Positions 1-44,435 of a stretch of DNA of 44,435 nt are shown here, in pieces. The notes below the pieces were generated by a model. The model was given only the letters and a program-made list of their open reading frames with translations. It ran no database searches and had not been told where the DNA came from. The DNA lies in the IMG/VR virus record IMGVR_UViG_3300018057_000017, positions 1 through 44,435 of that record. One strand, written 5' to 3'. Origin of the DNA: a virus. A program made the translations under genes and the position numbers. Within the stretch, counting starts at the first letter, position 1. Every line of letters starts with the position of its first letter.

Positions 1-43
1 AGAATCTTGGGCACAATTCTAAGATAAGGGAGATTTTCGTCCA

Positions 44-226
44 ATGCAAGTCCAAAATTCTACGGCTGTAGAAATCCAGGAGATACCAGTGCATTGTCCG
101 GTGTGTCATGAAGAATCTAACCAGAAGGCATTTTACTGCCCTGGCTGTAAAAGATTTGTCGTCACTCTCTGTACGGACGGTCAACTCAATTTCTGCCCGA
201 GATGTGGATGCAAGCTCACTGACTGA
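44..226 (+). CDS. Small zinc-ribbon protein (60 aa)
   Basis: A 60-residue protein with three CxxC pairs: CPVC, CPGC and a C-terminal CPRCGC. This is the pattern of a rubredoxin-like or double zinc ribbon, so it probably binds one or two Zn2+ ions. The start is supported by AGGGAG about ten bases upstream (near 28-33). No catalytic residues are visible and I do not recognise a named family. Proteins of this type often act as nucleic-acid or protein adaptors, but that is inference. Its stop overlaps the stop of an antisense zinc-ribbon reading frame (216-392), so the two are convergent. Confidence 0.7.
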   Translation: MQVQNSTAVEIQEIPVHCPVCHEESNQKAFYCPGCKRFVVTLCTDGQLNFCPRCGCKLTD

Positions 227-392
227 GTAATTGAGTTCCACATTGCCCGCAGAAAGCGCCTGTTTTGTAAAATGGTTTGTTGCAACCGGGACACTCGTTT
301 ACCAATTTCGTCCCGCACTTTTTGCAGAATTCTTCATATGTTTTTGGCTCGAATTTCTTGCATGAGGGGCACAGTGAATATTGCTCAATATG
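216..392 (-). pseudogene. Antisense double zinc-ribbon fragment lacking a normal start
   Basis: The last 58 codons of a minus-strand reading frame encode four CxxC knuckles in order (CPSC, CKKC, CPGC, CGQC), a double zinc ribbon that chance antisense translation would rarely give. The frame has no ATG, GTG or TTG near the start of the domain. The nearest options are an ATT at 387-389 or a methionine far upstream in sequence that looks non-coding and is antisense to 390-632. I read it as the 3' remnant of a zinc-ribbon gene cut by recombination. Use of a rare start codon is possible. It is convergent with the intact zinc-ribbon gene at 44-226. Confidence 0.5.
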
Positions 393-632
393 GCTCTCTT
401 TCAGGATTCCGGGCAGAGTCCAGAGCGGCGTGACGAGGAAGCGACGGAGATCGCTCGGAAGCTCCGTGACTGGTTGGCTGAGGACCCACAGCAGATAGAG
501 TTGTTCGACTCCAGATCGAGCGTGTTCCTGACTGACATGCTGAGCAGGCTTCAGAGATTCGGGTCGCTGAAGTACGTGAATCCCAAGATGCTTTACTGGC
601 TGCGGGACCTCAAAGCAAAGGCGGAAATCTGA
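390..632 (+). CDS. Hypothetical phage protein (80 aa)
   Basis: An 80-residue, charged, helix-rich protein. ATG 390 is preferred over the in-frame TTG at 381. A central segment (SVFLTDMLSRLQRFG) and the C-terminal PKMLYWLRDLKAK resemble small phage proteins that pack a short helix pair, but no domain can be named. The ribosome-binding site is weak. It lies antisense to the upstream part of the 216-392 fragment and just before the cytosine methyltransferase, with which it is probably co-transcribed. Confidence 0.5.
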   Translation: MALFQDSGQSPERRDEEATEIARKLRDWLAEDPQQIELFDSRSSVFLTDMLSRLQRFGSLKYVNPKMLYWLRDLKAKAEI

Positions 633-650
633 TGCGTCATCAGGATAGAT

Positions 651-1769
651 ATGGCAGTTTATTACAATGAGATTGACCCATTTGCGGCGGCGTGGTTGCG
701 GGAACTGATTAAGGCGGGACATATCGCCAAAGGGGAAGTCGATGGCCGACCCATTAAGGAAGTCAAGAGCGACGAACTTCGCGGGTTCGCCCAATGCCAC
801 TTCTTCGCCGGGATCGGCGTGTGGAGTTACGCCCTTAGAGCGGCTGGATGGGCAGACGATACTCCCGTTTTTACAGGCAGTTGTCCCTGCCAGAGTTTCA
901 GTGCGAGCGGGAAGCGGGGAGGCTTCTCAGATCAGCGTCACTTATGGCCCGCATGGTTCAGGCTCATCCGAGAGCTACACCCTGACACAATCTTTGGCGA
1001 GCAGGTTGCGTCCAAAGACGGCCTCGCTTGGCTCGACGTTGTTTCGGCTGATTTGGAAGGAGCGGGTTACGCCATCGGGACGGCGGATTTGTGCGCTGCG
1101 GGCTTCGGGGCGCCGCACATCCGGCAGCGATTGTACTTCGTGGCCGAGTCCGCAGGCGTTCGATTCGAGTCCTTGCGAGAAATCAGGCGAAGCAATGAGC
1201 AGGGCAATGGCTGGGAGGGCGATTCCAGGGCGCAACGGCGGTCCACCAGCGAACCTTCGCGAGAAGGCGAAGCTGGCTGCATGGCCGACGCCGAACTGTA
1301 TGGACAGCCTACCAAGCGGGAATCTGGAGGAGCGCAAGACGAAAGGCGGCTGCATCAACCTGAAGGACGTGGCTCCGCTGGCGACCTGGGCGACACCGCA
1401 CAGCGAGGACTCGGAATGCGTGGGAGCACATCGGGGGAACGCGGACGGGCTGCACAGCCAGAGCAAACTAACGAATTGGACATCACCAACGTCGAGGGAT
1501 TGGAAGGGCGACAGTCGGAAGATGCAGGCCAAGGGACCGAAAGTGCCGGGCGGTGTAAGATTACCGGGCGAGGCTTTACTAACGGCTTCTGGGCCGACGC
1601 CGAATGGATCTGGTGCCGGGACCAAAAGTACCGGCCAGTTGAACCCGGCACATTCCCGCTGGTTACAGGGGCTACCAACCGTGTGGGACGATTGCGCGGC
1701 TATGGTAATTCCCTTACGGCGCCGGTCGCGGAAGAGTTTATAAGAGCATACATGGAGCTCAATCGATGA
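651..1769 (+). CDS. DNA (cytosine-5) methyltransferase, phage Dcm-like
   Basis: Probably methylates cytosine at C5 in phage DNA, most likely to evade host restriction. Visible motifs: motif I FFAGIG (residues 51-56, AdoMet binding), motif IV PCQ with catalytic Cys80, motif VI as GEQV (116-119) where ENV is usual, motif VIII IRQRLYFVA (157-165), and motif X around GNSLTAPVAEEFIRAY near the C terminus. Residues about 170-310 form a low-complexity region with repeated ADAxxxG/GDTxxxG units in the place of the target-recognition domain. A second long frame (742-1743) overlaps almost the whole gene. The stop overlaps the next gene's ATG (ATGA). Identity as a C5 methyltransferase is secure; the target sequence is unknown. 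Confidence 0.9.
   Translation: MAVYYNEIDPFAAAWLRELIKAGHIAKGEVDGRPIKEVKSDELRGFAQCHFFAGIGVWSYALRAAGWADDTPVFTGSCPCQSFSASGKRGGFSDQRHLWPAWFRLIRELHPDTIFGEQVASKDGLAWLDVVSADLEGAGYAIGTADLCAAGFGAPHIRQRLYFVAESAGVRFESLREIRRSNEQGNGWEGDSRAQRRSTSEPSREGEAGCMADAELYGQPTKRESGGAQDERRLHQPEGRGSAGDLGDTAQRGLGMRGSTSGERGRAAQPEQTNELDITNVEGLEGRQSEDAGQGTESAGRCKITGRGFTNGFWADAEWIWCRDQKYRPVEPGTFPLVTGATNRVGRLRGYGNSLTAPVAEEFIRAYMELNR
742..1743 (+). CDS. Overprinted reading frame inside the C5 methyltransferase gene
   Basis: An open frame of 333 codons, shifted relative to the methyltransferase. From about residue 75 it does not look like random shadow translation: it has a basic segment (TLFRLIWKERVTPSGR), then spaced units of the form W-x-S/T-P (WPSP, WPTP, WATP, WTSP), then a C-terminal LNPAHSRWLQGLPTVWDD. 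From memory, very similar proteins overlap Dcm-type genes in many phages, and an NP...LMG.P..W signature occurs at the C terminus of other phage Dcm enzymes. The WxTP units are the same DNA as the ADA/GDT units of the main frame. The start at 742 is uncertain because the first 70 residues look like shadow. Function unknown. Confidence 0.45.
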   Translation: MADPLRKSRATNFAGSPNATSSPGSACGVTPLERLDGQTILPFLQAVVPARVSVRAGSGEASQISVTYGPHGSGSSESYTLTQSLASRLRPKTASLGSTLFRLIWKERVTPSGRRICALRASGRRTSGSDCTSWPSPQAFDSSPCEKSGEAMSRAMAGRAIPGRNGGPPANLREKAKLAAWPTPNCMDSLPSGNLEERKTKGGCINLKDVAPLATWATPHSEDSECVGAHRGNADGLHSQSKLTNWTSPTSRDWKGDSRKMQAKGPKVPGGVRLPGEALLTASGPTPNGSGAGTKSTGQLNPAHSRWLQGLPTVWDDCAAMVIPLRRRSRKSL

Positions 1770-2386
1770 CGCGCCAACAAGAAGCGAGAAAATTAACCGA
1801 TGATGCGAAAAAACTCGTGCTTCAGATGGGCCGAACTCATCTCGCGCTGGGCAAGATATTCTCGCGGGTGAGGGATGGTAAGTTCTACAAGGAAGCCGGG
1901 TACGAGAGCTTCGCTGACTGGGCTCAGGCCGTGGCGGACATCGGTCGATCCTGGGCGTACACGCTGGCTGATCTTTACACTGAAGTCGAGGCAACGGTGC
2001 CGGCAGAAGCCATCCCGACGATCACGGTCGAGAATGCGAAGCTCCTGGTGAAGCTGCCCGAGAACAAGCGCTCTGACCCAACCACCTTGGCCGCCGCTCA
2101 GGAGATGACCGGCTCCGAGTTTCATGATTACGTGGACAAGGCGCATCCGGGCCTTCACATCGAGAAGCGCCACCATGAAACATATTGGCTGTCAGACGAT
2201 GACCACAAGATCGTGGAGATGGCGATCAAGCTGGCGATGGCGCGCTATGGGATGGCGACGAAATCCGAGGCGCTGGCGAAAATCTGCGAGGACTTTCTGA
2301 ACTCAGAAGGTGAAGAGATTCCCGGCAAGCAGGCCGACTCGCCTCTCATGCGGGACATAGTGGCAGCCACGGAAAGGGCGCAATGA
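1766..2386 (+). CDS. Hypothetical phage protein (206 aa)
   Basis: A 206-residue, helix-rich, charged protein. The segment after residue about 20 (LALGKIFSRVRDGKFYKEAGYESFADW) resembles the N-terminal region of phage and plasmid DNA-binding proteins in which a short 'effort per step, sized by coverage' helix pair precedes a DNA-binding helix, but I cannot assign a family. The start overlaps the methyltransferase stop (ATGA), and the stop overlaps the next ATG, so translation is probably coupled. There are no cysteine clusters or enzymatic motifs. A role in DNA binding or replication is a guess from context. Confidence 0.7.
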   Translation: MTRQQEARKLTDDAKKLVLQMGRTHLALGKIFSRVRDGKFYKEAGYESFADWAQAVADIGRSWAYTLADLYTEVEATVPAEAIPTITVENAKLLVKLPENKRSDPTTLAAAQEMTGSEFHDYVDKAHPGLHIEKRHHETYWLSDDDHKIVEMAIKLAMARYGMATKSEALAKICEDFLNSEGEEIPGKQADSPLMRDIVAATERAQ

Positions 2387-2706
2387 ATGATGGATATTGT
2401 GAAGCGCATTTAGTTAGAACGGGCGAGAAGATTCCTGTTTATAGGGTTAGCCTTTGCCGTGCGTGTTTTCAGGGCAAGGAATTAAAGACGGGTCAGACAG
2501 AGTTTACATCGGACGCTGGCAGCCAAGATCAAGAGCAACCAAACATTGCAACGTTAGAGCCGGTCGCAGATATACACGGAGACTCTAATGTCTGCTACGT
2601 GGTCACTGAGAAAAATGTAACTTGGCCTCCTAAAATAGAGACAGTTTTGAGATACCATAACTGGGCTACATATTTGGGGCTGCCACCTAAAGCGAAAAGG
2701 ATGTGA
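2383..2706 (+). CDS. Small Cys-containing hypothetical protein (107 aa)
   Basis: A 107-residue protein starting inside the stop of the upstream gene (ATGA). An N-terminal CEAH followed some 15 residues later by CRACF could bind one zinc ion (C-x2-H ... C-x2-C). The rest is polar with no motif I recognise. Its DNA reads more AT-rich than its neighbours by eye, which hints at separate acquisition. The stop is shared with the GTG start of the next gene (GTGA). Confidence 0.6.
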   Translation: MNDGYCEAHLVRTGEKIPVYRVSLCRACFQGKELKTGQTEFTSDAGSQDQEQPNIATLEPVADIHGDSNVCYVVTEKNVTWPPKIETVLRYHNWATYLGLPPKAKRM

Positions 2707-3053
2707 AACGATCAAGCATCCTCCGGAGCACTCCCATGAAGCGGGCGGCTTTCAGGCAAAGGCCGCGAAAGGCCAAGATCACGAAGTCGGGGCGCGTGAT
2801 TCTGTCGCGTGCTCAGTACGTGGTTCTCTGTCATGAGGTGTGGCTCCGGGATCATGGTGAGTGCCAAGTCAGGCATCAAGGTTGCTGGGGGAAGCTGCCG
2901 TATTTCTCGACGCGCTGGGTAGACCACATCATCAAGAGAAGTCAGGGCGGGAGCGACACACTTGAAAACACAAGACTGGGTTGCCCACCATGCCACGATT
3001 GGGCTGACAATCGAGGGGGCAAGCTGTCGGCAAAGCAGAAGGCTAGATCATGA
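2703..3053 (+). CDS. HNH endonuclease
   Basis: A 116-residue HNH-fold nuclease. It has a very basic N terminus (RQRPRKAKITKSGR), a central WVDHIIKRSQGG carrying the catalytic His pair region, LENTRLGCPPCHDWAD with the conserved Asn-to-His spacing, and paired cysteines for structural zinc. The length fits small phage HNH proteins, some of which stimulate terminase cutting. This one lies far from the terminase and beside a helicase and a methyltransferase, so a role in recombination or DNA processing is equally possible. GTG start overlapping the previous stop (GTGA); the stop overlaps the helicase ATG. Confidence 0.85.
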   Translation: MKRSSILRSTPMKRAAFRQRPRKAKITKSGRVILSRAQYVVLCHEVWLRDHGECQVRHQGCWGKLPYFSTRWVDHIIKRSQGGSDTLENTRLGCPPCHDWADNRGGKLSAKQKARS

Positions 3054-4438
3054 CCGAAAGTTATCAAGATTTCATAGAGCGAAAGTCTCAGCTTCAAGGG
3101 ATGGACGGCCTGAAAGCTAAATGGATTCCCAGCGTGATGTTCGACTTTCAGGCCTTCTTGACGGAGTGGGCTTTGTTGAGGGCTCGTGCCGCGATCTTTC
3201 TGGACTGCGGACTGGGAAAGACTTTGATGGAGTTCGTGTGGGCTCAGAATGTGGCAGAAGAAACCAACAAGCCGGTCTTGATTTCATGCCCCTTAGCCGT
3301 CAGCTACCAGATGCTCAAGGAAGCGAACAAGTTCGGAATAGAGCTGCATCGCTCGTCGGATGGGAAGGCGCATAAACCGATCACGGTCACGAACTATCAA
3401 CGACTTCATCTTTTCAATGAGGCTGAATTCTCGGGCATGGTGTGCGACGAGTCGGGCATTTTGAAAGGGTATGACGGCGCGACGCGGAAGATCATCACGA
3501 ACTTCATGCGCAAGATGAAGTACCGCTTGCTGGCGACGGCGACTCCGGCCCCAAACGACTACATCGAGCTCGGCAACTCGTCGGAAGCTCTCGGCTATCT
3601 TGGTTCACCGGAGATGCTGGTTCGGTTCTTCAAGAACGAGCAGAACAATTCTGATCAAAAGAGCAAATGGGTTGGCAAGGGCGGTGGGACTCCGAAATGG
3701 AGATTCAAGGGCCACGCGGAGGAGCATTTCTGGCGTTGGGTATGCTCTTGGGCACGGGCTGGACGAAAGCCATCTGATGTTGGTCAGTTCTCGGACGAGA
3801 AGTTCATTCTGCCCGGCCTGATTCAACGCGACTGGATTGTGGAGCCCAGGTCGTTGCCCGAAGGGAAACTATTTCAAGTTCCAGCTTTCAGCCTCTATGA
3901 GCAGCGCGAGGAGAGGCGCAGGACGATTCGCGAGCGGTGTGAGAAGGTTGCAGAATTGGTGTCGGAAAAGAGCCAGCGGCCGGCTGCCGTTTGGTGCCAT
4001 TTGAATCCCGAGGGGGATCTTCTGGAGAAGATGATTCCCGACTGCATCCAGGTCAAGGGTGCCGACAGCGACGATGAGAAGGAAGAGAAGTTGATGGCTT
4101 TCACCAACCTCCAAGCCGACTGCATCGTGAGCAAGAGCCAGATCGCCGGATGGGGCCTTAACTGGCAGCACTGTTGGCACCAGACCCACTTTCCAACCCA
4201 TTCGTTCGAGCAATGGTTTCAGTCCGTGCGCCGCTCTCTGCGCTTCGGTCAGACGCGAAAAGTCTTGCTCGATCTGATTTCAACCGAGGGCGAGAAGATC
4301 GTGATGGATAACCTGAAATCCAAAGCTGTCGCCGCTGACAGGATGTTTGATAGGATCGTGGCGCTGATGAGCAAAGAGCTGAAGATAAATCGCCGGGAGC
4401 AGTTTGATGAGGCCGAGATGATCCCGGCCTGGATGTAG
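3050..4438 (+). CDS. SNF2/DEAD-like superfamily 2 helicase
   Basis: A 462-residue SF2 ATPase. Motif I is DCGLGKT (residues 52-58), Walker B is a CDES variant (132-135) where DEAH or DEAD is usual, motif III is LLATATPAPND (about 160-169), and motif VI is in QSVRRSLRFGQTR. The motif VI spacing and the late QTR-type sequence are typical of phage SNF2-like helicases. It probably unwinds or remodels DNA in replication or recombination, in the cytoplasm. It sits between an HNH nuclease and a DNA methyltransferase, with ATGA coupling upstream, which resembles phage DNA-metabolism cassettes. Confidence 0.85.
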   Translation: MTESYQDFIERKSQLQGMDGLKAKWIPSVMFDFQAFLTEWALLRARAAIFLDCGLGKTLMEFVWAQNVAEETNKPVLISCPLAVSYQMLKEANKFGIELHRSSDGKAHKPITVTNYQRLHLFNEAEFSGMVCDESGILKGYDGATRKIITNFMRKMKYRLLATATPAPNDYIELGNSSEALGYLGSPEMLVRFFKNEQNNSDQKSKWVGKGGGTPKWRFKGHAEEHFWRWVCSWARAGRKPSDVGQFSDEKFILPGLIQRDWIVEPRSLPEGKLFQVPAFSLYEQREERRRTIRERCEKVAELVSEKSQRPAAVWCHLNPEGDLLEKMIPDCIQVKGADSDDEKEEKLMAFTNLQADCIVSKSQIAGWGLNWQHCWHQTHFPTHSFEQWFQSVRRSLRFGQTRKVLLDLISTEGEKIVMDNLKSKAVAADRMFDRIVALMSKELKINRREQFDEAEMIPAWM

Positions 4439-4449
4439 GAGAGGTGGTC

Positions 4450-5544
4450 ATGGCCGTTCAAGAGCAAAAAGTGACGGAACGATATGCGGTCTACCTCGGG
4501 GACGCCATCGAAGTTCTGAAGAACTTCCGAAAGGAATCCGTTCACCTTTCGATCTACTCCCCGCCGTTCGCCACTTCCGGGGGTGCCCTTTACAGGTATT
4601 CATCGAGCGAACGAGATATTTCAAACTCGTTGAGCTATGAGCAATTCTTCGATCATTATAGCTACCTAATGCATGAAGTGTGGAGGCTGACCATGCCGGG
4701 GCGAATCAGTGCGGTCCACTGCATGGACATCGCTTCTGGGAATACGGGCAACGATCATTTGACCGACTTCCCCGGTGACATTATCCGTCTCCACGCGGGC
4801 TGCCGCGAAAAAAACTGCAAGGCGAATCACTACGACCGCACGAGCGGAAAATGCGGACACGGCCTCTGGCATCACACCGGGCGCTACTGCGTCTGGAAAG
4901 AACCTCTCAAGGTGAGGAACAGGACGATGGCCAAGCATCTTTTCCACAAGGTTGCCGTGGAAGATTCGGCGCGTTGCAGCCCGGCTCTCGCCGATTATGT
5001 TCTGATTTTCAGAAAGAAGGGTGACAACGCGGTCCCGATTGCTCATCCACGCGGCCTGATCTATTATGCCGGAGAGCGCAAGCCCCCGGCAGACGTGCTT
5101 CATTACAAGGGCTGGAAGGGGGATCAGATTCAGAACAGATACTCGCATTGGATTTGGCGTCAATATGCGTCTGCCTTTTGGGATGACATCCGCGTTGATC
5201 ACGTTCTGAAGCACCGGCAGGCTAGGGACGAGCAGGACGAGGACCATGTTCATCCGCTCCAACTGGACGTCATCGACCGGATCGTTACGCTCTGGTCGAA
5301 TCCTGGAGAGACCGTGTTGAGCCCATGCGCGGGAGTAGGCAGCGAAGTCTACGGAGCTCTGTGTAATGATCGGAGAGCCATCGGCGTGGAACTCAAGCCG
5401 TCCTATTATCGGATGATGCTGAAAAACATCTCTGAGGCTAAAGTTCGGGAAGATGATGACGAGCCGACCTTCAGTTTTTACGAGAAATCAACAGAGGGGG
5501 AAGTTGAGGATGTCGAAGCTGAAGAGGCCGAAGCAACCGCCTAA
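4450..5544 (+). CDS. DNA methyltransferase, N4-cytosine/N6-adenine type
   Basis: A 364-residue beta-class-order DNA methyltransferase. The catalytic SPPF (residues 37-40) comes first, and the AdoMet-binding motif I (SPCAGVGSE, about 295-303) lies near the C terminus. SPPF suggests N4-cytosine, but N6-adenine cannot be excluded. An insertion with several Cys and His residues (CREKNCKANH ... CGHG ... HHTGRYC, about 113-142) looks like a zinc-binding module. The C-terminal tail is acidic. ATG 4450 is favoured over GTG 4444 because GGAGAGG lies just upstream. It probably modifies phage DNA against restriction. It overlaps the start of the next zinc-ribbon gene. Confidence 0.85.
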   Translation: MAVQEQKVTERYAVYLGDAIEVLKNFRKESVHLSIYSPPFATSGGALYRYSSSERDISNSLSYEQFFDHYSYLMHEVWRLTMPGRISAVHCMDIASGNTGNDHLTDFPGDIIRLHAGCREKNCKANHYDRTSGKCGHGLWHHTGRYCVWKEPLKVRNRTMAKHLFHKVAVEDSARCSPALADYVLIFRKKGDNAVPIAHPRGLIYYAGERKPPADVLHYKGWKGDQIQNRYSHWIWRQYASAFWDDIRVDHVLKHRQARDEQDEDHVHPLQLDVIDRIVTLWSNPGETVLSPCAGVGSEVYGALCNDRRAIGVELKPSYYRMMLKNISEAKVREDDDEPTFSFYEKSTEGEVEDVEAEEAEATA

Positions 5545-5713
5545 AGAGAAAAGCATGTGCGAATGCGGCGAGGGGTTTGATGTGATCTCGGAATCTCCAC
5601 GCTTGGCCATGATGCAGTGCATTAACAAAAAATGTAATAATTTTGGCAGAACGGCCATCGGTCCTAACCTGAGCTATCTGGAACTGTTGAACAGAATGGA
5701 GCGGACGACATGA
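5510..5713 (+). CDS. Small zinc-ribbon protein (67 aa)
   Basis: A 67-residue protein with a basic N terminus (SKLKRPKQPPKEK) and a zinc-ribbon-like core CECG ... CINKKCNNFG. The ATG at 5510 is chosen over the longer frame from 5453 because a GGGGAAG sequence lies a few bases upstream and the upstream part is a shadow of the methyltransferase tail. It overlaps the methyltransferase by about 35 bases and ends in an ATGA overlap with the next small gene. Function unknown; nucleic-acid binding is plausible. Confidence 0.65.
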   Translation: MSKLKRPKQPPKEKSMCECGEGFDVISESPRLAMMQCINKKCNNFGRTAIGPNLSYLELLNRMERTT

Positions 5714-5850
5714 AGATCACTCAAGAGCAGAAAGGGTTCAACGAGGACATGATTCACCGCAGCGATCTGCTGCACAAAGCTATGGATCCTCCTGGGGAAG
5801 CGGGAAAGGCCCCTAGGATGCCATTTGCCAGCGTCAGGAGCCAATCCTAG
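5710..5850 (+). CDS. Very small hypothetical protein (46 aa)
   Basis: A 46-codon reading frame starting within the stop of the preceding gene (ATGA) and ending in TAG at 5848-5850. The first half (MKITQEQKGFNEDMIHRSDL) looks coding; the second half is less clear. No motif is recognised. The coupled start is the main evidence that it is translated. Confidence 0.4.
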   Translation: MKITQEQKGFNEDMIHRSDLLHKAMDPPGEAGKAPRMPFASVRSQS

Positions 5851-5901
5851 GCGTTGTCGGGCAAGAACTATAGCAAGGGCCAAGCAAGAAAGGACGGAGA
5901 C

Positions 5902-6162
5902 ATGAGAATTTGCAGATGGTGCCAAGCAGCTTTTGAGCCAAAAGCAAAGAATCAACTCTCATGTTGCCCGCAGCACACGGCGGCATACTGGGCTTGGAAG
6001 CGTCCGGTAGCCAGGATAAGGCGCAAAGCCATGAACAAGAGGATCAGGAAAGGGGTTTCAGGAGGGAAGCGTCTTGTTACAAGGGCTGGACTCAGCCTTG
6101 CGGCTGATTGGTTGGCTGAAAAGTGGAGGGTAACCAACGGAATCCGCTTGGAGTGCGGATAA
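5902..6162 (+). CDS. Small zinc-finger-like protein (86 aa)
   Basis: An 86-residue protein opening with CRWC and then CCPQH, a pattern like the short zinc fingers found in phage and plasmid DNA-binding proteins. The rest is strongly basic (RKAMNKRIRKGVSGGKR). ATG 5902 has GGACGGAGA directly upstream and is preferred over a TTG at 5854. An imperfect hairpin, ATCCGC/GCGGAT at 6142-6160, overlaps its 3' end and lies just before the promoter-like palindrome at 6169. Likely nucleic-acid binding; function unknown. Confidence 0.6.
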   Translation: MRICRWCQAAFEPKAKNQLSCCPQHTAAYWAWKRPVARIRRKAMNKRIRKGVSGGKRLVTRAGLSLAADWLAEKWRVTNGIRLECG

Positions 6163-6168
6163 ACAGAA

Positions 6169-6186
6169 AGTCCATTATAATGGACT
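6169..6186 (+). promoter_or_regulatory. Perfect 18-bp palindrome containing a -10 box
   Basis: AGTCCATTATAATGGACT is a perfect palindrome with TATAAT (6176-6181) in its centre, 14 bases before the next gene's ATG. Transcription would start near 6188. No convincing -35 box lies at the right distance. A close copy stands upstream of the ParB-like gene at 9303-9322. It could be a promoter with an operator built into it, or a phage-specific promoter needing an activator. Confidence 0.5.
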
Positions 6187-6199
6187 CGGAGAACAAACC

Positions 6200-6688
6200 A
6201 TGGCGATCACGATGCAGATAAGCCTGCCGGGATTCACGACGAAGGCCCAGCAGAAGTTCAACAAGAGGTCGGGCCAGCTCGTGGCGGCCCTGAATCAGCG
6301 GATGCGCAAGAAAGGATTCTCCGGTAATCTTCCTCTGAAGAAGGGACGCGAGATTCTGGCGTCGGGCGTTGGTCAGCCGTGCAAGTTCTGCGGAGAGCGG
6401 ATCAAGATCAGCACGATGAGCCCGGATCATCCGATGCCGATAGCGCGGGGTGGTGATCCCTGGACGATGGAGTGCATCTGCATCTCGTGTCAGAGAGAAA
6501 AGGGAGAACTCACGGCCGAGGAGTTCGCGCAGTTCCTGGCGGACGTCAGGAAATACTCGCCGGAAGCTCAGGCGGATATTCATCAACGGATGAGGGCTGG
6601 AGGGGCGTTCGCTAAGATGCAATTCGCCATGCGTCGAATGATGGCAAGCAAGGACAAGATGCGCGAAGCATTGCCCGGTCAAGTGTAG
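6200..6688 (+). CDS. HNH endonuclease with paired CxxC
   Basis: A 162-residue HNH-family nuclease. A CKFC ... DHPMPIARGG ... CICISCQREKG arrangement supplies the zinc-binding cysteines and the His-Asp-containing core of the fold. The N terminus has a basic helix with lysine/arginine repeats, and the C terminus (RMMASKDKMRE) is charged and helical. Upstream is the palindromic promoter-like box at 6169, and a GGAG at 6188-6191 serves as ribosome-binding site. It is not adjacent to the terminase, so a role in packaging is not implied by context. Confidence 0.8.
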   Translation: MAITMQISLPGFTTKAQQKFNKRSGQLVAALNQRMRKKGFSGNLPLKKGREILASGVGQPCKFCGERIKISTMSPDHPMPIARGGDPWTMECICISCQREKGELTAEEFAQFLADVRKYSPEAQADIHQRMRAGGAFAKMQFAMRRMMASKDKMREALPGQV

Positions 6689-6760
6689 GCAGAATGAGTT
6701 ATGAGCGAGAGCTGTGGTAGATGCCCTCGTTTCCATGAAGGTGATCCAGGAGGCCAAGAA

Positions 6761-7372
6761 ATGATCAAAGATGAGAGGTTTGAACAATGGTGGCGAGAAT
6801 GGGTAGCTGTTCCGTACATGCAATCTAAGGATACGGCAAGAGCGGGTTGGGACGCTGCTATAGCCGAGATGCAGAAGCCCCAGGATCTCTCGACCTGCCC
6901 AGTGGGGCATTCGAGGGCGGAGCTGAGAAACATTGATATGGGCCAGCACACTACAAAAAAAGGAGATAATCCCCCGACGCGGGCTACTTTTATGTGCTGC
7001 GGAGCTTGCCTTGACCAAGCTGAGGCCGTCACCAAGGCCGAAGCCGTGACCGTGGAGAGGTGCTCAATACTAGTGTGCGCCCTCTGTACAGAAGGCAATC
7101 CTGTTGAGTGGCAAGAGTCCAAGCAGCGTTGGATTCACCGGGATACCGGCATCACGGTAAAGTGTGGAGCATCTGAGATTCGCTCCCTCCGCCCTGACCC
7201 GGACTTCCTGAACCGCGTGCGGCTGGAGGCGAGGCTGGAAGAGGCCAAGCTGGGATTGCATTACGCCAGTTGTGATCCTAGTCAAGGGGGATGCTGGCAG
7301 GAACGGCGCATTGCCGACCTCAAGCGCCAGATCAGGGAGGAGGGGGTGCAAAGTGGCGGTAAGCCCAGGTAA
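6761..7372 (+). CDS. Cys-rich hypothetical phage protein (203 aa)
   Basis: A 203-residue protein whose N terminus (DERFEQWWREW...AKDTARAGWDAA pattern) is common in small phage proteins of unknown function. Further on it has several cysteines (CCGACLDQ, CALCTEG, CGASE, CDPSQGGCW) that could bind metal. I choose ATG 6761 because AGGAGG lies seven bases upstream. The frame stays open to 6701, where an extra 20 residues with a CGRC pair would be added behind a weak ribosome-binding site. The 3' end overlaps the longest version of the next frame. Confidence 0.6.
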   Translation: MIKDERFEQWWREWVAVPYMQSKDTARAGWDAAIAEMQKPQDLSTCPVGHSRAELRNIDMGQHTTKKGDNPPTRATFMCCGACLDQAEAVTKAEAVTVERCSILVCALCTEGNPVEWQESKQRWIHRDTGITVKCGASEIRSLRPDPDFLNRVRLEARLEEAKLGLHYASCDPSQGGCWQERRIADLKRQIREEGVQSGGKPR

Positions 7373-7403
7373 GCCGTACGGGAAAGAGAAAGGGTGGCGA
7401 AGC

Positions 7404-7964
7404 ATGTCGATGAGTGAAAGAGAACTTCAAATCCAAAAGTTTGAGGAAATCTGCCGTCTAACCGCAGAGCTTGCTAAGTCAAAGTTCCAGTTGGCAGCGG
7501 CGCAACGTGAGCTTGGCAAGGCTGCTTCCAATTCTGTGAGGTTTTGTATCGAGCTTCAGCGGGCGCAGGATGAAGTGAAACGCCTCATCAAAGCCAACGA
7601 GAAGTTACATGCGAAGTGCGCGGAGATGCGACAACACCTGGTCCTTCCAGCCATCAATCGGAAAGGATTCTACTGCGTCGTGTGCAATAACGGCCAACCC
7701 CGTGACGAGGGTGAGGTCGCGTGTACCCAGGATGGAACCGAAAAGCACTCTGCCGAGTGCATTCTTGCCGGCGACAACCCCGGCGCGGCTCTGCTGAAGG
7801 AACTAACGGCGCTCAGGCGGGTGAGGGATGCCCTGGAAAGCCTAATGTCTCTCTTAGAGTTGGAACTTACAGGCTTTCCTAAGAATGTTCCGAAGTCCAC
7901 ATGGGCAGCGCAATGGGATGTTGTCTGTGAGGCTTTGGCTACGTGCCCCAAGGCAAAGGAATGA
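7404..7964 (+). CDS. Coiled-coil hypothetical protein with CxxC (186 aa)
   Basis: A helical N-terminal half (ERELQIQKFEEICRLTAELAKS..., with heptad-like leucines and alanines) likely forms a coiled coil. It is followed by a CVVCNNG pair and scattered cysteines, then a C-terminal helical part. Start chosen at ATG 7404 (ATG 7410 is also possible); a longer frame from 7272 would overlap the preceding gene. Unrecognised; perhaps a small structural or DNA-associated protein of the accessory region. Confidence 0.5.
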   Translation: MSMSERELQIQKFEEICRLTAELAKSKFQLAAAQRELGKAASNSVRFCIELQRAQDEVKRLIKANEKLHAKCAEMRQHLVLPAINRKGFYCVVCNNGQPRDEGEVACTQDGTEKHSAECILAGDNPGAALLKELTALRRVRDALESLMSLLELELTGFPKNVPKSTWAAQWDVVCEALATCPKAKE

Positions 7965-8117
7965 CCCCCCGATAGGGTTATGGGAAAGGCTGACACGTTT
8001 TGAGCATGGACACTTCCGGAGCCTATACCCGTTTGCAAAGATTGTGCTCCGAGCTGGCAGTTCCCGATTCAGGTTCCGTTTCAGGTACGGTAGTGGCTGC
8101 TGACATAGGAGAATCTA

Positions 8118-8432
8118 ATGGCAAAACGAATTCAGCGGAAACGCACAAAGGGCTGGAGGATGCCCGAGGGCGTTGTCTACGTTGGGAGGCCGTCCAAATG
8201 GGGTAATCCTCTTCCCATGTCGAGGTATGTTGACGCCCAAACCTGCATAGATGATTATAAAACTCTCGTGTACGTTGAAAAACCAGAATCATTTCGCGAC
8301 TCAATTAGGAAAGAATTGCGCGGCAAGGATTTAGCCTGCTGGTGTAGCCTGTCAAGCCCTTGCCACGGGGACATCCTCTTGGAAATAGCGAACGGCCCGC
8401 ACCAGACATTGAGGCTTTCGCTGGCGGGGTGA
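8118..8432 (+). CDS. DUF4326 domain protein
   Basis: A 104-residue protein with the DUF4326 signature: PSKWGNP near residue 25 and GKDLACWCSLSSPCHGDIL, i.e. a CWC-x-n-CHGD motif, near residues 70-88. The family is widespread in phages and bacteria and its biochemical role is not established to my knowledge; the Cys/His set suggests metal binding. A TAGGAGAAT ribosome-binding site is directly upstream. It sits among small accessory genes. Confidence 0.8.
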   Translation: MAKRIQRKRTKGWRMPEGVVYVGRPSKWGNPLPMSRYVDAQTCIDDYKTLVYVEKPESFRDSIRKELRGKDLACWCSLSSPCHGDILLEIANGPHQTLRLSLAG

Positions 8433-8485
8433 CGGGCCTGAGCCTGTCGCGGATATGAAGTCAAAGCCGGTTTGACTGAGGAGAT

Positions 8486-8707
8486 ATGGTGATGGTAAAG
8501 CGCCGAAAGCGTAGCCGTAACATTAAGAAGCAGGAAGCGGTTGTTTCCGCTTTGTGGAACTTTGCCGCAGACATAACAAAGCGGGGGCTGGAAGGTACAC
8601 AGTGCGCAAATGTGCGTCTCGGCGTCTCCGTTTCTCTAAAGCATATTGGGACGGCTTTGGGATCAATCATGGACGTCTTCGGATATGATGTTGCGGAAGT
8701 TCAATAA
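8486..8707 (+). CDS. Small basic hypothetical protein (73 aa)
   Basis: A 73-residue protein with a highly basic N terminus (KRRKRSRNIKK) followed by a helical segment (ALWNFAADITKRGLEG) and a glycine-containing C terminus. GAGGAGAT stands just before the ATG; an alternative ATG lies six bases later. It could bind nucleic acid. No family is recognised. It is followed by a strong hairpin at about 8712-8770. Confidence 0.5.
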   Translation: MVMVKRRKRSRNIKKQEAVVSALWNFAADITKRGLEGTQCANVRLGVSVSLKHIGTALGSIMDVFGYDVAEVQ

Positions 8708-8711
8708 ACGT

Positions 8712-8770
8712 GTGAGCAGGCTCCTCCGTCGCGCTGAGTTCTCCCTCTCCTGCGGCGGAGTCCTGCTCGC
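8712..8770 (+). terminator. Intergenic hairpin
   Basis: The intergenic region holds a GC-rich inverted repeat, roughly GAGCAGGCTCCTCCGTCGC paired with GCGGCGGAGTCCTGCTC across a loop of about 20 bases, with a two-base bulge. There is no U-run after it, so it is not a textbook terminator. It may be a transcriptional pause, a processing site, or a structured leader of the following signal-peptide gene. Coordinates are approximate to a base or two. Confidence 0.35.
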
Positions 8771-8799
8771 CAATGACGAAACATGAAAAGGAGAATGAA

Positions 8800-9159
8800 A
8801 TGAAAAAGGTTTGGATGATGGTTTGCATTTTGGGGATCGTGGGCAACGTCACCTCCGGCCAACAAGGCCAGAAGGTTCCGCAAACATCTCAAGGGCCTCA
8901 GATGGTTCAGTTGAGTCCTTCAGGAAAGCTGGCATTCAGGACCGTTCAGCAGGAGCTTGCACAGCTTCAGGCAGACATCAACGAACTCGTGTCGGCAGAG
9001 GTAAAAGTACAGGGCTTGACGGGAGAAGGGTGGCAGCTTAATTTTCAGACAGGTATGTTGGTGCGGGTACCTCCCGCAACTCCACCACCAGCCAATCCTC
9101 CTGCGGCCCAGCCGGAAAAGAGCAAGGCGGCCATCGGGCAGGAAAAGCAGAAGCGGTAA
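8800..9159 (+). CDS. Secreted or periplasmic small protein with signal peptide
   Basis: A 119-residue protein with a clear N-terminal signal peptide (MKKVWMMVCILGIVGNVTSG), a helical polar middle (FRTVQQELAQLQADINELVSAE), and a proline-rich, lysine-rich C terminus. ATG 8800 is chosen because AAGGAG lies six bases upstream; ATGs at 8773 and 8783 are alternatives in the frame or nearby. No lipobox cysteine is visible at the expected position. It might be a spanin-like or superinfection-exclusion protein, but nothing specific supports either. It is the only predicted secreted gene product in the early arm. Confidence 0.5.
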   Translation: MKKVWMMVCILGIVGNVTSGQQGQKVPQTSQGPQMVQLSPSGKLAFRTVQQELAQLQADINELVSAEVKVQGLTGEGWQLNFQTGMLVRVPPATPPPANPPAAQPEKSKAAIGQEKQKR

Positions 9160-9170
9160 CGGGAGTTTCG

Positions 9171-9301
9171 CCGGGCGCTCTGCCCTGTCTCTTCCTTGGC
9201 GCGGACGATCGTAAAGAGCCAAGGGTGGCGGGAGAGTAGAGGTTGTTCGTAGTGGAGCCCTGTTCCCTCCCTCGACTGAGGGGACGGGGCAGAGCGCCCG
9301 G
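9171..9301 (+). repeat. Long inverted repeat, possible structured RNA
   Basis: CCGGGCGCTCTGCCCTGTC (9171-9189) pairs with GACGGGGCAGAGCGCCCGG (9283-9301), 18 of 19 positions. Inside the 93-base loop two smaller hairpins are visible: CCTTGGC/GCCAAGG (9193-9199 with about 9218-9224) and CCCTC-GACT-GAGGG (about 9269-9282). Together they could fold as a three-way junction. It lies between a signal-peptide gene and the palindromic promoter box at 9303. Candidates are a structured non-coding RNA, a regulatory leader, or a relic of a small mobile element. There are no target-site duplications I can identify. Confidence 0.5.
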
Positions 9302-9302
9302 A

Positions 9303-9322
9303 GAGTCTGTTATAATGGACTC
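9303..9322 (+). promoter_or_regulatory. Second copy of the palindromic -10 element
   Basis: GAGTCTGTTATAATGGACTC shares the 13 bases TTATAATGGACTC with the box at 6169-6186 and is an imperfect palindrome with two arm mismatches. TATAAT is at 9311-9316, giving a start near 9323, about 30 bases before the GTG of the ParB-like gene. No -35 box is at the usual spacing. The repeat suggests a shared regulator or phage promoter class. Confidence 0.5.
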
Positions 9323-9353
9323 CTGAAAAAGCGATTGAAATCGGAGGGCCGAA

Positions 9354-10277
9354 GTGGTAAAACGCAAGGCAATGAAGCATAAGCCGATCACGCATCTCAA
9401 AGACTTGCATGCTGATCCGCGCAACGCTCGACTCCACGACAAGCGCAACATCGGCATGATTGAGCAATCGCTTGAGCAGTATGGTGCCGCGCGATCAATC
9501 GTGATAGATGAAACCGGCCAGATTATCGCTGGGCACGGAGTTCTAGAAGGTGCCGCCAACGTGGGGATCGAAAAGGTGATTTCTGTAGAGGCTACCGGCA
9601 ACGAGATCGTGGCCGTGGTACGCCGTGGCCTGACGCCGAAGCAGAAAGCGGAGTTGGCGATTGCCGATAACAGAGCATCAGATTTGAGCGAGATGGACCC
9701 TGCAATGCTGAAGTCTCTTTCCGATGAAGGGCTGGCCGATCTTGACAAGTTCTTCTTCCCGGAGGAATTGACGGCGCTCTTTGCCAATGCTCTCACGGAA
9801 GGCGACGCTGAGCACATCACGCCCGAAGAAGCGCACAAGACGCTGGCGGAGAGGTTCATTGTGCCTCCGTTCTCCGTGTTGGATGCCCGGCAGGGCTATT
9901 GGCAGGACCGCAAGCGGGCTTGGCTAGCACTGGGGATTCAGAGTGAACTGGGACGCAGGGAAACGAACTGCCCTGGCAGCCCTGGCGATAAGCGTGGCCC
10001 GGAGTGGAAACATTTCGCAGGTGACAAACAAACAAACAAAGCCAAACCTTCAAGGGCGGAGCACTATTCAGAGGCGGCGAATTCAGCGACCCGATTGACG
10101 CCAAGAACGCCTTCGGAAAGCGGATTGCAGAGAGAGAGAGAGAGAGAGAATATCAGCCTTCAAGAGCCAAGGGCGGCTAAACGAATTTCAGCATCGCCGG
10201 GCGGTTCACCAAGGCCAGCGGCAGACTACAGCAAAAGGCAGCGGGGTGATGGAAGGGGAAGGCCGATAGATGGGTAA
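9354..10277 (+). CDS. ParB/Srx-like N-terminal half of a ParB-methyltransferase locus
   Basis: Residues about 10-100 form a ParB/sulfiredoxin-like domain: DPRNARLHDKRNIGMIEQSL and GQIIAGHGVLEGA. Next comes IADNRASDLSEMDP, then TLAERFIVPPFSVLDARQGYWQDRKRAWLALGIQ. That last motif is, from memory, the linker of phage fusion proteins in which a ParB domain is followed by a DNA methylase. Here the frame ends early with a tail that crosses two simple-sequence repeats, (CAAA)4 and (AG)10, before GSPRPAADYSKRQRGDGRGRP and a stop. The methylase half is at 10413 in the same frame. GTG start with GGAGG upstream. The tail from about residue 205 is probably out of the original frame in part. Confidence 0.75.
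   Translation: MVKRKAMKHKPITHLKDLHADPRNARLHDKRNIGMIEQSLEQYGAARSIVIDETGQIIAGHGVLEGAANVGIEKVISVEATGNEIVAVVRRGLTPKQKAELAIADNRASDLSEMDPAMLKSLSDEGLADLDKFFFPEELTALFANALTEGDAEHITPEEAHKTLAERFIVPPFSVLDARQGYWQDRKRAWLALGIQSELGRRETNCPGSPGDKRGPEWKHFAGDKQTNKAKPSRAEHYSEAANSATRLTPRTPSESGLQRERERENISLQEPRAAKRISASPGGSPRPAADYSKRQRGDGRGRPIDG
10025..10040 (+). repeat. (CAAA)4 simple-sequence repeat
   Basis: Four CAAA units inside the ParB-like gene. Upstream the coherent frame is that of the ParB ORF. Downstream the most protein-like translation is in another frame, reading FKGGALFRGGEFSDPIDAKN. One more unit (+4) would join the two frames. Confidence 0.7.
10129..10148 (+). repeat. (AG)10 simple-sequence repeat
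   Basis: Ten AG units encoding alternating Arg-Glu in two frames. The frame coherent upstream (NAFGKRIAE) differs from that coherent downstream (SPGGSPRPAADYSKRQ). One more AG (+2) would connect them. Confidence 0.75.
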
Positions 10278-10395
10278 GAACGCGCGGTGTTTCGGGCAAG
10301 ATCTGATGCGGGGAGAGAATGCGAAATTTAACCTGGGTCGTAGGCAGGCAGGCAGGCAGGCAGGCAGCTTGACGATACAAGCCAGCGAATTCTGA
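10270..10395 (+). pseudogene. Frame-shifted linker segment between ParB and methylase parts
   Basis: A 41-codon frame, ATG overlapping the upstream stop (TAA at 10275-10277), reading GKNARCFGQDLMRGENAKFN and then running into the (GGCA)6 repeat and a stop. The GQDLMRGEN segment looks like part of the ParB-methyltransferase linker family. It is in a third frame relative to the two flanking ORFs, so it is either a separately re-initiated peptide or a stretch of the original gene displaced by frameshift. One GGCA unit more would fuse it to the methylase frame. Confidence 0.45.
10343..10366 (+). repeat. (GGCA)6 tetranucleotide repeat
   Basis: Six GGCA units immediately upstream of LDDTSQRILKGGRKAMARTW, the extended N terminus of the methylase frame. 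Tetranucleotide repeats at the 5' part of methyltransferase genes are the classic form of phase-variable loci in bacteria. Gain of one unit, or loss of two, would bring the 10270 frame into the methylase frame. Confidence 0.75.
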
Positions 10396-10412
10396 AAGGT
10401 GGAAGAAAGGCA

Positions 10413-11270
10413 ATGGCCCGAACTTGGTCCGCATCCCCGAACGCTTTAGCGGAAAGAATTGAACGACTGAAGCCGGGGGAAGAATATCTTGAGACAGTAT
10501 ATGGTGCCGATGGGCAGCCAACCGGCACGAGCATATTCGATGCCACCCTCTGTGAATTGATCTATCGCTGGTTTTGCCCTCCCAAGAGCAAAGTACTCGA
10601 CCCCTTCGCTGGGGGGAGTGTGCGTGGAATAGCGGCGGGCATCTTGGGCCTTGATTACGTGGGAATCGAGCTATCAAAGGGCCAGCTTGAGGCCAACCGA
10701 AAGCAAGCAAAGGATATTCTGAGTACTGGGGCGAACGGCTGGGCGGGAAAGAAAAGCTTTGGTCGAGTGCAGTGGATTGAAGGCGACGCCCTGAAAGCAG
10801 CGGTCCTCGCGCCGGGTAGCTACGATCTCATCTTCTCCTGTCCACCTTATGGGGATTTGGAGGTTTATTCGGATGATCCGCGCGATCTCTCCACAATGCC
10901 CCACGATAAATTCCTGGAGGCATACCGCCAGGTGATCCGCGTCTCTTGCGGAATGCTGAAGCCTAATCGCTTTGCCTGCTTCGTGGTGGGAGATTATCGT
11001 GACAAGCAGGGCTTTTACCGAAACTTCGTGAGCGATACGATTGCAGCTTTTGAATCAGCCCACATGAAGCTCTATAACGAAGCTATTTTGGTGACGGCGG
11101 TGGGAAGTCTGCCCATCCGCATCGGGACGGCCTTTGGGAAGTACCGCAAGTTGGGAAAGACCCATCAAAATGTGCTGGTGTTCTATAATGGCGATGTGCG
11201 GGAAATCCCAAAGGAATTTCCTGAGATTGAAGTTGTTGAGTTGGCATCTGCCTCGATAGAAGAATCGTAA
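10413..11270 (+). CDS. DNA methyltransferase, C-terminal half of the ParB-methylase locus
   Basis: A 285-residue AdoMet-dependent methylase. Motif I is LDPFAGGSVRGI (residues 62-73), motif IV is SCPPYGDL (142-149), and VGIELSKGQLEANR gives the acidic AdoMet-contacting residue. TGTSIFDATLCELIYRWFCPP before motif I is the typical joining segment of ParB-methylase fusions. ATG 10413 is preceded by GGTGGAAGAAAGG. The coding frame extends further upstream (LDDTSQRILKGGRKA) to the GGCA repeat, so the ATG may be internal to an older, longer gene. Target base not known; CPPY is typical of N6A/N4C enzymes. Confidence 0.8.
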   Translation: MARTWSASPNALAERIERLKPGEEYLETVYGADGQPTGTSIFDATLCELIYRWFCPPKSKVLDPFAGGSVRGIAAGILGLDYVGIELSKGQLEANRKQAKDILSTGANGWAGKKSFGRVQWIEGDALKAAVLAPGSYDLIFSCPPYGDLEVYSDDPRDLSTMPHDKFLEAYRQVIRVSCGMLKPNRFACFVVGDYRDKQGFYRNFVSDTIAAFESAHMKLYNEAILVTAVGSLPIRIGTAFGKYRKLGKTHQNVLVFYNGDVREIPKEFPEIEVVELASASIEES

Positions 11271-11332
11271 AGCATGGGAAGCGATTTAAATCCCGCCTTG
11301 TAAATCATCCCCATAGCTGCTATATCTGACGC

Positions 11333-11941
11333 ATGGCCCCGCGCAAGCTCGACCTGAGAACCCGCCAGCGACTAATGAAGTCGAGGATGGGGAAGGCGCC
11401 CAAGCGCCAGCCTCCCAAGGTCAAGAAACCTGTCGGCAGGCCGCCCATGTACAGCAAAGACAAGGCGGCTCGCATCTGCATCGAGATCGCCACGACGACC
11501 CGCAGCCTGAAGGACATCTGCGACAGCAATCCTACCTTTCCAGACCCAAGGACAGTTTATAAATGGCTTTCCTTGAATGAAGAGTTCAGGCAGATGTATC
11601 AATCAGCCAAGCAGGATCAGGCTCAGATTCTGGCTGACGAGCTGATCGCGATAGCCGACACTCCCAAGCACGGGCAAGTCATAACGGCGTGGCCCGGTCA
11701 GAAGGATAGGGCCGGGAATCCCAAGCCAAAAGAGATCAAGGTTGCCGACATGATCGAGCACCGACGCCTTCAGATCGAGACGCGGCGCTGGCTGCTCTCA
11801 AAGCTCAGGCCGAGGGAGTATGGCGACAAGATCGAGGTGACTGAGGGAAGCGACCCACTGCAAGAGCTTCTGGACGCATGGCGCGAGGAGCACGCTCAGC
11901 AGGTGAAAAAGGAACAATCCAGTGTCAAGCCAGCGACTTAA
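11333..11941 (+). CDS. terS: Terminase small subunit
   Basis: A 202-residue protein that would recognise phage DNA and start packaging. The basic N terminus (KRQPPKVKKPVGRPP) is followed by a helix-turn-helix-like region, AARICIEIATTTRSLKDICD...TVYKWLSLNEEF, typical of small-terminase and transposase-type HTH domains. The middle region (ADTPKHGQV...KVADMIEHRRLQIETRRWLLSKLRPREYGDK) matches the oligomerisation part of this family. It overlaps the start of the large subunit by about 20 bases, the usual arrangement. A 60-base AT-rich gap precedes it. Confidence 0.85.
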   Translation: MAPRKLDLRTRQRLMKSRMGKAPKRQPPKVKKPVGRPPMYSKDKAARICIEIATTTRSLKDICDSNPTFPDPRTVYKWLSLNEEFRQMYQSAKQDQAQILADELIAIADTPKHGQVITAWPGQKDRAGNPKPKEIKVADMIEHRRLQIETRRWLLSKLRPREYGDKIEVTEGSDPLQELLDAWREEHAQQVKKEQSSVKPAT

Positions 11942-14072
11942 CTTCGGAGAGAGACTTGGAAGGTTCGCCAAAACCCCTCCCGAAGAAGACTGCAAGCTCA
12001 GCATCCTAGAAGGCTCCGTCCGGTCAGGCAAAACTTGGGCACAGCATGCTAAGATTCTTTGGGGCTGCCGGTACAACGTCGCCGGATGGAAGGTTCTCAC
12101 TGGAGTAACCAAAGACACCGTTTTCAAGAATGTGCTCAACGATCTGTTCTCTTTGATCGGTCCCCACAGGTACTCTTACAACCATCAATCCGGGCTGCTG
12201 AGAATCGACCGCTCGACATGGACGGTGATGGGAGCGAAGGACGAGGGCTCGGAGAAGTTCATCCGCGGGTTGACCGTTGGTTACGTGGTCTGCGACGAGC
12301 TCTCGCTGATGCCCTTCGAATTCCTTCAAATGCTCATCACGCGCATGTCGCCGGAGGGGGCGCGGCTCTACGGCAGCACCAACGCTGACACGCCTCTTCA
12401 TCCTCTGAGGACAGAGATCCTGGACAACCAGAAGCTGACGGACGCCGGGCTGCTGTACTCGATGCATTGCACGATGGACGATAATCCGAATCTCACGGAA
12501 GAGTACAAAAAATCTCAGGAGCTTCTGTACACTGGGCTTTTCTATCAGCGCTACATCAAGGGCTTGTGGGTGATGGCCGAGGGCGTGATCTACAGAGACG
12601 CGTGGAAAGACGAGAGCACGTTCACGGACAAAGACTTGCCTGTCGGCTTGATGTGGGGCGGACAGACTCGTGAGCGCGTTATCTCGGTCGATTACGGAAC
12701 GGTGAACCCGAACGTGTTTCTGGATTGGCGCGATGATGGAGTGACGGCCTGGTGCTACAATGAAAAACGTTGGGATTCCGCCAAAGAGATGAAACAGAAG
12801 ACGGATTCTGAGCTTGCCGACGACTTGTACGAGTTCACGGAGCATGACCAATCTCCTCAGATCGTGGTCGATCCCAGCGCGGCCAGCTTCAAGCAGGAGC
12901 TGACGAACCGAGGCTGGTGGGTGACGGATGCCGTGAACGACGTTCAGTCTGGCATTTCAAAAACTTCCACCGCGCTGGCCAAAGGTGTGATAAGGTTTCA
13001 CCGTGACAACTGCAAGGCGACGATCGCCGAGTTCCAAACATACGCCTGGGACCCTAAGAGGGCGCTGCGCGGGATCGAGGAGCCAATTAAATCTGGCGAT
13101 CATGGATGTTTTATAGCAGGAACGAAAATCATGACTCCTGATGGCGAAAGAAATATTGAAGAGTTCCGTGCCGGAGATCGTGTCCTTACTCCCCTCGGTC
13201 AGTGTAAAGTCCTTACAGTCCGAGAAATTCCCGACCAGCAGATTGTCGAGTGGCATCGCTTGCGAGGACTGCCGAATCATCCAATCGCTACGAGAAAAGG
13301 CTGGACAAGGATTGATGCCACGAGATATAATGAGCAAGTATGCGAGTGGAATCCAGAACATTCAACGGTATCATTTTCAGGCGCTATCCAGAAGCTAAAG
13401 ACTGGTCTAGCCGCAATTATTTCAGGCCGAGCCAGGTTCATGGTCGTAAGAGAGTGGAGAGCCTTCACCGGGAAGTGTGGAAAAAATATCATGGTGCTAT
13501 TCCAAAAGGCTATGATGTTCATCACGCGGATGATGATACCGGAAACAATGACATCACCAATCTGGAATTGTTGCCCGGGCCTATTCATGATTCGCTTTCT
13601 GGAAAGAAAGCATCTCATGATTTCGAGCACCTTGCCAGAATACGGCCACTGGCTAAAGCATGGCACGCATCACCAGAAGGATTGGACTGGCATCGAGATC
13701 ATGGGAAAGAAGCGATGCAAAAACGCAAGGCTGTTGGATTCATCTGTCAGAACTGCGGTGCGCATTTTCTTTCGAAACAGCGCGGCGAATGCGCTAAATT
13801 CTGCTCTAACAAGTGCAAGTCGGCTGCCAGGCGTAAATCGGGCGTGGACGATGTTCCCAAGATTTGCGCGACATGCAGCGAGACTTTCCTCGCTAATAAA
13901 TATCAAAGAATCCTCAATTGTCCAAAGTGCCGTTAAAGATGCTGGCAGAGCAAGTGTCTTTGCACTGAGAACGGAGCATGGGTGCTATTATGCGAATGGC
14001 ATCCTTGTTAGCAATTGTGACGCGGCCAGATATTTCTGTGCCACCAAGATTCCGGTCTGGCGGCTGATGTGA
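11922..14072 (+). CDS. terL: Terminase large subunit with intein (716 aa precursor)
   Basis: The packaging motor ATPase and nuclease. Walker A is GSVRSGKT (residues 31-38) and Walker B is VVCDE (122-126). The extein resumes at the last nuclease motif, which in the family reads DHxxDAxRY; here GDHG is followed by an intein (residues 396-698) and then CDAARY. After splicing the protein would be 413 residues. Without splicing the conserved Asp of the nuclease site is displaced, so the precursor should be inactive as a nuclease. GTG start, overlapping TerS. An HNH gene lies inside the intein in another frame (13340-13936). Confidence 0.9.
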   Translation: MSSQRLNFGERLGRFAKTPPEEDCKLSILEGSVRSGKTWAQHAKILWGCRYNVAGWKVLTGVTKDTVFKNVLNDLFSLIGPHRYSYNHQSGLLRIDRSTWTVMGAKDEGSEKFIRGLTVGYVVCDELSLMPFEFLQMLITRMSPEGARLYGSTNADTPLHPLRTEILDNQKLTDAGLLYSMHCTMDDNPNLTEEYKKSQELLYTGLFYQRYIKGLWVMAEGVIYRDAWKDESTFTDKDLPVGLMWGGQTRERVISVDYGTVNPNVFLDWRDDGVTAWCYNEKRWDSAKEMKQKTDSELADDLYEFTEHDQSPQIVVDPSAASFKQELTNRGWWVTDAVNDVQSGISKTSTALAKGVIRFHRDNCKATIAEFQTYAWDPKRALRGIEEPIKSGDHGCFIAGTKIMTPDGERNIEEFRAGDRVLTPLGQCKVLTVREIPDQQIVEWHRLRGLPNHPIATRKGWTRIDATRYNEQVCEWNPEHSTVSFSGAIQKLKTGLAAIISGRARFMVVREWRAFTGKCGKNIMVLFQKAMMFITRMMIPETMTSPIWNCCPGLFMIRFLERKHLMISSTLPEYGHWLKHGTHHQKDWTGIEIMGKKRCKNARLLDSSVRTAVRIFFRNSAANALNSALTSASRLPGVNRAWTMFPRFARHAARLSSLINIKESSIVQSAVKDAGRASVFALRTEHGCYYANGILVSNCDAARYFCATKIPVWRLM
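13107..14015 (+). other. Intein within terL
   Basis: 303 codons with clear splicing blocks. Block A is CFIAGTKIMTPDGERNIEEF with the nucleophilic Cys, block B is GLPNHPIATRKGW (the NHP of TxxH-type blocks), and the C-terminal end is GCYYANGILVSN followed by Cys of the extein. It sits exactly at the catalytic-Asp motif of the TerL nuclease. The splicing parts occupy about the first 80 and last 30 codons. The 190 codons between look like nonsense in this frame, because the DNA there encodes an HNH protein in the -1 frame; yet the intein frame contains no stop. Confidence 0.85.
13340..13936 (+). CDS. HNH homing-type endonuclease nested out of frame in the intein
   Basis: A 198-residue protein with an HNH core: LHREVWKKYHG, then YDVHHADDD (His61-His62) and DITNLELLPGPIHDSL (Asn73), the layout of phage homing HNH enzymes. 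Two CxxC-type zinc-binding pieces follow: CQNCGAHF...CSNKCKSAARR and CATCSETF...CPKCR. Its ATG lies at the end of the intein's N-terminal splicing domain and its stop at the start of the C-terminal one. It probably cleaves intein-less terL and spreads the element. The ribosome-binding site is weak, so translation may need re-initiation or frameshifting; it could also be a frameshifted relic. Confidence 0.75.
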   Translation: MRVESRTFNGIIFRRYPEAKDWSSRNYFRPSQVHGRKRVESLHREVWKKYHGAIPKGYDVHHADDDTGNNDITNLELLPGPIHDSLSGKKASHDFEHLARIRPLAKAWHASPEGLDWHRDHGKEAMQKRKAVGFICQNCGAHFLSKQRGECAKFCSNKCKSAARRKSGVDDVPKICATCSETFLANKYQRILNCPKCR

Positions 14073-14081
14073 GGCGTTGAC

Positions 14082-15614
14082 ATGCCGAAAGCCAAGAAGC
14101 ACAAGAAGCAAACTCCCTCCAAGAAATCTCCAGCCATCGTTCAATCTCTTGATTCCAGGGACGGCCTGTCCGTTGGCTTCGATTACTTCCGCAACCTCGC
14201 GGCCAGGATGGGCTATGGCACGCCGTCGCTTGCCGAGGGCACAGAATACGAGATGGTCAGGCTGAGCAACGATTACTGGCTCATGCTGACCCTGTACCGA
14301 AACCATTGGATCTCGCGGCGCATCGTCGATCTTCCTTCTGACGACATGACCAAGTCGTGGTGCCATCTCACTTCCCAGCTCCCCCCTGATGACATACAGA
14401 AGTTTGATCGCGTGGTAGAGCGGACGTTCACGCCGCTGAAGATCAACCAAGCTATCAAATGGTCTAGACTGTACGGCGGTGCAGGTGCGCTGATTCTCGT
14501 CAAGGGGCATGAGAGTAAGCTGGCGGAGCCCCTGGACTTGGACGAGGTGAATCCGGGAAGTTATCTGGGCTTGATTCCCTTTGACAGGTGGAGCGGAATC
14601 TGGCCGAAGGGGAACGTTGCTCAGGACATCGAGCGTCCGCTCGAATGGGGATTGCCTGAAATGTATGAAGTTACTCCGCCGGGCGGATCGGTCACGTATG
14701 ACGTTCACACGAGCCGCATCCTCAGATTCACCGGACCGGAAGTTCCGAAACCCGAGAACCAAGCGCAACTGTACTGGGGCATCTCCGTTCTTGAGATTGT
14801 GTACGAGGAACTGCGCAAGCGGGACAACGCCTCGTGGTCGATCCTGCAACTTCTTTTTCGAGCTCAGATTCTTGCTCAGCGCAACAAGGAACTAGCCCAA
14901 CTTTTGTCGGGCGTAGGCATGAGCCAAAAGGCGCTCCAGATGTTCGAGGCGCGCATGAACGCTCAGAACCAGCTCCTGTCGAACCAATCCATGCTCATTC
15001 TGGGAGAGGACGGCGAACTTCAGAGCCATCAGTTCACGTTCAGTGGTCTGGCCGAAGTTTACGCTCAGTTTCAGATGGATGTGGCAGGAGCAGCGGAGAT
15101 TCCGGTCACGCGGTTGTTCGGGCGCACGATCACGGGCCTCGGGCAGTCGAACGATGCCGACGAGCGCATCTACGAGGAGAAAATCGCGCACGAGCAGCAG
15201 GACAAGCTGAAGCCGCAGCTCACCAAGCTCTATCCCGTGATCTGCATGAGCGTGCTGGGGGAAGTGCCGGACGACCTGGACTTCAAGTTTCCGTCTGTGC
15301 GCGTGTTGACCGAGGAGGACAAGTCGGAGATGACGACCAAGGCGTCAGCTCCCATCATCGCCTCATACAACGCTGGCATCACGGGTCGCAAGACGACTCT
15401 CAAGGAGCTTCGCGAGCTATCCGACAAGACGGGCGTGTTCACCAACATCACGGACGAGCAGATCGACAAGGCAGAAGAGGAGCCGGAGCTGCCGGGAGAA
15501 GGCATGGAGGGGGAGTTTAGCCGGGTCAACCCGCAGCGCGAGGAGAGGAAGCTGGCGCAAGGAGCGATGGATTCGGAACCATCGAAGACCGACACTGTTG
15601 AGACGCGAGATTGA
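14082..15614 (+). CDS. Portal protein (DUF1073-type)
   Basis: A 510-residue portal, the dodecameric ring at the capsid vertex through which DNA is packaged. Sequence features match the DUF1073 portal group: YWLMLTLYRNHWISRRIVDLPSDDMTK near residue 70, RLYGGAGALILVKG (about 130), and IPVTRLFGRTITGLGQSNDADERIYEE (about 345). It directly follows terL, the standard order. Basic N terminus, charged and disordered C terminus with several acidic residues. Some DUF1073-related entries are named for an anti-CBASS domain in other proteins; I see no support for that activity here. Confidence 0.85.
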   Translation: MPKAKKHKKQTPSKKSPAIVQSLDSRDGLSVGFDYFRNLAARMGYGTPSLAEGTEYEMVRLSNDYWLMLTLYRNHWISRRIVDLPSDDMTKSWCHLTSQLPPDDIQKFDRVVERTFTPLKINQAIKWSRLYGGAGALILVKGHESKLAEPLDLDEVNPGSYLGLIPFDRWSGIWPKGNVAQDIERPLEWGLPEMYEVTPPGGSVTYDVHTSRILRFTGPEVPKPENQAQLYWGISVLEIVYEELRKRDNASWSILQLLFRAQILAQRNKELAQLLSGVGMSQKALQMFEARMNAQNQLLSNQSMLILGEDGELQSHQFTFSGLAEVYAQFQMDVAGAAEIPVTRLFGRTITGLGQSNDADERIYEEKIAHEQQDKLKPQLTKLYPVICMSVLGEVPDDLDFKFPSVRVLTEEDKSEMTTKASAPIIASYNAGITGRKTTLKELRELSDKTGVFTNITDEQIDKAEEEPELPGEGMEGEFSRVNPQREERKLAQGAMDSEPSKTDTVETRD

Positions 15615-15620
15615 ACGCAC

Positions 15621-15842
15621 ATGCCCAAGCGCCGCATGTGCCGTAAGTGCGGGAAGCACCGGGCGATCTTCTGGCTCGGGCGTCTGGGGCACAGGCGCAA
15701 GGTGGCGGCGGACAAAGACCACGACCTGTGCATAGCGTGCTGGCGCGCGGCGCTGAACAAGGAATACTCCACGGAACTTCGTGAAGCTTACCAATCGGAC
15801 TCCGCACGAGATAAATTAGAATCGCTGAAACTTTACTCTTGA
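15621..15842 (+). CDS. Small zinc-ribbon protein (73 aa)
   Basis: A 73-residue basic protein with CRKCGKH and, 25 residues later, CIACW, a two-knuckle zinc ribbon. It follows the portal by six bases and ends right at the strong promoter for the next cassette (15839). No family name can be assigned. It could be a packaging or assembly accessory, given the location. Confidence 0.6.
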   Translation: MPKRRMCRKCGKHRAIFWLGRLGHRRKVAADKDHDLCIACWRAALNKEYSTELREAYQSDSARDKLESLKLYS

Positions 15843-15867
15843 CATTCCAAAGCGCTTTGGATATATT
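15839..15867 (+). promoter_or_regulatory. Consensus sigma-70-type promoter with palindromic spacer
   Basis: TTGACA at 15839-15844, a 17-base spacer, and TATATT at 15862-15867. The spacer contains the perfect 16-bp palindrome TCCAAAGCGCTTTGGA (15846-15861), a natural operator position between the two boxes. With a usual 6-7 base discriminator, transcription would start at about 15874, which is the A of the next gene's ATG, so the transcript may be leaderless. It overlaps the 3' end of the preceding zinc-ribbon gene by four bases. Confidence 0.7.
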
Positions 15868-15873
15868 CGCGTC

Positions 15874-16020
15874 ATGGCTAAAAATCCTCACGCGGTTGCC
15901 TTGGGTCGCAGGGGTGGGAAATCAAAGAGTGAAGCAAAGTTACGTGCGGTCCGTGAGAACGCTAAGAAGGGGGGAAGGCCAAAGAGAAAATTAAGAGGGA
16001 GCAGCGACAATGCAAACTAA
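15874..16020 (+). CDS. Small basic protein (48 aa)
   Basis: A 48-codon frame: NPHAVALGRRGGKSKSEAKL then KKGGRPKRKL. The AVALGRxGGK start and GGRPK are, from memory, features of a widespread family of small basic proteins in bacteria and phages; GRPK also resembles an AT-hook. DNA binding is likely but not shown. Its start codon coincides with the predicted transcription start, so no ribosome-binding site is expected. It overlaps the next gene by 11 bases. Confidence 0.6.
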   Translation: MAKNPHAVALGRRGGKSKSEAKLRAVRENAKKGGRPKRKLRGSSDNAN

Positions 16021-16798
16021 ACTTGTAACTGTGAGTCCAAAGATGGCCATGGAGTTTTTAAGCGTGAACGTACTCAACAGGCCAATCAGAGAATCCCTGG
16101 TCAGGTTATACGCCAGCGACATGAAAGAAGGTAGATGGAGAGTCACGCATCAGGGCATTGCCTTCGATGAAGACAACAATCTTTTGGACGGTCAGCAACG
16201 GCTAAGCGCCATAATCTTGGCCGGAGTTTCAATTCAAATGCTGGTCACTTATGGCGTTCCGCGCTTTCACAATGAAGGCATCGACATTGGAGCGAGGAGG
16301 AACTTTGCCGACACTGCCTGGTTTATGGGTAGGCTTAATGGCAATTCTGAATATCGTAAATGGTACGGAATTGTCGCTAGGGGGATGCATGTCGCCGCCT
16401 TTACTGGTCGTGTTCTTAGCTTTTCGATTCCGGCAGTTCTTGAATGGGCTAAGAAACATGACTCGGCAATCACTTTTGCTTTGGAAACGTTCTCAAGACC
16501 GCATCAGTTCCCGGTTCACGTGAAGTGCCAACAGACGCTAGGTTCAGTTGCGAGAGCATTCTATAGTCAAGATCACCCTAGGCTCAACTCGTTCGCAAAC
16601 GTTTTGGCTACCGGCATGCCGGAATCTGAAGACGATGTGGCAGCCATCAAACTAAGAAACTATCTTATCCAGGGGACGGCTGATTATCGCCAGCTTCGCG
16701 CTCGCAAATGCGCCCGTGCTCTTATGGCTTTCTGTGTGAGAGAACGGCTCACTAAGCTCTATGATCCTGGCGATCCTGTGTTTGAAATTCCTGAGTGA
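16010..16798 (+). CDS. ParB-like domain protein (262 aa)
   Basis: A 262-residue protein with the motif chain RPIRESLVRLYASDMKEGRW, THQGIAFDEDNNLLDGQQRLSAIILAG and MLVTYGVP. The DGQxRL segment is the signature of a ParB/sulfiredoxin-like fold family common in phages and mobile elements. No catalytic activity is established. The remainder is helical and unassigned. It is the second gene of the cassette driven by the 15839 promoter and reads less GC-rich than the flanking virion genes by eye. Confidence 0.65.
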   Translation: MQTKLVTVSPKMAMEFLSVNVLNRPIRESLVRLYASDMKEGRWRVTHQGIAFDEDNNLLDGQQRLSAIILAGVSIQMLVTYGVPRFHNEGIDIGARRNFADTAWFMGRLNGNSEYRKWYGIVARGMHVAAFTGRVLSFSIPAVLEWAKKHDSAITFALETFSRPHQFPVHVKCQQTLGSVARAFYSQDHPRLNSFANVLATGMPESEDDVAAIKLRNYLIQGTADYRQLRARKCARALMAFCVRERLTKLYDPGDPVFEIPE

Positions 16799-16852
16799 AG
16801 TAGCGTCAGCAGCAGTGCGCGCCAAATCTGAGTAATTTGAGGAGAGGATGAA

Positions 16853-17749
16853 ATGAAACGCCGCAATTTCTTCGCATCAATGTTGGGTTCTATCTCGTGT
16901 ATCCCAGGATTTTCGTCCATCGCATCGGTTGTGCCGGGCAGTTCGCAGATAAGCCGAAAGGAGTTTCACGATCAATTCTTCAAAAACTCAAACGCCATAG
17001 CACTGAGTTTTGGCTCGGCTGACAATCGGCTGTATTCGAACTCCCGTGTTGAGCACAAGGATGAGAGCATGAAATTCACCAAGCTACGTTGTCGCCTAGC
17101 ATTTGCCATTTGGAATCCTGCCCTGACTCACGTAGAGTTGGAGGGCATTCACGTCGATGACGGGTCTTCGCCATTCATTAGTTTGGAGATAGGGCATTCT
17201 GCGGCAGTCTACAAGCAGGATGGAGACTATGACTGGCAGAATCTGGATAACTTCGTTGATTTTAAAAGTGAGCACTGCCCTCTCAGGGATGCGAATTGGA
17301 GAATGTTCACACAAATTATTAAGGACTTTCAATCAAGGGGTTCTGCTGAAACTGGCAACCCTCTACAAATTCAGGCCCTCAACTGGATTCGATCAATCGA
17401 AGTCGGAAGTCTTAAGTTGGATCGAACCAACTTCTATTCTTGGCAGCATGTGGTGAACGGGAAACCTGGATTGGATTACGGCGTTCAGGCCTTCTTCATT
17501 GGCCAGTCCTTGCACTACAAAGTTGACATCGAATACCGAGGGATTTCAGAAAAGCCAAAAATCTGTTGCTTTATGAGCGAACCTGATACTTCCAAAATGG
17601 ATTTCATGGGCGGCTACGAGGAACTTTCTCCGAAAAGCAGGAGCACCGTAGAAGACTGGATTTCCGGCCACGAGAAATGGTATTTAGAAAGGCGTGAAGA
17701 TGCACGTGAGTCTATGAATGATAACACTGCATCAGATGTGTTAAGCTAA
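16853..17749 (+). CDS. Hypothetical protein with Tat-like leader (298 aa)
   Basis: N terminus MKRRNFFASMLGSISC is a twin-arginine motif (RRxFF) followed by a hydrophobic stretch and a small-residue cleavage region, so the protein is probably exported through the Tat system. The mature part (SFGSADNRLYSNSRVEHKD... HVELEGIHVDDG) is mixed alpha/beta with no motif I recognise. GAGGAGAGG precedes the ATG. Exported genes inside a head module are typical of morons, i.e. host-conversion cargo. Its DNA is AT-richer by eye than the flanking genes. Confidence 0.6.
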   Translation: MKRRNFFASMLGSISCIPGFSSIASVVPGSSQISRKEFHDQFFKNSNAIALSFGSADNRLYSNSRVEHKDESMKFTKLRCRLAFAIWNPALTHVELEGIHVDDGSSPFISLEIGHSAAVYKQDGDYDWQNLDNFVDFKSEHCPLRDANWRMFTQIIKDFQSRGSAETGNPLQIQALNWIRSIEVGSLKLDRTNFYSWQHVVNGKPGLDYGVQAFFIGQSLHYKVDIEYRGISEKPKICCFMSEPDTSKMDFMGGYEELSPKSRSTVEDWISGHEKWYLERREDARESMNDNTASDVLS

Positions 17750-17754
17750 TCGGC

Positions 17755-18588
17755 ATGGAGCCGAAGGATTGGACCCCGCGACAACGGATCGAGAACGAGT
17801 ACCGAAGCCTGATCGACCAACTCCTGCAAAAATACTTCACTCTGCCTGACTCGGCCACGCTCGGGGAGATCACCGAGGCGCTGGTCAATTTCGGGAACGT
17901 GTCCCGCTTGTTCGAGGATGCGGCCACGTACATCGCCTCGCGGATGGCGACGCAGCTAATGGTCAGCAACGCTCGCTCTTGGCGCGAGGCGGCACGCATC
18001 GGGAGCCGCGGAAGGGAAATCTACAACGCTCTGCGGAGGGAAATGGGCACGAGGGTTGGAGTGCGCGTTGACGAGATCGTGCGAGAGAACGCTCAACTGA
18101 TCTCGTCCATCCCTTTTGATGTGCGGGAGTCAGTGAACGGTGAGATCGCCCGCATGGAGCGCGAGGGGTTGCGGCCTGAAGCCATCGCCAATGAGATTCG
18201 GCAGCGCGTGCCGGAGTTGACAAAGACGCGGGCCAAGCTCATCGCCAGGACCGAGACATCGAAGGCGGCCACGGCGCTGACCCAGGCGCGAAGCGAGGAC
18301 TTGGGGATTCCCGCCTATGTGTGGGAGACCAGCCGGGATGCCAGGGTGAGAGAATCGCACATGCTCATGCAGGGCGTGATCGTGTTCTGGATTGATCCTC
18401 CGGCGCCTGAGAGTTTGGCGCGCATCCCATCGAAGCTCGGTCACTATCATGCAGGCAACTGTCCGAACTGCCGATGTGACAGTTATCCCATCCTCAGGAT
18501 TGAATCACTAGATTGGCCATGCAGAGTCTACAGGCAGGGCCGTATCCGGTCGATGACTCTGGCGAGATTCAGGGCGCTGACCGTTTAG
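17755..18588 (+). CDS. Mu gpF-like minor head protein
   Basis: A 277-residue head-morphogenesis protein. The N-terminal half is helical; the family hallmark is the C-terminal part: TRAKLIARTETSKAATALTQARSE, then TSRDARVRESHMLMQG, then HAGNCPNCRCDSYPIL, whose CxxC/C cluster is typical of the Mu F / SPP1 gp7 family. Such proteins attach near the portal and help head assembly. It follows the moron cassette, so the cassette has been inserted between the portal region and this gene. Its stop overlaps that of the antisense gene 18585-18872. Confidence 0.85.
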   Translation: MEPKDWTPRQRIENEYRSLIDQLLQKYFTLPDSATLGEITEALVNFGNVSRLFEDAATYIASRMATQLMVSNARSWREAARIGSRGREIYNALRREMGTRVGVRVDEIVRENAQLISSIPFDVRESVNGEIARMEREGLRPEAIANEIRQRVPELTKTRAKLIARTETSKAATALTQARSEDLGIPAYVWETSRDARVRESHMLMQGVIVFWIDPPAPESLARIPSKLGHYHAGNCPNCRCDSYPILRIESLDWPCRVYRQGRIRSMTLARFRALTV

Positions 18589-18872
18589 ATTTCCAGGCGG
18601 TCGCGGATGTCCAGGATCGCGTTCGCCAGTCTGACGATCATGAAATTATGATCCTCGATGCGATTAGCTAGAGGAACAAACTGCGGCTCTGGGCTTTTTC
18701 CCTCGGTGCTTTCTTTATTCCGAAGGATCGGGCTTAGACGCTCTTCTAAACAGCCCAAGACCTCCTGAGCGCCTTCGAGCGCGTTTTGTTGCCTGTCTAG
18801 CGCGGCGATCACTTGCTTTTCGGGTGTCTCATCAACTGCTGCATCTCTCATCACTTTAGATTTGTTCTTCAT
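18585..18872 (-). CDS. Small coiled-coil protein, antisense to head genes (95 aa)
   Basis: A 95-residue charged, helical protein with a heptad-like middle (EGAQEVLGCLEERLSPIL) and a C-terminal VRLANAILDIRDRLEI that is typical of short phage coiled-coil proteins. AAGGAG stands eight bases upstream of its ATG. It is transcribed with the RHH gene 18893-19111 as a two-gene minus-strand operon inside the + strand head module. Function unknown. Confidence 0.65.
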   Translation of the reverse strand: MKNKSKVMRDAAVDETPEKQVIAALDRQQNALEGAQEVLGCLEERLSPILRNKESTEGKSPEPQFVPLANRIEDHNFMIVRLANAILDIRDRLEI

Positions 18873-18892
18873 GTTAAGTCTCCTTTGTGATT

Positions 18893-19111
18893 TCAGAATT
18901 TGATTTCCTCTCTCTTGGCCATATCCCTCACGGCGAGTTCCAAAACGTGAGTTCTTCCCACGCCGAGCTTCTTTGCTAACGTTATGATGATCGTCTGCGC
19001 TTCGATGCTCAAGCGGAAGTGCTGCATCGACCGCTCGCTCAGGCTGATGCGGTGTGGGATCATGATTGGTTTTGGTGGTTTCGGGCGGATCGAATCAGGT
19101 TGGTTATTCAT
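18893..19111 (-). CDS. Ribbon-helix-helix (CopG-like) DNA-binding protein (72 aa)
   Basis: A 72-residue protein: a polar N terminus, then RMQHFRLS-like beta strand (HFRLSIEAQTIIITLAKKLG) and VGRTHVLELAVRDMAKRE, which is the strand-helix-helix pattern of the RHH fold. It probably binds DNA as a dimer and may repress its own operon. The inner ATG (19111) is preferred over an extended start. On the minus strand a TATATT box (plus positions 19119-19124) lies seven bases before the ATG, so this transcript may also be nearly leaderless; no good -35 is at the right spacing. Confidence 0.65.
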   Translation of the reverse strand: MNNQPDSIRPKPPKPIMIPHRISLSERSMQHFRLSIEAQTIIITLAKKLGVGRTHVLELAVRDMAKREEIKF

Positions 19112-19226
19112 CTGAGACAATATACCACACAAGTCAAATACAAATTCTAAAGATTGTGAATTGCGGCGTCGCCTTTGCGCTTGCATCGTCCAAAAGCGGT
19201 GTATGGTAGATACGTTGGAGGAACGA

Positions 19227-19880
19227 ATGGACCCATCACCTACCCAGGTTCTCTGTCAGGTTCCCGGCGAATCAGCCACTCCTCAATACCTTCCGTTGTC
19301 AGAGGTGACGCGCGCGGTCGTGAAGACCGCGGCGAACCCGTACGTCGCCACCATCGCGGACGAGACGATCTTGTGTTGCGGGCTCTCCAATCAGGTCGTC
19401 ACTCTGCCCACGGGCCCCGGCGTTCCCGTCGGAAAGACGTTCACGATCAAGGTGGTCGGTGCCGGAGTTCCCGTCAACGTCTGGGCTGCTCCTGACCCGG
19501 CGGGCGACAACGTCCCGATAGACGAATGGCAGGTCGCTTGGCCGAATGGAGGCAATTTTCAGCTTTGGAACGCTCCGTCCACCACTCAGAACGGAAGCGC
19601 GGTCACTCTGCGATGGGCAGGCCGCTACGTTTACGACGGCGTGATGAGCTCCACCGCCGCTCAGACGCATCTGAAATCCGCGAGCGCCGCGTTCACCGCC
19701 GACGACGTGGGAAGCGTGGTGAGAGTTGCGGGAGCGGGCGCGGGCGGCATCGATCTCATGGCCACCATATCGAGCCTAGTGAGCGCAACTGAGGTCGTCT
19801 TGGGCGGTTCATGCGCCACCACGGTGGCTGCGGCCCGTGTCAGCGTCGGAGCGCAGTACTGGGTGGTCGGCAAGGTCTAG
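19227..19880 (+). CDS. Structural protein with phage beta-domain (217 aa)
   Basis: A 217-residue, glycine- and valine-rich beta protein without catalytic motifs. Residues about 134-209 (from VYDGVMSSTAAQTHL to RVSVG) match, almost position by position, a segment of the tail sheath (26959-27182), including AAF...DVG/DIG, GAGAGGIDL/GAGAAGVDL and TVAAA. That segment is a beta domain often found in phage virion proteins near adhesion modules. Head-decoration or fibre-accessory roles are possible. ATG 19227 is chosen for the upstream GGAGGA. Confidence 0.6.
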   Translation: MDPSPTQVLCQVPGESATPQYLPLSEVTRAVVKTAANPYVATIADETILCCGLSNQVVTLPTGPGVPVGKTFTIKVVGAGVPVNVWAAPDPAGDNVPIDEWQVAWPNGGNFQLWNAPSTTQNGSAVTLRWAGRYVYDGVMSSTAAQTHLKSASAAFTADDVGSVVRVAGAGAGGIDLMATISSLVSATEVVLGGSCATTVAAARVSVGAQYWVVGKV

Positions 19881-19911
19881 GTTCCACGTAGAACGTCGAA
19901 GGTTTTGATTC

Positions 19912-20154
19912 ATGCCACTAAAGCAAGGCAGTTCGCAGGAAACGATCAGCCAGAACATCGCGACTGAGATCAGGCACGGGCACGATCCCAAGCAGGCGGC
20001 CGCGATTGCTTATGCTACGGCTCGCAAGGCAAAGGATTGTGATGCTGGCAAGTGCGGCATAGACGCCATCGTGGGTCAGTATCCGGTCCACAACGCCACG
20101 GGCATCCAGTGGCCTGTGACGGAAGGAACAGAAGTGCCTGGGAGCAAGAAGTGA
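19912..20154 (+). CDS. Small DUF2213-associated protein (80 aa)
   Basis: Begins [20 protein letters not shown] and continues [19 protein letters not shown]. This N-terminal pattern (MPLKxGxSQxTIS) is common in phages and is found next to, or fused to, DUF2213 proteins. Here the next gene is a DUF2213 protein starting two bases after this stop. The C-terminal half contains two cysteines and a short proline-rich tail. Its function is not established. Confidence 0.75.
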
Positions 20155-20155
20155 G

Positions 20156-21697
20156 ATGCCTGTCGCCCTCGATGCCGTGCGTTATCTCGGCGAGCACCTC
20201 AGCGAGAACATCGCTCGCACTCCAGAGGGATACCTCATCTGCAAGAACGCCATCATTGGACGCACCGGATTCCAAGGTTACACGGTCGGAGAGATTGAGC
20301 CGAAGAAGTCCACTGACAGTGGAGAGATCAGCGAGAACTGGAAGCTCTGGGATTCTTATTTTCAGGGCCGCTCCAGGGATGAACGAATCGATCTCTGGCG
20401 CGATCCCCAGGAGGTTTTCTCTCCAGCCACTCTCGCCAGCTTCGAAGGAAAAACTTTCACTCTCACTCATCCTGACACCAACCTTGATCCCGAGAACGAA
20501 CAAGAGCATCACGTCGGACATGTGCAGAACGTGCGCAAGGGTGAAGAACCTCTGGACTCTGGCGACTGGCCGATGCTTGCTGACATCATCGTCACAGACG
20601 CCGGGGCGATTAGGGCCATCGAGGGTGGAGACAGAGAACTTTCCTGTGGCTACACTTACCGGCTCGCCAAGAATGGTGAGCGGCTTGAGCAACACAAGAT
20701 CATCGGAAATCACGTGGCTCTGGTCCCGAAGGGCAGGGCTGGTGATGAGGCAAGGATCAATGACGCCGCACCAACGAAGGAGACTCCCGTGAAAACTGAC
20801 TTTTTGAAACGCATCTTCGCATTGGGATTCCAGGCGTTCGCGAAGGACGCGAAGCCGGAAGAGTTGGCCACGGCCATCGAGGAAGTTGGCAAGGCAGAGC
20901 CCGTGCTTAAGGAGCCTCGCTTCGTGAAGATCGGCACCACGAGCGACGGTGTGGACATCTTCAAGAGCGTCGCCTTCGACGACGATGACAAGGGGAAGGA
21001 CGACGACAAGAAGAACGCCAAGGATGCCGCCGAGGGTGGAGTCCAGGAAGAGGCAGAGCGCCGGGCCATGGACGACAGAGGAAAGCGCTTGCATGGTGCT
21101 CTTGATCTTCTTTTGCAAAAGGAAGGCGAGAAGAAAGCCGCCGGAGATGCGGACTTGGCCGAGCTGGGCAAGCTCTTCTCGCAGTTCATGGCCGAGGAAG
21201 GGGCCGAGCAGGAGCACGCCGGAGACGACGACAAGGGCAAGGCCAAGGACGACAAGAGCGAAGAGGAGCTGAAGCCCATCGGCGATGACGACAAGGGGAA
21301 GGATGACGATGAGGGCAAAGGCAAGGATGACGACAAGGGCAAGGGGAAAGATGATGCCGAGATCGTGAGTCCCGAACCCGACCTGGAGAAGAAACAAGTG
21401 CCGGAGTCTCAGTTCGACACGGCCGCCGTTCTGCTCAAGGGTCTTCGTCCGTTCATCGCCAAATGCGGAGACAAGAAAACCATCGCGGCCTTCAACACCG
21501 CCCTGGACTCCCTGAACGCCGCCCGCAAGAAAGCCGGCGATGGCACAGGCAGCTATGCGAGCTTCGAGAGCGCGGCTCAGAGTCTTGGCAAGGACACCGC
21601 GATGCAGGGTGAATCTCCGGTGCAGAAGGAAGCCAAGCGCATAGACGCCATCTACAGGGCGGAGATGGAGAAGCGCAGCCGCCGGGGAAAGAAGTAA
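20156..21697 (+). CDS. DUF2213 prohead protease-like protein with scaffold tail
   Basis: A 513-residue protein. The N-terminal domain (about 1-200) has DUF2213 features: SLSENIARTPEGYLICKNAI-like opening, FSPATLASFEGKTFTLTHP, and RELSCGYTYRL followed by HVALVPKGRAGDEA, resembling prohead proteases. The C-terminal part is a long lysine/aspartate-rich, repetitive region (DDKGKDDD repeats) ending in a helical tail, as in phage scaffolds. It precedes the cement and major capsid genes, the usual place for capsid maturation factors. Protease activity is inferred from the family and not from residues I can prove. Confidence 0.8.
   Translation: MPVALDAVRYLGEHLSENIARTPEGYLICKNAIIGRTGFQGYTVGEIEPKKSTDSGEISENWKLWDSYFQGRSRDERIDLWRDPQEVFSPATLASFEGKTFTLTHPDTNLDPENEQEHHVGHVQNVRKGEEPLDSGDWPMLADIIVTDAGAIRAIEGGDRELSCGYTYRLAKNGERLEQHKIIGNHVALVPKGRAGDEARINDAAPTKETPVKTDFLKRIFALGFQAFAKDAKPEELATAIEEVGKAEPVLKEPRFVKIGTTSDGVDIFKSVAFDDDDKGKDDDKKNAKDAAEGGVQEEAERRAMDDRGKRLHGALDLLLQKEGEKKAAGDADLAELGKLFSQFMAEEGAEQEHAGDDDKGKAKDDKSEEELKPIGDDDKGKDDDEGKGKDDDKGKGKDDAEIVSPEPDLEKKQVPESQFDTAAVLLKGLRPFIAKCGDKKTIAAFNTALDSLNAARKKAGDGTGSYASFESAAQSLGKDTAMQGESPVQKEAKRIDAIYRAEMEKRSRRGKK
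20789..21697 (+). CDS. Candidate internally started scaffold product
   Basis: In-frame GTG at 20789 inside the DUF2213 gene with a perfect AAGGAG (20777-20782) six bases upstream. It would give a 302-residue product starting VKTDFLKRIFALGFQAFAKD and containing the whole charged C-terminal region, analogous to the internal scaffold starts of phage protease-scaffold genes such as lambda C/Nu3. The signal is better than the start of many neighbours. Whether both products are made is not known. Confidence 0.45.
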   Translation: MKTDFLKRIFALGFQAFAKDAKPEELATAIEEVGKAEPVLKEPRFVKIGTTSDGVDIFKSVAFDDDDKGKDDDKKNAKDAAEGGVQEEAERRAMDDRGKRLHGALDLLLQKEGEKKAAGDADLAELGKLFSQFMAEEGAEQEHAGDDDKGKAKDDKSEEELKPIGDDDKGKDDDEGKGKDDDKGKGKDDAEIVSPEPDLEKKQVPESQFDTAAVLLKGLRPFIAKCGDKKTIAAFNTALDSLNAARKKAGDGTGSYASFESAAQSLGKDTAMQGESPVQKEAKRIDAIYRAEMEKRSRRGKK

Positions 21698-21770
21698 GCC
21701 AGGCTTCAGACTGTAGGGTTTTGGAACGAGCGGGCCGGGAGCCCGCAGAGCAGAAGAGGAGAAGAAAATC

Positions 21771-22580
21771 ATGTTGACAATCCATTCAGGGAAATTGGCA
21801 TTGCTCCGTTGGCTGGACCGGCACTTCGCCAAGCACGGATACAACAGGGCTTTCGAGCGCCATGTGGCGCGATTGCTCTATGACCCGAGTGGAATTTCGG
21901 AGACGGGTAGCGGGACCCCCTTCGGTGCCGTGATCCCGGTGACAGGATTGAACATCGGATTCCTCGGCCAAGTTTCGAGAACCGGCGAGCGCGTGATCGC
22001 GGCCGGCCAGGCATCTGCTCAACTGACTCCGTTCGTGGCTGATGCGATCGCCTTCGGAGATGCGGTCTATCTGGTGCCCGACACGACCGCTCAGGGAGCA
22101 ACGCCCTCAGCTCCGACACAACCCGCCCCTCTCACGTCATCCTTGGGTGGAACGTACATGTCGCTCAGGGCCGCCATCATCGGGACAGGCACTCCGGGTT
22201 CTCCGAGCGGAGGGATAACCTTCAGCGCTCCGTATTTCTCAGGCATCGCCGTCCGCTTGGTGAAGACGATGCTTGGGTATCCTCAAGTGCCCGGAACTCT
22301 GGCGATCGGCTCCTACGCGCCCGGAGAGGTGATGGAAGTTCTGGAGCGAGGTTCTGTTGTCGTGAGAGTTTGGGCTGGCACGCCGCAGAGGAACCAGCCG
22401 GTGTATCTGCGAACCGCGTACAACATCATTTACTCGCCCGGCCCCGTCGGCGGACTCGAAGCATACGTCTCCGCGAGTTCCGCGAGTCAGGTCGCCCTCG
22501 TCGGAGTCGTGTTCCGCACCGGGTACGTGGACGGCAACGGATGCTGCGAGATCACGCTGTTGTCGCGGCAGTCTGCGTAG
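21771..22580 (+). CDS. Structural cement/decoration-like protein (269 aa)
   Basis: A 269-residue beta-rich protein. The segments AAGQASAQLTPFVADAIAFGDAV, RVWAGTPQRNQPVYLRTAYN and the C-terminal GYVDGNGCCEITLL resemble the phage Gp24-like structural cement proteins encoded beside DUF2213 and DUF2184 genes. It probably stabilises the capsid. A GAGGAGAAGAAAATC ribosome-binding site is upstream. The gap of about 70 bases after the DUF2213 gene contains nothing I recognise. Confidence 0.7.
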   Translation: MLTIHSGKLALLRWLDRHFAKHGYNRAFERHVARLLYDPSGISETGSGTPFGAVIPVTGLNIGFLGQVSRTGERVIAAGQASAQLTPFVADAIAFGDAVYLVPDTTAQGATPSAPTQPAPLTSSLGGTYMSLRAAIIGTGTPGSPSGGITFSAPYFSGIAVRLVKTMLGYPQVPGTLAIGSYAPGEVMEVLERGSVVVRVWAGTPQRNQPVYLRTAYNIIYSPGPVGGLEAYVSASSASQVALVGVVFRTGYVDGNGCCEITLLSRQSA

Positions 22581-22643
22581 CGACTGGTCGGCCGGTTGGT
22601 TGAGAGAGTTCGATCATTGATGAGACTGTTTGGAGGATCAGAA

Positions 22644-23645
22644 ATGTTCAAACACAATTGGACAGGGAGTGTGGCAAAGGACGCCGCCAGCGGCGCGGGT
22701 TTTGCTTTTCTCCAATCTCAGCTTGAGTTGCCGGACGTCAGGCTCATCGAGCCCTTGGCGTCGGTCACCCACCCTCGGGACATTCCCATCAAGACGGGCG
22801 GAGGATTCCCCGAGTTCGTGAGCCGCTGGGCCTCTGATTATGCCACCGTCGGCGGGAACCAGTATGGCCTACAGCTAACTCAGAACACCGACGTGCCGAC
22901 GGTCCAGACCAACATCAACAAGGGCGTGTGGCGCACGTTCATCTGGCAGGCGTCCATGCTCATCACCCATCTAGACCTCCAGCGCCTGATCGACGCCAAG
23001 CGCTTCGGAATGCCGATGCCATTCAGCATCCAGGACCTGCTCGACCGAGGAGTCAGGGTGATCTGGGGCAAAGCCCTGGATCGCGTGACCTACCTGGGTT
23101 GGGCGGGTCAGCCGGGCCTCATCAACAACACGGCGATTGGCTACACGGCAGCCTCGAACGGCGCGGCCGGTTCTCCGCTGTGGTCGAGGAAGACGACCAC
23201 CGAAATCCTGAACGACATCAACCAGATCCTGCTGGCCACACAGCAGGCATCAGGATACGATGTGGCCGGGATGGCGGACACGATTCTGATGGACTATGAG
23301 CACTACGACATCATGACGCAGCCCATGACCATCGGCGGGTTCAACTCCCTGCTCGAATGGGTTCTGGCGAACAACATCGCGAAGCGCCAAGGGATCGAAG
23401 TGGAGATCCTTCCCCTCCCGGATCCGTGGATCGTTGGCCAGGGGCAGGTTGGCAGCCTGGCCAGATTGCTTGCGTACCGCAAGAACGACGAGACCGTGGA
23501 GCTTCAGATCCCGCAGCCGATCCAGAAAGTGATGACGGTCCCGAGCGTGAAGGATGGCGGAGCTTACGAGACGCTGTTCAACGGTTGCGTGTCTCAGGTT
23601 CAGGTGTTCCGCAGCACCGCGATGGCTTATCTTGACGGCATTTAA
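22644..23645 (+). CDS. Major capsid protein (DUF2184-like)
   Basis: A 333-residue capsid protein. ATG 22644 has GGAGG eight bases upstream, better than the longer frame from 22596. Typical features: an N-terminal helical arm region, PRDIPIKTGGGFPEFVSRWASDYATVGG, then WRTFIWQASMLITHLDLQRLIDAKRFGMPMPF, and a C-terminal SVKDGGAYETLFNGCVSQVQVFRSTAMAYLDGI. DUF2184 proteins are recognised as major capsid proteins of myo- and podoviruses of this type. Its position after DUF2213 and the cement gene supports the assignment. Confidence 0.85.
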   Translation: MFKHNWTGSVAKDAASGAGFAFLQSQLELPDVRLIEPLASVTHPRDIPIKTGGGFPEFVSRWASDYATVGGNQYGLQLTQNTDVPTVQTNINKGVWRTFIWQASMLITHLDLQRLIDAKRFGMPMPFSIQDLLDRGVRVIWGKALDRVTYLGWAGQPGLINNTAIGYTAASNGAAGSPLWSRKTTTEILNDINQILLATQQASGYDVAGMADTILMDYEHYDIMTQPMTIGGFNSLLEWVLANNIAKRQGIEVEILPLPDPWIVGQGQVGSLARLLAYRKNDETVELQIPQPIQKVMTVPSVKDGGAYETLFNGCVSQVQVFRSTAMAYLDGI

Positions 23646-23662
23646 GCGTCAGGGTGTATAAT
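23632..23662 (+). promoter_or_regulatory. Possible promoter at the 3' end of the capsid gene
   Basis: TTGACG (23632-23637) and TATAAT (23657-23662) are separated by 19 bases, slightly long but workable. Transcription would start near 23669, within GTCGCCGG (23667-23674), which pairs with CCGGCGAC (23693-23700) to make a stem of 8 bp just before the ribosome-binding site of the next gene. It could be a promoter with a 5' stem-loop. Confidence 0.4.
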
Positions 23663-23710
23663 GCTTGTCGCCGGGTTCCAGAAAAGATCGGTCCGGCGAC
23701 GAGGTGAATG

Positions 23711-24025
23711 ATGTACCAAAGGGTTCAGCGCACGATGTTCTTGACGAAGCGAGACGGGCATCCGGCGATCAGGCTGATGGCATCGCCAGAGCCACAGCAT
23801 CTTCCGGCGTGGTTCACGGCGACGGAGTTCTACAAGGAAGCCGTGGAGCGCGGAAACATCTTGGAAGTGAGGGGCAAGCCACCGGCACCGCCAGCGGAGG
23901 AGTTCAAGGGTGAGCCCAAGATTCCGATGGGTCTTCCGACGCCTCCCAACCAGCCAGAGACGGCGCCACTCACAGTCGGCGCAAAGAACAGAGGCAGAAG
24001 CAAGGCCGCCCAACCAAGTGCGTAG
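23711..24025 (+). CDS. Small capsid-adjacent protein, paralogue 1 (104 aa)
   Basis: A 104-residue protein with the core ASPEPQHLPAWFTATEFYKEAVERGNILEV and a proline/lysine-rich C-terminal tail. The next gene has the same core (ASPEPQEIPEWVAEAEVYKEALKRGTVLEI), so the two are tandem duplicates. The position after the major capsid gene suggests a head accessory or decoration protein. GAGGTG lies just before the ATG (ATG 23708 or 23711). Confidence 0.6.
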   Translation: MYQRVQRTMFLTKRDGHPAIRLMASPEPQHLPAWFTATEFYKEAVERGNILEVRGKPPAPPAEEFKGEPKIPMGLPTPPNQPETAPLTVGAKNRGRSKAAQPSA

Positions 24026-24037
24026 GGTGAATCAGAA

Positions 24038-24430
24038 ATGCTAGTGATAATCAAAAACAGTTTTTTCCTCCGATGCCCCGATGCCAGCCAAATGCTTTAT
24101 CACCAGAATCTTCACCTCCACGCTTCTCCCGAGCCGCAGGAGATTCCCGAATGGGTGGCCGAGGCGGAGGTTTACAAGGAAGCCCTCAAGAGGGGAACGG
24201 TCTTGGAGATCAAGGTTGCCTCCGCCGAGATCAAGCCACAGGCTGATCCAGTGACCGAAAAACCATCCGCCTCGGATGCCAGTGATTCAAAGCACCAGTC
24301 CAAGGCTGACGCGAAGGCTGACGCTGAGGCAAAAGCCCAAGAAGCGTGCGATGCGGAAGAGGAAGCGGACGAGCTGGTCGATGAGGACCAAGCTGCGGCC
24401 GATGCTCAGAAGAAACAGAAGAGTGCGTGA
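24038..24430 (+). CDS. Small capsid-adjacent protein, paralogue 2 (130 aa)
   Basis: A 130-residue paralogue of the preceding gene with the same EPQ...EW...YKEAxxRGxxLEI core after an N-terminal hydrophobic segment. The tail differs: it is acidic and alanine-rich (KADAKADAEAKAQEACDAEEEAD) rather than proline-rich. Probably a head accessory. The stop overlaps the GTG start of the connector gene. Confidence 0.6.
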   Translation: MLVIIKNSFFLRCPDASQMLYHQNLHLHASPEPQEIPEWVAEAEVYKEALKRGTVLEIKVASAEIKPQADPVTEKPSASDASDSKHQSKADAKADAEAKAQEACDAEEEADELVDEDQAAADAQKKQKSA

Positions 24431-25158
24431 GGAGTGATGTGGGTGGGTTCCCAGATTACAGCGAGTGGCTCGAGTCGGTTTGGGGATGGCCTGACGAGTC
24501 GGGCGGGATGCTGCCCACCCTCGCGGGTGCCTCGAACGTAGTCTACGGAACGAACCCACCCTACACCGTTCAAGATTTTCTCGCCCTCTATCCCAAGTTC
24601 GCGGGACCGCCTCTGATCTCGCCCGTGACCACGGTTTCGGGAAGCGCAAGCGTAAGCGTTCCAGACGCAACGGGACTGACGATTGGCAACGCCGTCGCCG
24701 GACCTGGAATACCGAACGGAACCTTCATCTCGGGCATCGCTGGCTTGGTCCTGACGCTCTCGCAGAACGCCACCGCAAGCGCGTCGATCAGCCTCACCAT
24801 CTGGAACGCTCCGCCGATACCGTTCGCCGTCATCACCGCCTATCTTTACTTGGCCACCGCATCTCTTGTTCAGGCTCGCTGGCAGGAGCAGTGGGTGCTC
24901 GCTGTCGCGCTGTACGTGGCGCACTTCCTCACCCTGTACGCGAGGTCTGATGGCGATCCGAACTCCAGCGTCGGGCGGATCGCGGCCCAAGGGCTGGCGA
25001 CCGGAATAGCCGTTGCGAAGTCGGTCGGCGACGTGAGCGTGAGCTATCAGCCGGTGCAAGGCTTGGAGAACTGGGCGAGCTGGAACCTGACGCAATACGG
25101 CCAGATGCTGGCGACGATGGCCAAGGTGATCGGCAGCGGGCCGATGCTGGCATGGTGA
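24427..25158 (+). CDS. DUF4054-like head-tail connector with inserted beta domain
   Basis: A 243-residue protein. The DUF4054-type parts are YTVQDFLALYPKFAGPP near the N terminus and AVITAYLYLATASLVQARWQEQW...LYVAHFLTLYAR in the C-terminal half, typical of connector proteins that plug onto the portal. Between them, residues about 65-125 (GSASVSVPDATGLTIGNAV...GTFISGIAG...TLSQNATASAS) form an inserted beta domain of a kind common in virion proteins. GTG start within the stop of the previous gene; a later GTG (24439) is also possible. Confidence 0.75.
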   Translation: MRSDVGGFPDYSEWLESVWGWPDESGGMLPTLAGASNVVYGTNPPYTVQDFLALYPKFAGPPLISPVTTVSGSASVSVPDATGLTIGNAVAGPGIPNGTFISGIAGLVLTLSQNATASASISLTIWNAPPIPFAVITAYLYLATASLVQARWQEQWVLAVALYVAHFLTLYARSDGDPNSSVGRIAAQGLATGIAVAKSVGDVSVSYQPVQGLENWASWNLTQYGQMLATMAKVIGSGPMLAW

Positions 25159-25162
25159 GAGC

Positions 25163-25651
25163 ATGATGCCTCAAATCTCGGTTTCGAGAAGCGGTAGCGG
25201 CCCGCTGGCCCTCTACCAGGCGCTCTCCAAGATCAGGCGCGCAGAGGTGCTGGTCGGCATCCCGCAGCGGACGGCTGGCCGGCCTCGGCAGAAGATAAAC
25301 AACGCCGCCCTGCTCTACATCCACACGCACGGCTCTCCGGTTCGGGGCATCCCCGCCCGTCCCGTCATCGAGCCAGCGATCCAGGCCGAGGGCAACAGGC
25401 AGGCCATCGCGGTGGAGCTTGAGGCTGCGGCCAAGGCATGGCTCGACAAGAATCCAGTGAAGGCCACTGCTTTCCTGCGTCGCGCCGGAATCGCCGGGGT
25501 GAACGCCTCGAAGTCCTGGTTCGTCGATCCGCGGAACCGCTGGGCACCGAACGCTCCGTCCACCATCAAGCGGAAGGGTTCGGACAGACCCCTGATCGAC
25601 ACCGGAGCCATGAGAAAGTCCATCACGTTCGTGGTCAGGGAAGAGACATGA
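25163..25651 (+). CDS. Virion morphogenesis / tail-completion-like protein (162 aa)
   Basis: A 162-residue protein. The pieces AALLYIHTHGSPVRGIPARPVIEPAI, WAPNAPSTIKRKGSDRPLIDTGAMRKSIT fit the phage virion morphogenesis (HK97 gp10 / Mu-type tail-completion) family, which joins head and tail. The PLIDTG-x-MRKSIT element is its most recognisable feature. It lies between the DUF4054 connector and a head-closure-like gene, which is the usual order, and its stop overlaps the next ATG. Confidence 0.75.
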   Translation: MMPQISVSRSGSGPLALYQALSKIRRAEVLVGIPQRTAGRPRQKINNAALLYIHTHGSPVRGIPARPVIEPAIQAEGNRQAIAVELEAAAKAWLDKNPVKATAFLRRAGIAGVNASKSWFVDPRNRWAPNAPSTIKRKGSDRPLIDTGAMRKSITFVVREET

Positions 25652-26013
25652 TCGACGTTTCCGAAGTGGTCAACGATCCTGAGAACGCGCAGAGTTACAG
25701 CATCCTGCGCTCGGCTGGAACCTGGGTCAACGGCGTGTGGCAGCCGAACGCGGAGACGCTTCAGGGCTACGGGAGAATCTCCGTCGCCAGACCGCGCGAC
25801 GTGGAGATGATCCCCGAAGGAGACAAGATCGTCGGGGCGATGGTCTTCTGGTCCAGCACCGCGATCTTTGGGACCAGAGCAGACAGCGCTGGAAACGGCG
25901 GCTCGAGCGACATCCTGATGTGGAGGGGAAAGAAGTTCCGAGTGCTGAGCGTGTATCAATATTCTGACTATGGTTATTGGAAGGCGATAGCCACGCGGAT
26001 GGAGGCGGCCTGA
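25648..26013 (+). CDS. Head-closure-like protein (121 aa)
   Basis: A 121-residue protein starting at ATG 25648 (overlapping the previous stop as ATGA; the longer frame from 25438 is a shadow). The segments WQPNAETLQGYGRISVARPRDVEMIPEGDKIVGAMVFWSS and ADSAGNGGSSDILMWRGKKFRVL match a common phage group in the head-closure or stopper position. The exact family name is uncertain. Function inferred from position between the morphogenesis protein and the neck gene. Confidence 0.65.
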   Translation: MIDVSEVVNDPENAQSYSILRSAGTWVNGVWQPNAETLQGYGRISVARPRDVEMIPEGDKIVGAMVFWSSTAIFGTRADSAGNGGSSDILMWRGKKFRVLSVYQYSDYGYWKAIATRMEAA

Positions 26014-26633
26014 TGACCACGACCACCTATCCAAACACGCAGCAGCTCGTGAGTTCGGCGCTGACCATCTCTCAGGTCAACGCCGTCTTGCAGCCGCTCA
26101 CGCTCGGCATGCTCGGCCTGCTGGTGGAGATCAACTCTTCTGCCGTCCGCGTCGAGTGGCCCAAGGAAGGCGCGCCGTTCGTGAACACTCCAGATGACGA
26201 CGTGTGCTTCCTGCGATGCGTTCCCGAGGATGGCGAGTACAACAAGGTCCGAGACAAGGCCGTCATCCAGAACGACGACGATGCGGAGTCGATCACGGAA
26301 CGGTTCAGCTACACGCGCGTCTGGCGAATCACCTGGTGCCTCTATGGTCCCAACTCGACGGACAGAGCGAGGGCCATCAAGAGCGCCATCTTCGAGGTTG
26401 ATTACTTCCTCGACCAGCTTTCGCTGAGCCAGCTTTTCCCGGTCAGCGAGTACGGAGAGCCGGTCCGCGCACCGGAGAACATCGACGGCCAGTGGTTCGA
26501 GCGGGTGGACTATGAGGTGACGATGTACGAGTTCGTGGTCGAGACCATCATCGATCAGAGCGTGAAGAGCGTGGAAGTGAAGACGTTCGAGCACGCTGGG
26601 CAGTTTGCTGATTTTACAGTGACAGGTAGCTAA
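26013..26633 (+). CDS. Neck terminator-like protein (LIC_12616-type, 206 aa)
   Basis: ATG 26013 (TGATG overlap with the preceding stop; GGAGGCGG upstream). The core WPKEGAPFVNTPDDDVCFLRCVPEDGEYNKVRDKAVIQ is the recognisable motif of the LIC_12616-type neck terminator family, after which come YTRVWRITWCLYGPNSTDRARAIKSAIF and a C-terminal domain. It probably forms the ring that joins the tail tube to the neck. It lies immediately before the sheath gene, which fits the usual order. Confidence 0.75.
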   Translation: MTTTTYPNTQQLVSSALTISQVNAVLQPLTLGMLGLLVEINSSAVRVEWPKEGAPFVNTPDDDVCFLRCVPEDGEYNKVRDKAVIQNDDDAESITERFSYTRVWRITWCLYGPNSTDRARAIKSAIFEVDYFLDQLSLSQLFPVSEYGEPVRAPENIDGQWFERVDYEVTMYEFVVETIIDQSVKSVEVKTFEHAGQFADFTVTGS

Positions 26634-26643
26634 GGAGTCCAAA

Positions 26644-28272
26644 ATGGTTCCCGAGCCTCTTCCGTTAAGCGACATCATACAGGTTAATGTGTCTGCGGCC
26701 TCGCCTCCCATCGGAGCGCTGGCCTTCAACCAGGGTCTCATCGTGGGCCCGTCCACCGTCATACCGTCCTACGGAAGCAACCCCAGGATGCGCCAGTACG
26801 CCAGCCTGGACGAGATGCTGGCCGACTTCTGGAACGGAACGGAGCCCGAGTATCTGGCTGCGACGATCTACTTCAGCCAGAAGCACACCCCGCAGTTCGT
26901 GTGGATCGGCAGGCGGGACCTGACCGCGATCCGCACCGCAATCCCCAGTGGTCGGACGGTGAACGACGGCATCATGAACAGCGTGACTGACCCGACGCAT
27001 CTGACCTCTGCCACAGCCGCCTTCGTTTCTGGCGACATTGGGAAGAAAGTTCTGGTCACTGGCGCGGGAGCGGCGGGAGTTGATCTTGACACCACGATCG
27101 CGTCGATTAGCAGCGGCACGGTCGCCGTGCTCAACAGTCCATGTCTGCACACCGTCGCCGCCGCTCAGGCGAGCATCGGAGACACCGGGCGCGCTTACAT
27201 GTCGGGAGATCAGGTGGGCGTGACTGAGGGAAGCGCCTCGAACGGCATCCTGTCGGTTCTGACCGTGGGCGAGGGAGGTGTCGTGCTGACGCTGGGCACG
27301 ACAATCGGAAATCAAGGGACCGGATACACGGTCACGACCGGACTCGCCACGACTGACGGATCGGGAACCGGACTGAAGGTGGACACCACGGCGATCGGAG
27401 AAACGTATCTTCAGGCCGTCGAGGCTTGCAACCTTGCCAGAAACAACAATCCCGACCAGCAGTGGTACGGCTTCATGTGCTGCGCGGCCACGGACGGGGA
27501 TCACCTTGATCTTGCCGCTTGGTCTTCGGCCAACTGGCAGGTGGCGATGTATTTCGGTTCGTCCACCGACGTCGCGATCCCGTCCGGCACGGCAGGCAAC
27601 ATCGCGCTTCAGATCAAGGCTCTCACGGACCGGGCGTTCATCATGTTCAGCACCACCCAGCTCGGCCTCTACCCTAACAACATCTACGCGGCCGCCGGGC
27701 CCCTGGGAGAGGCGTGCGGATTGAACACGGGGCTTGCCGGGAGCGCGTTCACCTTGAACCTCAAGCAGATTGTGAACGTGGCACCGGAGCCGCTTACTCA
27801 GACTCAATACAACGCCATCGTCGCAGCCTACTGCAACGTGGTGTGCAGCTTCGGGCCCTACGCTGGTTATCTCGTGTCTGGCATCCTGTCCAGCGGAGAG
27901 TTCTTCGACCAGATACTCGACCGCGCCATGCTGATCAACCAGATCCAGGTCAACCTGATGAACCTGCTGATCGCGGTGCCGAAGGTTCCGCAGACGAACC
28001 CCGGCGAGCACCAGCTCATCGCACAGGTGGACGCCGCGTGCTCGAACATGGCCAGCATCGGCTACATCGCCGGCGGAGTGTGGGAGGGCGCGCCGGTGCT
28101 CGGCCTCAAGATCGGACAAGCTCTTCCGCTGGGATTCCTGGATCAGGCCCAGCCCTACGCGCTGCAATCTGCGGGAGATCGCGCGGCGCGAAAGGCGATG
28201 CCGATCTACTGCGCGATCATCGAGGCTGGAGCAGTCCATAGCGTCGTCGTACAAGTCAACGTGCAGCTATGA
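26644..28272 (+). CDS. Tail sheath protein (DUF3383-like) with inserted domains
   Basis: A 542-residue contractile sheath subunit. The N-terminal (IIQVNVSAASPPIGALAFNQGLIVG) and C-terminal (GYIAGGVWEGAPVLGLKIGQALPLGFLDQAQPYA) parts match the DUF3383 sheath family. Two extra beta segments are inserted: residues about 105-180, which resembles a segment of the structural protein 19227-19880, and about 185-255 (GILSVLTVGEGGVVLTLGTT...GTGYTV), a glycine-rich repeat type. Such insertions sit on the outer surface of contractile tails. It marks the particle as myovirus-type. Confidence 0.85.
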   Translation: MVPEPLPLSDIIQVNVSAASPPIGALAFNQGLIVGPSTVIPSYGSNPRMRQYASLDEMLADFWNGTEPEYLAATIYFSQKHTPQFVWIGRRDLTAIRTAIPSGRTVNDGIMNSVTDPTHLTSATAAFVSGDIGKKVLVTGAGAAGVDLDTTIASISSGTVAVLNSPCLHTVAAAQASIGDTGRAYMSGDQVGVTEGSASNGILSVLTVGEGGVVLTLGTTIGNQGTGYTVTTGLATTDGSGTGLKVDTTAIGETYLQAVEACNLARNNNPDQQWYGFMCCAATDGDHLDLAAWSSANWQVAMYFGSSTDVAIPSGTAGNIALQIKALTDRAFIMFSTTQLGLYPNNIYAAAGPLGEACGLNTGLAGSAFTLNLKQIVNVAPEPLTQTQYNAIVAAYCNVVCSFGPYAGYLVSGILSSGEFFDQILDRAMLINQIQVNLMNLLIAVPKVPQTNPGEHQLIAQVDAACSNMASIGYIAGGVWEGAPVLGLKIGQALPLGFLDQAQPYALQSAGDRAARKAMPIYCAIIEAGAVHSVVVQVNVQL

Positions 28273-28399
28273 GCGAGAGAAAGATGCAAAGCACTAAAAT
28301 CACAATTTATTTGATTCATTAGACCAGAAGTCAAAGCGAAAATGCTTGGAAATAGAAACGCTGTTGACTGGCCGATGAAAGTTACTCAGAGAGGATAAC

Positions 28400-28858
28400 A
28401 TGCCATTAGTTCAAACCACTTATTCATTTCGTGATCTAGTCGGGGTCTTGAACAATCCGCTGATGGACGGTCCTTTGCAGATCGCGGGCGGCAACATCGG
28501 CCTCGGAACCATCACCATCAGGATGCTGACCACGCGCACGGAGCATGAGGTGGGGACGGACGGAGTGGTCATGCCGAGCTACATCGCGGGAGACAACGCT
28601 GAGATCACCATCGAGATGCAGCAAACCTCGGCGCTACACCATTCGCTCCTGGACCTCTTCAACCTGATGATCACGGCTGCCAATAACGGCGACGTGAGCG
28701 GCTGGGCCACGACCGTGCTGAGCCTGCGCACGATCCTGGACGGCTCGGGGCATCTCCTGTCAGGAATCTCCTTCCAGAAGACTCCCGACAAGCCGTACGC
28801 GGCGAGGGGTCAGAACGTGACCTGGGTGTTGATGGCGGCGTATTGCGTAAATCAGTAG
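28400..28858 (+). CDS. Tail tube protein (DUF3277-like)
   Basis: A 152-residue tube subunit. TTYSFRDLVGVLNNPLMDGPLQIAGGNIG at the N terminus and TRTEHEVGTDGVVMPSYIAGDNAEITIEMQQTS in the middle match the DUF3277 tail-tube family that accompanies DUF3383 sheaths. It is beta-rich and compact. It follows the sheath after a 127-base gap that has no ORF and is AT-richer by eye than its neighbours; only a weak AGAGAGGATAAC ribosome-binding site is recognisable there. Confidence 0.8.
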   Translation: MPLVQTTYSFRDLVGVLNNPLMDGPLQIAGGNIGLGTITIRMLTTRTEHEVGTDGVVMPSYIAGDNAEITIEMQQTSALHHSLLDLFNLMITAANNGDVSGWATTVLSLRTILDGSGHLLSGISFQKTPDKPYAARGQNVTWVLMAAYCVNQ

Positions 28859-28882
28859 TCAGATCAAAAAAGAGGTTCGTTG

Positions 28883-29179
28883 ATGGCGAAAGATCAATTT
28901 GGAATAGACCTTCAGGAGGGGACGCGCGTCGTCGTCAAGCTGGGCAGTGAGATGGTCAACGGCATCATCACCAAGATCGAAGAGGGTGGATTGTCCTTGA
29001 TTGGAAATGGTGCGCAAGGCATCAAGCCAGGCCATCTTGTGGTGCTTTGCGACGTGCATTACCAATGGAATCCCCAGCTCGGCGACAGGTTGGCCAATGT
29101 GATCGTGACGATGGATCAGCCGTCAACCTGCTCAGACCCCCTGGCGGAATCTTTGATCAAGGAAAGTAAACCCTCTTGA
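28883..29179 (+). CDS. Small SH3/KOW-like hypothetical protein (98 aa)
   Basis: A 98-residue protein with GTRVVVKLGSEMVNGIIT and GGLSLIGNGAQGIKPGHLVVLCDV, a small beta-barrel-like pattern seen in SH3 or KOW modules. A basic or nucleic-acid role is not clear. ATG 28883 has AGAGG upstream, so the extra TTG codon at 28880 is not used. It lies between the tube and the tail chaperone genes, where tail accessory proteins are common. Unassigned. Confidence 0.5.
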   Translation: MAKDQFGIDLQEGTRVVVKLGSEMVNGIITKIEEGGLSLIGNGAQGIKPGHLVVLCDVHYQWNPQLGDRLANVIVTMDQPSTCSDPLAESLIKESKPS

Positions 29180-29305
29180 CGCGAGAAATAGCGATTTAAG
29201 GCGTCATGGGCTAATCACACTGCCGAGGCCTTCGGGACGCTGGGAGGGGCAGGGAAACCGGAGCCACGGGGCATTAAACGTCGTTTCTGAGAGAAAAGGA
29301 GGCTC

Positions 29306-29800
29306 ATGAAGCCCAAAACTAAGACCGTAGAGATCGGCGACGCGAAGTATCAGATCCGCAAGCTCTCGCCGGACATTGGATCCTTCATCCTCATGCAGAG
29401 CATCCGGGCCGCCATGAAGTCCGGCAACATGGCCGGCGCGCCATCGGGTGGAACTCAAGCCGTCGAGGAAGTTCCAGAAGCTGAGAGAAATCCCGAGGAC
29501 ATAGTGCGCGCCGTCGCTAACGCCGCGTTCCTTGGAGGATTCGATTTCGAGACGCATCGCTTCGTGCAGACAAGCTGCCTGGCAGCCTGTTCGCGACTCG
29601 AGATCGCGGAAGCTCCCGGTGGAGTCGAGATCCCGATGCCGATAGTCAACAGTTTCGGCGCGTGGGCCATCCTTGAGATCAGGGACGACGTGGCGCTCGT
29701 GATGCGCCTGGCGGTCGAGTGCATGGTGTTCAACTTCTCGGATTTTTTCTCCGAGGGGGGGCTGGCGATGCTCGCGGGAACCCAGGCTTCGACGCAGTAG
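29306..29800 (+). CDS. Tail assembly chaperone, zero-frame product (164 aa)
   Basis: A 164-residue, helical, acidic protein between the tube and tape measure genes, the position of the phage tail assembly chaperone pair. AAAAGGAGGCTC precedes the ATG. The sequence (KPKTKTVEIGDAKYQIRKLSPDIGSFILM at the start, DFFSEGGLAMLAGTQASTQ at the end) is consistent with the gpG-type partner. Near its 3' end two slippery heptamers allow a -1 shift into the frame of 29719-29979, giving a longer fusion of about 224 residues. Confidence 0.75.
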   Translation: MKPKTKTVEIGDAKYQIRKLSPDIGSFILMQSIRAAMKSGNMAGAPSGGTQAVEEVPEAERNPEDIVRAVANAAFLGGFDFETHRFVQTSCLAACSRLEIAEAPGGVEIPMPIVNSFGAWAILEIRDDVALVMRLAVECMVFNFSDFFSEGGLAMLAGTQASTQ

Positions 29801-29979
29801 ACTTCCCCTCCCTCGACGCGTTCCTGTGGCGGCCTGTGATGGCCGGCATGTGGAGGCAGCACGAGCTTTTCGACGGCACGTATTCGTTTGATGATCTTCT
29901 GCAAGTTCATGAATTTCTCGATACGCGGGAAGAGAACGAGCGGCTGTACTGGGAATGGAGAAAGAATCACCCGGAATGA
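29719..29979 (+). CDS. -1 frameshift extension of the tail chaperone
   Basis: The -1 frame that overlaps the end of the previous gene encodes FPSLDAFLWRPVMAGMWRQHELFDGTYSFDDLLQVHEFLDTREEN, a compact helical segment typical of the gpGT-type extension. Its own methionine at 29719 lies in shadow sequence and is unlikely to be a start. It is translated, I infer, by -1 slippage, giving a minor fusion protein needed to assemble the tape measure. It ends four bases before the tape measure gene. Confidence 0.7.
   Translation: MHGVQLLGFFLRGGAGDARGNPGFDAVDFPSLDAFLWRPVMAGMWRQHELFDGTYSFDDLLQVHEFLDTREENERLYWEWRKNHPE
29743..29761 (+). promoter_or_regulatory. -1 ribosomal slippery sites in the tail chaperone
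   Basis: Two heptamers of X XXY YYZ form lie in zero-frame register: T TTT TTC (29743-29749) and G GGG GGG (29755-29761). Either would give -1 slippage into the 29979-ending frame. After the second, the -1 frame continues GCT GGC GAT without a stop. No convincing downstream pseudoknot was identified by eye. Confidence 0.6.
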
Positions 29980-29982
29980 GCG

Positions 29983-31635
29983 ATGGGCAACTTCAAAACA
30001 ATGGAGAGCTACCTCGTAGCTCTCGGATTTTCCGTAGATTCGGTCGGATATTCCAAATTCGCCGCCGCTCTTCGTGACGCATCTTCGTTAGTTCAAAACC
30101 AAACATCTGGAATCGTGAAGTACATGTTGGGGGCTCAGACCGCCATCACCGGTGGATTCGCCGCTGCGGGTGCCTCGGCTCTCGGCATAGTGGACAAGGT
30201 GGCGATGGCCGACCAGCAGTACCGGATGCTGGCGCTGCATATGTATACCACCACGGGAGTAGCCCGAGAACTGAAGATGGCCACGGACGCGCTGGGCCAG
30301 CCGCTCGAAAACATCATTTGGGACCCGGAACTTTCCAGCAGATTCCAGCACCTCATCGAAATCCAGCGGGCGATGACTAATCAGTTAGGTTCGAGCTTCG
30401 AAACGCAGATGGTAAGAATCAGGGATTTGCGCGCTGAGTTCTCGTACTTCGGCGTCGAATTGAAATACTTGACCATGAAGGTGGTCAGTGATTTTGGCAA
30501 AGTCCTCGGCATAGACATCGACCAGCTCCTCGTGAAGATGCAGGACTTCAACAAGTGGTTCGTCAACAATCTGCCTTGGATAACGAAATGGTTAGAGAGC
30601 AAGCTGAAGCCAGCGATGGTAGACATCAGAAGCGTTCTTTCCGAGACTTGGGATCTGCTGAAGCTCGGGGCGGTAGATTTCCAGAATCTCATCGGTCTGC
30701 TTTCCGGCTATAAATCCATCGAGGGCACAGCAGCCAGCTTTGACAAGATGGCAACTGCCATCCAGCGTTGCATGGGCTGGATAACAGATTTCACTAAGGC
30801 TGTGATACATGCGCAGGAAATCTTCCTACACCTCGTGAATGCTGGATTGCTCGCAGCAGCGGGAAAATTCACTGATGCCTTGGCAGAATTGAAAGCGGCC
30901 AGCGGCCTGATAACCACAGGAAGCACAGCCGTAGTCGGCGCCGCGCTTGGTGGAGCAGTCGGGGCCGTAACTCCAATCCCTGGAGGAATGGTGGGCGGCG
31001 CCGCACTCGGAGGGTCTCTGGCGGGCGGGGCTGCGTCCCTCTATGGAACTTTCAAGCATGGTGGATGGACGGAGTTGAAGGCCGCACTTGTTGCCCAGAA
31101 CGCGCGCACATTGGCGATAGACGCTGGCATGAGGCTTGGCATTCAACCTGATTTGATCTACCGGCAATGGCAGGAAGAGACCGCAAATTTTACCGCCATA
31201 AATGCCGCCAGCAATCTTGCGGGCATCAAACGTCAAGGAAAACTCGTGGATTTCCAGACGTTGAAGGATTTTGAGGATTACTACGTCGGCATCTTGAGTG
31301 GCAGCAGATATGCGGGACTGCAAAAGCCGTCGAATGTTCAAGATTGGGCCAAGTATCTCGCAAAGGGTCACTATTACACACACGGCAAAGACTTGCCCGC
31401 CACGCCAGAGGAGATGTTCAACTACGCCGCTGGAATGGGACGCTACGGAGGCATGGAAACTCGTCCCGTCATCATAAATCACAACAACTTCGACATTGAC
31501 ATAACTCATCCCGGGGAGAGCGGTCAACAAATCGGAGATGCGATAGTAAAGAAACTAAAAGAACATCAGGACAAGCAGTCTCAACGGGTCCAGGCGGATG
31601 CCCTGTCTACGTTCTGGGCTTCAGGAGGCCAGTGA
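29983..31635 (+). CDS. Tail tape measure protein with glucosaminidase-like domain
   Basis: A 550-residue tape measure. The N-terminal two thirds are helical and alanine-rich with glycine-rich membrane-like segments (AVVGAALGGAVGAVTPIPGGMVGGAALGGSL, about 308-340). Residues about 376-464 resemble a glucosaminidase/FlgJ-type muralytic domain: GIQPDLIYRQWQEETANF, with the likely catalytic Glu at residue 399, then NLAGIKRQGK and FEDYYVGILSGSRYAGL. It would set tail length and help the tail pierce peptidoglycan. At 550 residues the predicted tail is short for the type. Confidence 0.8.
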   Translation: MGNFKTMESYLVALGFSVDSVGYSKFAAALRDASSLVQNQTSGIVKYMLGAQTAITGGFAAAGASALGIVDKVAMADQQYRMLALHMYTTTGVARELKMATDALGQPLENIIWDPELSSRFQHLIEIQRAMTNQLGSSFETQMVRIRDLRAEFSYFGVELKYLTMKVVSDFGKVLGIDIDQLLVKMQDFNKWFVNNLPWITKWLESKLKPAMVDIRSVLSETWDLLKLGAVDFQNLIGLLSGYKSIEGTAASFDKMATAIQRCMGWITDFTKAVIHAQEIFLHLVNAGLLAAAGKFTDALAELKAASGLITTGSTAVVGAALGGAVGAVTPIPGGMVGGAALGGSLAGGAASLYGTFKHGGWTELKAALVAQNARTLAIDAGMRLGIQPDLIYRQWQEETANFTAINAASNLAGIKRQGKLVDFQTLKDFEDYYVGILSGSRYAGLQKPSNVQDWAKYLAKGHYYTHGKDLPATPEEMFNYAAGMGRYGGMETRPVIINHNNFDIDITHPGESGQQIGDAIVKKLKEHQDKQSQRVQADALSTFWASGGQ

Positions 31636-32354
31636 TGGCAACGTCTTCTGCTTGGCGTCCGCCCCAGTGGGCTTCCGGCCCATCAGTCAGCACCGTGCTT
31701 CTCAAATTTCCGGGTCTTCCTAACGCGGTGCAGTACAGTCCATCAGGAATAGGAGCAACGCTTCCGACCGCACCGACCACCTATGTGTTTGATGTGGTTA
31801 TCAGGGTTGGTCATGAGCAGCAGGTCAGGAAGACTGAGCATCCCGTCCAAACCGGAGCGAACATCTCTGATCATGCGTATGCCATGCCTGCCAGGGTTGT
31901 TCTTGACGTTGGCATGTCGGATGCCATGGATTCCTTCACCCTCGGCCAGTGGGCGGGATCGAGAACGAAAAGCGTTTCAGCATATCAGATTATGCTGGCA
32001 ATGCAGTATGCGCGTGTTCCATTGGTTCTGGTCACGAAGTTGCGCACTTACTCGAACATGATAATCACGTCCATAAGTCCGGAAGAGACGGTCAAGACGA
32101 TAGCAGGATTGCGAATGCGCGTGGATTTGGAGGAAATATTCGCTGCCAGCATCGAGACCGTTCAGGATAGTGCGAGGCCGGACGCAACAGAATCCAGCAG
32201 TCAGGGGACCGTGGTGGCGACGCCTGTTAGCGCAACCCAGCAGGCGCAGAACGGCGTGACGGCCGGGATGGGACCGGCGCCGGTCAACTCGCCGGGTGCT
32301 GGAGCCTATTCGAGTTGCAACAACAAGAACCTTGATGAACTTCACGGCCGGTGA
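31635..32354 (+). CDS. Baseplate Dit-like protein (239 aa)
   Basis: A 239-residue protein with the Dit-like N-terminal features: VSTVLLKFPGLPNAVQYSP near residue 20, HPVQTGANISDHAYAMPARVVLDVGMSDAM, and VPLVLVTKLRTYSNMIITSISPEETVKTIAGLRMRVDLEEI. These proteins form the hub ring between the tape measure and the spike. The C-terminal tail is Gln/Ser/Pro-rich. ATG 31635 overlaps the previous stop (TGATG); AGGAGG is upstream. Confidence 0.7.
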   Translation: MATSSAWRPPQWASGPSVSTVLLKFPGLPNAVQYSPSGIGATLPTAPTTYVFDVVIRVGHEQQVRKTEHPVQTGANISDHAYAMPARVVLDVGMSDAMDSFTLGQWAGSRTKSVSAYQIMLAMQYARVPLVLVTKLRTYSNMIITSISPEETVKTIAGLRMRVDLEEIFAASIETVQDSARPDATESSSQGTVVATPVSATQQAQNGVTAGMGPAPVNSPGAGAYSSCNNKNLDELHGR

Positions 32355-32356
32355 CC

Positions 32357-32704
32357 ATGTCTGATCAGATCGTTCCGCTCACGTCCGCTTACAATCAGAC
32401 CTTCACGGTGGAGCTTCAAGTTGACGGCGCTCCTCTAACCTTGAATCATGCGATCCGCTGGTCAGAAATGGCAGGTTACTGGCTCTTGTCGGTGAGTGAT
32501 TCCGCAGGCAACCTGCTGGTCGATTCCGTTCCCCTAATCACCGGCTGGTATCCGGCGGCGAATCTTCTCGCCCAACATCAATACCTGAAGATCGGCAGCG
32601 CTTACATCCTGAACGCTGGAAACTCGAAGGTCGACTATCCAGGGAGAAATAATTTGGGCAGTGATTTTGTTTTGCTTTGGGGAGACACAAACGAGGTTGC
32701 ATGA
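32357..32704 (+). CDS. Baseplate plug-like protein (Pam3 gp18-type, 115 aa)
   Basis: A 115-residue protein with QTFTVELQVDGAPLTLNHAIRWSEMAGYWLLSVSDSAGNLLVDSVPLITGWYP and LLAQHQYLKIGSAYILN. These match the family that includes the plug protein gp18 of cyanophage Pam3. It probably seals or links parts of the hub. A GTG at 32351 overlapping the previous stop is an alternative start. Its stop overlaps the ATG of the hub gene. Confidence 0.65.
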   Translation: MSDQIVPLTSAYNQTFTVELQVDGAPLTLNHAIRWSEMAGYWLLSVSDSAGNLLVDSVPLITGWYPAANLLAQHQYLKIGSAYILNAGNSKVDYPGRNNLGSDFVLLWGDTNEVA

Positions 32705-33720
32705 GCACATCCACACTCTCGCTTTTTGGAAGAGCTTACGCGCTGACGGTCACGTCGAGAAACGGGCAAAAGAAGAAACTATCATGCGAGGCGTGGGAGC
32801 CCGAGGCGTTGCGCGTCACTTTCGACGTGCTTGAGACGACGCTTCCGGCCCAAATGTGGTTTGCGGACATAACGATCTACAATGTCAATGAAGCCGAGAT
32901 GCTTGACTGTTTGTGGAATGCTAGCTGGATCGAACTTGAGGCAGGTTTTCAGAAAGGGCCGAACAAGTCGTCGCTCATTTGGGGTGGTCCGGTACTCCAG
33001 GTCATGTTCGACCGCGAGAACGTGGTGGACTTCAAGATCACATTTAACTCCATCGGCGGCGTGCAGTTCTGGCAGGACAACTTCATCAACGCCTCGAATG
33101 GTGCGATGTCAAGCCAGTATCAGATAGTCTCAAACATGATCACGCAGACCCATGGAAACGTGAAAGATAACATCGGTCCGGTTGCAGCAGAAAAACTAAA
33201 GGCAAAACAGTATCCCCGAGGCCGAACTCTTTTTGGAAGCACGGCCAAATATCTTGCGCAGATCGCGCAGGACAACGGATTGTCTCAATGGATAGCGCAG
33301 AACCAAGCATATATGAGCGAACTGGACTCAGGAGTGAACATGACGCCCGCGATTACTTACGGGCCGCCTTTTCCGCCAGGATACAAGTCGACCGCATCAG
33401 AGAAGAACGTCACCAGAAGCATCTTGGGTGTTCCGAAGATGTTTCAATACGGGACGATTTTCACGGTGTTGCTCGATCCTCGGCTTGCCGTGGTTGTTCC
33501 TCCTCTCCTGGTGCGGCTTGACAAGACAGTCATCACACAGTTCAAGCTGATTCCGCTGGTCAACCTCCCGGTGGCGCTTGATCAGAACCTCAATCTCATT
33601 GCCGCTCAGGTGCGCCATTATGGAGACACGCGCGGGAACGATTGGTGCACAGAAGTCACCGGATACACGCGGGGCTATGCACAGAAACTTTTGCTCCAAG
33701 TTCTCAATGCGGGTAAATGA
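32701..33720 (+). CDS. Baseplate hub protein (339 aa)
   Basis: A 339-residue hub subunit of gp27/protein-D type. ATG 32701 overlaps the previous stop (ATGA). The N-terminal half is beta-rich (FGRAYALTVTSRNGQKKKLSCEAWEPEALRVTFDV); the middle has WFADITIYNVNEAEMLDCL and VMFDRENVVDFKITFNSIGG. The C-terminal part (TQFKLIPLVNLPVALDQNLNLIAAQVRHYGDTRGNDWCTEVTGYTRG) is typical of hub proteins that hold the spike. The next gene is the spike, so the assignment is supported by order. Confidence 0.7.
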   Translation: MSTSTLSLFGRAYALTVTSRNGQKKKLSCEAWEPEALRVTFDVLETTLPAQMWFADITIYNVNEAEMLDCLWNASWIELEAGFQKGPNKSSLIWGGPVLQVMFDRENVVDFKITFNSIGGVQFWQDNFINASNGAMSSQYQIVSNMITQTHGNVKDNIGPVAAEKLKAKQYPRGRTLFGSTAKYLAQIAQDNGLSQWIAQNQAYMSELDSGVNMTPAITYGPPFPPGYKSTASEKNVTRSILGVPKMFQYGTIFTVLLDPRLAVVVPPLLVRLDKTVITQFKLIPLVNLPVALDQNLNLIAAQVRHYGDTRGNDWCTEVTGYTRGYAQKLLLQVLNAGK

Positions 33721-34439
33721 TGATAGTCAGGTCTCCAGCTCAAATCACTCCCGGCCAGATCACTTGTTCCGTAAGTCAGCAGTTCCGCGAAATGATCCGA
33801 CAGGCTCTCGTTGATCTGCGCGTGTCAATTCCTGCGATAGTCCAATCTTTCGATTCTGGCACGCAAACGGTCACCGTGCAGATCGCAATCCGCGAACAGG
33901 TACAGTCACCGAAAGGCCCGGTAGATACTGCCATCAAGCCGATCATTAGAGTTCCTCTATTGTTCTTTTCTGGCGGTGGTTTTTCAGTGACATTGCCAGT
34001 TGCGCCGGGTGATGAAGGCTGGCTCATCTTCTGCGACATGTGCTTTGATCTTTGGTGGGCTCGTGGAGGAGTTCAAGATCAATTTGCTGTCCATCGACAT
34101 GACGTGTCCGATTGTGGATTCTATCCTGGCGGACGCAGTCAGCCGCGCAAGCTATCGAACTATTCCACAGCTTCGGCTCAGCTTAGGAGCGACGACGGCT
34201 CCGTTATAGTGGACTTGGCCTTAACCGGCATCACGCTGACGGCTCCGAAGGTTCAAATGATCACGACCGGAGACAGCGACATCACGGCGACCGGCAAGCT
34301 GAATCTCTCTGCGGGGAAGATTTCGGTGGGTTCATTGCCGGTCTTTGCGAGCAACTTATTGGCCTTGGCGGGAGGCTTGACGGCGGGCGATCTCTACAGG
34401 AACGGAGCGGACCCGGATCATATCTGCGTGGTTCACTAG
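33717..34439 (+). CDS. Gp138-like membrane-piercing spike (240 aa)
   Basis: A 240-residue spike. An OB-like N-terminal domain (RVSIPAIVQSFDSGTQTVTVQIAIRE...RVPLLFFSGGGFSVTLPVAPGDEGWLIFCDM) is followed by a repetitive beta part (SSDGS...VDLALTGITLTAPKVQMITTGDSDITATGKLNLSAGK), as in Gp138-family puncturing spikes. ATG overlaps the previous stop (ATGA). The C-terminal residues (GADPDHICVVH) end in Cys and His, which could hold a metal ion at the tip; iron at the tip is known for some Gp138-type spikes. Confidence 0.75.
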   Translation: MMIVRSPAQITPGQITCSVSQQFREMIRQALVDLRVSIPAIVQSFDSGTQTVTVQIAIREQVQSPKGPVDTAIKPIIRVPLLFFSGGGFSVTLPVAPGDEGWLIFCDMCFDLWWARGGVQDQFAVHRHDVSDCGFYPGGRSQPRKLSNYSTASAQLRSDDGSVIVDLALTGITLTAPKVQMITTGDSDITATGKLNLSAGKISVGSLPVFASNLLALAGGLTAGDLYRNGADPDHICVVH

Positions 34440-34487
34440 TTTTTCGTGTATTAAGTGATTTGGTGTATCATCATGCTGGAGAAGGTG

Positions 34488-34556
34488 ATGCTGGCTGGTT
34501 TCATCATGGTGATCTTCGTTCTCGGAATCATGGTCGGAAGATGGTCCAAGGACTGA
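34488..34556 (+). CDS. Very small single-helix membrane protein (22 aa)
   Basis: A 22-codon frame in the 118-base gap between spike and baseplate wedge genes. ATG 34488 has GGAG six bases upstream. The sequence is hydrophobic from end to end (LAGFIMVIFVLGIMVG) and closes with a charged RWSKD, the profile of a short transmembrane helix with its C terminus in the cytoplasm. A longer version of 27 residues starts at ATG 34473. It ends one base before the next ATG, so it is packed into the operon. Holin-like or signalling roles are speculation. Confidence 0.45.
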   Translation: MLAGFIMVIFVLGIMVGRWSKD

Positions 34557-34557
34557 C

Positions 34558-34947
34558 ATGGCGTTCATTCAATATCTTCGCCTCGATACGTCGAATGATC
34601 CGATCCTGATCCCAGACGTGTCATTGACCGACATCAGCGCGGTGGCTCAGGCGATCCTCACGCGCCTGAGGCTGTTTCAAGCTGAGTGGTGGGAAGACTT
34701 GAACGAGGGCACGCCGATGTTCCAATCCATCCTGGGAGCGTCTGGATCTCCTAAGAACCAGCAGGCCATGACGCTCGCCCTCATCGAGCGAGTCTCGGGC
34801 ACGCCGTACGTTTCAGGGCTTCAAGACATCTCGTCACGATTCGACAGCAGAACCAGAAAGTTTTCGTTTTCAGCGACCGCGCAAACCGCCTTCGGGCCAG
34901 TTCCCGTTAGTTTCACTCCCGGAGTGGGAGCGGGTTTAGGGGTTTAA
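34558..34947 (+). CDS. Baseplate wedge protein (gpW/gp25-like, 129 aa)
   Basis: A 129-residue baseplate wedge with DISAVAQAILTRLRLFQAEWWEDLNEGTPMFQSILG, a core common in the gpW/gp25 family, and RVSGTPYVSGLQDISSRFDSRTRKFSF in the C-terminal half. It links the hub to the J-like protein. ATG 34558 directly follows the small membrane-protein stop. Confidence 0.75.
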   Translation: MAFIQYLRLDTSNDPILIPDVSLTDISAVAQAILTRLRLFQAEWWEDLNEGTPMFQSILGASGSPKNQQAMTLALIERVSGTPYVSGLQDISSRFDSRTRKFSFSATAQTAFGPVPVSFTPGVGAGLGV

Positions 34948-34948
34948 G

Positions 34949-36163
34949 ATGGCACCATACGCAGCTCCGAGCATAGGCCCTTCAGGTCTCACGATTCCAG
35001 GCTATGAAGATATTTTGAGCGACAACCTTCAAGGGTTTTTGAATCTGTTTGGCCAGAATCAATATGTTGGACGCGACAGCGCTATATTTCAGCTTCTTTC
35101 AATCCTGAGCTTGAAGCAGTCAGATACGATGGAGGCAGCCCAACTTGCATATAATCAGCGCTCGCCGCTCACGGCGGTCGGCGCGGGGCTGGACGGAATC
35201 GTGAAGTTGAACGGGATCGCGCGCGCCGCCTACACGTACTCGACGGCGCTTGAGACCATCACCGGCACGCCGGGAACGGTCATCGCTAACGGCTTCGTCC
35301 AGGACGTGAACGGCAACCAGTGGGCGCTACCCGGACTCGTGACCATACCGGGAGGCGGAAGCATCGCCGTAACCGTGACCTGCACGACTCCTGGGAACGT
35401 GGTCGCGGAGCCGGGAGAGATCGCGGTCATCGCCACGCCGGTGGGCGGCTGGCTCACCGCGACCAATGCATCGGCATCCACGCCGGGGCTTCCCGTGGAG
35501 AGTGACTCGAAGCTCCGTGCGCGCCAGGCCATCTCGGTGGCCCTCCCGTCGAGAACGATGCTGGCCGGAACGGTCGCGGAGATCGCGGCGATTCCGGGAG
35601 TCACAAGATACAACGTGCTGGAAAACCCAACCGGATCGACGGACACTTATGGGAATCCCGCGCACTCCGTCACGGCCGTAGTGGAGGGTGGAACGAACCT
35701 GGCCGTCGCCACCGCGATCTATGACAACCGGGGAATCGGCTGCCTGACGAACGGGAAGGTGAGCGGGTCATCGACGGCACAGACAGTGACGGTGAACGTG
35801 ACGGATCCCAACACGGGCTACGTGATGGCGATCAGTTTCCTCACTCCGCTTTACGTGCCCATCTACGTGTCCCTTTCGGTTCACAAGCTGGCAGGGGCGA
35901 CCAGCGCGACCCTGGCCGCGATCGTAACGGCGGTCGTGAATTATCTGAACAGCCTCCAGATCGGGGAGAGCGTGACGCTTTCGGCGCTGTACGCTGCGGC
36001 GATGGCCGTCACGCCGAATCTCTCCCAGCCGCTGTTCGCAATAGAGGCTTTGACGTTGGATACTTCGCCAACCCCAACGGGGACCACGGACATCGCCATC
36101 GCATTCCAGGAAGTCGCACAGGGAATAGACGATGGAGTTCACGTGATCGTGACGAGCGTGTAA
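34949..36163 (+). CDS. Baseplate J-like protein (404 aa)
   Basis: A 404-residue J-like baseplate protein. IPGYEDILSDNLQGFLNLFG, AAQLAYNQRSPLTAVGAGLDGIVKLNGI and the repeated beta part (TPGTVIANGFVQDVNGNQWALPG..., ESDSKLRARQAISVALPSR) are typical of this family, which forms the outer wedge of the contractile baseplate. It follows the gp25-like gene by one base, the usual arrangement. Confidence 0.85.
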   Translation: MAPYAAPSIGPSGLTIPGYEDILSDNLQGFLNLFGQNQYVGRDSAIFQLLSILSLKQSDTMEAAQLAYNQRSPLTAVGAGLDGIVKLNGIARAAYTYSTALETITGTPGTVIANGFVQDVNGNQWALPGLVTIPGGGSIAVTVTCTTPGNVVAEPGEIAVIATPVGGWLTATNASASTPGLPVESDSKLRARQAISVALPSRTMLAGTVAEIAAIPGVTRYNVLENPTGSTDTYGNPAHSVTAVVEGGTNLAVATAIYDNRGIGCLTNGKVSGSSTAQTVTVNVTDPNTGYVMAISFLTPLYVPIYVSLSVHKLAGATSATLAAIVTAVVNYLNSLQIGESVTLSALYAAAMAVTPNLSQPLFAIEALTLDTSPTPTGTTDIAIAFQEVAQGIDDGVHVIVTSV

Positions 36164-36811
36164 ATGCCTGCTTTGCCATATCCGCAGACTTACGGGATCG
36201 GGGGCTACGGCTCTGGCCTTTATGGGAACCAGCCCATCGAGACGTTGCCCATTGGTTATTACCTGAGCCTGCTGACGTCGGAATACGCTCTGCCGAACTC
36301 TCCGAAGTGGAACGCCTTTCTTTACTTGCTTTTGAAAAAGTTCGACGACGTGTCACAATGCCTCGTGCAGATGGACACGGCGTTCGACATCGACTTCGCG
36401 GTGGGAGTGCAGCTCGACGCCGTGGGAGTGATCGTGGGCCAGAGCCGCACCGTGGGATTCCAGCCGAGCGGCGGAGTGAGTCCGGTTCTCGATGACGCAA
36501 CTTATCGAATCCTGCTCAAAGCAAGAGTAGCTCAGAACCAGTGGGACGGAACCATCGGCGGGATGCAGGCAATCTGGCAGAGCCTTTTCCCTTCGGGCCG
36601 CATCATCATCGCCGACCAGCAGAACATGACGGCGGACATCCTGGTGACCGGATCGTTCACGTCGATCATCGAGGACTTGATTGTGAACGGATACATCGTG
36701 CCCAGGCCCGAGGCGGTTTTGTATAACTTCATCTTCCCACACTTCCCGATGTTCGGCGCCGATCTGGACAATGCTTTCATTGCCGGGGCCGATCTCGGAT
36801 ATACGACGTAA
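36164..36811 (+). CDS. DUF2612-like baseplate/fibre connector (215 aa)
   Basis: A 215-residue protein. The N terminus (YGIGGYGSGLYGNQP) is glycine/tyrosine-rich; the middle VGVQLDAVGVIVGQSRTVGF is the strongest match to the DUF2612 tail group (gpI-like), which anchors tail fibres at the baseplate edge. GTIGGMQAIWQSLFPSGRIIIADQQNMTADILV supports the same assignment. Starts immediately after the J-like gene. Confidence 0.75.
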   Translation: MPALPYPQTYGIGGYGSGLYGNQPIETLPIGYYLSLLTSEYALPNSPKWNAFLYLLLKKFDDVSQCLVQMDTAFDIDFAVGVQLDAVGVIVGQSRTVGFQPSGGVSPVLDDATYRILLKARVAQNQWDGTIGGMQAIWQSLFPSGRIIIADQQNMTADILVTGSFTSIIEDLIVNGYIVPRPEAVLYNFIFPHFPMFGADLDNAFIAGADLGYTT

Positions 36812-36820
36812 GGAGCAGAC

Positions 36821-37441
36821 ATGGGCAGCTCGAACTTCTTGCAACACAATCCGACGCAGACCAACCAGGAATCTGACAGCTCATATACTGCGGAGTCTCT
36901 TCGATCTGGAGGAATCCCAGTAGACGCGATCCTTCCTTCGCCCTGGCTGAACAAAATCTGGTATCAATGCACGACCGCTGTCGCCGCATTGATGCAGATG
37001 ATGGCCTCAAAGGGTTATGTTTTGTCGGACGCGAACCTGAACGTGCTGAGCGGAGTGCTTGCCAACATTTTGACCTGGGCGGATTTTCCGCTCGGCCTGC
37101 CCAAGATCACCGCAAAAGTCGATCTTGTAGGATACAGCGGATCAGTCATAGCTTACCTGATCACACCTGCTGCGGCTGGATTCTACAGAGTGTCCGCTGA
37201 AGCATTCATCTATTCACCTACGGTCACTTCCACGTTGGCCGTTGAGATCAATTGGACTCAGAACGGACAGGGACTAAGCGGCACGCTGATACCCTCGACG
37301 ACGGTGGTCACATCCATCGCGGCTGCGCAAGGTGAGTGTGTCTTGTATGGCGATGCCGGAATCCCTATTCAGTACGTGGTGAGTTGGTCTGGACCAGGAT
37401 TAGATCATTATGACGTGCATATACGATTGGAAGCATTATAG
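36821..37441 (+). CDS. Fibre-assembly or short tail-fibre protein (206 aa)
   Basis: A 206-residue protein. NFLQHNPTQTNQESDSSYTAESLRSGGIPVDAILPSPWLNKIWYQCTTAVAALMQMMASKGY is, from memory, a common N-terminal module of phage tail-fibre proteins. The second half is beta-rich (AYLITPAAAGFYRVSAEAFIYS). It comes directly before the large fibre genes. It has no signal peptide, unlike the next three genes. Confidence 0.65.
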   Translation: MGSSNFLQHNPTQTNQESDSSYTAESLRSGGIPVDAILPSPWLNKIWYQCTTAVAALMQMMASKGYVLSDANLNVLSGVLANILTWADFPLGLPKITAKVDLVGYSGSVIAYLITPAAAGFYRVSAEAFIYSPTVTSTLAVEINWTQNGQGLSGTLIPSTTVVTSIAAAQGECVLYGDAGIPIQYVVSWSGPGLDHYDVHIRLEAL

Positions 37442-37461
37442 AATCTGTGCGTGGTGAGAAC

Positions 37462-40400
37462 ATGAATCTGTCGAGAAAAACCTCTTGGCTTTCACTGTGG
37501 TGCATGCTGTTGTGCGTTTCTGCTTTTGCTCAAGGGCCTGTCCTGACGACCGTCGCTTACACTTACGCTCGACCGGACGGAAGTTTACCGTCAGGCACGA
37601 TCAGCATAATGAATCCTCCCTTCACGAGCCCGGACGGGTTCCCAATCGCGGCAGCGAACAAGACGGCGCAGTTCTTCACGGGAGCGATTTCAGTTCAACT
37701 GGTCCCCACTCAGGGTGGAAGTCCTGACAGGCAGCTCTACACCGTGCTGATAACTCCGCAAGGTAATCCGATGGTGCAGGAATTTTGGTCGGTTCCGCAG
37801 TCTGCAGGAGCCGTGAATCACGCAGCCGTGATCTCATACCAGACTCCCCTGCCGAATCCCTTGATAGGCATACCGGAGGGCGGTACAGGAGCGAGCACGG
37901 CTGCTCAGGCGCGTGCTAACCTCGGCATCACCAGCGGAAGCGTCACGGGATTCAGCGCAGGCAATCTACTTCCTCTTTTCAACTCCTCCGTCGCCACCCC
38001 GTCCAGTACGCCAGCCCTGAACTTCTCTCTTCTGACGACCGAGCCAGACTCGATTTTCGGCAATTTTTCAGGAGCGACCGCCCGTCCTGCTTATGGAGGG
38101 GGATTGATTTCCTGCGGCGATTCCACTCACGCATTGGGATATTTGAACCATGTTTTTGAATGTCAATCTCTGTCGTCTGGCACTCCGCTTCCAGCGAACA
38201 CCGATCCTTTAGCCGCCGATAGTTTCGGTGCTGCCATCGCCTCGAAAACCATCGTCAACGTGATGAACTACGGTGCGAAGTGCGATGCCACGACTGACGA
38301 CAGCCCAGCGTTCACGGCGGCGGTGGCTGCCATGCCTGGAGGAACGCCTTATCCAGCACTCAACACGGTTGGAGGTGGCATACTTCTCATTCCGGCCAGT
38401 CCCACACCCTGCAACCTGGTCTCTGCGAGGCTGGCAATCACCAAGGCCAACGTCAAGGTATCGGGGTACGGTGCTTCACTGCTTTGCACGGTTGCCGATG
38501 ACTGCGTGACGCTGGGCGATCTCACCAACGTCAATTCAGGGATCAACAACATAACCATCGAAGGTCTCGCCATCGAGCCGGGCGTGGGCTCGGTTGGGCA
38601 TTCTGCGATCCGCGACAACGCGCAGGGCACCCGCATCGTGGATGTCAGCGACGTTTATAACTACACCGGATGGCCAGCGCACTACGGCTTCAACCACTTC
38701 ATCGAGAACGATGACGACTTCTTTCAGCAAGTCGAGCATCTTTACATAAGTGGCGGCACGCTGCGCTGCGACCCGACCTTCTGCGGCTCCTACATTTGGG
38801 GGCCGGGGCCGTTTGCTACAAATGCCGGGATCACCTATCTGTCGGGTGGATTCAATATTTCGCCAGAATGCTCTGGCAATGGGATTGACTGGAACAACAA
38901 TAACACTCTCAGTATCAGGGATGGGGTGATTGAGGGATATAACCAATTTGCTATTCGGGCTTGGGCTAGCAATAACCCTAGCGCCCTTAGTGTGAATCAC
39001 GTCTACATGGAACGTGGAAGTTGCACCAACCCCTTCGGTAATGTGGGTAGTGCTGGGGTCATAACTTACAGCCCAACCACTTGGGTTGGCAGTCAACTCG
39101 GCGGCGGGAGCGTGCCGGTGTTCACGCATTCCGGCTCGGGCTCAGGCACCAACTATCAGTATTACATCGTGGGCAAGAATGCTGGTGGCGCTGTGACCGT
39201 TCCGATGAGCGCCGGATACATCACCAATGCTCTGGTGGGCGCGTCTGACTCGATCACAACCAACTGGATACATTATGGAGCAACCTCCTACACTATGCTC
39301 CGGCAGGAGGGATACGGAGTCATAACCGCAGCTCCATACGGCACGGGAAATTGGGCCGTAGCTGTCGATCTAGCGGCATCGAGCGCGTGCAACGCTGCGG
39401 GCCTTTGCACCTTCGTTGATACGGTGGCGAGTCCGTCGTCTTACACGGTTAGCACCAGTCCGACCTATTCGCCCACCATCACATTTTGGGGCGGTGCGAT
39501 TGTTCTTGCTGGTAGCGGCGCAACCTACTCGGGTAGTCCTCTTTCATTGGGTGGGATTTTCGTAAGTCCCAACGCTCCCAACGCCGGTCAAATTAACCTG
39601 ACCGCAGGACCAACCACAGCTTACTATCAAGACCCTGAACCTTTCAGTCCTGTTCGCATTAATGTCCCCCCAGGTTCAGGAGTCCTGTATCAGCCTCAAA
39701 ACGCAATCCTGATGGACCAGGGTTATGGGGCGGTTTTAGGGAGTAAAAAAGGTCTAATTAATTTGGGGCAGGCGTCCAGAGCCTATACTGTAGACACGAT
39801 TACACTCGGCGACAGTAATCCCAACAAAACGTCCGCATCTATCAGTGGGCGACCTGCCAGTGATGTTGGAGATGCCGCTGTATGCGTGGATCACGCCGGT
39901 ACTTGTTTTAGAGACCCGATAGCCCTTACTGAGTACATTAATAGCCTCGGGAATAATGTAAGTTGGTTGGAGCGGCTGACCGCAAGTCTCAAGATATTCA
40001 ATGTGCCCTTGACGGCTTTTTCGGTGGCTCAGCTTGTTGCGCCGTTTTGCGGTTATCTTGCCGATATTCCAACTGGCGGGATGCTCCTCCCTGGCCACCA
40101 GTACTGCTATATTGCTACGACTCTGGATTACTTAGGCGAAAGTTATCATGACCGACCGGAAGGTTGCATCACGACAGCTAATGACGGGAACAGTACGCAT
40201 CAAGTCCAAGCGTACTTCAAATCAAATGAAGGGGCCACTAGGGGGTACAATGTCTACGGTCGCGAGACGGGCACCGAGCAGTTGATGACCCCATCGCATA
40301 TTGCCAACACTTGGCCAGACTATTATTTCATCTTTACCGATACTGGTTCAGTGACCCCCAGCGGGGCGATGCCGACGAAGGATACGACGGGGCAGATTTC

Positions 40401-40779
40401 GGCTACGCAGTTTAATGGTCGCGTTGCCCATGGAATCAGTTTCACGATGGGTGACCCCGTCAACAATACGGCGCTGACAACCTCGGAAGTCCAGTACGTG
40501 ACTGTGCCCTTTGCCTGCACGATTCAGGCTTACAACCTCGCCATTGATGCAGGCACGATCACGGTTAAATTCTGGAAGGTAGCAAGCGGAACTGCGATCC
40601 CCACGGCCTCGAACTCGATCAACACGGCTGGGGTTTCGATTGCAGGTGGAACTGCCATCCATAGCGGCACACTGACCGATTTCACCACCACCGATGTTGT
40701 GACTAATGACATCATGGCAATGGCGGTAACGGCTGTTGCGACCGCCAAATTCGTGAATGGTGTTCTTCAATGCCAGTGA
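37462..40779 (+). CDS. Large tail spike/fibre with signal peptide and pectate-lyase-like repeats
   Basis: A protein of 1105 residues. It begins with a Sec signal peptide (MNLSRKTSWLSLWCMLLCVSAFAQ), unexpected for a virion protein. IPEGGTGASTAAQARANLGI (about residue 140) is a common fibre-module motif. From about residue 265 comes NVMNYGAKCDATTDDSPAFTAAVAAM, typical of pectate-lyase-type beta-helix spikes, with later GINNITIEGLAIEPGVGS-style beta-helix turns. The extended C-terminal part contains glycine/serine-rich segments. It probably binds or degrades a surface polysaccharide. ATG 37462 is favoured over the GTG at 37447. Confidence 0.7.
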   Translation: MNLSRKTSWLSLWCMLLCVSAFAQGPVLTTVAYTYARPDGSLPSGTISIMNPPFTSPDGFPIAAANKTAQFFTGAISVQLVPTQGGSPDRQLYTVLITPQGNPMVQEFWSVPQSAGAVNHAAVISYQTPLPNPLIGIPEGGTGASTAAQARANLGITSGSVTGFSAGNLLPLFNSSVATPSSTPALNFSLLTTEPDSIFGNFSGATARPAYGGGLISCGDSTHALGYLNHVFECQSLSSGTPLPANTDPLAADSFGAAIASKTIVNVMNYGAKCDATTDDSPAFTAAVAAMPGGTPYPALNTVGGGILLIPASPTPCNLVSARLAITKANVKVSGYGASLLCTVADDCVTLGDLTNVNSGINNITIEGLAIEPGVGSVGHSAIRDNAQGTRIVDVSDVYNYTGWPAHYGFNHFIENDDDFFQQVEHLYISGGTLRCDPTFCGSYIWGPGPFATNAGITYLSGGFNISPECSGNGIDWNNNNTLSIRDGVIEGYNQFAIRAWASNNPSALSVNHVYMERGSCTNPFGNVGSAGVITYSPTTWVGSQLGGGSVPVFTHSGSGSGTNYQYYIVGKNAGGAVTVPMSAGYITNALVGASDSITTNWIHYGATSYTMLRQEGYGVITAAPYGTGNWAVAVDLAASSACNAAGLCTFVDTVASPSSYTVSTSPTYSPTITFWGGAIVLAGSGATYSGSPLSLGGIFVSPNAPNAGQINLTAGPTTAYYQDPEPFSPVRINVPPGSGVLYQPQNAILMDQGYGAVLGSKKGLINLGQASRAYTVDTITLGDSNPNKTSASISGRPASDVGDAAVCVDHAGTCFRDPIALTEYINSLGNNVSWLERLTASLKIFNVPLTAFSVAQLVAPFCGYLADIPTGGMLLPGHQYCYIATTLDYLGESYHDRPEGCITTANDGNSTHQVQAYFKSNEGATRGYNVYGRETGTEQLMTPSHIANTWPDYYFIFTDTGSVTPSGAMPTKDTTGQISATQFNGRVAHGISFTMGDPVNNTALTTSEVQYVTVPFACTIQAYNLAIDAGTITVKFWKVASGTAIPTASNSINTAGVSIAGGTAIHSGTLTDFTTTDVVTNDIMAMAVTAVATAKFVNGVLQCQ

Positions 40780-41819
40780 ACGGCTTACTCAGAAAATTCG
40801 CTTTCGGGTTATGCGTAGTGCTGTGCTGCCTACCTGCCCACGCGGGCTGGACACTCAAAAATTCCACAATCACGGCGGGAAGCACAGCGAATCCTTTCGT
40901 CATGGGCGCCTTTGCTCATCCCCTTACGCCGGGGAGTATCATCATCGTGAGTTTCGGGGCCAATGGGACGAGTATCCCAGTCCCAACCGATGACGCTGGG
41001 AACACTTACTATGACTATGGCGGAGGTCCTGTTCAGGATCATTTGACGCTCTATGATTACAACTTTTATGCTTTGAACACTCACAGCACAGCCTTAAATA
41101 AAATCTACATCTCCAACAGTGGCGGGTCCTTCATTTACGGTAGCGTCGGTTCAGAGTGGACGGGTGGCGTGCCATCCAGCCCAGTTGATGTTTATGCCAT
41201 TACTGCATTGGGGATCGCGGGCAGCGGCACTGATAATGCTTCGACGGCATCCGCTGACACCACTCAAAAGGGCGATTTGATTTACGGCCACGTTATTTGT
41301 TGGGGCGGTCCTGCCCATTCGGCTGGAACAGGTTTTACCTACATCGGCAACAATAACTATCCAGGAGAGTACTTGATTCAATCCTCACTGGGAACAGTGG
41401 CCGCAACTTGGACAGTGGGTTCTGGAGACTACTACGGAGCGATCATGGTAGCGTTTAAGCAGGCTCCCATTGTCAGCCTTTCGGCTTCTACTTTGGGCTT
41501 CGGAGCTTGGCCAGTCGGCGTCACAAGTTCTTCCCACACGGAAACGATTACGAATACCGGCATCGTGGATTTGGTCATTTCGACAGTTACGATCACGGGC
41601 ACGGATTTTGGAGACTTCTCGAATGTAGCCGATACGTGCAGCGGCGAGACCGTCACGTCCGGCAATACCTGCGCGGTTAGCGTGACGTTCACGCCATCTG
41701 CGATCGGAAGCCGCAGTGCTTCGCTGAATTTTGCCGACAATGCCAGCGACACTCCACAGGCAGTGGTTTTGGCGGGAACGGGTGGAGTGGCCAACAGTGG
41801 CCACAGCGGGATCATGTAG
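40770..41819 (+). CDS. Secreted choice-of-anchor-D (ASH/HYDIN-like) protein
   Basis: A 349-residue protein with a Sec signal peptide (MPVNGLLRKFAFGLCVVLCCLPAHA). The N-terminal part (about 25-235) is beta-rich and unassigned. Residues about 235-340 are a choice-of-anchor-D domain: STLGFGAWPVGVTSSSHTETITNTG, TGTDFGDFS, SGNTCAVSVTFTPSAIGSRSASL and TGTGGV. This domain is very frequent in Acidobacteriota secreted proteins. It overlaps the end of the spike gene by ten bases and lies between two fibre-type genes. It may be an adhesion accessory or an exported cargo gene. Confidence 0.7.
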   Translation: MPVNGLLRKFAFGLCVVLCCLPAHAGWTLKNSTITAGSTANPFVMGAFAHPLTPGSIIIVSFGANGTSIPVPTDDAGNTYYDYGGGPVQDHLTLYDYNFYALNTHSTALNKIYISNSGGSFIYGSVGSEWTGGVPSSPVDVYAITALGIAGSGTDNASTASADTTQKGDLIYGHVICWGGPAHSAGTGFTYIGNNNYPGEYLIQSSLGTVAATWTVGSGDYYGAIMVAFKQAPIVSLSASTLGFGAWPVGVTSSSHTETITNTGIVDLVISTVTITGTDFGDFSNVADTCSGETVTSGNTCAVSVTFTPSAIGSRSASLNFADNASDTPQAVVLAGTGGVANSGHSGIM

Positions 41820-41842
41820 CATGATATGATGGAGGTGTTATG

Positions 41843-44435
41843 ATGCGTTTCAAAAAACTTGGCTGTCTCTTGATCCTTGGTTTATTCCTTGCAATTCGTG
41901 CTCCCATCCCAGGATTGTCACAGGGAAACTCGTGCGGCATCTCCGGCGCGTGCAAGGGAAACATCACGACCAACGGTGACGCTGTGATCCTTCCCGTCCC
42001 CCAGGACACCGCGACCATCGTTGTGACCGTGGCTGGCACATGGACAGGAACCCTTCAGTTTCAGCAAAGCTCGGACAGCGCCTCGACCTGGCACTCCTCG
42101 AGCGGGAATCCACAGCCTTCAGGAACAGGGGCAACGTTCACCACGGCCAACGGGCAGTGGCGCTTCGTCGGTTCTGGACTCACAAACTTTCAGGTCATAG
42201 CCTCCGCAACGATCAGCGGAACGGCTAACGTAACCATAACTCCATCTAAGGGATCCGCGGCATCTGGAGGATCCGGATGCTTCTCCGGGGGCGATCTGAC
42301 AGGATGCTCGCCAAACCCTACCGTGGCCAACGCGAACGGGGTGCCCCTTCCGACGTTGGCCGGGCAGTCTGGATATTTGCTGGACACCAACGGGACTCTC
42401 TCGCTGAACGCTGGCATCGCGGTAGCTCATAATCTTCTTTCAGCCACGCACAGCGACACCACTCCGGCCGCCGTCGAACGCGGCGCCATTATCACCGGTC
42501 AGGGTGTCAATCCAACTTGGGCAAAACTTCTGGCAGGTGTTCAATATCAAAGTCTCGTGATGGGCGTGGCTGAACCCGGATGGGGCGCGCTTGATCTTAG
42601 TCAAGCGGCGGCGGTCACGAACAACCTCGGTACGGGGCATGGAGGAACCGGCGCCGCCACTGCTGCTGCGGCCTTAGTCAATCTCTTGCCGGCTGGAACG
42701 AGAGTTGGTGACATGCTCTATTGCACAACCTATGCGGCTGGTGCTTGCTCGGCATGGACGCTGCTCGCGGGGAATACCACGAGCACCGCTTGGCTGCAAG
42801 AAACCGCTGGCGGCGTCGCGTCCTGGACCGTACCTCCGGGGGCTGCGCCTGCTGGCTCTGGCAGCGAGGTGCAATACCGTTCCAGTGCCTCGGCTTTCGG
42901 GGCCGTCACGGGATCGAGCTTCAGCGCAGGGGCGCTGACACTTCCCAAAATCATTGGGACCGCGTCTACCACGGCAGCGGCCGCATTCAACATCCCAAGC
43001 GGCGTGGCTCCAACAACCGGACTAGGCACTGGAGACCTCTGGAATCTTTCCGGCATCCTGCAATTCTACGATGGCACTAACACGCAGTCGGTGGCTACGA
43101 TTCAAACTCCAAGCGTGAACGGCAATTATGCCTCGTTCAGTGGCACCGGTGGGCTGCTGCAAAACAGCGGATATGCTGTGGGCAATGCCGTAAACTTCAA
43201 CGGGGCTGGCGTTTCCATCAACATCCCCGTACTGGCAACGAATGGTTCAGGCCAGCTTGTGGCATCCACGGGGCACCAAGTATCAGTTCCTCTGGCTTGC
43301 GTGGCCGGTGGGGGCTCGCACACGGCCTACACCTGTACGACCGCGCCGACTTTTGCCCCTGTTGCCGGAGATGAAATTCTATTCAAGGCAGATGTCGCCA
43401 ATACGGGGGCCTCAACGCTGGTTGTCAATGCTCAGGCGGGAACGCCTGCGATTGACAAGCAAGGGGGAGCTACAGCGCTTTCGCCTAATGACCTGTTGGC
43501 TGGCCAGTATGTATTCATGATTTTTGACGGCACGAACTGGACGATGCAAGGACAATCAGGAAACGGTATCGGCGGGGCTCTCCAGGTTTCAGCGAATACG
43601 CTGAATAATACGAACACCACCTCCCAAGTGTTGATTACAGGCGGCAATGATGCTTCTTCAGCCGGGACGGTTGGGCCGCTCAATCTGCGTGGGGGAAACC
43701 AGACCGGCACGGGTGGAGCAAGTTCGCAGGGTGGCAGCGCTTGGTTACATGGCGGCAATAACGCTGGAACCAATGCAGGTTCACAGGCGGGGAACGTCGA
43801 AATCATAGGCGGTGAGTCTACGGCAGGAGGAAAGCAGGGTCTCCAGGTGAGTGGCGCATGGTTCGCCAAGGGTGTAGGAACTTCGACACCGTGGAACCTG
43901 CAATGCCTGACTACGGCGATGACCGTAAATGACTGCGGGGCATCGCCGGGCAATTGGCTGGGAATTGCCGCTCTGGTACACACAAGCTCGGTGGAAGTAA
44001 TCTTCCCGACTGCCGAAACGCTCGTCAACGCGAGTGCTGCGGTGACGCTGGGGGACACAGTCTGCGCAGGATCGACAGCAGGTCAAGTTACGGATTCCGG
44101 CGGGACATCTACCTGCACCGCTACGCAAGGCTCTCAGCTCGGCGTCGTCATTGCGACGAGCGGTACGTGGACCCTGCCTGACGGGACTACATTTACACCT
44201 ACCACGACCTTGCCACTCATTGCAGTACAGACCGCAGTGCGGGCATTGAACATGACAGGCGCTACCGACACGATTCTAATGGGTAACGATGCGGGCGTCG
44301 GGTCCCTTCCAGCCTATAAGACTGGTCCTTCAGGTGGGACTACCGGATGTGCGGGTGCTACCGATACGCCGACCTACAACACGTCAACCCATGCTTGGGG
44401 ATGCCACCAGATCACGCCAGGTACGGGCACTGTCA
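41843..44435 (+). CDS. Large fibre-type protein with signal peptide, truncated by the window end
   Basis: An open frame of more than 860 codons that runs to the end of the window without a stop. GGAGGT lies six bases before ATG 41843 (41840 is an alternative). The N terminus MRFKKLGCLLILGLFLAIRA is a Sec signal peptide. The body is glycine/threonine/serine-rich with GHGGTGAATAAAALVNL (a fibre-module motif also seen in the 37462 gene) and repeated beta segments such as LNLRGGNQTGTGGASSQGGS. It looks like a tail fibre. It is not similar to the preceding domain protein. The C terminus lies outside the window. Confidence 0.65.
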   Translation, partial: MRFKKLGCLLILGLFLAIRAPIPGLSQGNSCGISGACKGNITTNGDAVILPVPQDTATIVVTVAGTWTGTLQFQQSSDSASTWHSSSGNPQPSGTGATFTTANGQWRFVGSGLTNFQVIASATISGTANVTITPSKGSAASGGSGCFSGGDLTGCSPNPTVANANGVPLPTLAGQSGYLLDTNGTLSLNAGIAVAHNLLSATHSDTTPAAVERGAIITGQGVNPTWAKLLAGVQYQSLVMGVAEPGWGALDLSQAAAVTNNLGTGHGGTGAATAAAALVNLLPAGTRVGDMLYCTTYAAGACSAWTLLAGNTTSTAWLQETAGGVASWTVPPGAAPAGSGSEVQYRSSASAFGAVTGSSFSAGALTLPKIIGTASTTAAAAFNIPSGVAPTTGLGTGDLWNLSGILQFYDGTNTQSVATIQTPSVNGNYASFSGTGGLLQNSGYAVGNAVNFNGAGVSINIPVLATNGSGQLVASTGHQVSVPLACVAGGGSHTAYTCTTAPTFAPVAGDEILFKADVANTGASTLVVNAQAGTPAIDKQGGATALSPNDLLAGQYVFMIFDGTNWTMQGQSGNGIGGALQVSANTLNNTNTTSQVLITGGNDASSAGTVGPLNLRGGNQTGTGGASSQGGSAWLHGGNNAGTNAGSQAGNVEIIGGESTAGGKQGLQVSGAWFAKGVGTSTPWNLQCLTTAMTVNDCGASPGNWLGIAALVHTSSVEVIFPTAETLVNASAAVTLGDTVCAGSTAGQVTDSGGTSTCTATQGSQLGVVIATSGTWTLPDGTTFTPTTTLPLIAVQTAVRALNMTGATDTILMGNDAGVGSLPAYKTGPSGGTTGCAGATDTPTYNTSTHAWGCHQITPGTGTV

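Follow-up and report, generated by a model that had tools for sequence, protein, structure and literature searches.

The question raised by this locus is whether a phage cytosine methyltransferase gene carries a second gene within it and, if so, what the second product does. The window, that is the whole 44.4-kb virus record that was analysed, contains genes including terminase, portal, tail sheath and baseplate, and therefore its source is most likely a myovirus. Frame 0 of the methyltransferase gene matched PF00145 (E 6.3e-16, the match spanning profile positions 63-163 of 324) and phrog_363 (E 4e-76, residues 1-371). All of the motifs sought for a catalytic core (I, IV/PCQ, VI, VIII and X) were found in frame 0, as FFAGIG (I), GSCPCQ (IV), GEQV (VI), GAPHIRQRL (VIII) and RLRGYGNS (X, in the window GRLRGYGNS), and PCQ, GEQV, IRQRL and YGN were among many frame-0 columns that were invariant or nearly so in alignment A2. 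Region 166-310 of frame 0 is of low complexity and poorly conserved, and a conserved C-terminal segment of 60 residues (FWxDAxWLxCRDxKxRPVEPGTxPL) is retained. The preliminary description of this DNA claimed that a second frame is open through nearly the whole gene, and we found it as claimed: the ORF at 742-1743 lies in +1 relative to the Dcm ORF (651-1769), has 333 codons (344 from stop to stop) and ends 26 bases upstream of the Dcm ORF end (Table 1).

Table 1. Features of the methyltransferase gene and of its +1 frame, with positions in the window.
Feature	Position	Strand	Evidence
Frame 0: C5-cytosine DNA methyltransferase (Dcm)	651..1769	+	PF00145, phrog_363
+1 frame: WPTP-repeat protein of 333 aa, overprinted on frame 0; proposed as beta partner (TRD/motif IX)	742..1743	+	phrog_1008, phrog_31772, conserved in 219/219 families
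Start of the +1 frame: ATG (742-744) with purine-rich AAAGGGGAAG	729..744	+	ATG/SD-like statistics in families
Residues 76-123 of the +1 protein, the single region modelled with confidence: SLASRLRPKTASLGSTLFRLIWKERVTPSGRRICALRAS, folded as a helix plus a beta hairpin	967..1110	+	AlphaFold2
+1 repeat unit WPSP (frame 0: AES)	1141..1152	+	sequence reading
+1 repeat unit WPTP (frame 0: MADA)	1282..1293	+	sequence reading
+1 repeat unit WATP (frame 0: LGDT)	1387..1398	+	sequence reading
+1 repeat unit WTSP (frame 0: LDIT)	1477..1488	+	sequence reading
+1 C-terminal motif LNPAHSRWLQGLPTVWDD, motif-IX-like	1639..1692	+	synonymous obs/exp 2.73 at 1641-1685

For the window gene alone, shuffling of its own synonymous codons gave a mean of 3.2 stops in the +1 frame and left that frame stop-free in 1.0% of shuffles, with P = 0.011 in the longest-open-frame variant of the test. 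Among 80 viral loci retrieved by the Dcm profile or protein alone, the +1 frame was open in 80/80 and encoded, each time, the WPTP...LNPAHSRWLMGLP protein, at profile scores of 266-390 bits. When synonymous codons were shuffled within the genes of 219 families with <70% identity between them, 219/219 were open in +1 vs 7.7 expected. The region used in this comparison was defined by the +1 ORF itself, and a control on a fixed region therefore matters: from QCHFF to just before the glycine of motif X, the +1 frame was stop-free in 62/62 distinct genes (5.4 expected) and the +2 frame in 0/62, and thus in both comparisons the second frame was open beyond chance. Stops in the +1 frame of the 219 families were common at Dcm residues 1-38 and 345-371, and exactly one was located within residues 39-344, instead of the frequent stops that would speak against a second gene. 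Much of the similarity between +1 frames derives from frame 0, whose conservation inflates it (the +1 profile reached 124 bits on shuffled genes and 333 bits on real genes), and therefore the tblastn E-values of the +1 frame were dropped as direct evidence and just the excess over shuffles was counted. The held-out +1 profile scored higher than all shuffles in 61/61, and the +1 frames of the AT-richer Bacillota/Bacteroidota phages Jacopo, MM1, pST and BS-TP4 each beat 1000/1000 shuffles. Judged from these sequence comparisons, a second gene almost certainly exists, chance being a very unlikely explanation, and the locus is near certain to be a true overlapping gene pair.

A start signal had been suggested near 742-980, and at that place the +1 ATG was accompanied by an SD-like sequence in 152/216 families, vs 47.8 ± 5.5 in synonymous shuffles (maximum 59); internal ATGs generally had an SD in 11%. 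In these 216 families the ATG was located at Dcm residue 37 in 149, at residue 31 (the window's 742) in 85 and at residue 41 in 69, and the GAT:GAC ratio was 153:38 at column 37 and 2039:3415 elsewhere in the gene. The window's own site upstream of 742 reads GGGG, and a strict 4-base match to AGGAGG is absent.

Selection was then compared along the gene and between the two frames. Synonymous obs/exp, measured as the identity of synonymous codons, was about 1.1 over the first 75 Dcm residues and the last 12, and 1.2-2.7 (mostly >1.4) at residues 76-360; instead of constraint in one frame only, which had been named as the outcome against two coding frames, the frame-0 synonymous sites proved constrained within the overlap alone. 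Strong constraint starts only at about nt 885, and conservation of the +1 protein is therefore weak over its first 45-50 residues. Codon-position conservation, which had been proposed as a check, switches as dual coding predicts: position 3 is lowest outside the overlap and position 1 is lowest at 1641-1685, where frame-0 codon position 1 is the third position of the +1 frame, the dual-frame constraint is strongest, and the amino-acid identity is 0.81 for the +1 protein vs 0.68 for Dcm. The +1 protein is also slightly better conserved than frame 0 at 1248-1550 (0.30 vs 0.25), and outside these two regions frame 0 is mostly the better conserved. Third-position identity was raised in the overlap, in line with dual-coding expectation: it was 0.70 between the window and locus L006 at 68% amino-acid identity, and 0.36 for the neighbouring helicase gene, the single neighbour compared, against locus L022 at 46% amino-acid identity. 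Moreover, within the WPTP units the frame-0 base deciding Ala/Thr/Ser vs Pro is C in 33/442, vs 37% in the ACN codons of neighbouring genes, and this avoidance of C indicates that frame 0 is constrained even there.

The preliminary description read WPTP, WATP and WTSP units in the second frame, with ADA or GDT as their counterpart in the main frame. The repeats are indeed present, but just two of the four units show the pairing (Table 1); the co-variation of the repeats is also present, but it is a mechanical effect of shared DNA and no evidence by itself. The AlphaFold2 model of the +1 protein was poor (mean pLDDT 55.7, pTM 0.29), and its folded part (pLDDT ~75-88) includes the highly conserved G97 and W105; the WPTP repeats are predicted to be disordered, and no solved structure is related to them by sequence. 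The +1 protein matched phrog_1008 (E 8.6e-26, residues 12-319 to profile 11-282) and phrog_31772 (E 1.5e-14), all 28 A1 members matched PHROG 1008, and the search against Pfam, NCBIfam and PDB sequences gave zero matches.

As an ORF the second frame is already described: it matches these two PHROGs, and several phage records annotate it or its counterpart, under the labels 'DNA methyltransferase', 'beta subunit' and 'Mte8-like'. Both frames are annotated in PhiXhv-28, K1ind1, fTaEco01 ('Mte8-like'), Jacopo and pST, the +1 frame alone is annotated, in part, in phiKX1 and Cr-LKS3 (the Dcm frame being missed), and the record of MM1 names its own nested +1 ORF 'beta subunit'. The PHROG label ('DNA methyltransferase' for 1008 and 31772) is silent on the encoding inside a Dcm gene and on which half of the enzyme is meant, and a description of the WPTP family was not found in the literature searched. 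A plasmid search gave 17 records, and among the matches listed nearly all were annotated as DNA cytosine methyltransferase. In searches of the loci and of actinophages, no clear standalone +1 copy without a nearby Dcm gene was found, and four odd loci in the standalone search look like fragments or broken frames. In two loci (L149 at ~2979 and L187 at ~2850), one in-frame stop breaks the Dcm frame while the +1 frame stays open, which may be either prophage decay or an odd case keeping only the +1 protein. In Krischvirus LF73P4 (L375, 1903-2680), an indel swaps the frames, so that one ORF has the +1 N-terminus followed by the C-terminus of Dcm; this may be a sequencing error or decay.

The preliminary description took the function to be undescribed, and it is not wholly open because the same type of protein forms part of a single-frame methyltransferase elsewhere. 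Among 53 actinophage loci, 36 have a single fused ORF, 13 have a separate +1 gene overlapping the core by just 100-400 bases, and three have both ORFs apart (overlap <=100 nt). As a separate gene, the actinophage +1-type protein has LPTP repeats, an LxxxFxEWMMGxPxGW element and motif X, and the partner ORF ends after motif VIII; in Phanphagia, gp65 ends after motif VIII, and gp66 has LPTP repeats, the element EWMMGWPAGW and motif X (GNGVCPQQA). In the fused form, a methyltransferase read in one frame has the +1-type protein as its C-terminal half, located after motif VIII and before motif X. By hhalign, the overlapped +1 proteins aligned with the separate actinophage ones with probability 95.3 (E 2e-8), and A1 aligned with the fused ones only over the 26-column LNP motif (probability 58). 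The fused Wachhund protein models as a C5-methyltransferase like M.HhaI (Z 22); its repeats are placed, at low confidence, after motif VIII and before the folded part with motifs IX/X. In L381, L409, L411 and L414, frame 0 includes the LPTP half by fusion, and the catalytic core is nevertheless overlapped by a +1 ORF of reduced length (~120-190 codons) carrying TWPxTGxMSxGxxYELPTSExHTSxSxxSSLPTP.

The occurrence of the +1-type protein in actinophages, separate or fused as the C-terminal half of a methyltransferase, leads us to read the pair as a split C5-methyltransferase, in which the +1 protein is probably the beta part and partner of the frame-0 protein. This reading builds on dual coding, on conserved +1 start signals and on homology to separate or fused methyltransferase C-terminal halves, all three established by comparing genes and their translations. 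Frame 0 would make the C5-cytosine methyltransferase core, in which a low-complexity linker joins motifs I-VIII to motif X, and a second ribosome entry about 90 bases downstream would give the WPTP-repeat protein. In the latter, the WPTP repeats would occupy the place of the target-recognition domain and the LNPxxxxWLMGxPxxW element, which aligns with the stretch before motif X of the actinophage proteins, the place of motif IX. The +1 chain would then join the frame-0 chain in an active, sequence-specific enzyme modifying phage DNA; we infer that the +1 protein recognises the target and that the modification protects from restriction. A wider form of this proposal, in which one DNA stretch holds both halves of a heterodimeric enzyme, the target-recognition half being written across the gene of the catalytic half, in phages of several bacterial phyla, is tentative, at somewhat less than an even chance. 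If true, both subunits would travel between phages as a single unit, and one change in the repeats would affect both of them together, the specificity subunit itself and the catalytic subunit in its linker.

A natural precedent is M.EcoHK31I (YGGCCR), an enzyme of two polypeptides that belongs to a restriction-modification system, not to phages, and whose small-subunit gene reportedly lies in another frame of the large-subunit gene. Motif IX is in its small polypeptide, and the large one has the predicted target-recognition domain together with motifs I-VIII and X (PMC3404938). The large chain of the window (motifs I-VIII and X in frame 0) fits that large chain, whereas our reading puts the target-recognition domain in the +1 chain. 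Compared by motif layout, the window pair seems fairly likely to work like M.EcoHK31I, which is not to claim membership of its family. The division of M.AquI differs from that of M.EcoHK31I (PMC3404938): it is a natural split after motif VIII, which gp65/gp66 of Phanphagia resembles, and its small subunit holds motifs IX and X, whereas motif X of the window is in frame 0, and a small chain with motif X was found in actinophage relatives alone, for example in L382. A phage C5-methyltransferase gene with a nested +1 ORF is also present in Streptococcus phage MM1 (annotated 'C5 methyltransferase alpha/beta subunit'), but this ORF is shorter (141 aa), belongs to phrog_16143, has no WPTP repeats and matches phrog_1008 weakly (E 5e-4). 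The out-of-frame HNH endonuclease of the ShiLan domain is also an out-of-frame protein within a phage methylase gene, but it is a mobile insertion covering its own insert alone (PMC11855218), whereas in the window the methylase core itself is dual coding. Nested +1 ORFs of phrog_16143 were observed in Streptococcus phage C5-methyltransferase genes at L379 (1574-1999) and L383 (1583-2002); this type of ORF ends SLSDILEExVxxxYFLS, and frame 0 there appears to have all motifs.

Several observations count against the split enzyme and leave room for another role, namely that the +1 frame makes a true protein with its own job (DNA binding, inhibition of host restriction or defence, or regulation of the methylase) and no methyltransferase subunit. 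Disordered repeats without a solved relative would be an unusual target-recognition domain; the conserved C-terminal stretch retained by frame 0 could itself do the job of motif IX, so that the +1 protein may have a different role; and Streptococcus phages such as MM1 retain a +1 ORF, of the other type, although frame 0 looks complete and has, by our own reading, a typical motif IX (LTPRECWRLQGFP). The short hhalign match of A1 to the fused proteins, limited to the LNP motif, also weighs against the split enzyme. We nevertheless hold a protein with its own job to be unlikely, since the actinophage counterpart carries motif X and is fused to, or split from, the methyltransferase core.

A single transframe protein, with programmed frameshifting joining frame 0 and +1, might be suspected from two frames open over 300 codons and from a frame-0 motif X just behind the motif-IX-like element of the +1 frame, as in the fused proteins; it is improbable, because motif X would be restored only by two shifts, the +1 constraint begins well upstream of motif VIII, and the +1 frame has its own SD and ATG. 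RNA structure or a DNA signal, with no protein, could account for the strong local constraint at 1641-1685, but is very improbable, as the constraint extends over 800 bases, shows codon periodicity and goes with avoidance of stops in a single frame. A second frame open by accident, through GC content, codon bias or sequence repeats, to which the P of ~0.01 for the window by itself and the 124 bits on shuffled genes might point, was ruled out by the codon shuffles of homologues (219/219 open vs 7.7; 61/61 above all shuffles), the bounding of the constraint by the ORF ends and the separate gene elsewhere, and has next to no likelihood.

The overlap of ~300 codons is very widely conserved in tailed phages, being kept in over 200 phage gene families, and of the two frames annotation mostly retains just one. 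Should the +1 protein be the specificity subunit of a split methyltransferase, the descriptions of hundreds of phage 'orphan methyltransferases' would cover only half of the enzyme. The locus also offers a tractable natural case, including in the well-studied phages N15 and epsilon15, of two proteins evolving inside one DNA sequence.

Other reading frames were observed around the gene. An antisense ORF of 339 aa lies across the Dcm gene on the minus strand (975-1994), and since antisense frames were open in just 5/62 homologues, it is probably a by-product. An ORF with a C-terminal double zinc ribbon (PF12773) is located at 216-800 on the minus strand, and a small zinc-ribbon-like ORF on the plus strand (44-226) adjoins it. 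In addition, a second methyltransferase-like gene (phrog_67) is located at 4444-5544, with a C-terminal match to the DNA helicase family phrog_16.

Follow-up and report, generated by a model that had tools for sequence, protein, structure and literature searches.

Non-triplet repeat tracts at a ParB-methyltransferase junction in an uncultured phage and its relatives

Phase-variable methyltransferases are known in bacteria, for example the Type III mod genes, in which a tetranucleotide tract shifts the reading frame near the N-terminus, and phase variation has mostly been studied as a bacterial defence against phages. The locus described here resembles mod in being a methyltransferase gene with a frame-shifting tetranucleotide tract near its N-terminus, whereas mod is a bacterial restriction-modification gene and the present enzyme is a phage ParB-linked core. 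As for phages, Sorensen et al. are said to have described, in 2021 (Cell Rep 35:109214), hypermutable polyG tracts in the receptor-binding genes of Campylobacter Fletchervirus. Repeat switching in Campylobacter phage receptor-binding genes, as set out in excerpts of two reports (PMC8766974, PMC10877375), likewise places slippage-prone tracts in phage genes and diversifies phage populations; there the products are receptor-binding proteins and the tracts polyG, whereas here the tracts lie at a ParB-methyltransferase junction and also consist of AG, GGCA, GAAC, ACCG, GACA and other units. In cryoconite phages, methyltransferases outnumbered all other known genes in the variable islands of the phage genomes, and the excerpted text has orphan methyltransferases varying by gene gain, loss and exchange, with repeat tracts unmentioned in that excerpt (PMC7468147). 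A search of the openly licensed PMC literature turned up no account of a ParB-methyltransferase of phages that varies through repeats.

The closest described protein is the phage ParB-methyltransferase fusion phrog_498, exemplified by the DNA methyltransferase of Erythrobacter phage ZS04, to which the two open reading frames of our locus match in successive parts. In ZS04 and in Pseudanabaena phage Pam4 the fusion is annotated as one gene, with no non-triplet tract in the stretch examined, whereas our locus is split into two overlapping cistrons with non-triplet tracts in the linker. The same two-cistron layout is found in an isolate, Microcystis phage Mae-JY30, where it is annotated as two genes, a ParB/sulfiredoxin pair; its second cistron begins MAKGKARTFGQDLMRGE within an 8-nt overlap, but the Mae-JY30 linker is tract-free. 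Mae-JY30 also carries, upstream of its ParB gene, two C9 runs at a spacing of 53 nt (L445:1013 and 1066).

The locus and its reading frames

The window, meaning the whole stretch of DNA analysed, comprises positions 1 to 44,435 of the IMG/VR virus record IMGVR_UViG_3300018057_000017, from an uncultured phage. The features of the locus are as follows.

9354..10277, + strand: cistron 1, 307 aa, an intact open frame with a ParB-like N-terminal domain, a DARQG element and a conserved tail ending GGSPRPAADYSKRQRGDGRGRPIDG
9864..9956, + strand: PPFSVLDARQGYWQDRKR..SELGR element, the part of the methyltransferase module encoded by cistron 1 (alignments A2 and A3; model of the fused L325)
10025..10040, + strand: (CAAA)4 tract, perfect, within the open ParB frame
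10129..10148, + strand: (AG)10 tract, perfect, within the open ParB frame
10155..10277, + strand: conserved linker block under purifying selection in the ParB frame
10270..10277, + strand: 8-nt stop/start overlap ATGGGTAA, the putative coupling junction of the two cistrons, conserved in split relatives and in Mae-JY30
10270..10395, + strand: start of cistron 2 as read, MGKNARCFGQDLMRGEN..., in frame +1, ending early after the GGCA tract
10343..10366, + strand: (GGCA)6 tract, perfect, site of the sole true frame break
10344..11270, + strand: open frame of the methyltransferase core, LDDTSQRILK followed by the core
10413..11270, + strand: methyltransferase open reading frame from an internal ATG, 285 aa, with AGGTGG upstream
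10599-10616, + strand: motif I of the methyltransferase core, DPFAGG
10839-10850, + strand: motif IV of the methyltransferase core, CPPY

The phrog_498 profile (633 long) was matched in succession by the cistron 1 open reading frame (37-205, E 2e-31) and the methyltransferase open reading frame (355-613, E 4e-75), and by these matches the locus is a two-cistron form of the known fusion. The single continuous frame of phrog_498 is absent from the window, being replaced by two overlapping cistrons and a break at GGCA; the linker is likewise not one frame in 132 of the 276 surveyed among the matches listed. Profile A2 of the ParB part matched Spo0J and ParB chains with E values of 1e-4 to 1e-2, and a Pfam search of this part gave no match at 0.001. 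The methyltransferase core matched Pfam N6_N4_Mtase (E 7.5e-10), with motif I and CPPY invariant in alignment A1. Judging from the sequence families DNA is the probable substrate, and Foldseek returned the general class I methyltransferase fold, with tRNA enzymes as the best matches. Across 54 fused proteins the PPFSVLDARQGYWQDRKR element is nearly as conserved as the core, and it is retained in L325 even though this protein lacks a ParB domain (no Pfam match to one). An AlphaFold2 model of L325 (mean pLDDT 73, pTM 0.69) gave high confidence for the PPFSVLDARQGYWQDRKR element and the core and values below 50 for most of the linker, where a short helix at LDDVSKKIL was modelled more confidently; the window's tracts map onto the linker part modelled as mostly below 50. 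Directly downstream of the methyltransferase lies an Sf6-type small terminase. The large terminase open reading frame beyond it (window 11922-14072, 716 aa) has a Hint/Vint-type domain at residues 395-462 and thus probably carries an intein.

The three repeats reported by the first-pass annotation are present and perfect, packed into 342 bases, and the same thresholds yielded no further tract anywhere else in the 44,435-base window. Among 5000 dinucleotide-preserving shuffles of the region 9900-10420, three or more tracts arose in 1 and at least one tract in 460. All three non-triplet tracts lie within coding frames, CAAA and AG in cistron 1 and GGCA in cistron 2. The annotation had placed a change of frame at each of them, which holds for GGCA but not for CAAA and AG, which sit within an intact frame. 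The ParB open reading frame runs from 9354 to 10277 through both of these tracts, and for its tail GGSPRPAADYSKRQRGDGRGRPI, ending GGSPRPAADYSKRQRGDGRGRPIDG, there are 63 matching loci beyond the window's own population. The peptide FSDPIDAKNAFGKRIAE, proposed to be read in a second frame between CAAA and AG, had no match among the loci collected. In addition, the block 10155-10277 showed a dN/dS of 0.10 in the ParB frame against 1.2 and 4.1 in the other two, so that purifying selection was detected in the ParB frame only, in this one pair of 38-40 codons. Frame switches at CAAA and AG were thus rejected, given the open ParB frame and the matchless second-frame peptide. These tracts could still matter, since the relative L006 has (AGAAC)3 there and its ParB frame ends 89 nt before the second cistron.

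Cistron 2 is different. The motif MGKNARCFGQDLMRGEN, its first motif-bearing segment, lies in frame +1 relative to ParB and matches 52 loci, while LDDTSQRILK, just 3' of (GGCA)6, is already in the methyltransferase frame; read from its start, cistron 2 crosses the tract and stops at 10395. The two motifs are therefore in different frames, as had been claimed, and in intact relatives (L325, L250, L038 and L030) they are joined in one. Since FGQDLM[RK]GE and the LDD/MDD/LDE motif share a single frame in the fused L325, L250 and L038, we place the single break of the locus at GGCA. Both ParB and the core evolve under purifying selection, and coding sequence is conserved on either side of the GGCA tract. 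The core has no internal stop, and the first ATG in its frame, at 10413, lies 47 bases past the tract with AGGTGG before it. This internal start may bypass the tract, making the core whatever the tract length.

A fourth frame switch had been suggested near 10270. No frame break is found there; what stands of the suggestion is the overlapping ATG, which at 10270 overlaps the cistron 1 stop at 10275-10277. The exact 8-nt overlap, typically ATGGCTAA, is present in 60 of 96 split loci with linkers below 620 nt among the matches listed, and in 76 of these 96 a ParB-frame stop falls within coupling distance of the start before FGQDLMRGE. Given this conservation, the two cistrons are probably coupled at the junction whichever reading of the tracts holds, and a single gene with four breaks was dropped in favour of two overlapping cistrons.

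Tracts in the relatives

Protein similarity or the FGQDLMRGE pattern, and not the presence of a tract, served to gather the counted loci; a few window copies from a tract-based search were also included and brought no new linker. The 276 linkers are a sample among the matches listed, with exact duplicates removed and near-duplicates kept. Non-triplet tracts were found in 47 of 132 split linkers against 2 of 144 fused ones in this sample. Split linkers held 89 tracts in 65,729 nt, compared with 43 in 924,837 nt of flanks of the same loci, and fused linkers held 6 in 30,645 nt; tetranucleotide tracts numbered 9 in split linkers and 0 in the same loci outside the linker. When linkers were clustered at 75% identity, omitting two mixed clusters, 17 of 31 split clusters and 2 of 96 fused ones had a tract (Fisher p 7e-11), although the split and fused classes are partly defined by the breaks themselves. 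Because of this circularity we used a narrower test, the frame between FGQDLMRGE and the core, in the 107 split loci having FGQDLMRGE among the matches listed. Of the 28 loci with a tract between the two, 17 had them out of frame, compared with 12 of the 79 others (p 1e-5); by cluster the figures were 8 of 10 with a tract and 1 of 10 without (p 0.005). Similarly, the coupling overlap was lost in 10 of 21 loci with a tract before cistron 2, compared with 10 of 75 others (p 0.002). The operon also works without tracts, as seen from the 64 tract-free split loci in which this frame is joined, together with 11 of the 28 that have a tract after the motif.

The tract types at these fixed places turn over between close relatives. 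L006 and L007, 76% identical to the window in ParB and 84% in the core, have none of its three tracts but carry (AGAAC)3 and (GAAC)4 at corresponding places, the (AGAAC)3 of L006 where the window has (AG)10, as well as a third repeat that differs between them. Elsewhere we found (AGGC)15 between the overlapping ATG and FGQDLMKGE (L204), (ACCG)6 (L047), (ACGG)5 with (GCAG)5 (L313), (GACA)8 (L358), (GCAACGG)4 (L187) and, in many relatives, G8 to G13. A quick tree built from 129 split loci requires at least 18 changes of tract label, 6 of them forced by well-supported branches. Differences of a single unit were also seen: G9 versus G10 is the sole indel over 3196 bp, with two mismatches, between L259 and L028, and G9 versus G8 is the sole indel over 740 bp, with no mismatch, between L061 and L190, both clean differences lying in G tracts, the class most prone to assembly error. 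L029, 94% identical to the L259/L028 pair, has a further tract combination.

GGCA itself is not confined to this locus. Of 93 tracts of (GGCA)6+ found in IMG/VR stretches, 8 were close to a profile match for ParB or the methyltransferase, one of them weak (L414) and four in copies of the window's own phage, which ruled out (GGCA)6 as a signature of the gene. The other tracts mostly appear outside long conserved genes (ten loci inspected), so GGCA is also a general phage microsatellite. Among phage records with flanks 99.6-100% identical, and with tracts mostly outside long conserved genes, GGCA copy numbers were 17 and 22 (L384, L386, L406 and L439 versus L409), 10 and 9 (L387 versus L388 and L407) and 6 and 7 (L377 versus L418 and L422).

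How the tracts may act

The tracts, the frames, the conserved junction, the family-wide enrichment and the single-unit length differences in relatives were observed directly, and we regard it as about an even call whether they mark a family of repeat-driven contingency loci at the ParB-methyltransferase junction, a reading for which we infer the slippage and its rate, the effect on expression and the benefit of a switch. Slippage-prone tracts flank the cistron junction in a disordered linker, and polymerase slippage at them would change the reading frame. The frame of the cistron 1 tail, set by CAAA and AG, would determine whether translation terminates at the coupling junction, and that of cistron 2, set by GGCA, whether its N-terminal part is continuous with the methyltransferase core or is cut short. 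A phage population might then contain variants with a joined, coupled or uncoupled enzyme, and the contingency locus could serve as a hedge against host restriction; in the state captured by the window, cistron 1 is in the coupling frame and cistron 2 is broken at GGCA. The first-pass annotation had proposed a phase-variable methyltransferase with three contingency tracts. The family comparison favours a repeat-driven locus, but only the GGCA tract lies at a break. Since a methyltransferase-frame ATG soon follows the tract in 17 of 28 loci, the tract may select between joined and re-initiated translation instead of acting as a simple on/off switch.

The different slippery repeats at the same junction in relatives suggest that some phages may switch or re-wire the methyltransferase at random. 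We would give somewhat less than even credence to the wider proposal that, in many phages, one conserved stop/start junction houses a dedicated switch driven by repeats, choosing at random among fused, coupled and separate (or absent) forms. If so, phages would be using phase variation on an enzyme able to protect their own DNA from restriction, the virions of one burst would differ in epigenetic marking or in ParB-methyltransferase linkage, and the interchangeable tracts would form a bet-hedging device: a population would hold several states, and how well it fared against restriction systems would in part be random and heritable. The family offers a natural experiment in which a single junction shows many unrelated tract types and both fused and split forms, with intact relatives as controls. 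It also cautions annotators against assuming that such genes are broken pseudogenes.

The strongest competitor, though an unlikely one, is that the tracts are tolerated microsatellites with no regulatory role, gathering in a disordered linker where the frame is irrelevant because the methyltransferase has its own start after the tract. The linker is indeed modelled as disordered, an ATG follows the tract within 4 codons in 17 of 28 loci (expected 1.1), ATG 10413 of the window has its AGGTGG, and GGCA tracts lie outside long conserved genes in other phages too. However, tracts are about 30 times fewer in the non-coding and flanking DNA of the same loci, the motifs on either side of the tract are conserved in at least 52 loci, and tracts sit beside a start codon more regularly than neutral scatter would allow, which could point to a control of initiation.

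We consider it rather improbable that the switch is ancestral to the family while the methyltransferase of this lineage has been locked off and is losing function. A T/C polymorphism at window position 10839 changes the first residue of motif IV (C143R) in three of six records (L003, L004 and L008), a position that is Cys in 257 and Ser in 3 of the 260 surveyed loci in which the motif was found (16 loci gave no match). Nor do the tracts vary in the window's own population: GGCA has 6 units in all four other records covering it, CAAA 4 and AG 10 are unchanged in three other covering records, and tract lengths were thus identical in every near-copy sampled. Over 5-11 kb, the near-copies that carry GGCA show 0 to 2 SNPs against the window; L008, whose coverage misses the tracts, shows four. 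On the other hand, Cys143 is kept in the window, L002 and L005, and the core is stop-free with a pN of 0.095 against a pS of 0.78 relative to L006, although these values reflect older selection. Decay, one of the two main alternatives named at the outset, thus fits poorly at the level of the family, where ParB also has a dN/dS of 0.08 (window versus L006) and a pure pseudogene is not supported; C143R leaves it as an account of this lineage.

Programmed ribosomal frameshifting or reinitiation at the tract, which would yield a joined product with no change in the DNA, seems to us quite improbable. The stop/start overlap conserved in 60 of 96 loci speaks for it, but the tract types differ too much among relatives for one frameshift signal and the GGCA, GAAC, ACCG and GACA repeats are not known to be slippery heptamers. 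Assembly or sequencing error, the other alternative named at the outset, is very improbable: short-read assemblies can miscount long tracts, and the G-tract differences belong to that miscount-prone class, but the window's tracts span just 16 to 24 nt, relatives have other tracts at the same places, and four other records, with 0 to 2 SNPs over thousands of bases, share the exact GGCA length.

Possible host and additional linker genes

A first scan of genome contigs confirmed no relative, and searching isolate phages at the DNA level yielded just two short matches. Profile A1 found copies 62-66% identical on two short Terriglobia MAG contigs (L097 and L103), which hints at a host in Acidobacteriota, although these matches may be binning noise.

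Some long linkers contain a third gene. In L022 (5747-6430) it starts in an ATGA overlap with the ParB stop and has a weak pyridoxal-phosphate enzyme match (Pfam PALP E 1.4e-6, below its cut-off), and it is also present in L020, L024, L030, L035, L076 and L349; in the isolate Pam4, a single open reading frame, annotated as a pyridoxal-phosphate enzyme, extends over both ParB and the methyltransferase. Judged by eye, the long linkers of L022, L024, L028, L035, L043 and L082 seem to share a short antisense frame of similar sequence. On the reverse strand of L258, (GGCA)7 at 7216-7243 lies before a second copy of PPFSVLDARQG and after FGQDLMRGE and a pyridoxal-phosphate-like gene, an arrangement in which the modules are shuffled.

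Follow-up and report, generated by a model that had tools for sequence, protein, structure and literature searches.

An HNH endonuclease gene nested out of frame in a predicted TerL intein: a family-wide and apparently mobile arrangement

Introduction

Inteins are usually described as one protein, with splicing and endonuclease domains read in one frame. Dassa et al. reportedly described, in 2009 (cited in PMC10448857), fractured genes in which the two halves of a split intein are separated by an endonuclease gene, a set to which we take the gp41-1 intein to belong. Among mycobacteriophages, every TerL intein studied to date is located in the ATPase domain, and LAGLIDADG endonucleases are present in the two that have been assayed for cleavage (PMC5050341). 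An HNH gene that is out of frame with its host has been described for ShiLan, where it is inserted in a mycobacteriophage methylase gene with its own start and stop, the host frame being free of stops; about ten phages carry the insertion, its disjunct distribution suggests homing, and no ribosome-binding site was found (PMC11855218). The ShiLan insertion has neither intein splicing motifs nor a Hint fold and is thought to be retained in the protein, the host methylase being dispensable (PMC11855218). Our literature search for a similar arrangement returned only the ShiLan papers, together with a 2025 preprint on a 'non-canonical architecture' of actinophage inteins (10.1101/2025.01.02.630785), which may overlap with the present work.

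Here we analyze a stretch of viral DNA of 44,435 nucleotides (IMG/VR record IMGVR_UViG_3300018057_000017), called the window below, in which the gene for the terminase large subunit (terL) contains an intein and, in another frame at the usual endonuclease position, an HNH gene. The element resembles the ShiLan insertion in having its HNH in another frame and a host frame without stops; it differs in that the host frame is a recognizable Hint intein in the essential TerL, in its Shine-Dalgarno (SD)-like starts and in having 80 or more relatives. A scan of a phage collection returned no mycobacteriophage record with the window-type HNH. Like the fractured genes, the element has a free endonuclease gene where an intein carries its endonuclease, but in the fractured genes the host gene consists of two ORFs and splicing occurs in trans, whereas terL in the window is one unbroken ORF (11922-14072) that overlaps the endonuclease gene; the fractured arrangement occurs in 12 homologues of the window HNH and not in the window.

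A Hint domain, an endonuclease between blocks B and F and the logic of homing are common to this element and bifunctional inteins, as is the TerL host in the cases of PMC5050341. In contrast to these, the endonuclease of the window is out of frame and presumably translated separately, and the insertion site is the DAxRY motif of the nuclease domain. Free HNH genes adjacent to terL in Acinetobacter phage BP10, Pseudomonas phage PAE1 and Salmonella phage Shemara belong to the same HNH family (38-42% identity among the matches listed) and lie in the same neighborhood, but these phages have no intein and their HNH lies outside an intact terL. Group I introns with an HNH ORF of the I-HmuI type likewise hold a separately translated HNH inside a self-removing element, and 1u3e is the sole PDB profile match of the window HNH (E 0.0097). 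They differ in that removal of the window element is predicted at the protein rather than the RNA level, and no intron was detected in the region (no Rfam match at E ≤ 1).

Results

The terL frame and the intein that it encodes comprise the following features:

11922-14072, plus strand: TerL ORF, a single open frame of 716 aa, open through 13107-14015
11922..13106, plus strand: TerL N-extein up to ...SGDHG, comprising the ATPase domain and the larger part of the nuclease domain; matches TIGR01547 phage_term_2 and phrog_2
13107-14015, plus strand: whole intein with splicing blocks at both ends; first residue Cys, last residue Asn, then Cys
13107..13346, plus strand: N-terminal Hint part, intein residues 1-80, with C1 nucleophile and degenerate block B; supported by Hint_2, AF2 and a gp41-1 profile match
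13362..13922, plus strand: read-through middle, intein residues 86-272, without structure (pLDDT <50) or stop, with the HNH in the other frame
13923..14015, plus strand: C-terminal Hint part, intein residues 273-303, with terminal Asn303; supported by pLDDT and conservation in relatives
14016..14072, plus strand: TerL C-extein CDAARYFCATKIPVWRLM and stop; +1 Cys, which is Pro (CCC) in the empty allele

The N-extein matches TIGR01547 phage_term_2 with E 4.4e-24 (NCBIfam) and phrog_2, terminase large subunit, with E 2.9e-36 (PHROGs). In the terL frame the intein runs from C1 FIAGTKIMT... to ...YYANGILVSN^C, and C1, N303 and the +1 Cys, the hallmarks of a class 1 Hint-type intein, are found in the window as well as in its relatives, among which the C-terminal Hint pattern VYxLTV...HEFFANGILVHN^C is kept. 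Pfam Hint_2 matches the intein with E 8.6e-08. The AF2 model has a pLDDT of 86-98 across residues 1-80 and of 97 across residues 281-303 (about 95 for both Hint ends), and Foldseek places its Hint fold with that of the gp41-1 intein (6qaz, E 6.7e-05), the closest solved relative by profile (E 7e-19) and by fold. The splicing blocks that the initial annotation had recognized at both ends of the insert are thus confirmed, and its impression that the central 190 codons are unlike protein agrees with the AlphaFold model, in which nearly all of residues 86-272 have a pLDDT <50. Five IMG/VR contigs from other metagenomes contain the same intein with 100% amino-acid identity and zero nucleotide differences inside it. 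A pair of sequencing indels as the source of the frame shift, the artefact that had been envisaged, is ruled out by these five further contigs.

In the window, block B reads LPNH instead of TxxH, with His58 kept and Leu in place of a Thr that is nearly invariant among relatives; about 12 residues upstream of the block-B motif are absent in comparison with relatives, and the penultimate intein residue is Ser, where relatives have His. Given the loss of the block-B Thr and of the 12 or so residues, together with the penultimate Ser, the window's own intein may splice poorly. The LPNH block, the missing strand and the Ser would also fit an element that has decayed in the window phage, with TerL being made, the intein splicing poorly or not at all, and selection acting on the HNH alone. 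We consider such decay unlikely: six contigs preserve an intact intein frame, the element also occurs in a recombinant with a different backbone, C1, N303 and the +1 Cys are retained between Hint ends predicted at a pLDDT of about 95, and, TerL being essential, a non-splicing insert beside the DAARY nuclease motif should be lethal.

The HNH frame adds the following features to the same DNA:

13328..13333, plus strand: tandem HNH-frame stops TAA TGA, two codons before the ATG (from sequence and frame translation)
13340..13936, plus strand: nested gene for a predicted HNH homing endonuclease, 198 aa plus TAA, in the -1 frame relative to terL
13463..13600, plus strand: HNH catalytic region (H61, H62, H83, N74), from alignments A1 and A5
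13745..13930, plus strand: two Cys4 zinc-finger-like motifs, C136/C139/C155/C159 and C176/C179/C194/C197, invariant columns in A1 and A5

This gene matches PF13392 HNH_3 (E 4.4e-14) and phrog_15471 (E 7.5e-32), and its product is modeled by AF2 as a well-folded protein (pLDDT 94.5); a full 198-residue HNH protein in the -1 frame, as first proposed, is therefore well founded. The H-N-H catalytic motif is present, with H61/H62 and H83 invariant and N74 nearly invariant in alignments A1 and A5. A Foldseek search of the PDB with the model returned no significant match and a weak fold match to I-HmuI (E 0.49). Where a bifunctional intein would have its endonuclease in frame, the window has it in the -1 frame, and the intein frame is disordered there.

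The HNH start in the window reads TAA TGA GCA AGT ATG and has a weak Shine-Dalgarno site of -2.7 kcal/mol. Across the family, nested HNH genes begin with ATG (69), GTG (8) or TTG (2), often directly behind HNH-frame stops. Mean anti-SD pairing at these starts is -4.7 kcal/mol, versus -2.2 kcal/mol at internal ATGs of the same precursors (p 4e-12), and approaches the value of -6.4 kcal/mol found for free-standing and split homologues. Internal initiation thus appears well supported for the family and less so for the window copy. Programmed ribosomal frameshifting, which would fuse the N-intein to the HNH, would suit the -1 offset between the frames, phages commonly shifting in this direction. 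However, the HNH-frame stops that lie a few codons before the HNH start in many nested members leave little overlap for slipping and make entry from upstream unlikely, and the ATG, GTG and TTG starts have enriched SD sites; we regard frameshifting as highly improbable.

The intein sequence directly before nested HNH starts often reads DALRYGD (e.g., L027, L103 and L116), and the window has IDATRYNE at 13313-13330. The likeness of this sequence to the DAxRY motif at the TerL insertion site may be a trace of the original HNH insertion, or else a coincidence with the usual L..GD motif.

Homologues were collected by two viral-contig scans, one genome scan and one phage-record scan, all with the HNH, which yielded 142 HNH hits outside the window's own allele set and 107 non-redundant homologues, the window HNH being counted among the latter. 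In 80 of the 107, the HNH is nested out of frame in a TerL intein, at an identical offset and with 0 stops in the intein frame, whereas the third frame of the nested loci contains 4-40 stops; the remaining 27 have 1-15 stops in the corresponding frame. An in-frame intein fusion of this HNH was found in none of the 107. The comparison of related TerL inteins for which the initial annotation had called accordingly places the HNH out of frame in 80 cases and in frame in none, and homologues with an intein frame full of stops, which would have spoken against its reading, are only a minority, which are split inteins. Pfam searches of 61 precursors found Intein_splicing in 57, Terminase_3 in 40 and Terminase_6N in 34, and the junctions follow the form C1 (or S) ... 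N^C/S throughout the family. Insertion points cluster around the TerL motif H-x-x-D-A-x-R-Y, after H, Hx, D or DA. For scanning with the N-intein we used seven closer N-intein parts, the 20-part alignment being too diverse for this purpose.

The gene family occurs in several further states. A free HNH lies beside an intact terL in BP10, PAE1 and Exiguobacterium phage vB_EauM-23, and on the opposite strand in Shemara. Mini-inteins without an HNH occupy the same TerL sites in L158, L160-162, L166 and others. In L171 (1321-1938) and L173 (2444-3061), the HNH is cut down to its last zinc finger and the intein frame remains open and in phase across the scar; in L025 (2398-3015), a stop codon breaks the nested HNH while the intein frame above it is still open. 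Finally, in 12 homologues terL is broken into one ORF with the N-intein and another with the C-intein, the HNH lying between the two, and these are predicted to splice in trans:

Split-intein homologues: L059 (Lactobacillus phage CL2, KR905067) 506-2849; L019, L043, L046, L050, L072-L075, L077, L126, L137

The split intein of CL2 is annotated merely as a terminase and an HNH endonuclease. By analogy with these 12, the window too could hold a trans-splicing split intein, its precursor normally being cut or re-initiated to give separate N and C halves on either side of the HNH. This has very little probability in our view, as one open frame joins both halves in the window and in 79 others, and the avoidance of stops would be needless for a split intein.

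The initial annotation had also taken the openness of the intein frame as a sign of selection. For the window sequence alone this argument is too weak: the probability of a stop-free intein frame over the HNH is 0.18 when the gene's own synonymous codons are shuffled and 0.065 with the codon usage of the window, and alternative frames of other window genes are open for up to 726 nt. It holds for the family, where no stop is found in 80 nested homologues. In shuffles of 40 nested loci, a set that includes some redundant loci, 115 stops (own codons) or 273 stops (composition) were expected versus 0 observed, while 18 non-nested homologues have 1-20 stops, near the shuffle expectation. Judged by these sequences, the family-wide openness of the intein frame is decisive and beyond chance. 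An HNH gene in an RNA intron within the intein, with an intein frame that is open by chance, is scarcely credible: group I introns often bear free HNH ORFs, and the openness of the window sequence alone lacks significance, but a search of the region against Rfam gave nothing at E ≤ 1, the intein frame is open in 80 of 80 nested relatives, and deletion (L171/L173) or breakage (L025) of the HNH has left this frame open and in phase.

In close nested pairs, the third codon position of the HNH diverges most, as in L116/L146 with values of 0.11, 0.13 and 0.35 for positions 1, 2 and 3. The divergence pattern matches that of free homologues, although the HNH third position falls on position 2 of the intein codon. 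The read-through segment retains an identity of 0.54-0.61 in close nested pairs where the HNH retains 0.78-0.80. Taken together, these patterns indicate that amino-acid selection acts on the HNH and that the intein frame is merely kept readable. An amino-acid function for the read-through segment is unsupported, as this segment changes more rapidly than the HNH frame and is modeled as unstructured.

In the HNH tree, all nested genes fall in one group of 90 rows (SH-aLRT 95, quick search) together with 7 free and 3 split members, and most split and several free members fall outside it. Distances between HNH genes correlate with those between inteins given the extein distances (partial Mantel r 0.45). 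The grouping, this correlation and the states found suggest that the composite has a long history, moves as one unit and decays both ways. In L086 (~120-171), L090 (~3420-3464) and L091 (~600-649), the free-standing HNH that directly follows an intact terL is preceded by another copy of a DATRY-like motif, similar to the motif targeted in TerL.

Out-of-frame nesting was also found with another enzyme. In L209 (1365-2435), a TerL intein at the Walker B site, its frame open for 250 codons, holds a different, zinc-finger-rich HNH in its +1 frame, and in L217 (1460-2062) a TerL intein at this site retains only a remnant of the HNH. These loci suggest a second origin of nesting. A different HNH_3 protein in L232 is in frame in a ribonucleotide reductase intein, the conventional layout.

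Some loci hold further elements. A single TerL ORF in L044 (1399-5814) contains two Intein_splicing stretches and in-frame LAGLIDADG domains in addition to a nested-HNH intein, and the TerL ORFs of L206 (1007-4297) and L198 (80-3673) contain a nested-HNH intein and another Intein_splicing stretch elsewhere. In L229 (2516-3679), a gene for a GIY-YIG-like endonuclease lies in another frame between the intein halves, with stops in the intein frame.

To examine mobility, we compared the window with two further contigs. L237, retrieved by a scan with the TerL N-extein, is an intein-free relative that reads DHG^PDAARYF where the window reads DHG^(intein)^CDAARYF. L236, from another metagenome, is nearly identical to the L237 backbone throughout the well-aligned stretch from about 10600 to 13034, and then carries the window alleles at 7 of 7 informative sites in 13040-13106, an intein 100% identical to that of the window, and the window alleles at 17 of 17 informative sites in 14016-14216. 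The three-way alignment places the breakpoint as follows:

13035..13039, plus strand: recombination breakpoint interval of L236, with L237 alleles to 13034 and window alleles from 13040

The breakpoint lies 66-72 bp from the intein insertion. An assembly chimera was rejected as its source, as the switch from recipient to donor alleles takes place within 6 bp, less than any assembler word. L236 stops at window position 14243, 228 bp past the intein, so that a return to the recipient backbone on the 3' side would be beyond view. The pattern in L236 is as predicted by homing with co-conversion, which would include the change from Pro+1 (CCC) to Cys+1 (TGT) that is needed for splicing; a single crossover near the intein would look alike. 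The element is apparently mobile, and the nested HNH enzyme probably spreads the intein.

Discussion

The locus is very probably a composite homing element, that is, a cis-splicing intein combined with a separately translated, out-of-frame HNH gene at the usual endonuclease position. The reading is drawn from sequence: from the architecture and its conservation in the family, the absence of stops, selection on the HNH frame, the start signals and the recombinant with its nearby breakpoint. The mini-intein with a free HNH gene in another frame that was first put forward for the window thereby gains the support of recurrence in at least 80 non-redundant loci, and the SD-enriched starts, the HNH-less and HNH-eroded inteins and the set of donor, empty and recombinant alleles fit it further. 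The finding of an HNH nested in an intein is, on these comparisons, real and family-wide, and the element apparently mobile; splicing, internal initiation and target cleavage we infer, within the constraints that the data place on the mechanism.

With the intein at the nuclease-domain end of TerL, one mRNA would be read in two ways. Ribosomes coming from the terL start would cross the HNH DNA in the intein frame and yield a precursor with a disordered loop of about 190 residues between the Hint halves, from which the intein would excise itself and so restore TerL. Ribosomes starting inside the intein would make the HNH protein, which would cut intein-free terL alleles, and repair would copy the element in. 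The middle of the intein frame would be held only stop-free and in phase, with amino-acid selection on the HNH frame.

Two proteins would thus come from the same DNA, a selfish gene residing inside an essential one without being fused to it. The intein would need only to stay stop-free, and the endonuclease could evolve as a free enzyme. We think it somewhat more probable than not that out-of-frame nesting is general, old and repeatedly evolved, with one HNH lineage occupying the -1 frame at many TerL sites and an unrelated zinc-finger HNH the +1 frame at a Walker-B site, and that it links free endonuclease genes, mini-inteins and split inteins in one cycle; the link to split inteins arises because an intein whose frame is no longer open would have to become split. 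The arrangement suggests a way, open to test, in which mini-inteins could acquire a homing gene and split inteins could originate, and with one gene family occurring in free, nested, eroded and split form it can serve as a natural experiment on how overlapping genes evolve. Annotation pipelines conceal the endonuclease under 'terminase large subunit', for example in the cultured phages Highwayman and TJE1.

Elsewhere in the window, genes predicted to encode three DNA methyltransferases (of the C5 and N6/N4 types) and a ResIII/SNF2-like helicase lie at 651-5541 and 10413-11267.

Follow-up and report, generated by a model that had tools for sequence, protein, structure and literature searches.

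The three large genes at the right end of the window, a 44,435-base IMG/VR record of a soil phage, and their counterparts in related phages very probably encode exported, disulfide-bonded proteins. Several of these predicted exports are, by sequence, of a clear phage-fibre type, as judged from a GGTGA motif, a module termed B, and a conserved N-terminus joined to a swapped C-terminus. Textbook tail fibres are built in the cytoplasm. In our best explanation, to which we assign a probability of about 0.45 over its whole course from export through docking, the fibre-type proteins would instead mature in the periplasm and be fitted to the tail at lysis.

Locus layout and signal peptides

The window is a partial genome of a phage nearly the same as IMGVR_UViG_3300018013_000001 (L002, also L187; 70,027 bases), which it matches at 16,972 of the 16,974 bases compared. 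Both ends of L002 carry the same 123 bases, and this exact terminal overlap indicates a complete genome of ~69.9 kb that is circular or circularly permuted. The rest of the gene set is that of a contractile-tailed phage (terminase, portal, major head protein, sheath, baseplate hub, baseplate J, and DUF2612). A 239-aa protein encoded between the portal and head protease genes (window 19161-19880) matches a PHROG annotated with pectin lyase activity (E 2e-8). The features of the locus under study are listed in Table 1.

Table 1. Positions of genes, signal peptides, and motifs at the right end of the window
Feature	Position	Strand	Basis or remark
DUF2612 baseplate protein	36164..36811	+	PF11041 E=4.5e-30; phrog_587; marker for finding relatives
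Adaptor A, short tail fibre (cytosolic), lacking a signal peptide	36821..37441	+	N-terminus MGSSNFLQHNPTQTNQE; relatives share position and motif
Shine-Dalgarno-like GGTGA, 4 bases ahead of gene 1 ATG	37453..37457	+	
Gene 1 ORF, 1105 aa	37462-40779	+	
Gene 1 signal peptide, MNLSRKTSWLSLWCMLLCVSAFA/Q (continues QGPV)	37462..37530	+	Identical amino acids in L004
Gene 1 mature part, 1082 aa, 19 Cys, plus stop; fibre/spike-like	37531..40779	+	50% identical to L005 signal-peptide spike
Gene 1 conserved N-terminal region, residues 24-255	37531..38226	+	L004 comparison
Gene 1 fibre motif GGTGASTAAQARANLG (GGTGA motif)	37879..37926	+	Sequence; like motif in BgManors32 spike
Gene 1 start of pectate-lyase-like segment, NVMNYGAKCD region	38257..38286	+	Common to L005 and L006
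Gene 2 ORF, 349 aa	40770-41819	+	
Gene 2 signal peptide, MPVNGLLRKFAFGLCVVLCCLPAHA/G (continues GW)	40770..40844	+	10-base overlap of its start with gene 1
Gene 2 mature part, C-terminal HYDIN/ASH Ig-like domain	40845..41819	+	PF22544 E=8.9e-8, above cutoff
Shine-Dalgarno-like GGAGGTG ahead of gene 3	41829..41835	+	
Gene 3 ORF	41840/41843 to window end	+	864+ aa in window; full length 1493 aa in L002
Gene 3 signal peptide, MRFKKLGCLLILGLFLAIRAPIPGLSQGN, approximate cleavage site	41840..41914	+	
Gene 3 mature part, cut at window end, closely spaced cysteine pairs	41915..44435	+	

The complete locus in L002 comprises six signal-peptide genes in tandem, followed by genes that, judged from their sequence, resemble lysis genes, one of them lysozyme-like. 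The initial annotation had described a tandem set of three such genes; the row of genes was confirmed, while the number was corrected to six. The L002 genes encode proteins of 1105 (gene 1), 349 (gene 2), 1493 (gene 3), 944 (gene 4), ~133 (gene 5), and 912 (gene 6) residues. The N-terminus of gene 4 is MRKLILILAFLAFPVLGWATA, gene 5, which spans the contig ends, has the signal peptide MKRLLLLVASVFTVSVVAAA/Q, and gene 6 starts with MRKILAFVVSLFFTLIPMISRA/QTTVTPNIGLQVP, with module B directly after the signal peptide. Codon usage of genes 1-3 is like that of adaptor A and the tape measure gene and unlike that of the highly biased structural genes, a feature that is not diagnostic.

Signal peptides were assigned by a rule-based score requiring a positive n-region, an uncharged hydrophobic core, and small residues at -3 and -1, which 3.6% of shuffled N-termini passed. 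The c-region rule was relaxed once to admit one arginine, and gene 3 was flagged only after that change. As the initial annotation had proposed, the ORFs of genes 1-3 are all present and all score positive for a Sec-type signal peptide with the classical n-h-c pattern, whereas none of the preceding tail and baseplate genes was flagged. Two of the 33 other plus-strand genes were flagged, neither of them a tail or baseplate gene: an early-region gene for a 128-aa protein with the signal peptide MKKVWMMVCILGIVGNVTS (window 8773-9159), and a gene among the head genes for a 298-aa protein with the twin-arginine-like start MKRRNFFASMLGSISC (window 16853-17749). Neither protein had a PHROG match.

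Shine-Dalgarno-like sites (GGTGA, GGTG, and GGAGGTG) lie ahead of the signal-peptide starts of genes 1-3. When signal-peptide starts were compared with internal starts in 64 relatives, the ribosome-binding site of the former was better in 47, equal in 11, and worse in 6. Better downstream starts, the finding that the initial annotation had named as contrary to its proposal, were thus confined to a small minority, and internal start codons were ruled out as the source of an artefact.

Conservation in related phages

Using the DUF2612 protein as a query, we collected ~100 related viral contigs (47 and 161 given as matches), in which baseplate J is followed by DUF2612, adaptor A, often an adaptor B, and then at least one large gene. 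In the comparison of related phages that the initial annotation had suggested, signal peptides were found at a score of 12 on 60 of the 80 large downstream ORFs vs 8 of the 362 upstream genes, and on 2 of 30 in more distant DUF2612 phages, several of them from Firmicutes; these are descriptive counts from which redundancy was only roughly removed. On inspection, the large downstream ORFs lacking a signal peptide were mostly misassigned adaptors and wrong-frame ORFs.

The contigs also yielded several separate observations. Additional signal-peptide genes lie upstream of the DUF2612 gene at L072:1570, L086:5796, and L110:5508, and a second signal-peptide locus may exist. In L005, a different phage, several glycosyltransferase-like genes precede the signal-peptide spike (positions 909-5760), perhaps for host surface modification. 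Very long signal-peptide fibre ORFs of >2162 and >2354 aa, which run on past the end of the sequence, occur at L023:14107-20592 and L030:5095-12156, respectively. Related genes of ~250 aa with the motif GNDxxGxCAExG, possibly cysteine peptidases, follow the fibre genes at L021:3969-4733 and L027:15567-16325.

Many of the signal-peptide proteins carry, after the cleavage site, an INP module with the consensus Q-x-x-INPxTQINWPxxTGxGxP...C...YGxPYxNT..N..YxC...GW. A scan with a DNA pattern for [ND]Px[TSV]Q[IV][NR]WP, of which the signal peptide was not a part, gave 34 confirmed loci. A signal peptide stood in front of the module in all 32 viral ORFs assessed, with the n-h-c pattern and an A/Q-like cleavage site kept throughout; the letters of the signal peptide varied, while the module was conserved. 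The module also occurs in phages of other apparent tail types, as assigned from gene order only: L162 has a long tape measure, L163 and L159 have a different baseplate set, and L172 and L180 are without such genes. This distribution indicates that the INP module is not a tail-specific anchor. Modelled structurally (mean pLDDT 73), it forms a small unit of three strands, whose similarity to fibre and collagen-trimerisation domains is weak and not significant.

Of 21 aligned INP modules, 20 have both cysteines and the remaining one has neither. Mature signal-peptide proteins contain 1.94% cysteine, compared with 0.72% in upstream structural proteins (a 2.7-fold difference) and 0.82% in adaptors of the same phages. 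The number of cysteines is even in 29 of 35 non-redundant complete signal-peptide proteins vs 104 of 170 controls (one-sided P 0.01), gene 1 of the window being an exception. The cysteine content, together with signal peptides whose physical character is preserved although their letters differ, supports export to an oxidising compartment, and we consider it highly probable that secretion, cleavage, and disulfide formation all take place. If the hydrophobic N-termini were instead membrane-like segments or mis-called starts, the proteins would be cytosolic. The atypical c-region of gene 3 and the home-made rule behind the score would fit such a reading, but the ribosome-binding sites, the signal-peptide pattern retained in front of every INP module assessed, and the cysteine enrichment make it very improbable.

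A prophage-based search for the host found a DUF2612 relative in only 1 of 396 Acidobacteriota genomes, on a Terriglobia MAG contig that could itself be binned phage. The HYDIN/ASH domain of gene 2 occurs in 21 of 149 Acidobacteriota genomes. The MAG contig and this Ig domain point to a host that may be Acidobacteriota-like. Glutamine at position +1 was found in 40 of 64 phage signal peptides vs 6 of 32 from the MAG, which gives no clear support for a host-like signal peptide dialect. The INP module was found in none of the Acidobacteriota genomes, in a search that was run without a positive control.

Fibre-type features and known counterparts

In the window and its relatives alike, the fibre-type genes come directly after the genes for baseplate J, DUF2612, and adaptor A. 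When gene 1 is compared with the L004 protein, residues 1-255 are conserved (~94% identity over residues 24-255, with 38 synonymous vs 16 non-synonymous codon changes) and are followed by an abrupt switch to an unrelated C-terminus. A conserved N-terminus with a swapped C-terminus, as read from this alignment, is the usual pattern of receptor-binding proteins. Several members of the signal-peptide set match PHROG tail-fibre families, as does the C-terminal part of the adaptor A counterpart in L018; genes 1 and 3 of the window gave no PHROG tail-fibre match, gene 1 having the GGTGA-type motif only. Other members of the set contain glycoside-hydrolase, Ig-like, collagen, or glycine-rich domains. 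The structure model of mature gene 1 (pLDDT 29.5) was too low in confidence to show a fold, and PDB sequence searches with genes 1 and 3 and the spikes of phages BgManors32 and phi1422 gave no match to solved chains.

Module B (TPNIGLQxPxxNQxNWQVPxNYxxNxLDxxxGG) occurs in two forms. In the first, it is a separate gene without a signal peptide, whose 3' end often holds the Shine-Dalgarno site and ATG of the signal-peptide gene (overlap of 17-32 bases); in the second, it is fused directly behind the signal peptide, as in gene 6. The occurrence of B as either a separate gene or a fusion suggests that it and the exported fibre act together. A frameshift fusion of B with the signal-peptide gene, raised by the overlap, would be a less simple explanation than translational coupling.

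The initial annotation had offered two origins for the genes, fibres exported by the phage or host-derived adhesins taken up as cargo. The export part of the first is supported by the conservation of signal peptides with changing letters and by the cysteine content. The second may apply to gene 2, whose only recognisable domain is the HYDIN/ASH Ig domain common in Acidobacteriota; it does not fit gene 1, with its fibre motif and receptor-binding-type swap, or gene 6, with module B.

Signal peptides on fibre-type proteins were also read directly in the cultured phages BgManors32, Bcep1 (identical in BcepNY3), and phi1422, each of which has another fibre gene as well. The records of Bcep1 and Bcep781 carry the depositors' note 'possible tail fiber; possible signal peptide domain', our source for Bcep781; except for this database note, the trait is unremarked in cultured phages. 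The Bcep1, Bcep781, and BcepNY3 tail fibre (Bcep1-51 and relatives; PHROG 32740) resembles the window proteins in being of tail-fibre type with a signal peptide, MNMKKILSRVFACAIVLAAFSQFALG/QFAPG, and in the presence of a second annotated fibre, gp33 in Bcep1. The Bcep fibre differs in that there is one gene only, which sits at another place in the tail cluster, and in its few cysteines; no sequence relation to the window proteins was found. The BgManors32 locus is closer in layout (baseplate J, DUF2612, a fibre free of a signal peptide, and then the signal-peptide spike UEW68612.1 with the GGTGA motif), although it has one signal-peptide gene, and the C-terminus of the spike is related to the Bcep1 fibre rather than to the window. 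Bdellovibrio phage phi1422 encodes the signal-peptide protein gp68 directly after a putative tail-fibre gene, but with different domains and without the GGTGA motif. In 11 other named DUF2612 phages, the fibre gene behind DUF2612 has no signal peptide.

In filamentous phages, the minor coat protein pIII, which serves in adsorption, also has a signal peptide and disulfides, but it is assembled at the membrane and belongs to an unrelated virus type and fold. The nearest functional analogue appears to be the MAT superfamily of Bdellovibrio bacteriovorus, exported phage-fibre-like trimers that serve as surface adhesins (PMC10769870); we do not claim membership. MAT proteins likewise combine a signal peptide, a conserved N-terminal domain, a phage-fibre-like body, and diverse tips. 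The domain that follows the signal peptide in MAT proteins is beta-rich and ~130 aa long. Unlike the phage proteins, they are encoded by a bacterium, act on the predator surface, and in many cases carry an S74 chaperone, whereas none of 35 signal-peptide proteins had an S74 chaperone/protease domain. Signal peptides are known from secreted endolysins (PMC6116005). A search of the open literature found no paper treating signal peptides on tailed-phage fibres.

Proposed assembly at lysis and its alternatives

We propose that synthesis of the fibre or spike proteins and their companions would be late, that the Sec machinery of the host would export them and signal peptidase cleave them, and that they would fold in the periplasm, where disulfide bonds form. 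Neither a lipobox nor a sortase motif nor any other anchor turned up; lipobox and known outer-membrane anchors were checked in 64 proteins. As no outer-membrane anchor was recognised, the simplest course would be storage in the periplasm until lysis and exit together with the virions, and release at lysis is, in our judgement, probable. The fibre-type members would then attach to the tail, either by way of module B and adaptor A or as substitutes for them, and serve as additional receptor-binding or glycan-cleaving spikes, with any excess staying free. Docking to virions is put forward tentatively, at somewhat less than an even chance. Against it stand the cytosolic fibre already present, adaptor A, and the spread of the INP module over phages with different tails. 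In addition, six signal-peptide genes in one genome, among them the host-like gene 2 and gene 5 with its 133 aa, resemble a set of secreted proteins more than a single component of the virion.

The same facts would suit proteins that are exported but never enter the virion. Released as free factors that bind or degrade glycans, they could remove exopolysaccharide from the host, cover receptors on infected cells or on debris, or serve as decoys. Mixed domains across six tandem genes are in line with such roles, as are the GH30-like and chitobiase C-terminal domains in one relative, the match to a GH54 arabinofuranosidase domain in another member, and the sharing of the INP module by phages with different tails. 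Free action is almost as likely as docking, but the receptor-binding-type mosaic, the fusion of module B behind the signal peptide, and the translational coupling to B suggest a virion partnership. On account of module B and the mosaic pattern, docking is narrowly preferred over free action.

Before the host lyses, the fibres could also be displayed on its surface, where they would work as adhesins or block receptors (superinfection exclusion), in the manner of phage-encoded outer-membrane proteins. In favour of such a role one may cite the signal peptides and the precedent of MAT-like fibres, which a bacterium exports and displays on its surface (PMC10769870). Such display is improbable, given the anchor search above, a Pfam scan of 35 signal-peptide proteins that found no autotransporter or trimeric-adhesin anchor, and the adjoining lysis genes, which suggest late expression.

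Assembly at lysis may extend further, although we hold this to be rather doubtful: phages of several tail types, probably sharing one host group, may put together some of the apparatus for receptor binding outside the cytoplasm and fit it to their tails only at lysis. The proposal is testable in the cultured phages Bcep1, BcepNY3, BgManors32, and phi1422, and it is relevant to phage annotation and to the search for disulfide-stabilised depolymerases. If true, conserved fibre export in multiple lineages would imply that tailed-phage morphogenesis has a step in the periplasm, or else that each burst releases a class of phage-secreted proteins active on glycans. The former would amount to a second site of tailed-phage assembly, with Sec export, disulfide formation, and fitting at lysis. 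Fibre export would also offer a possible path from phage fibres to adhesins on bacterial surfaces, of which the MAT proteins are an example.
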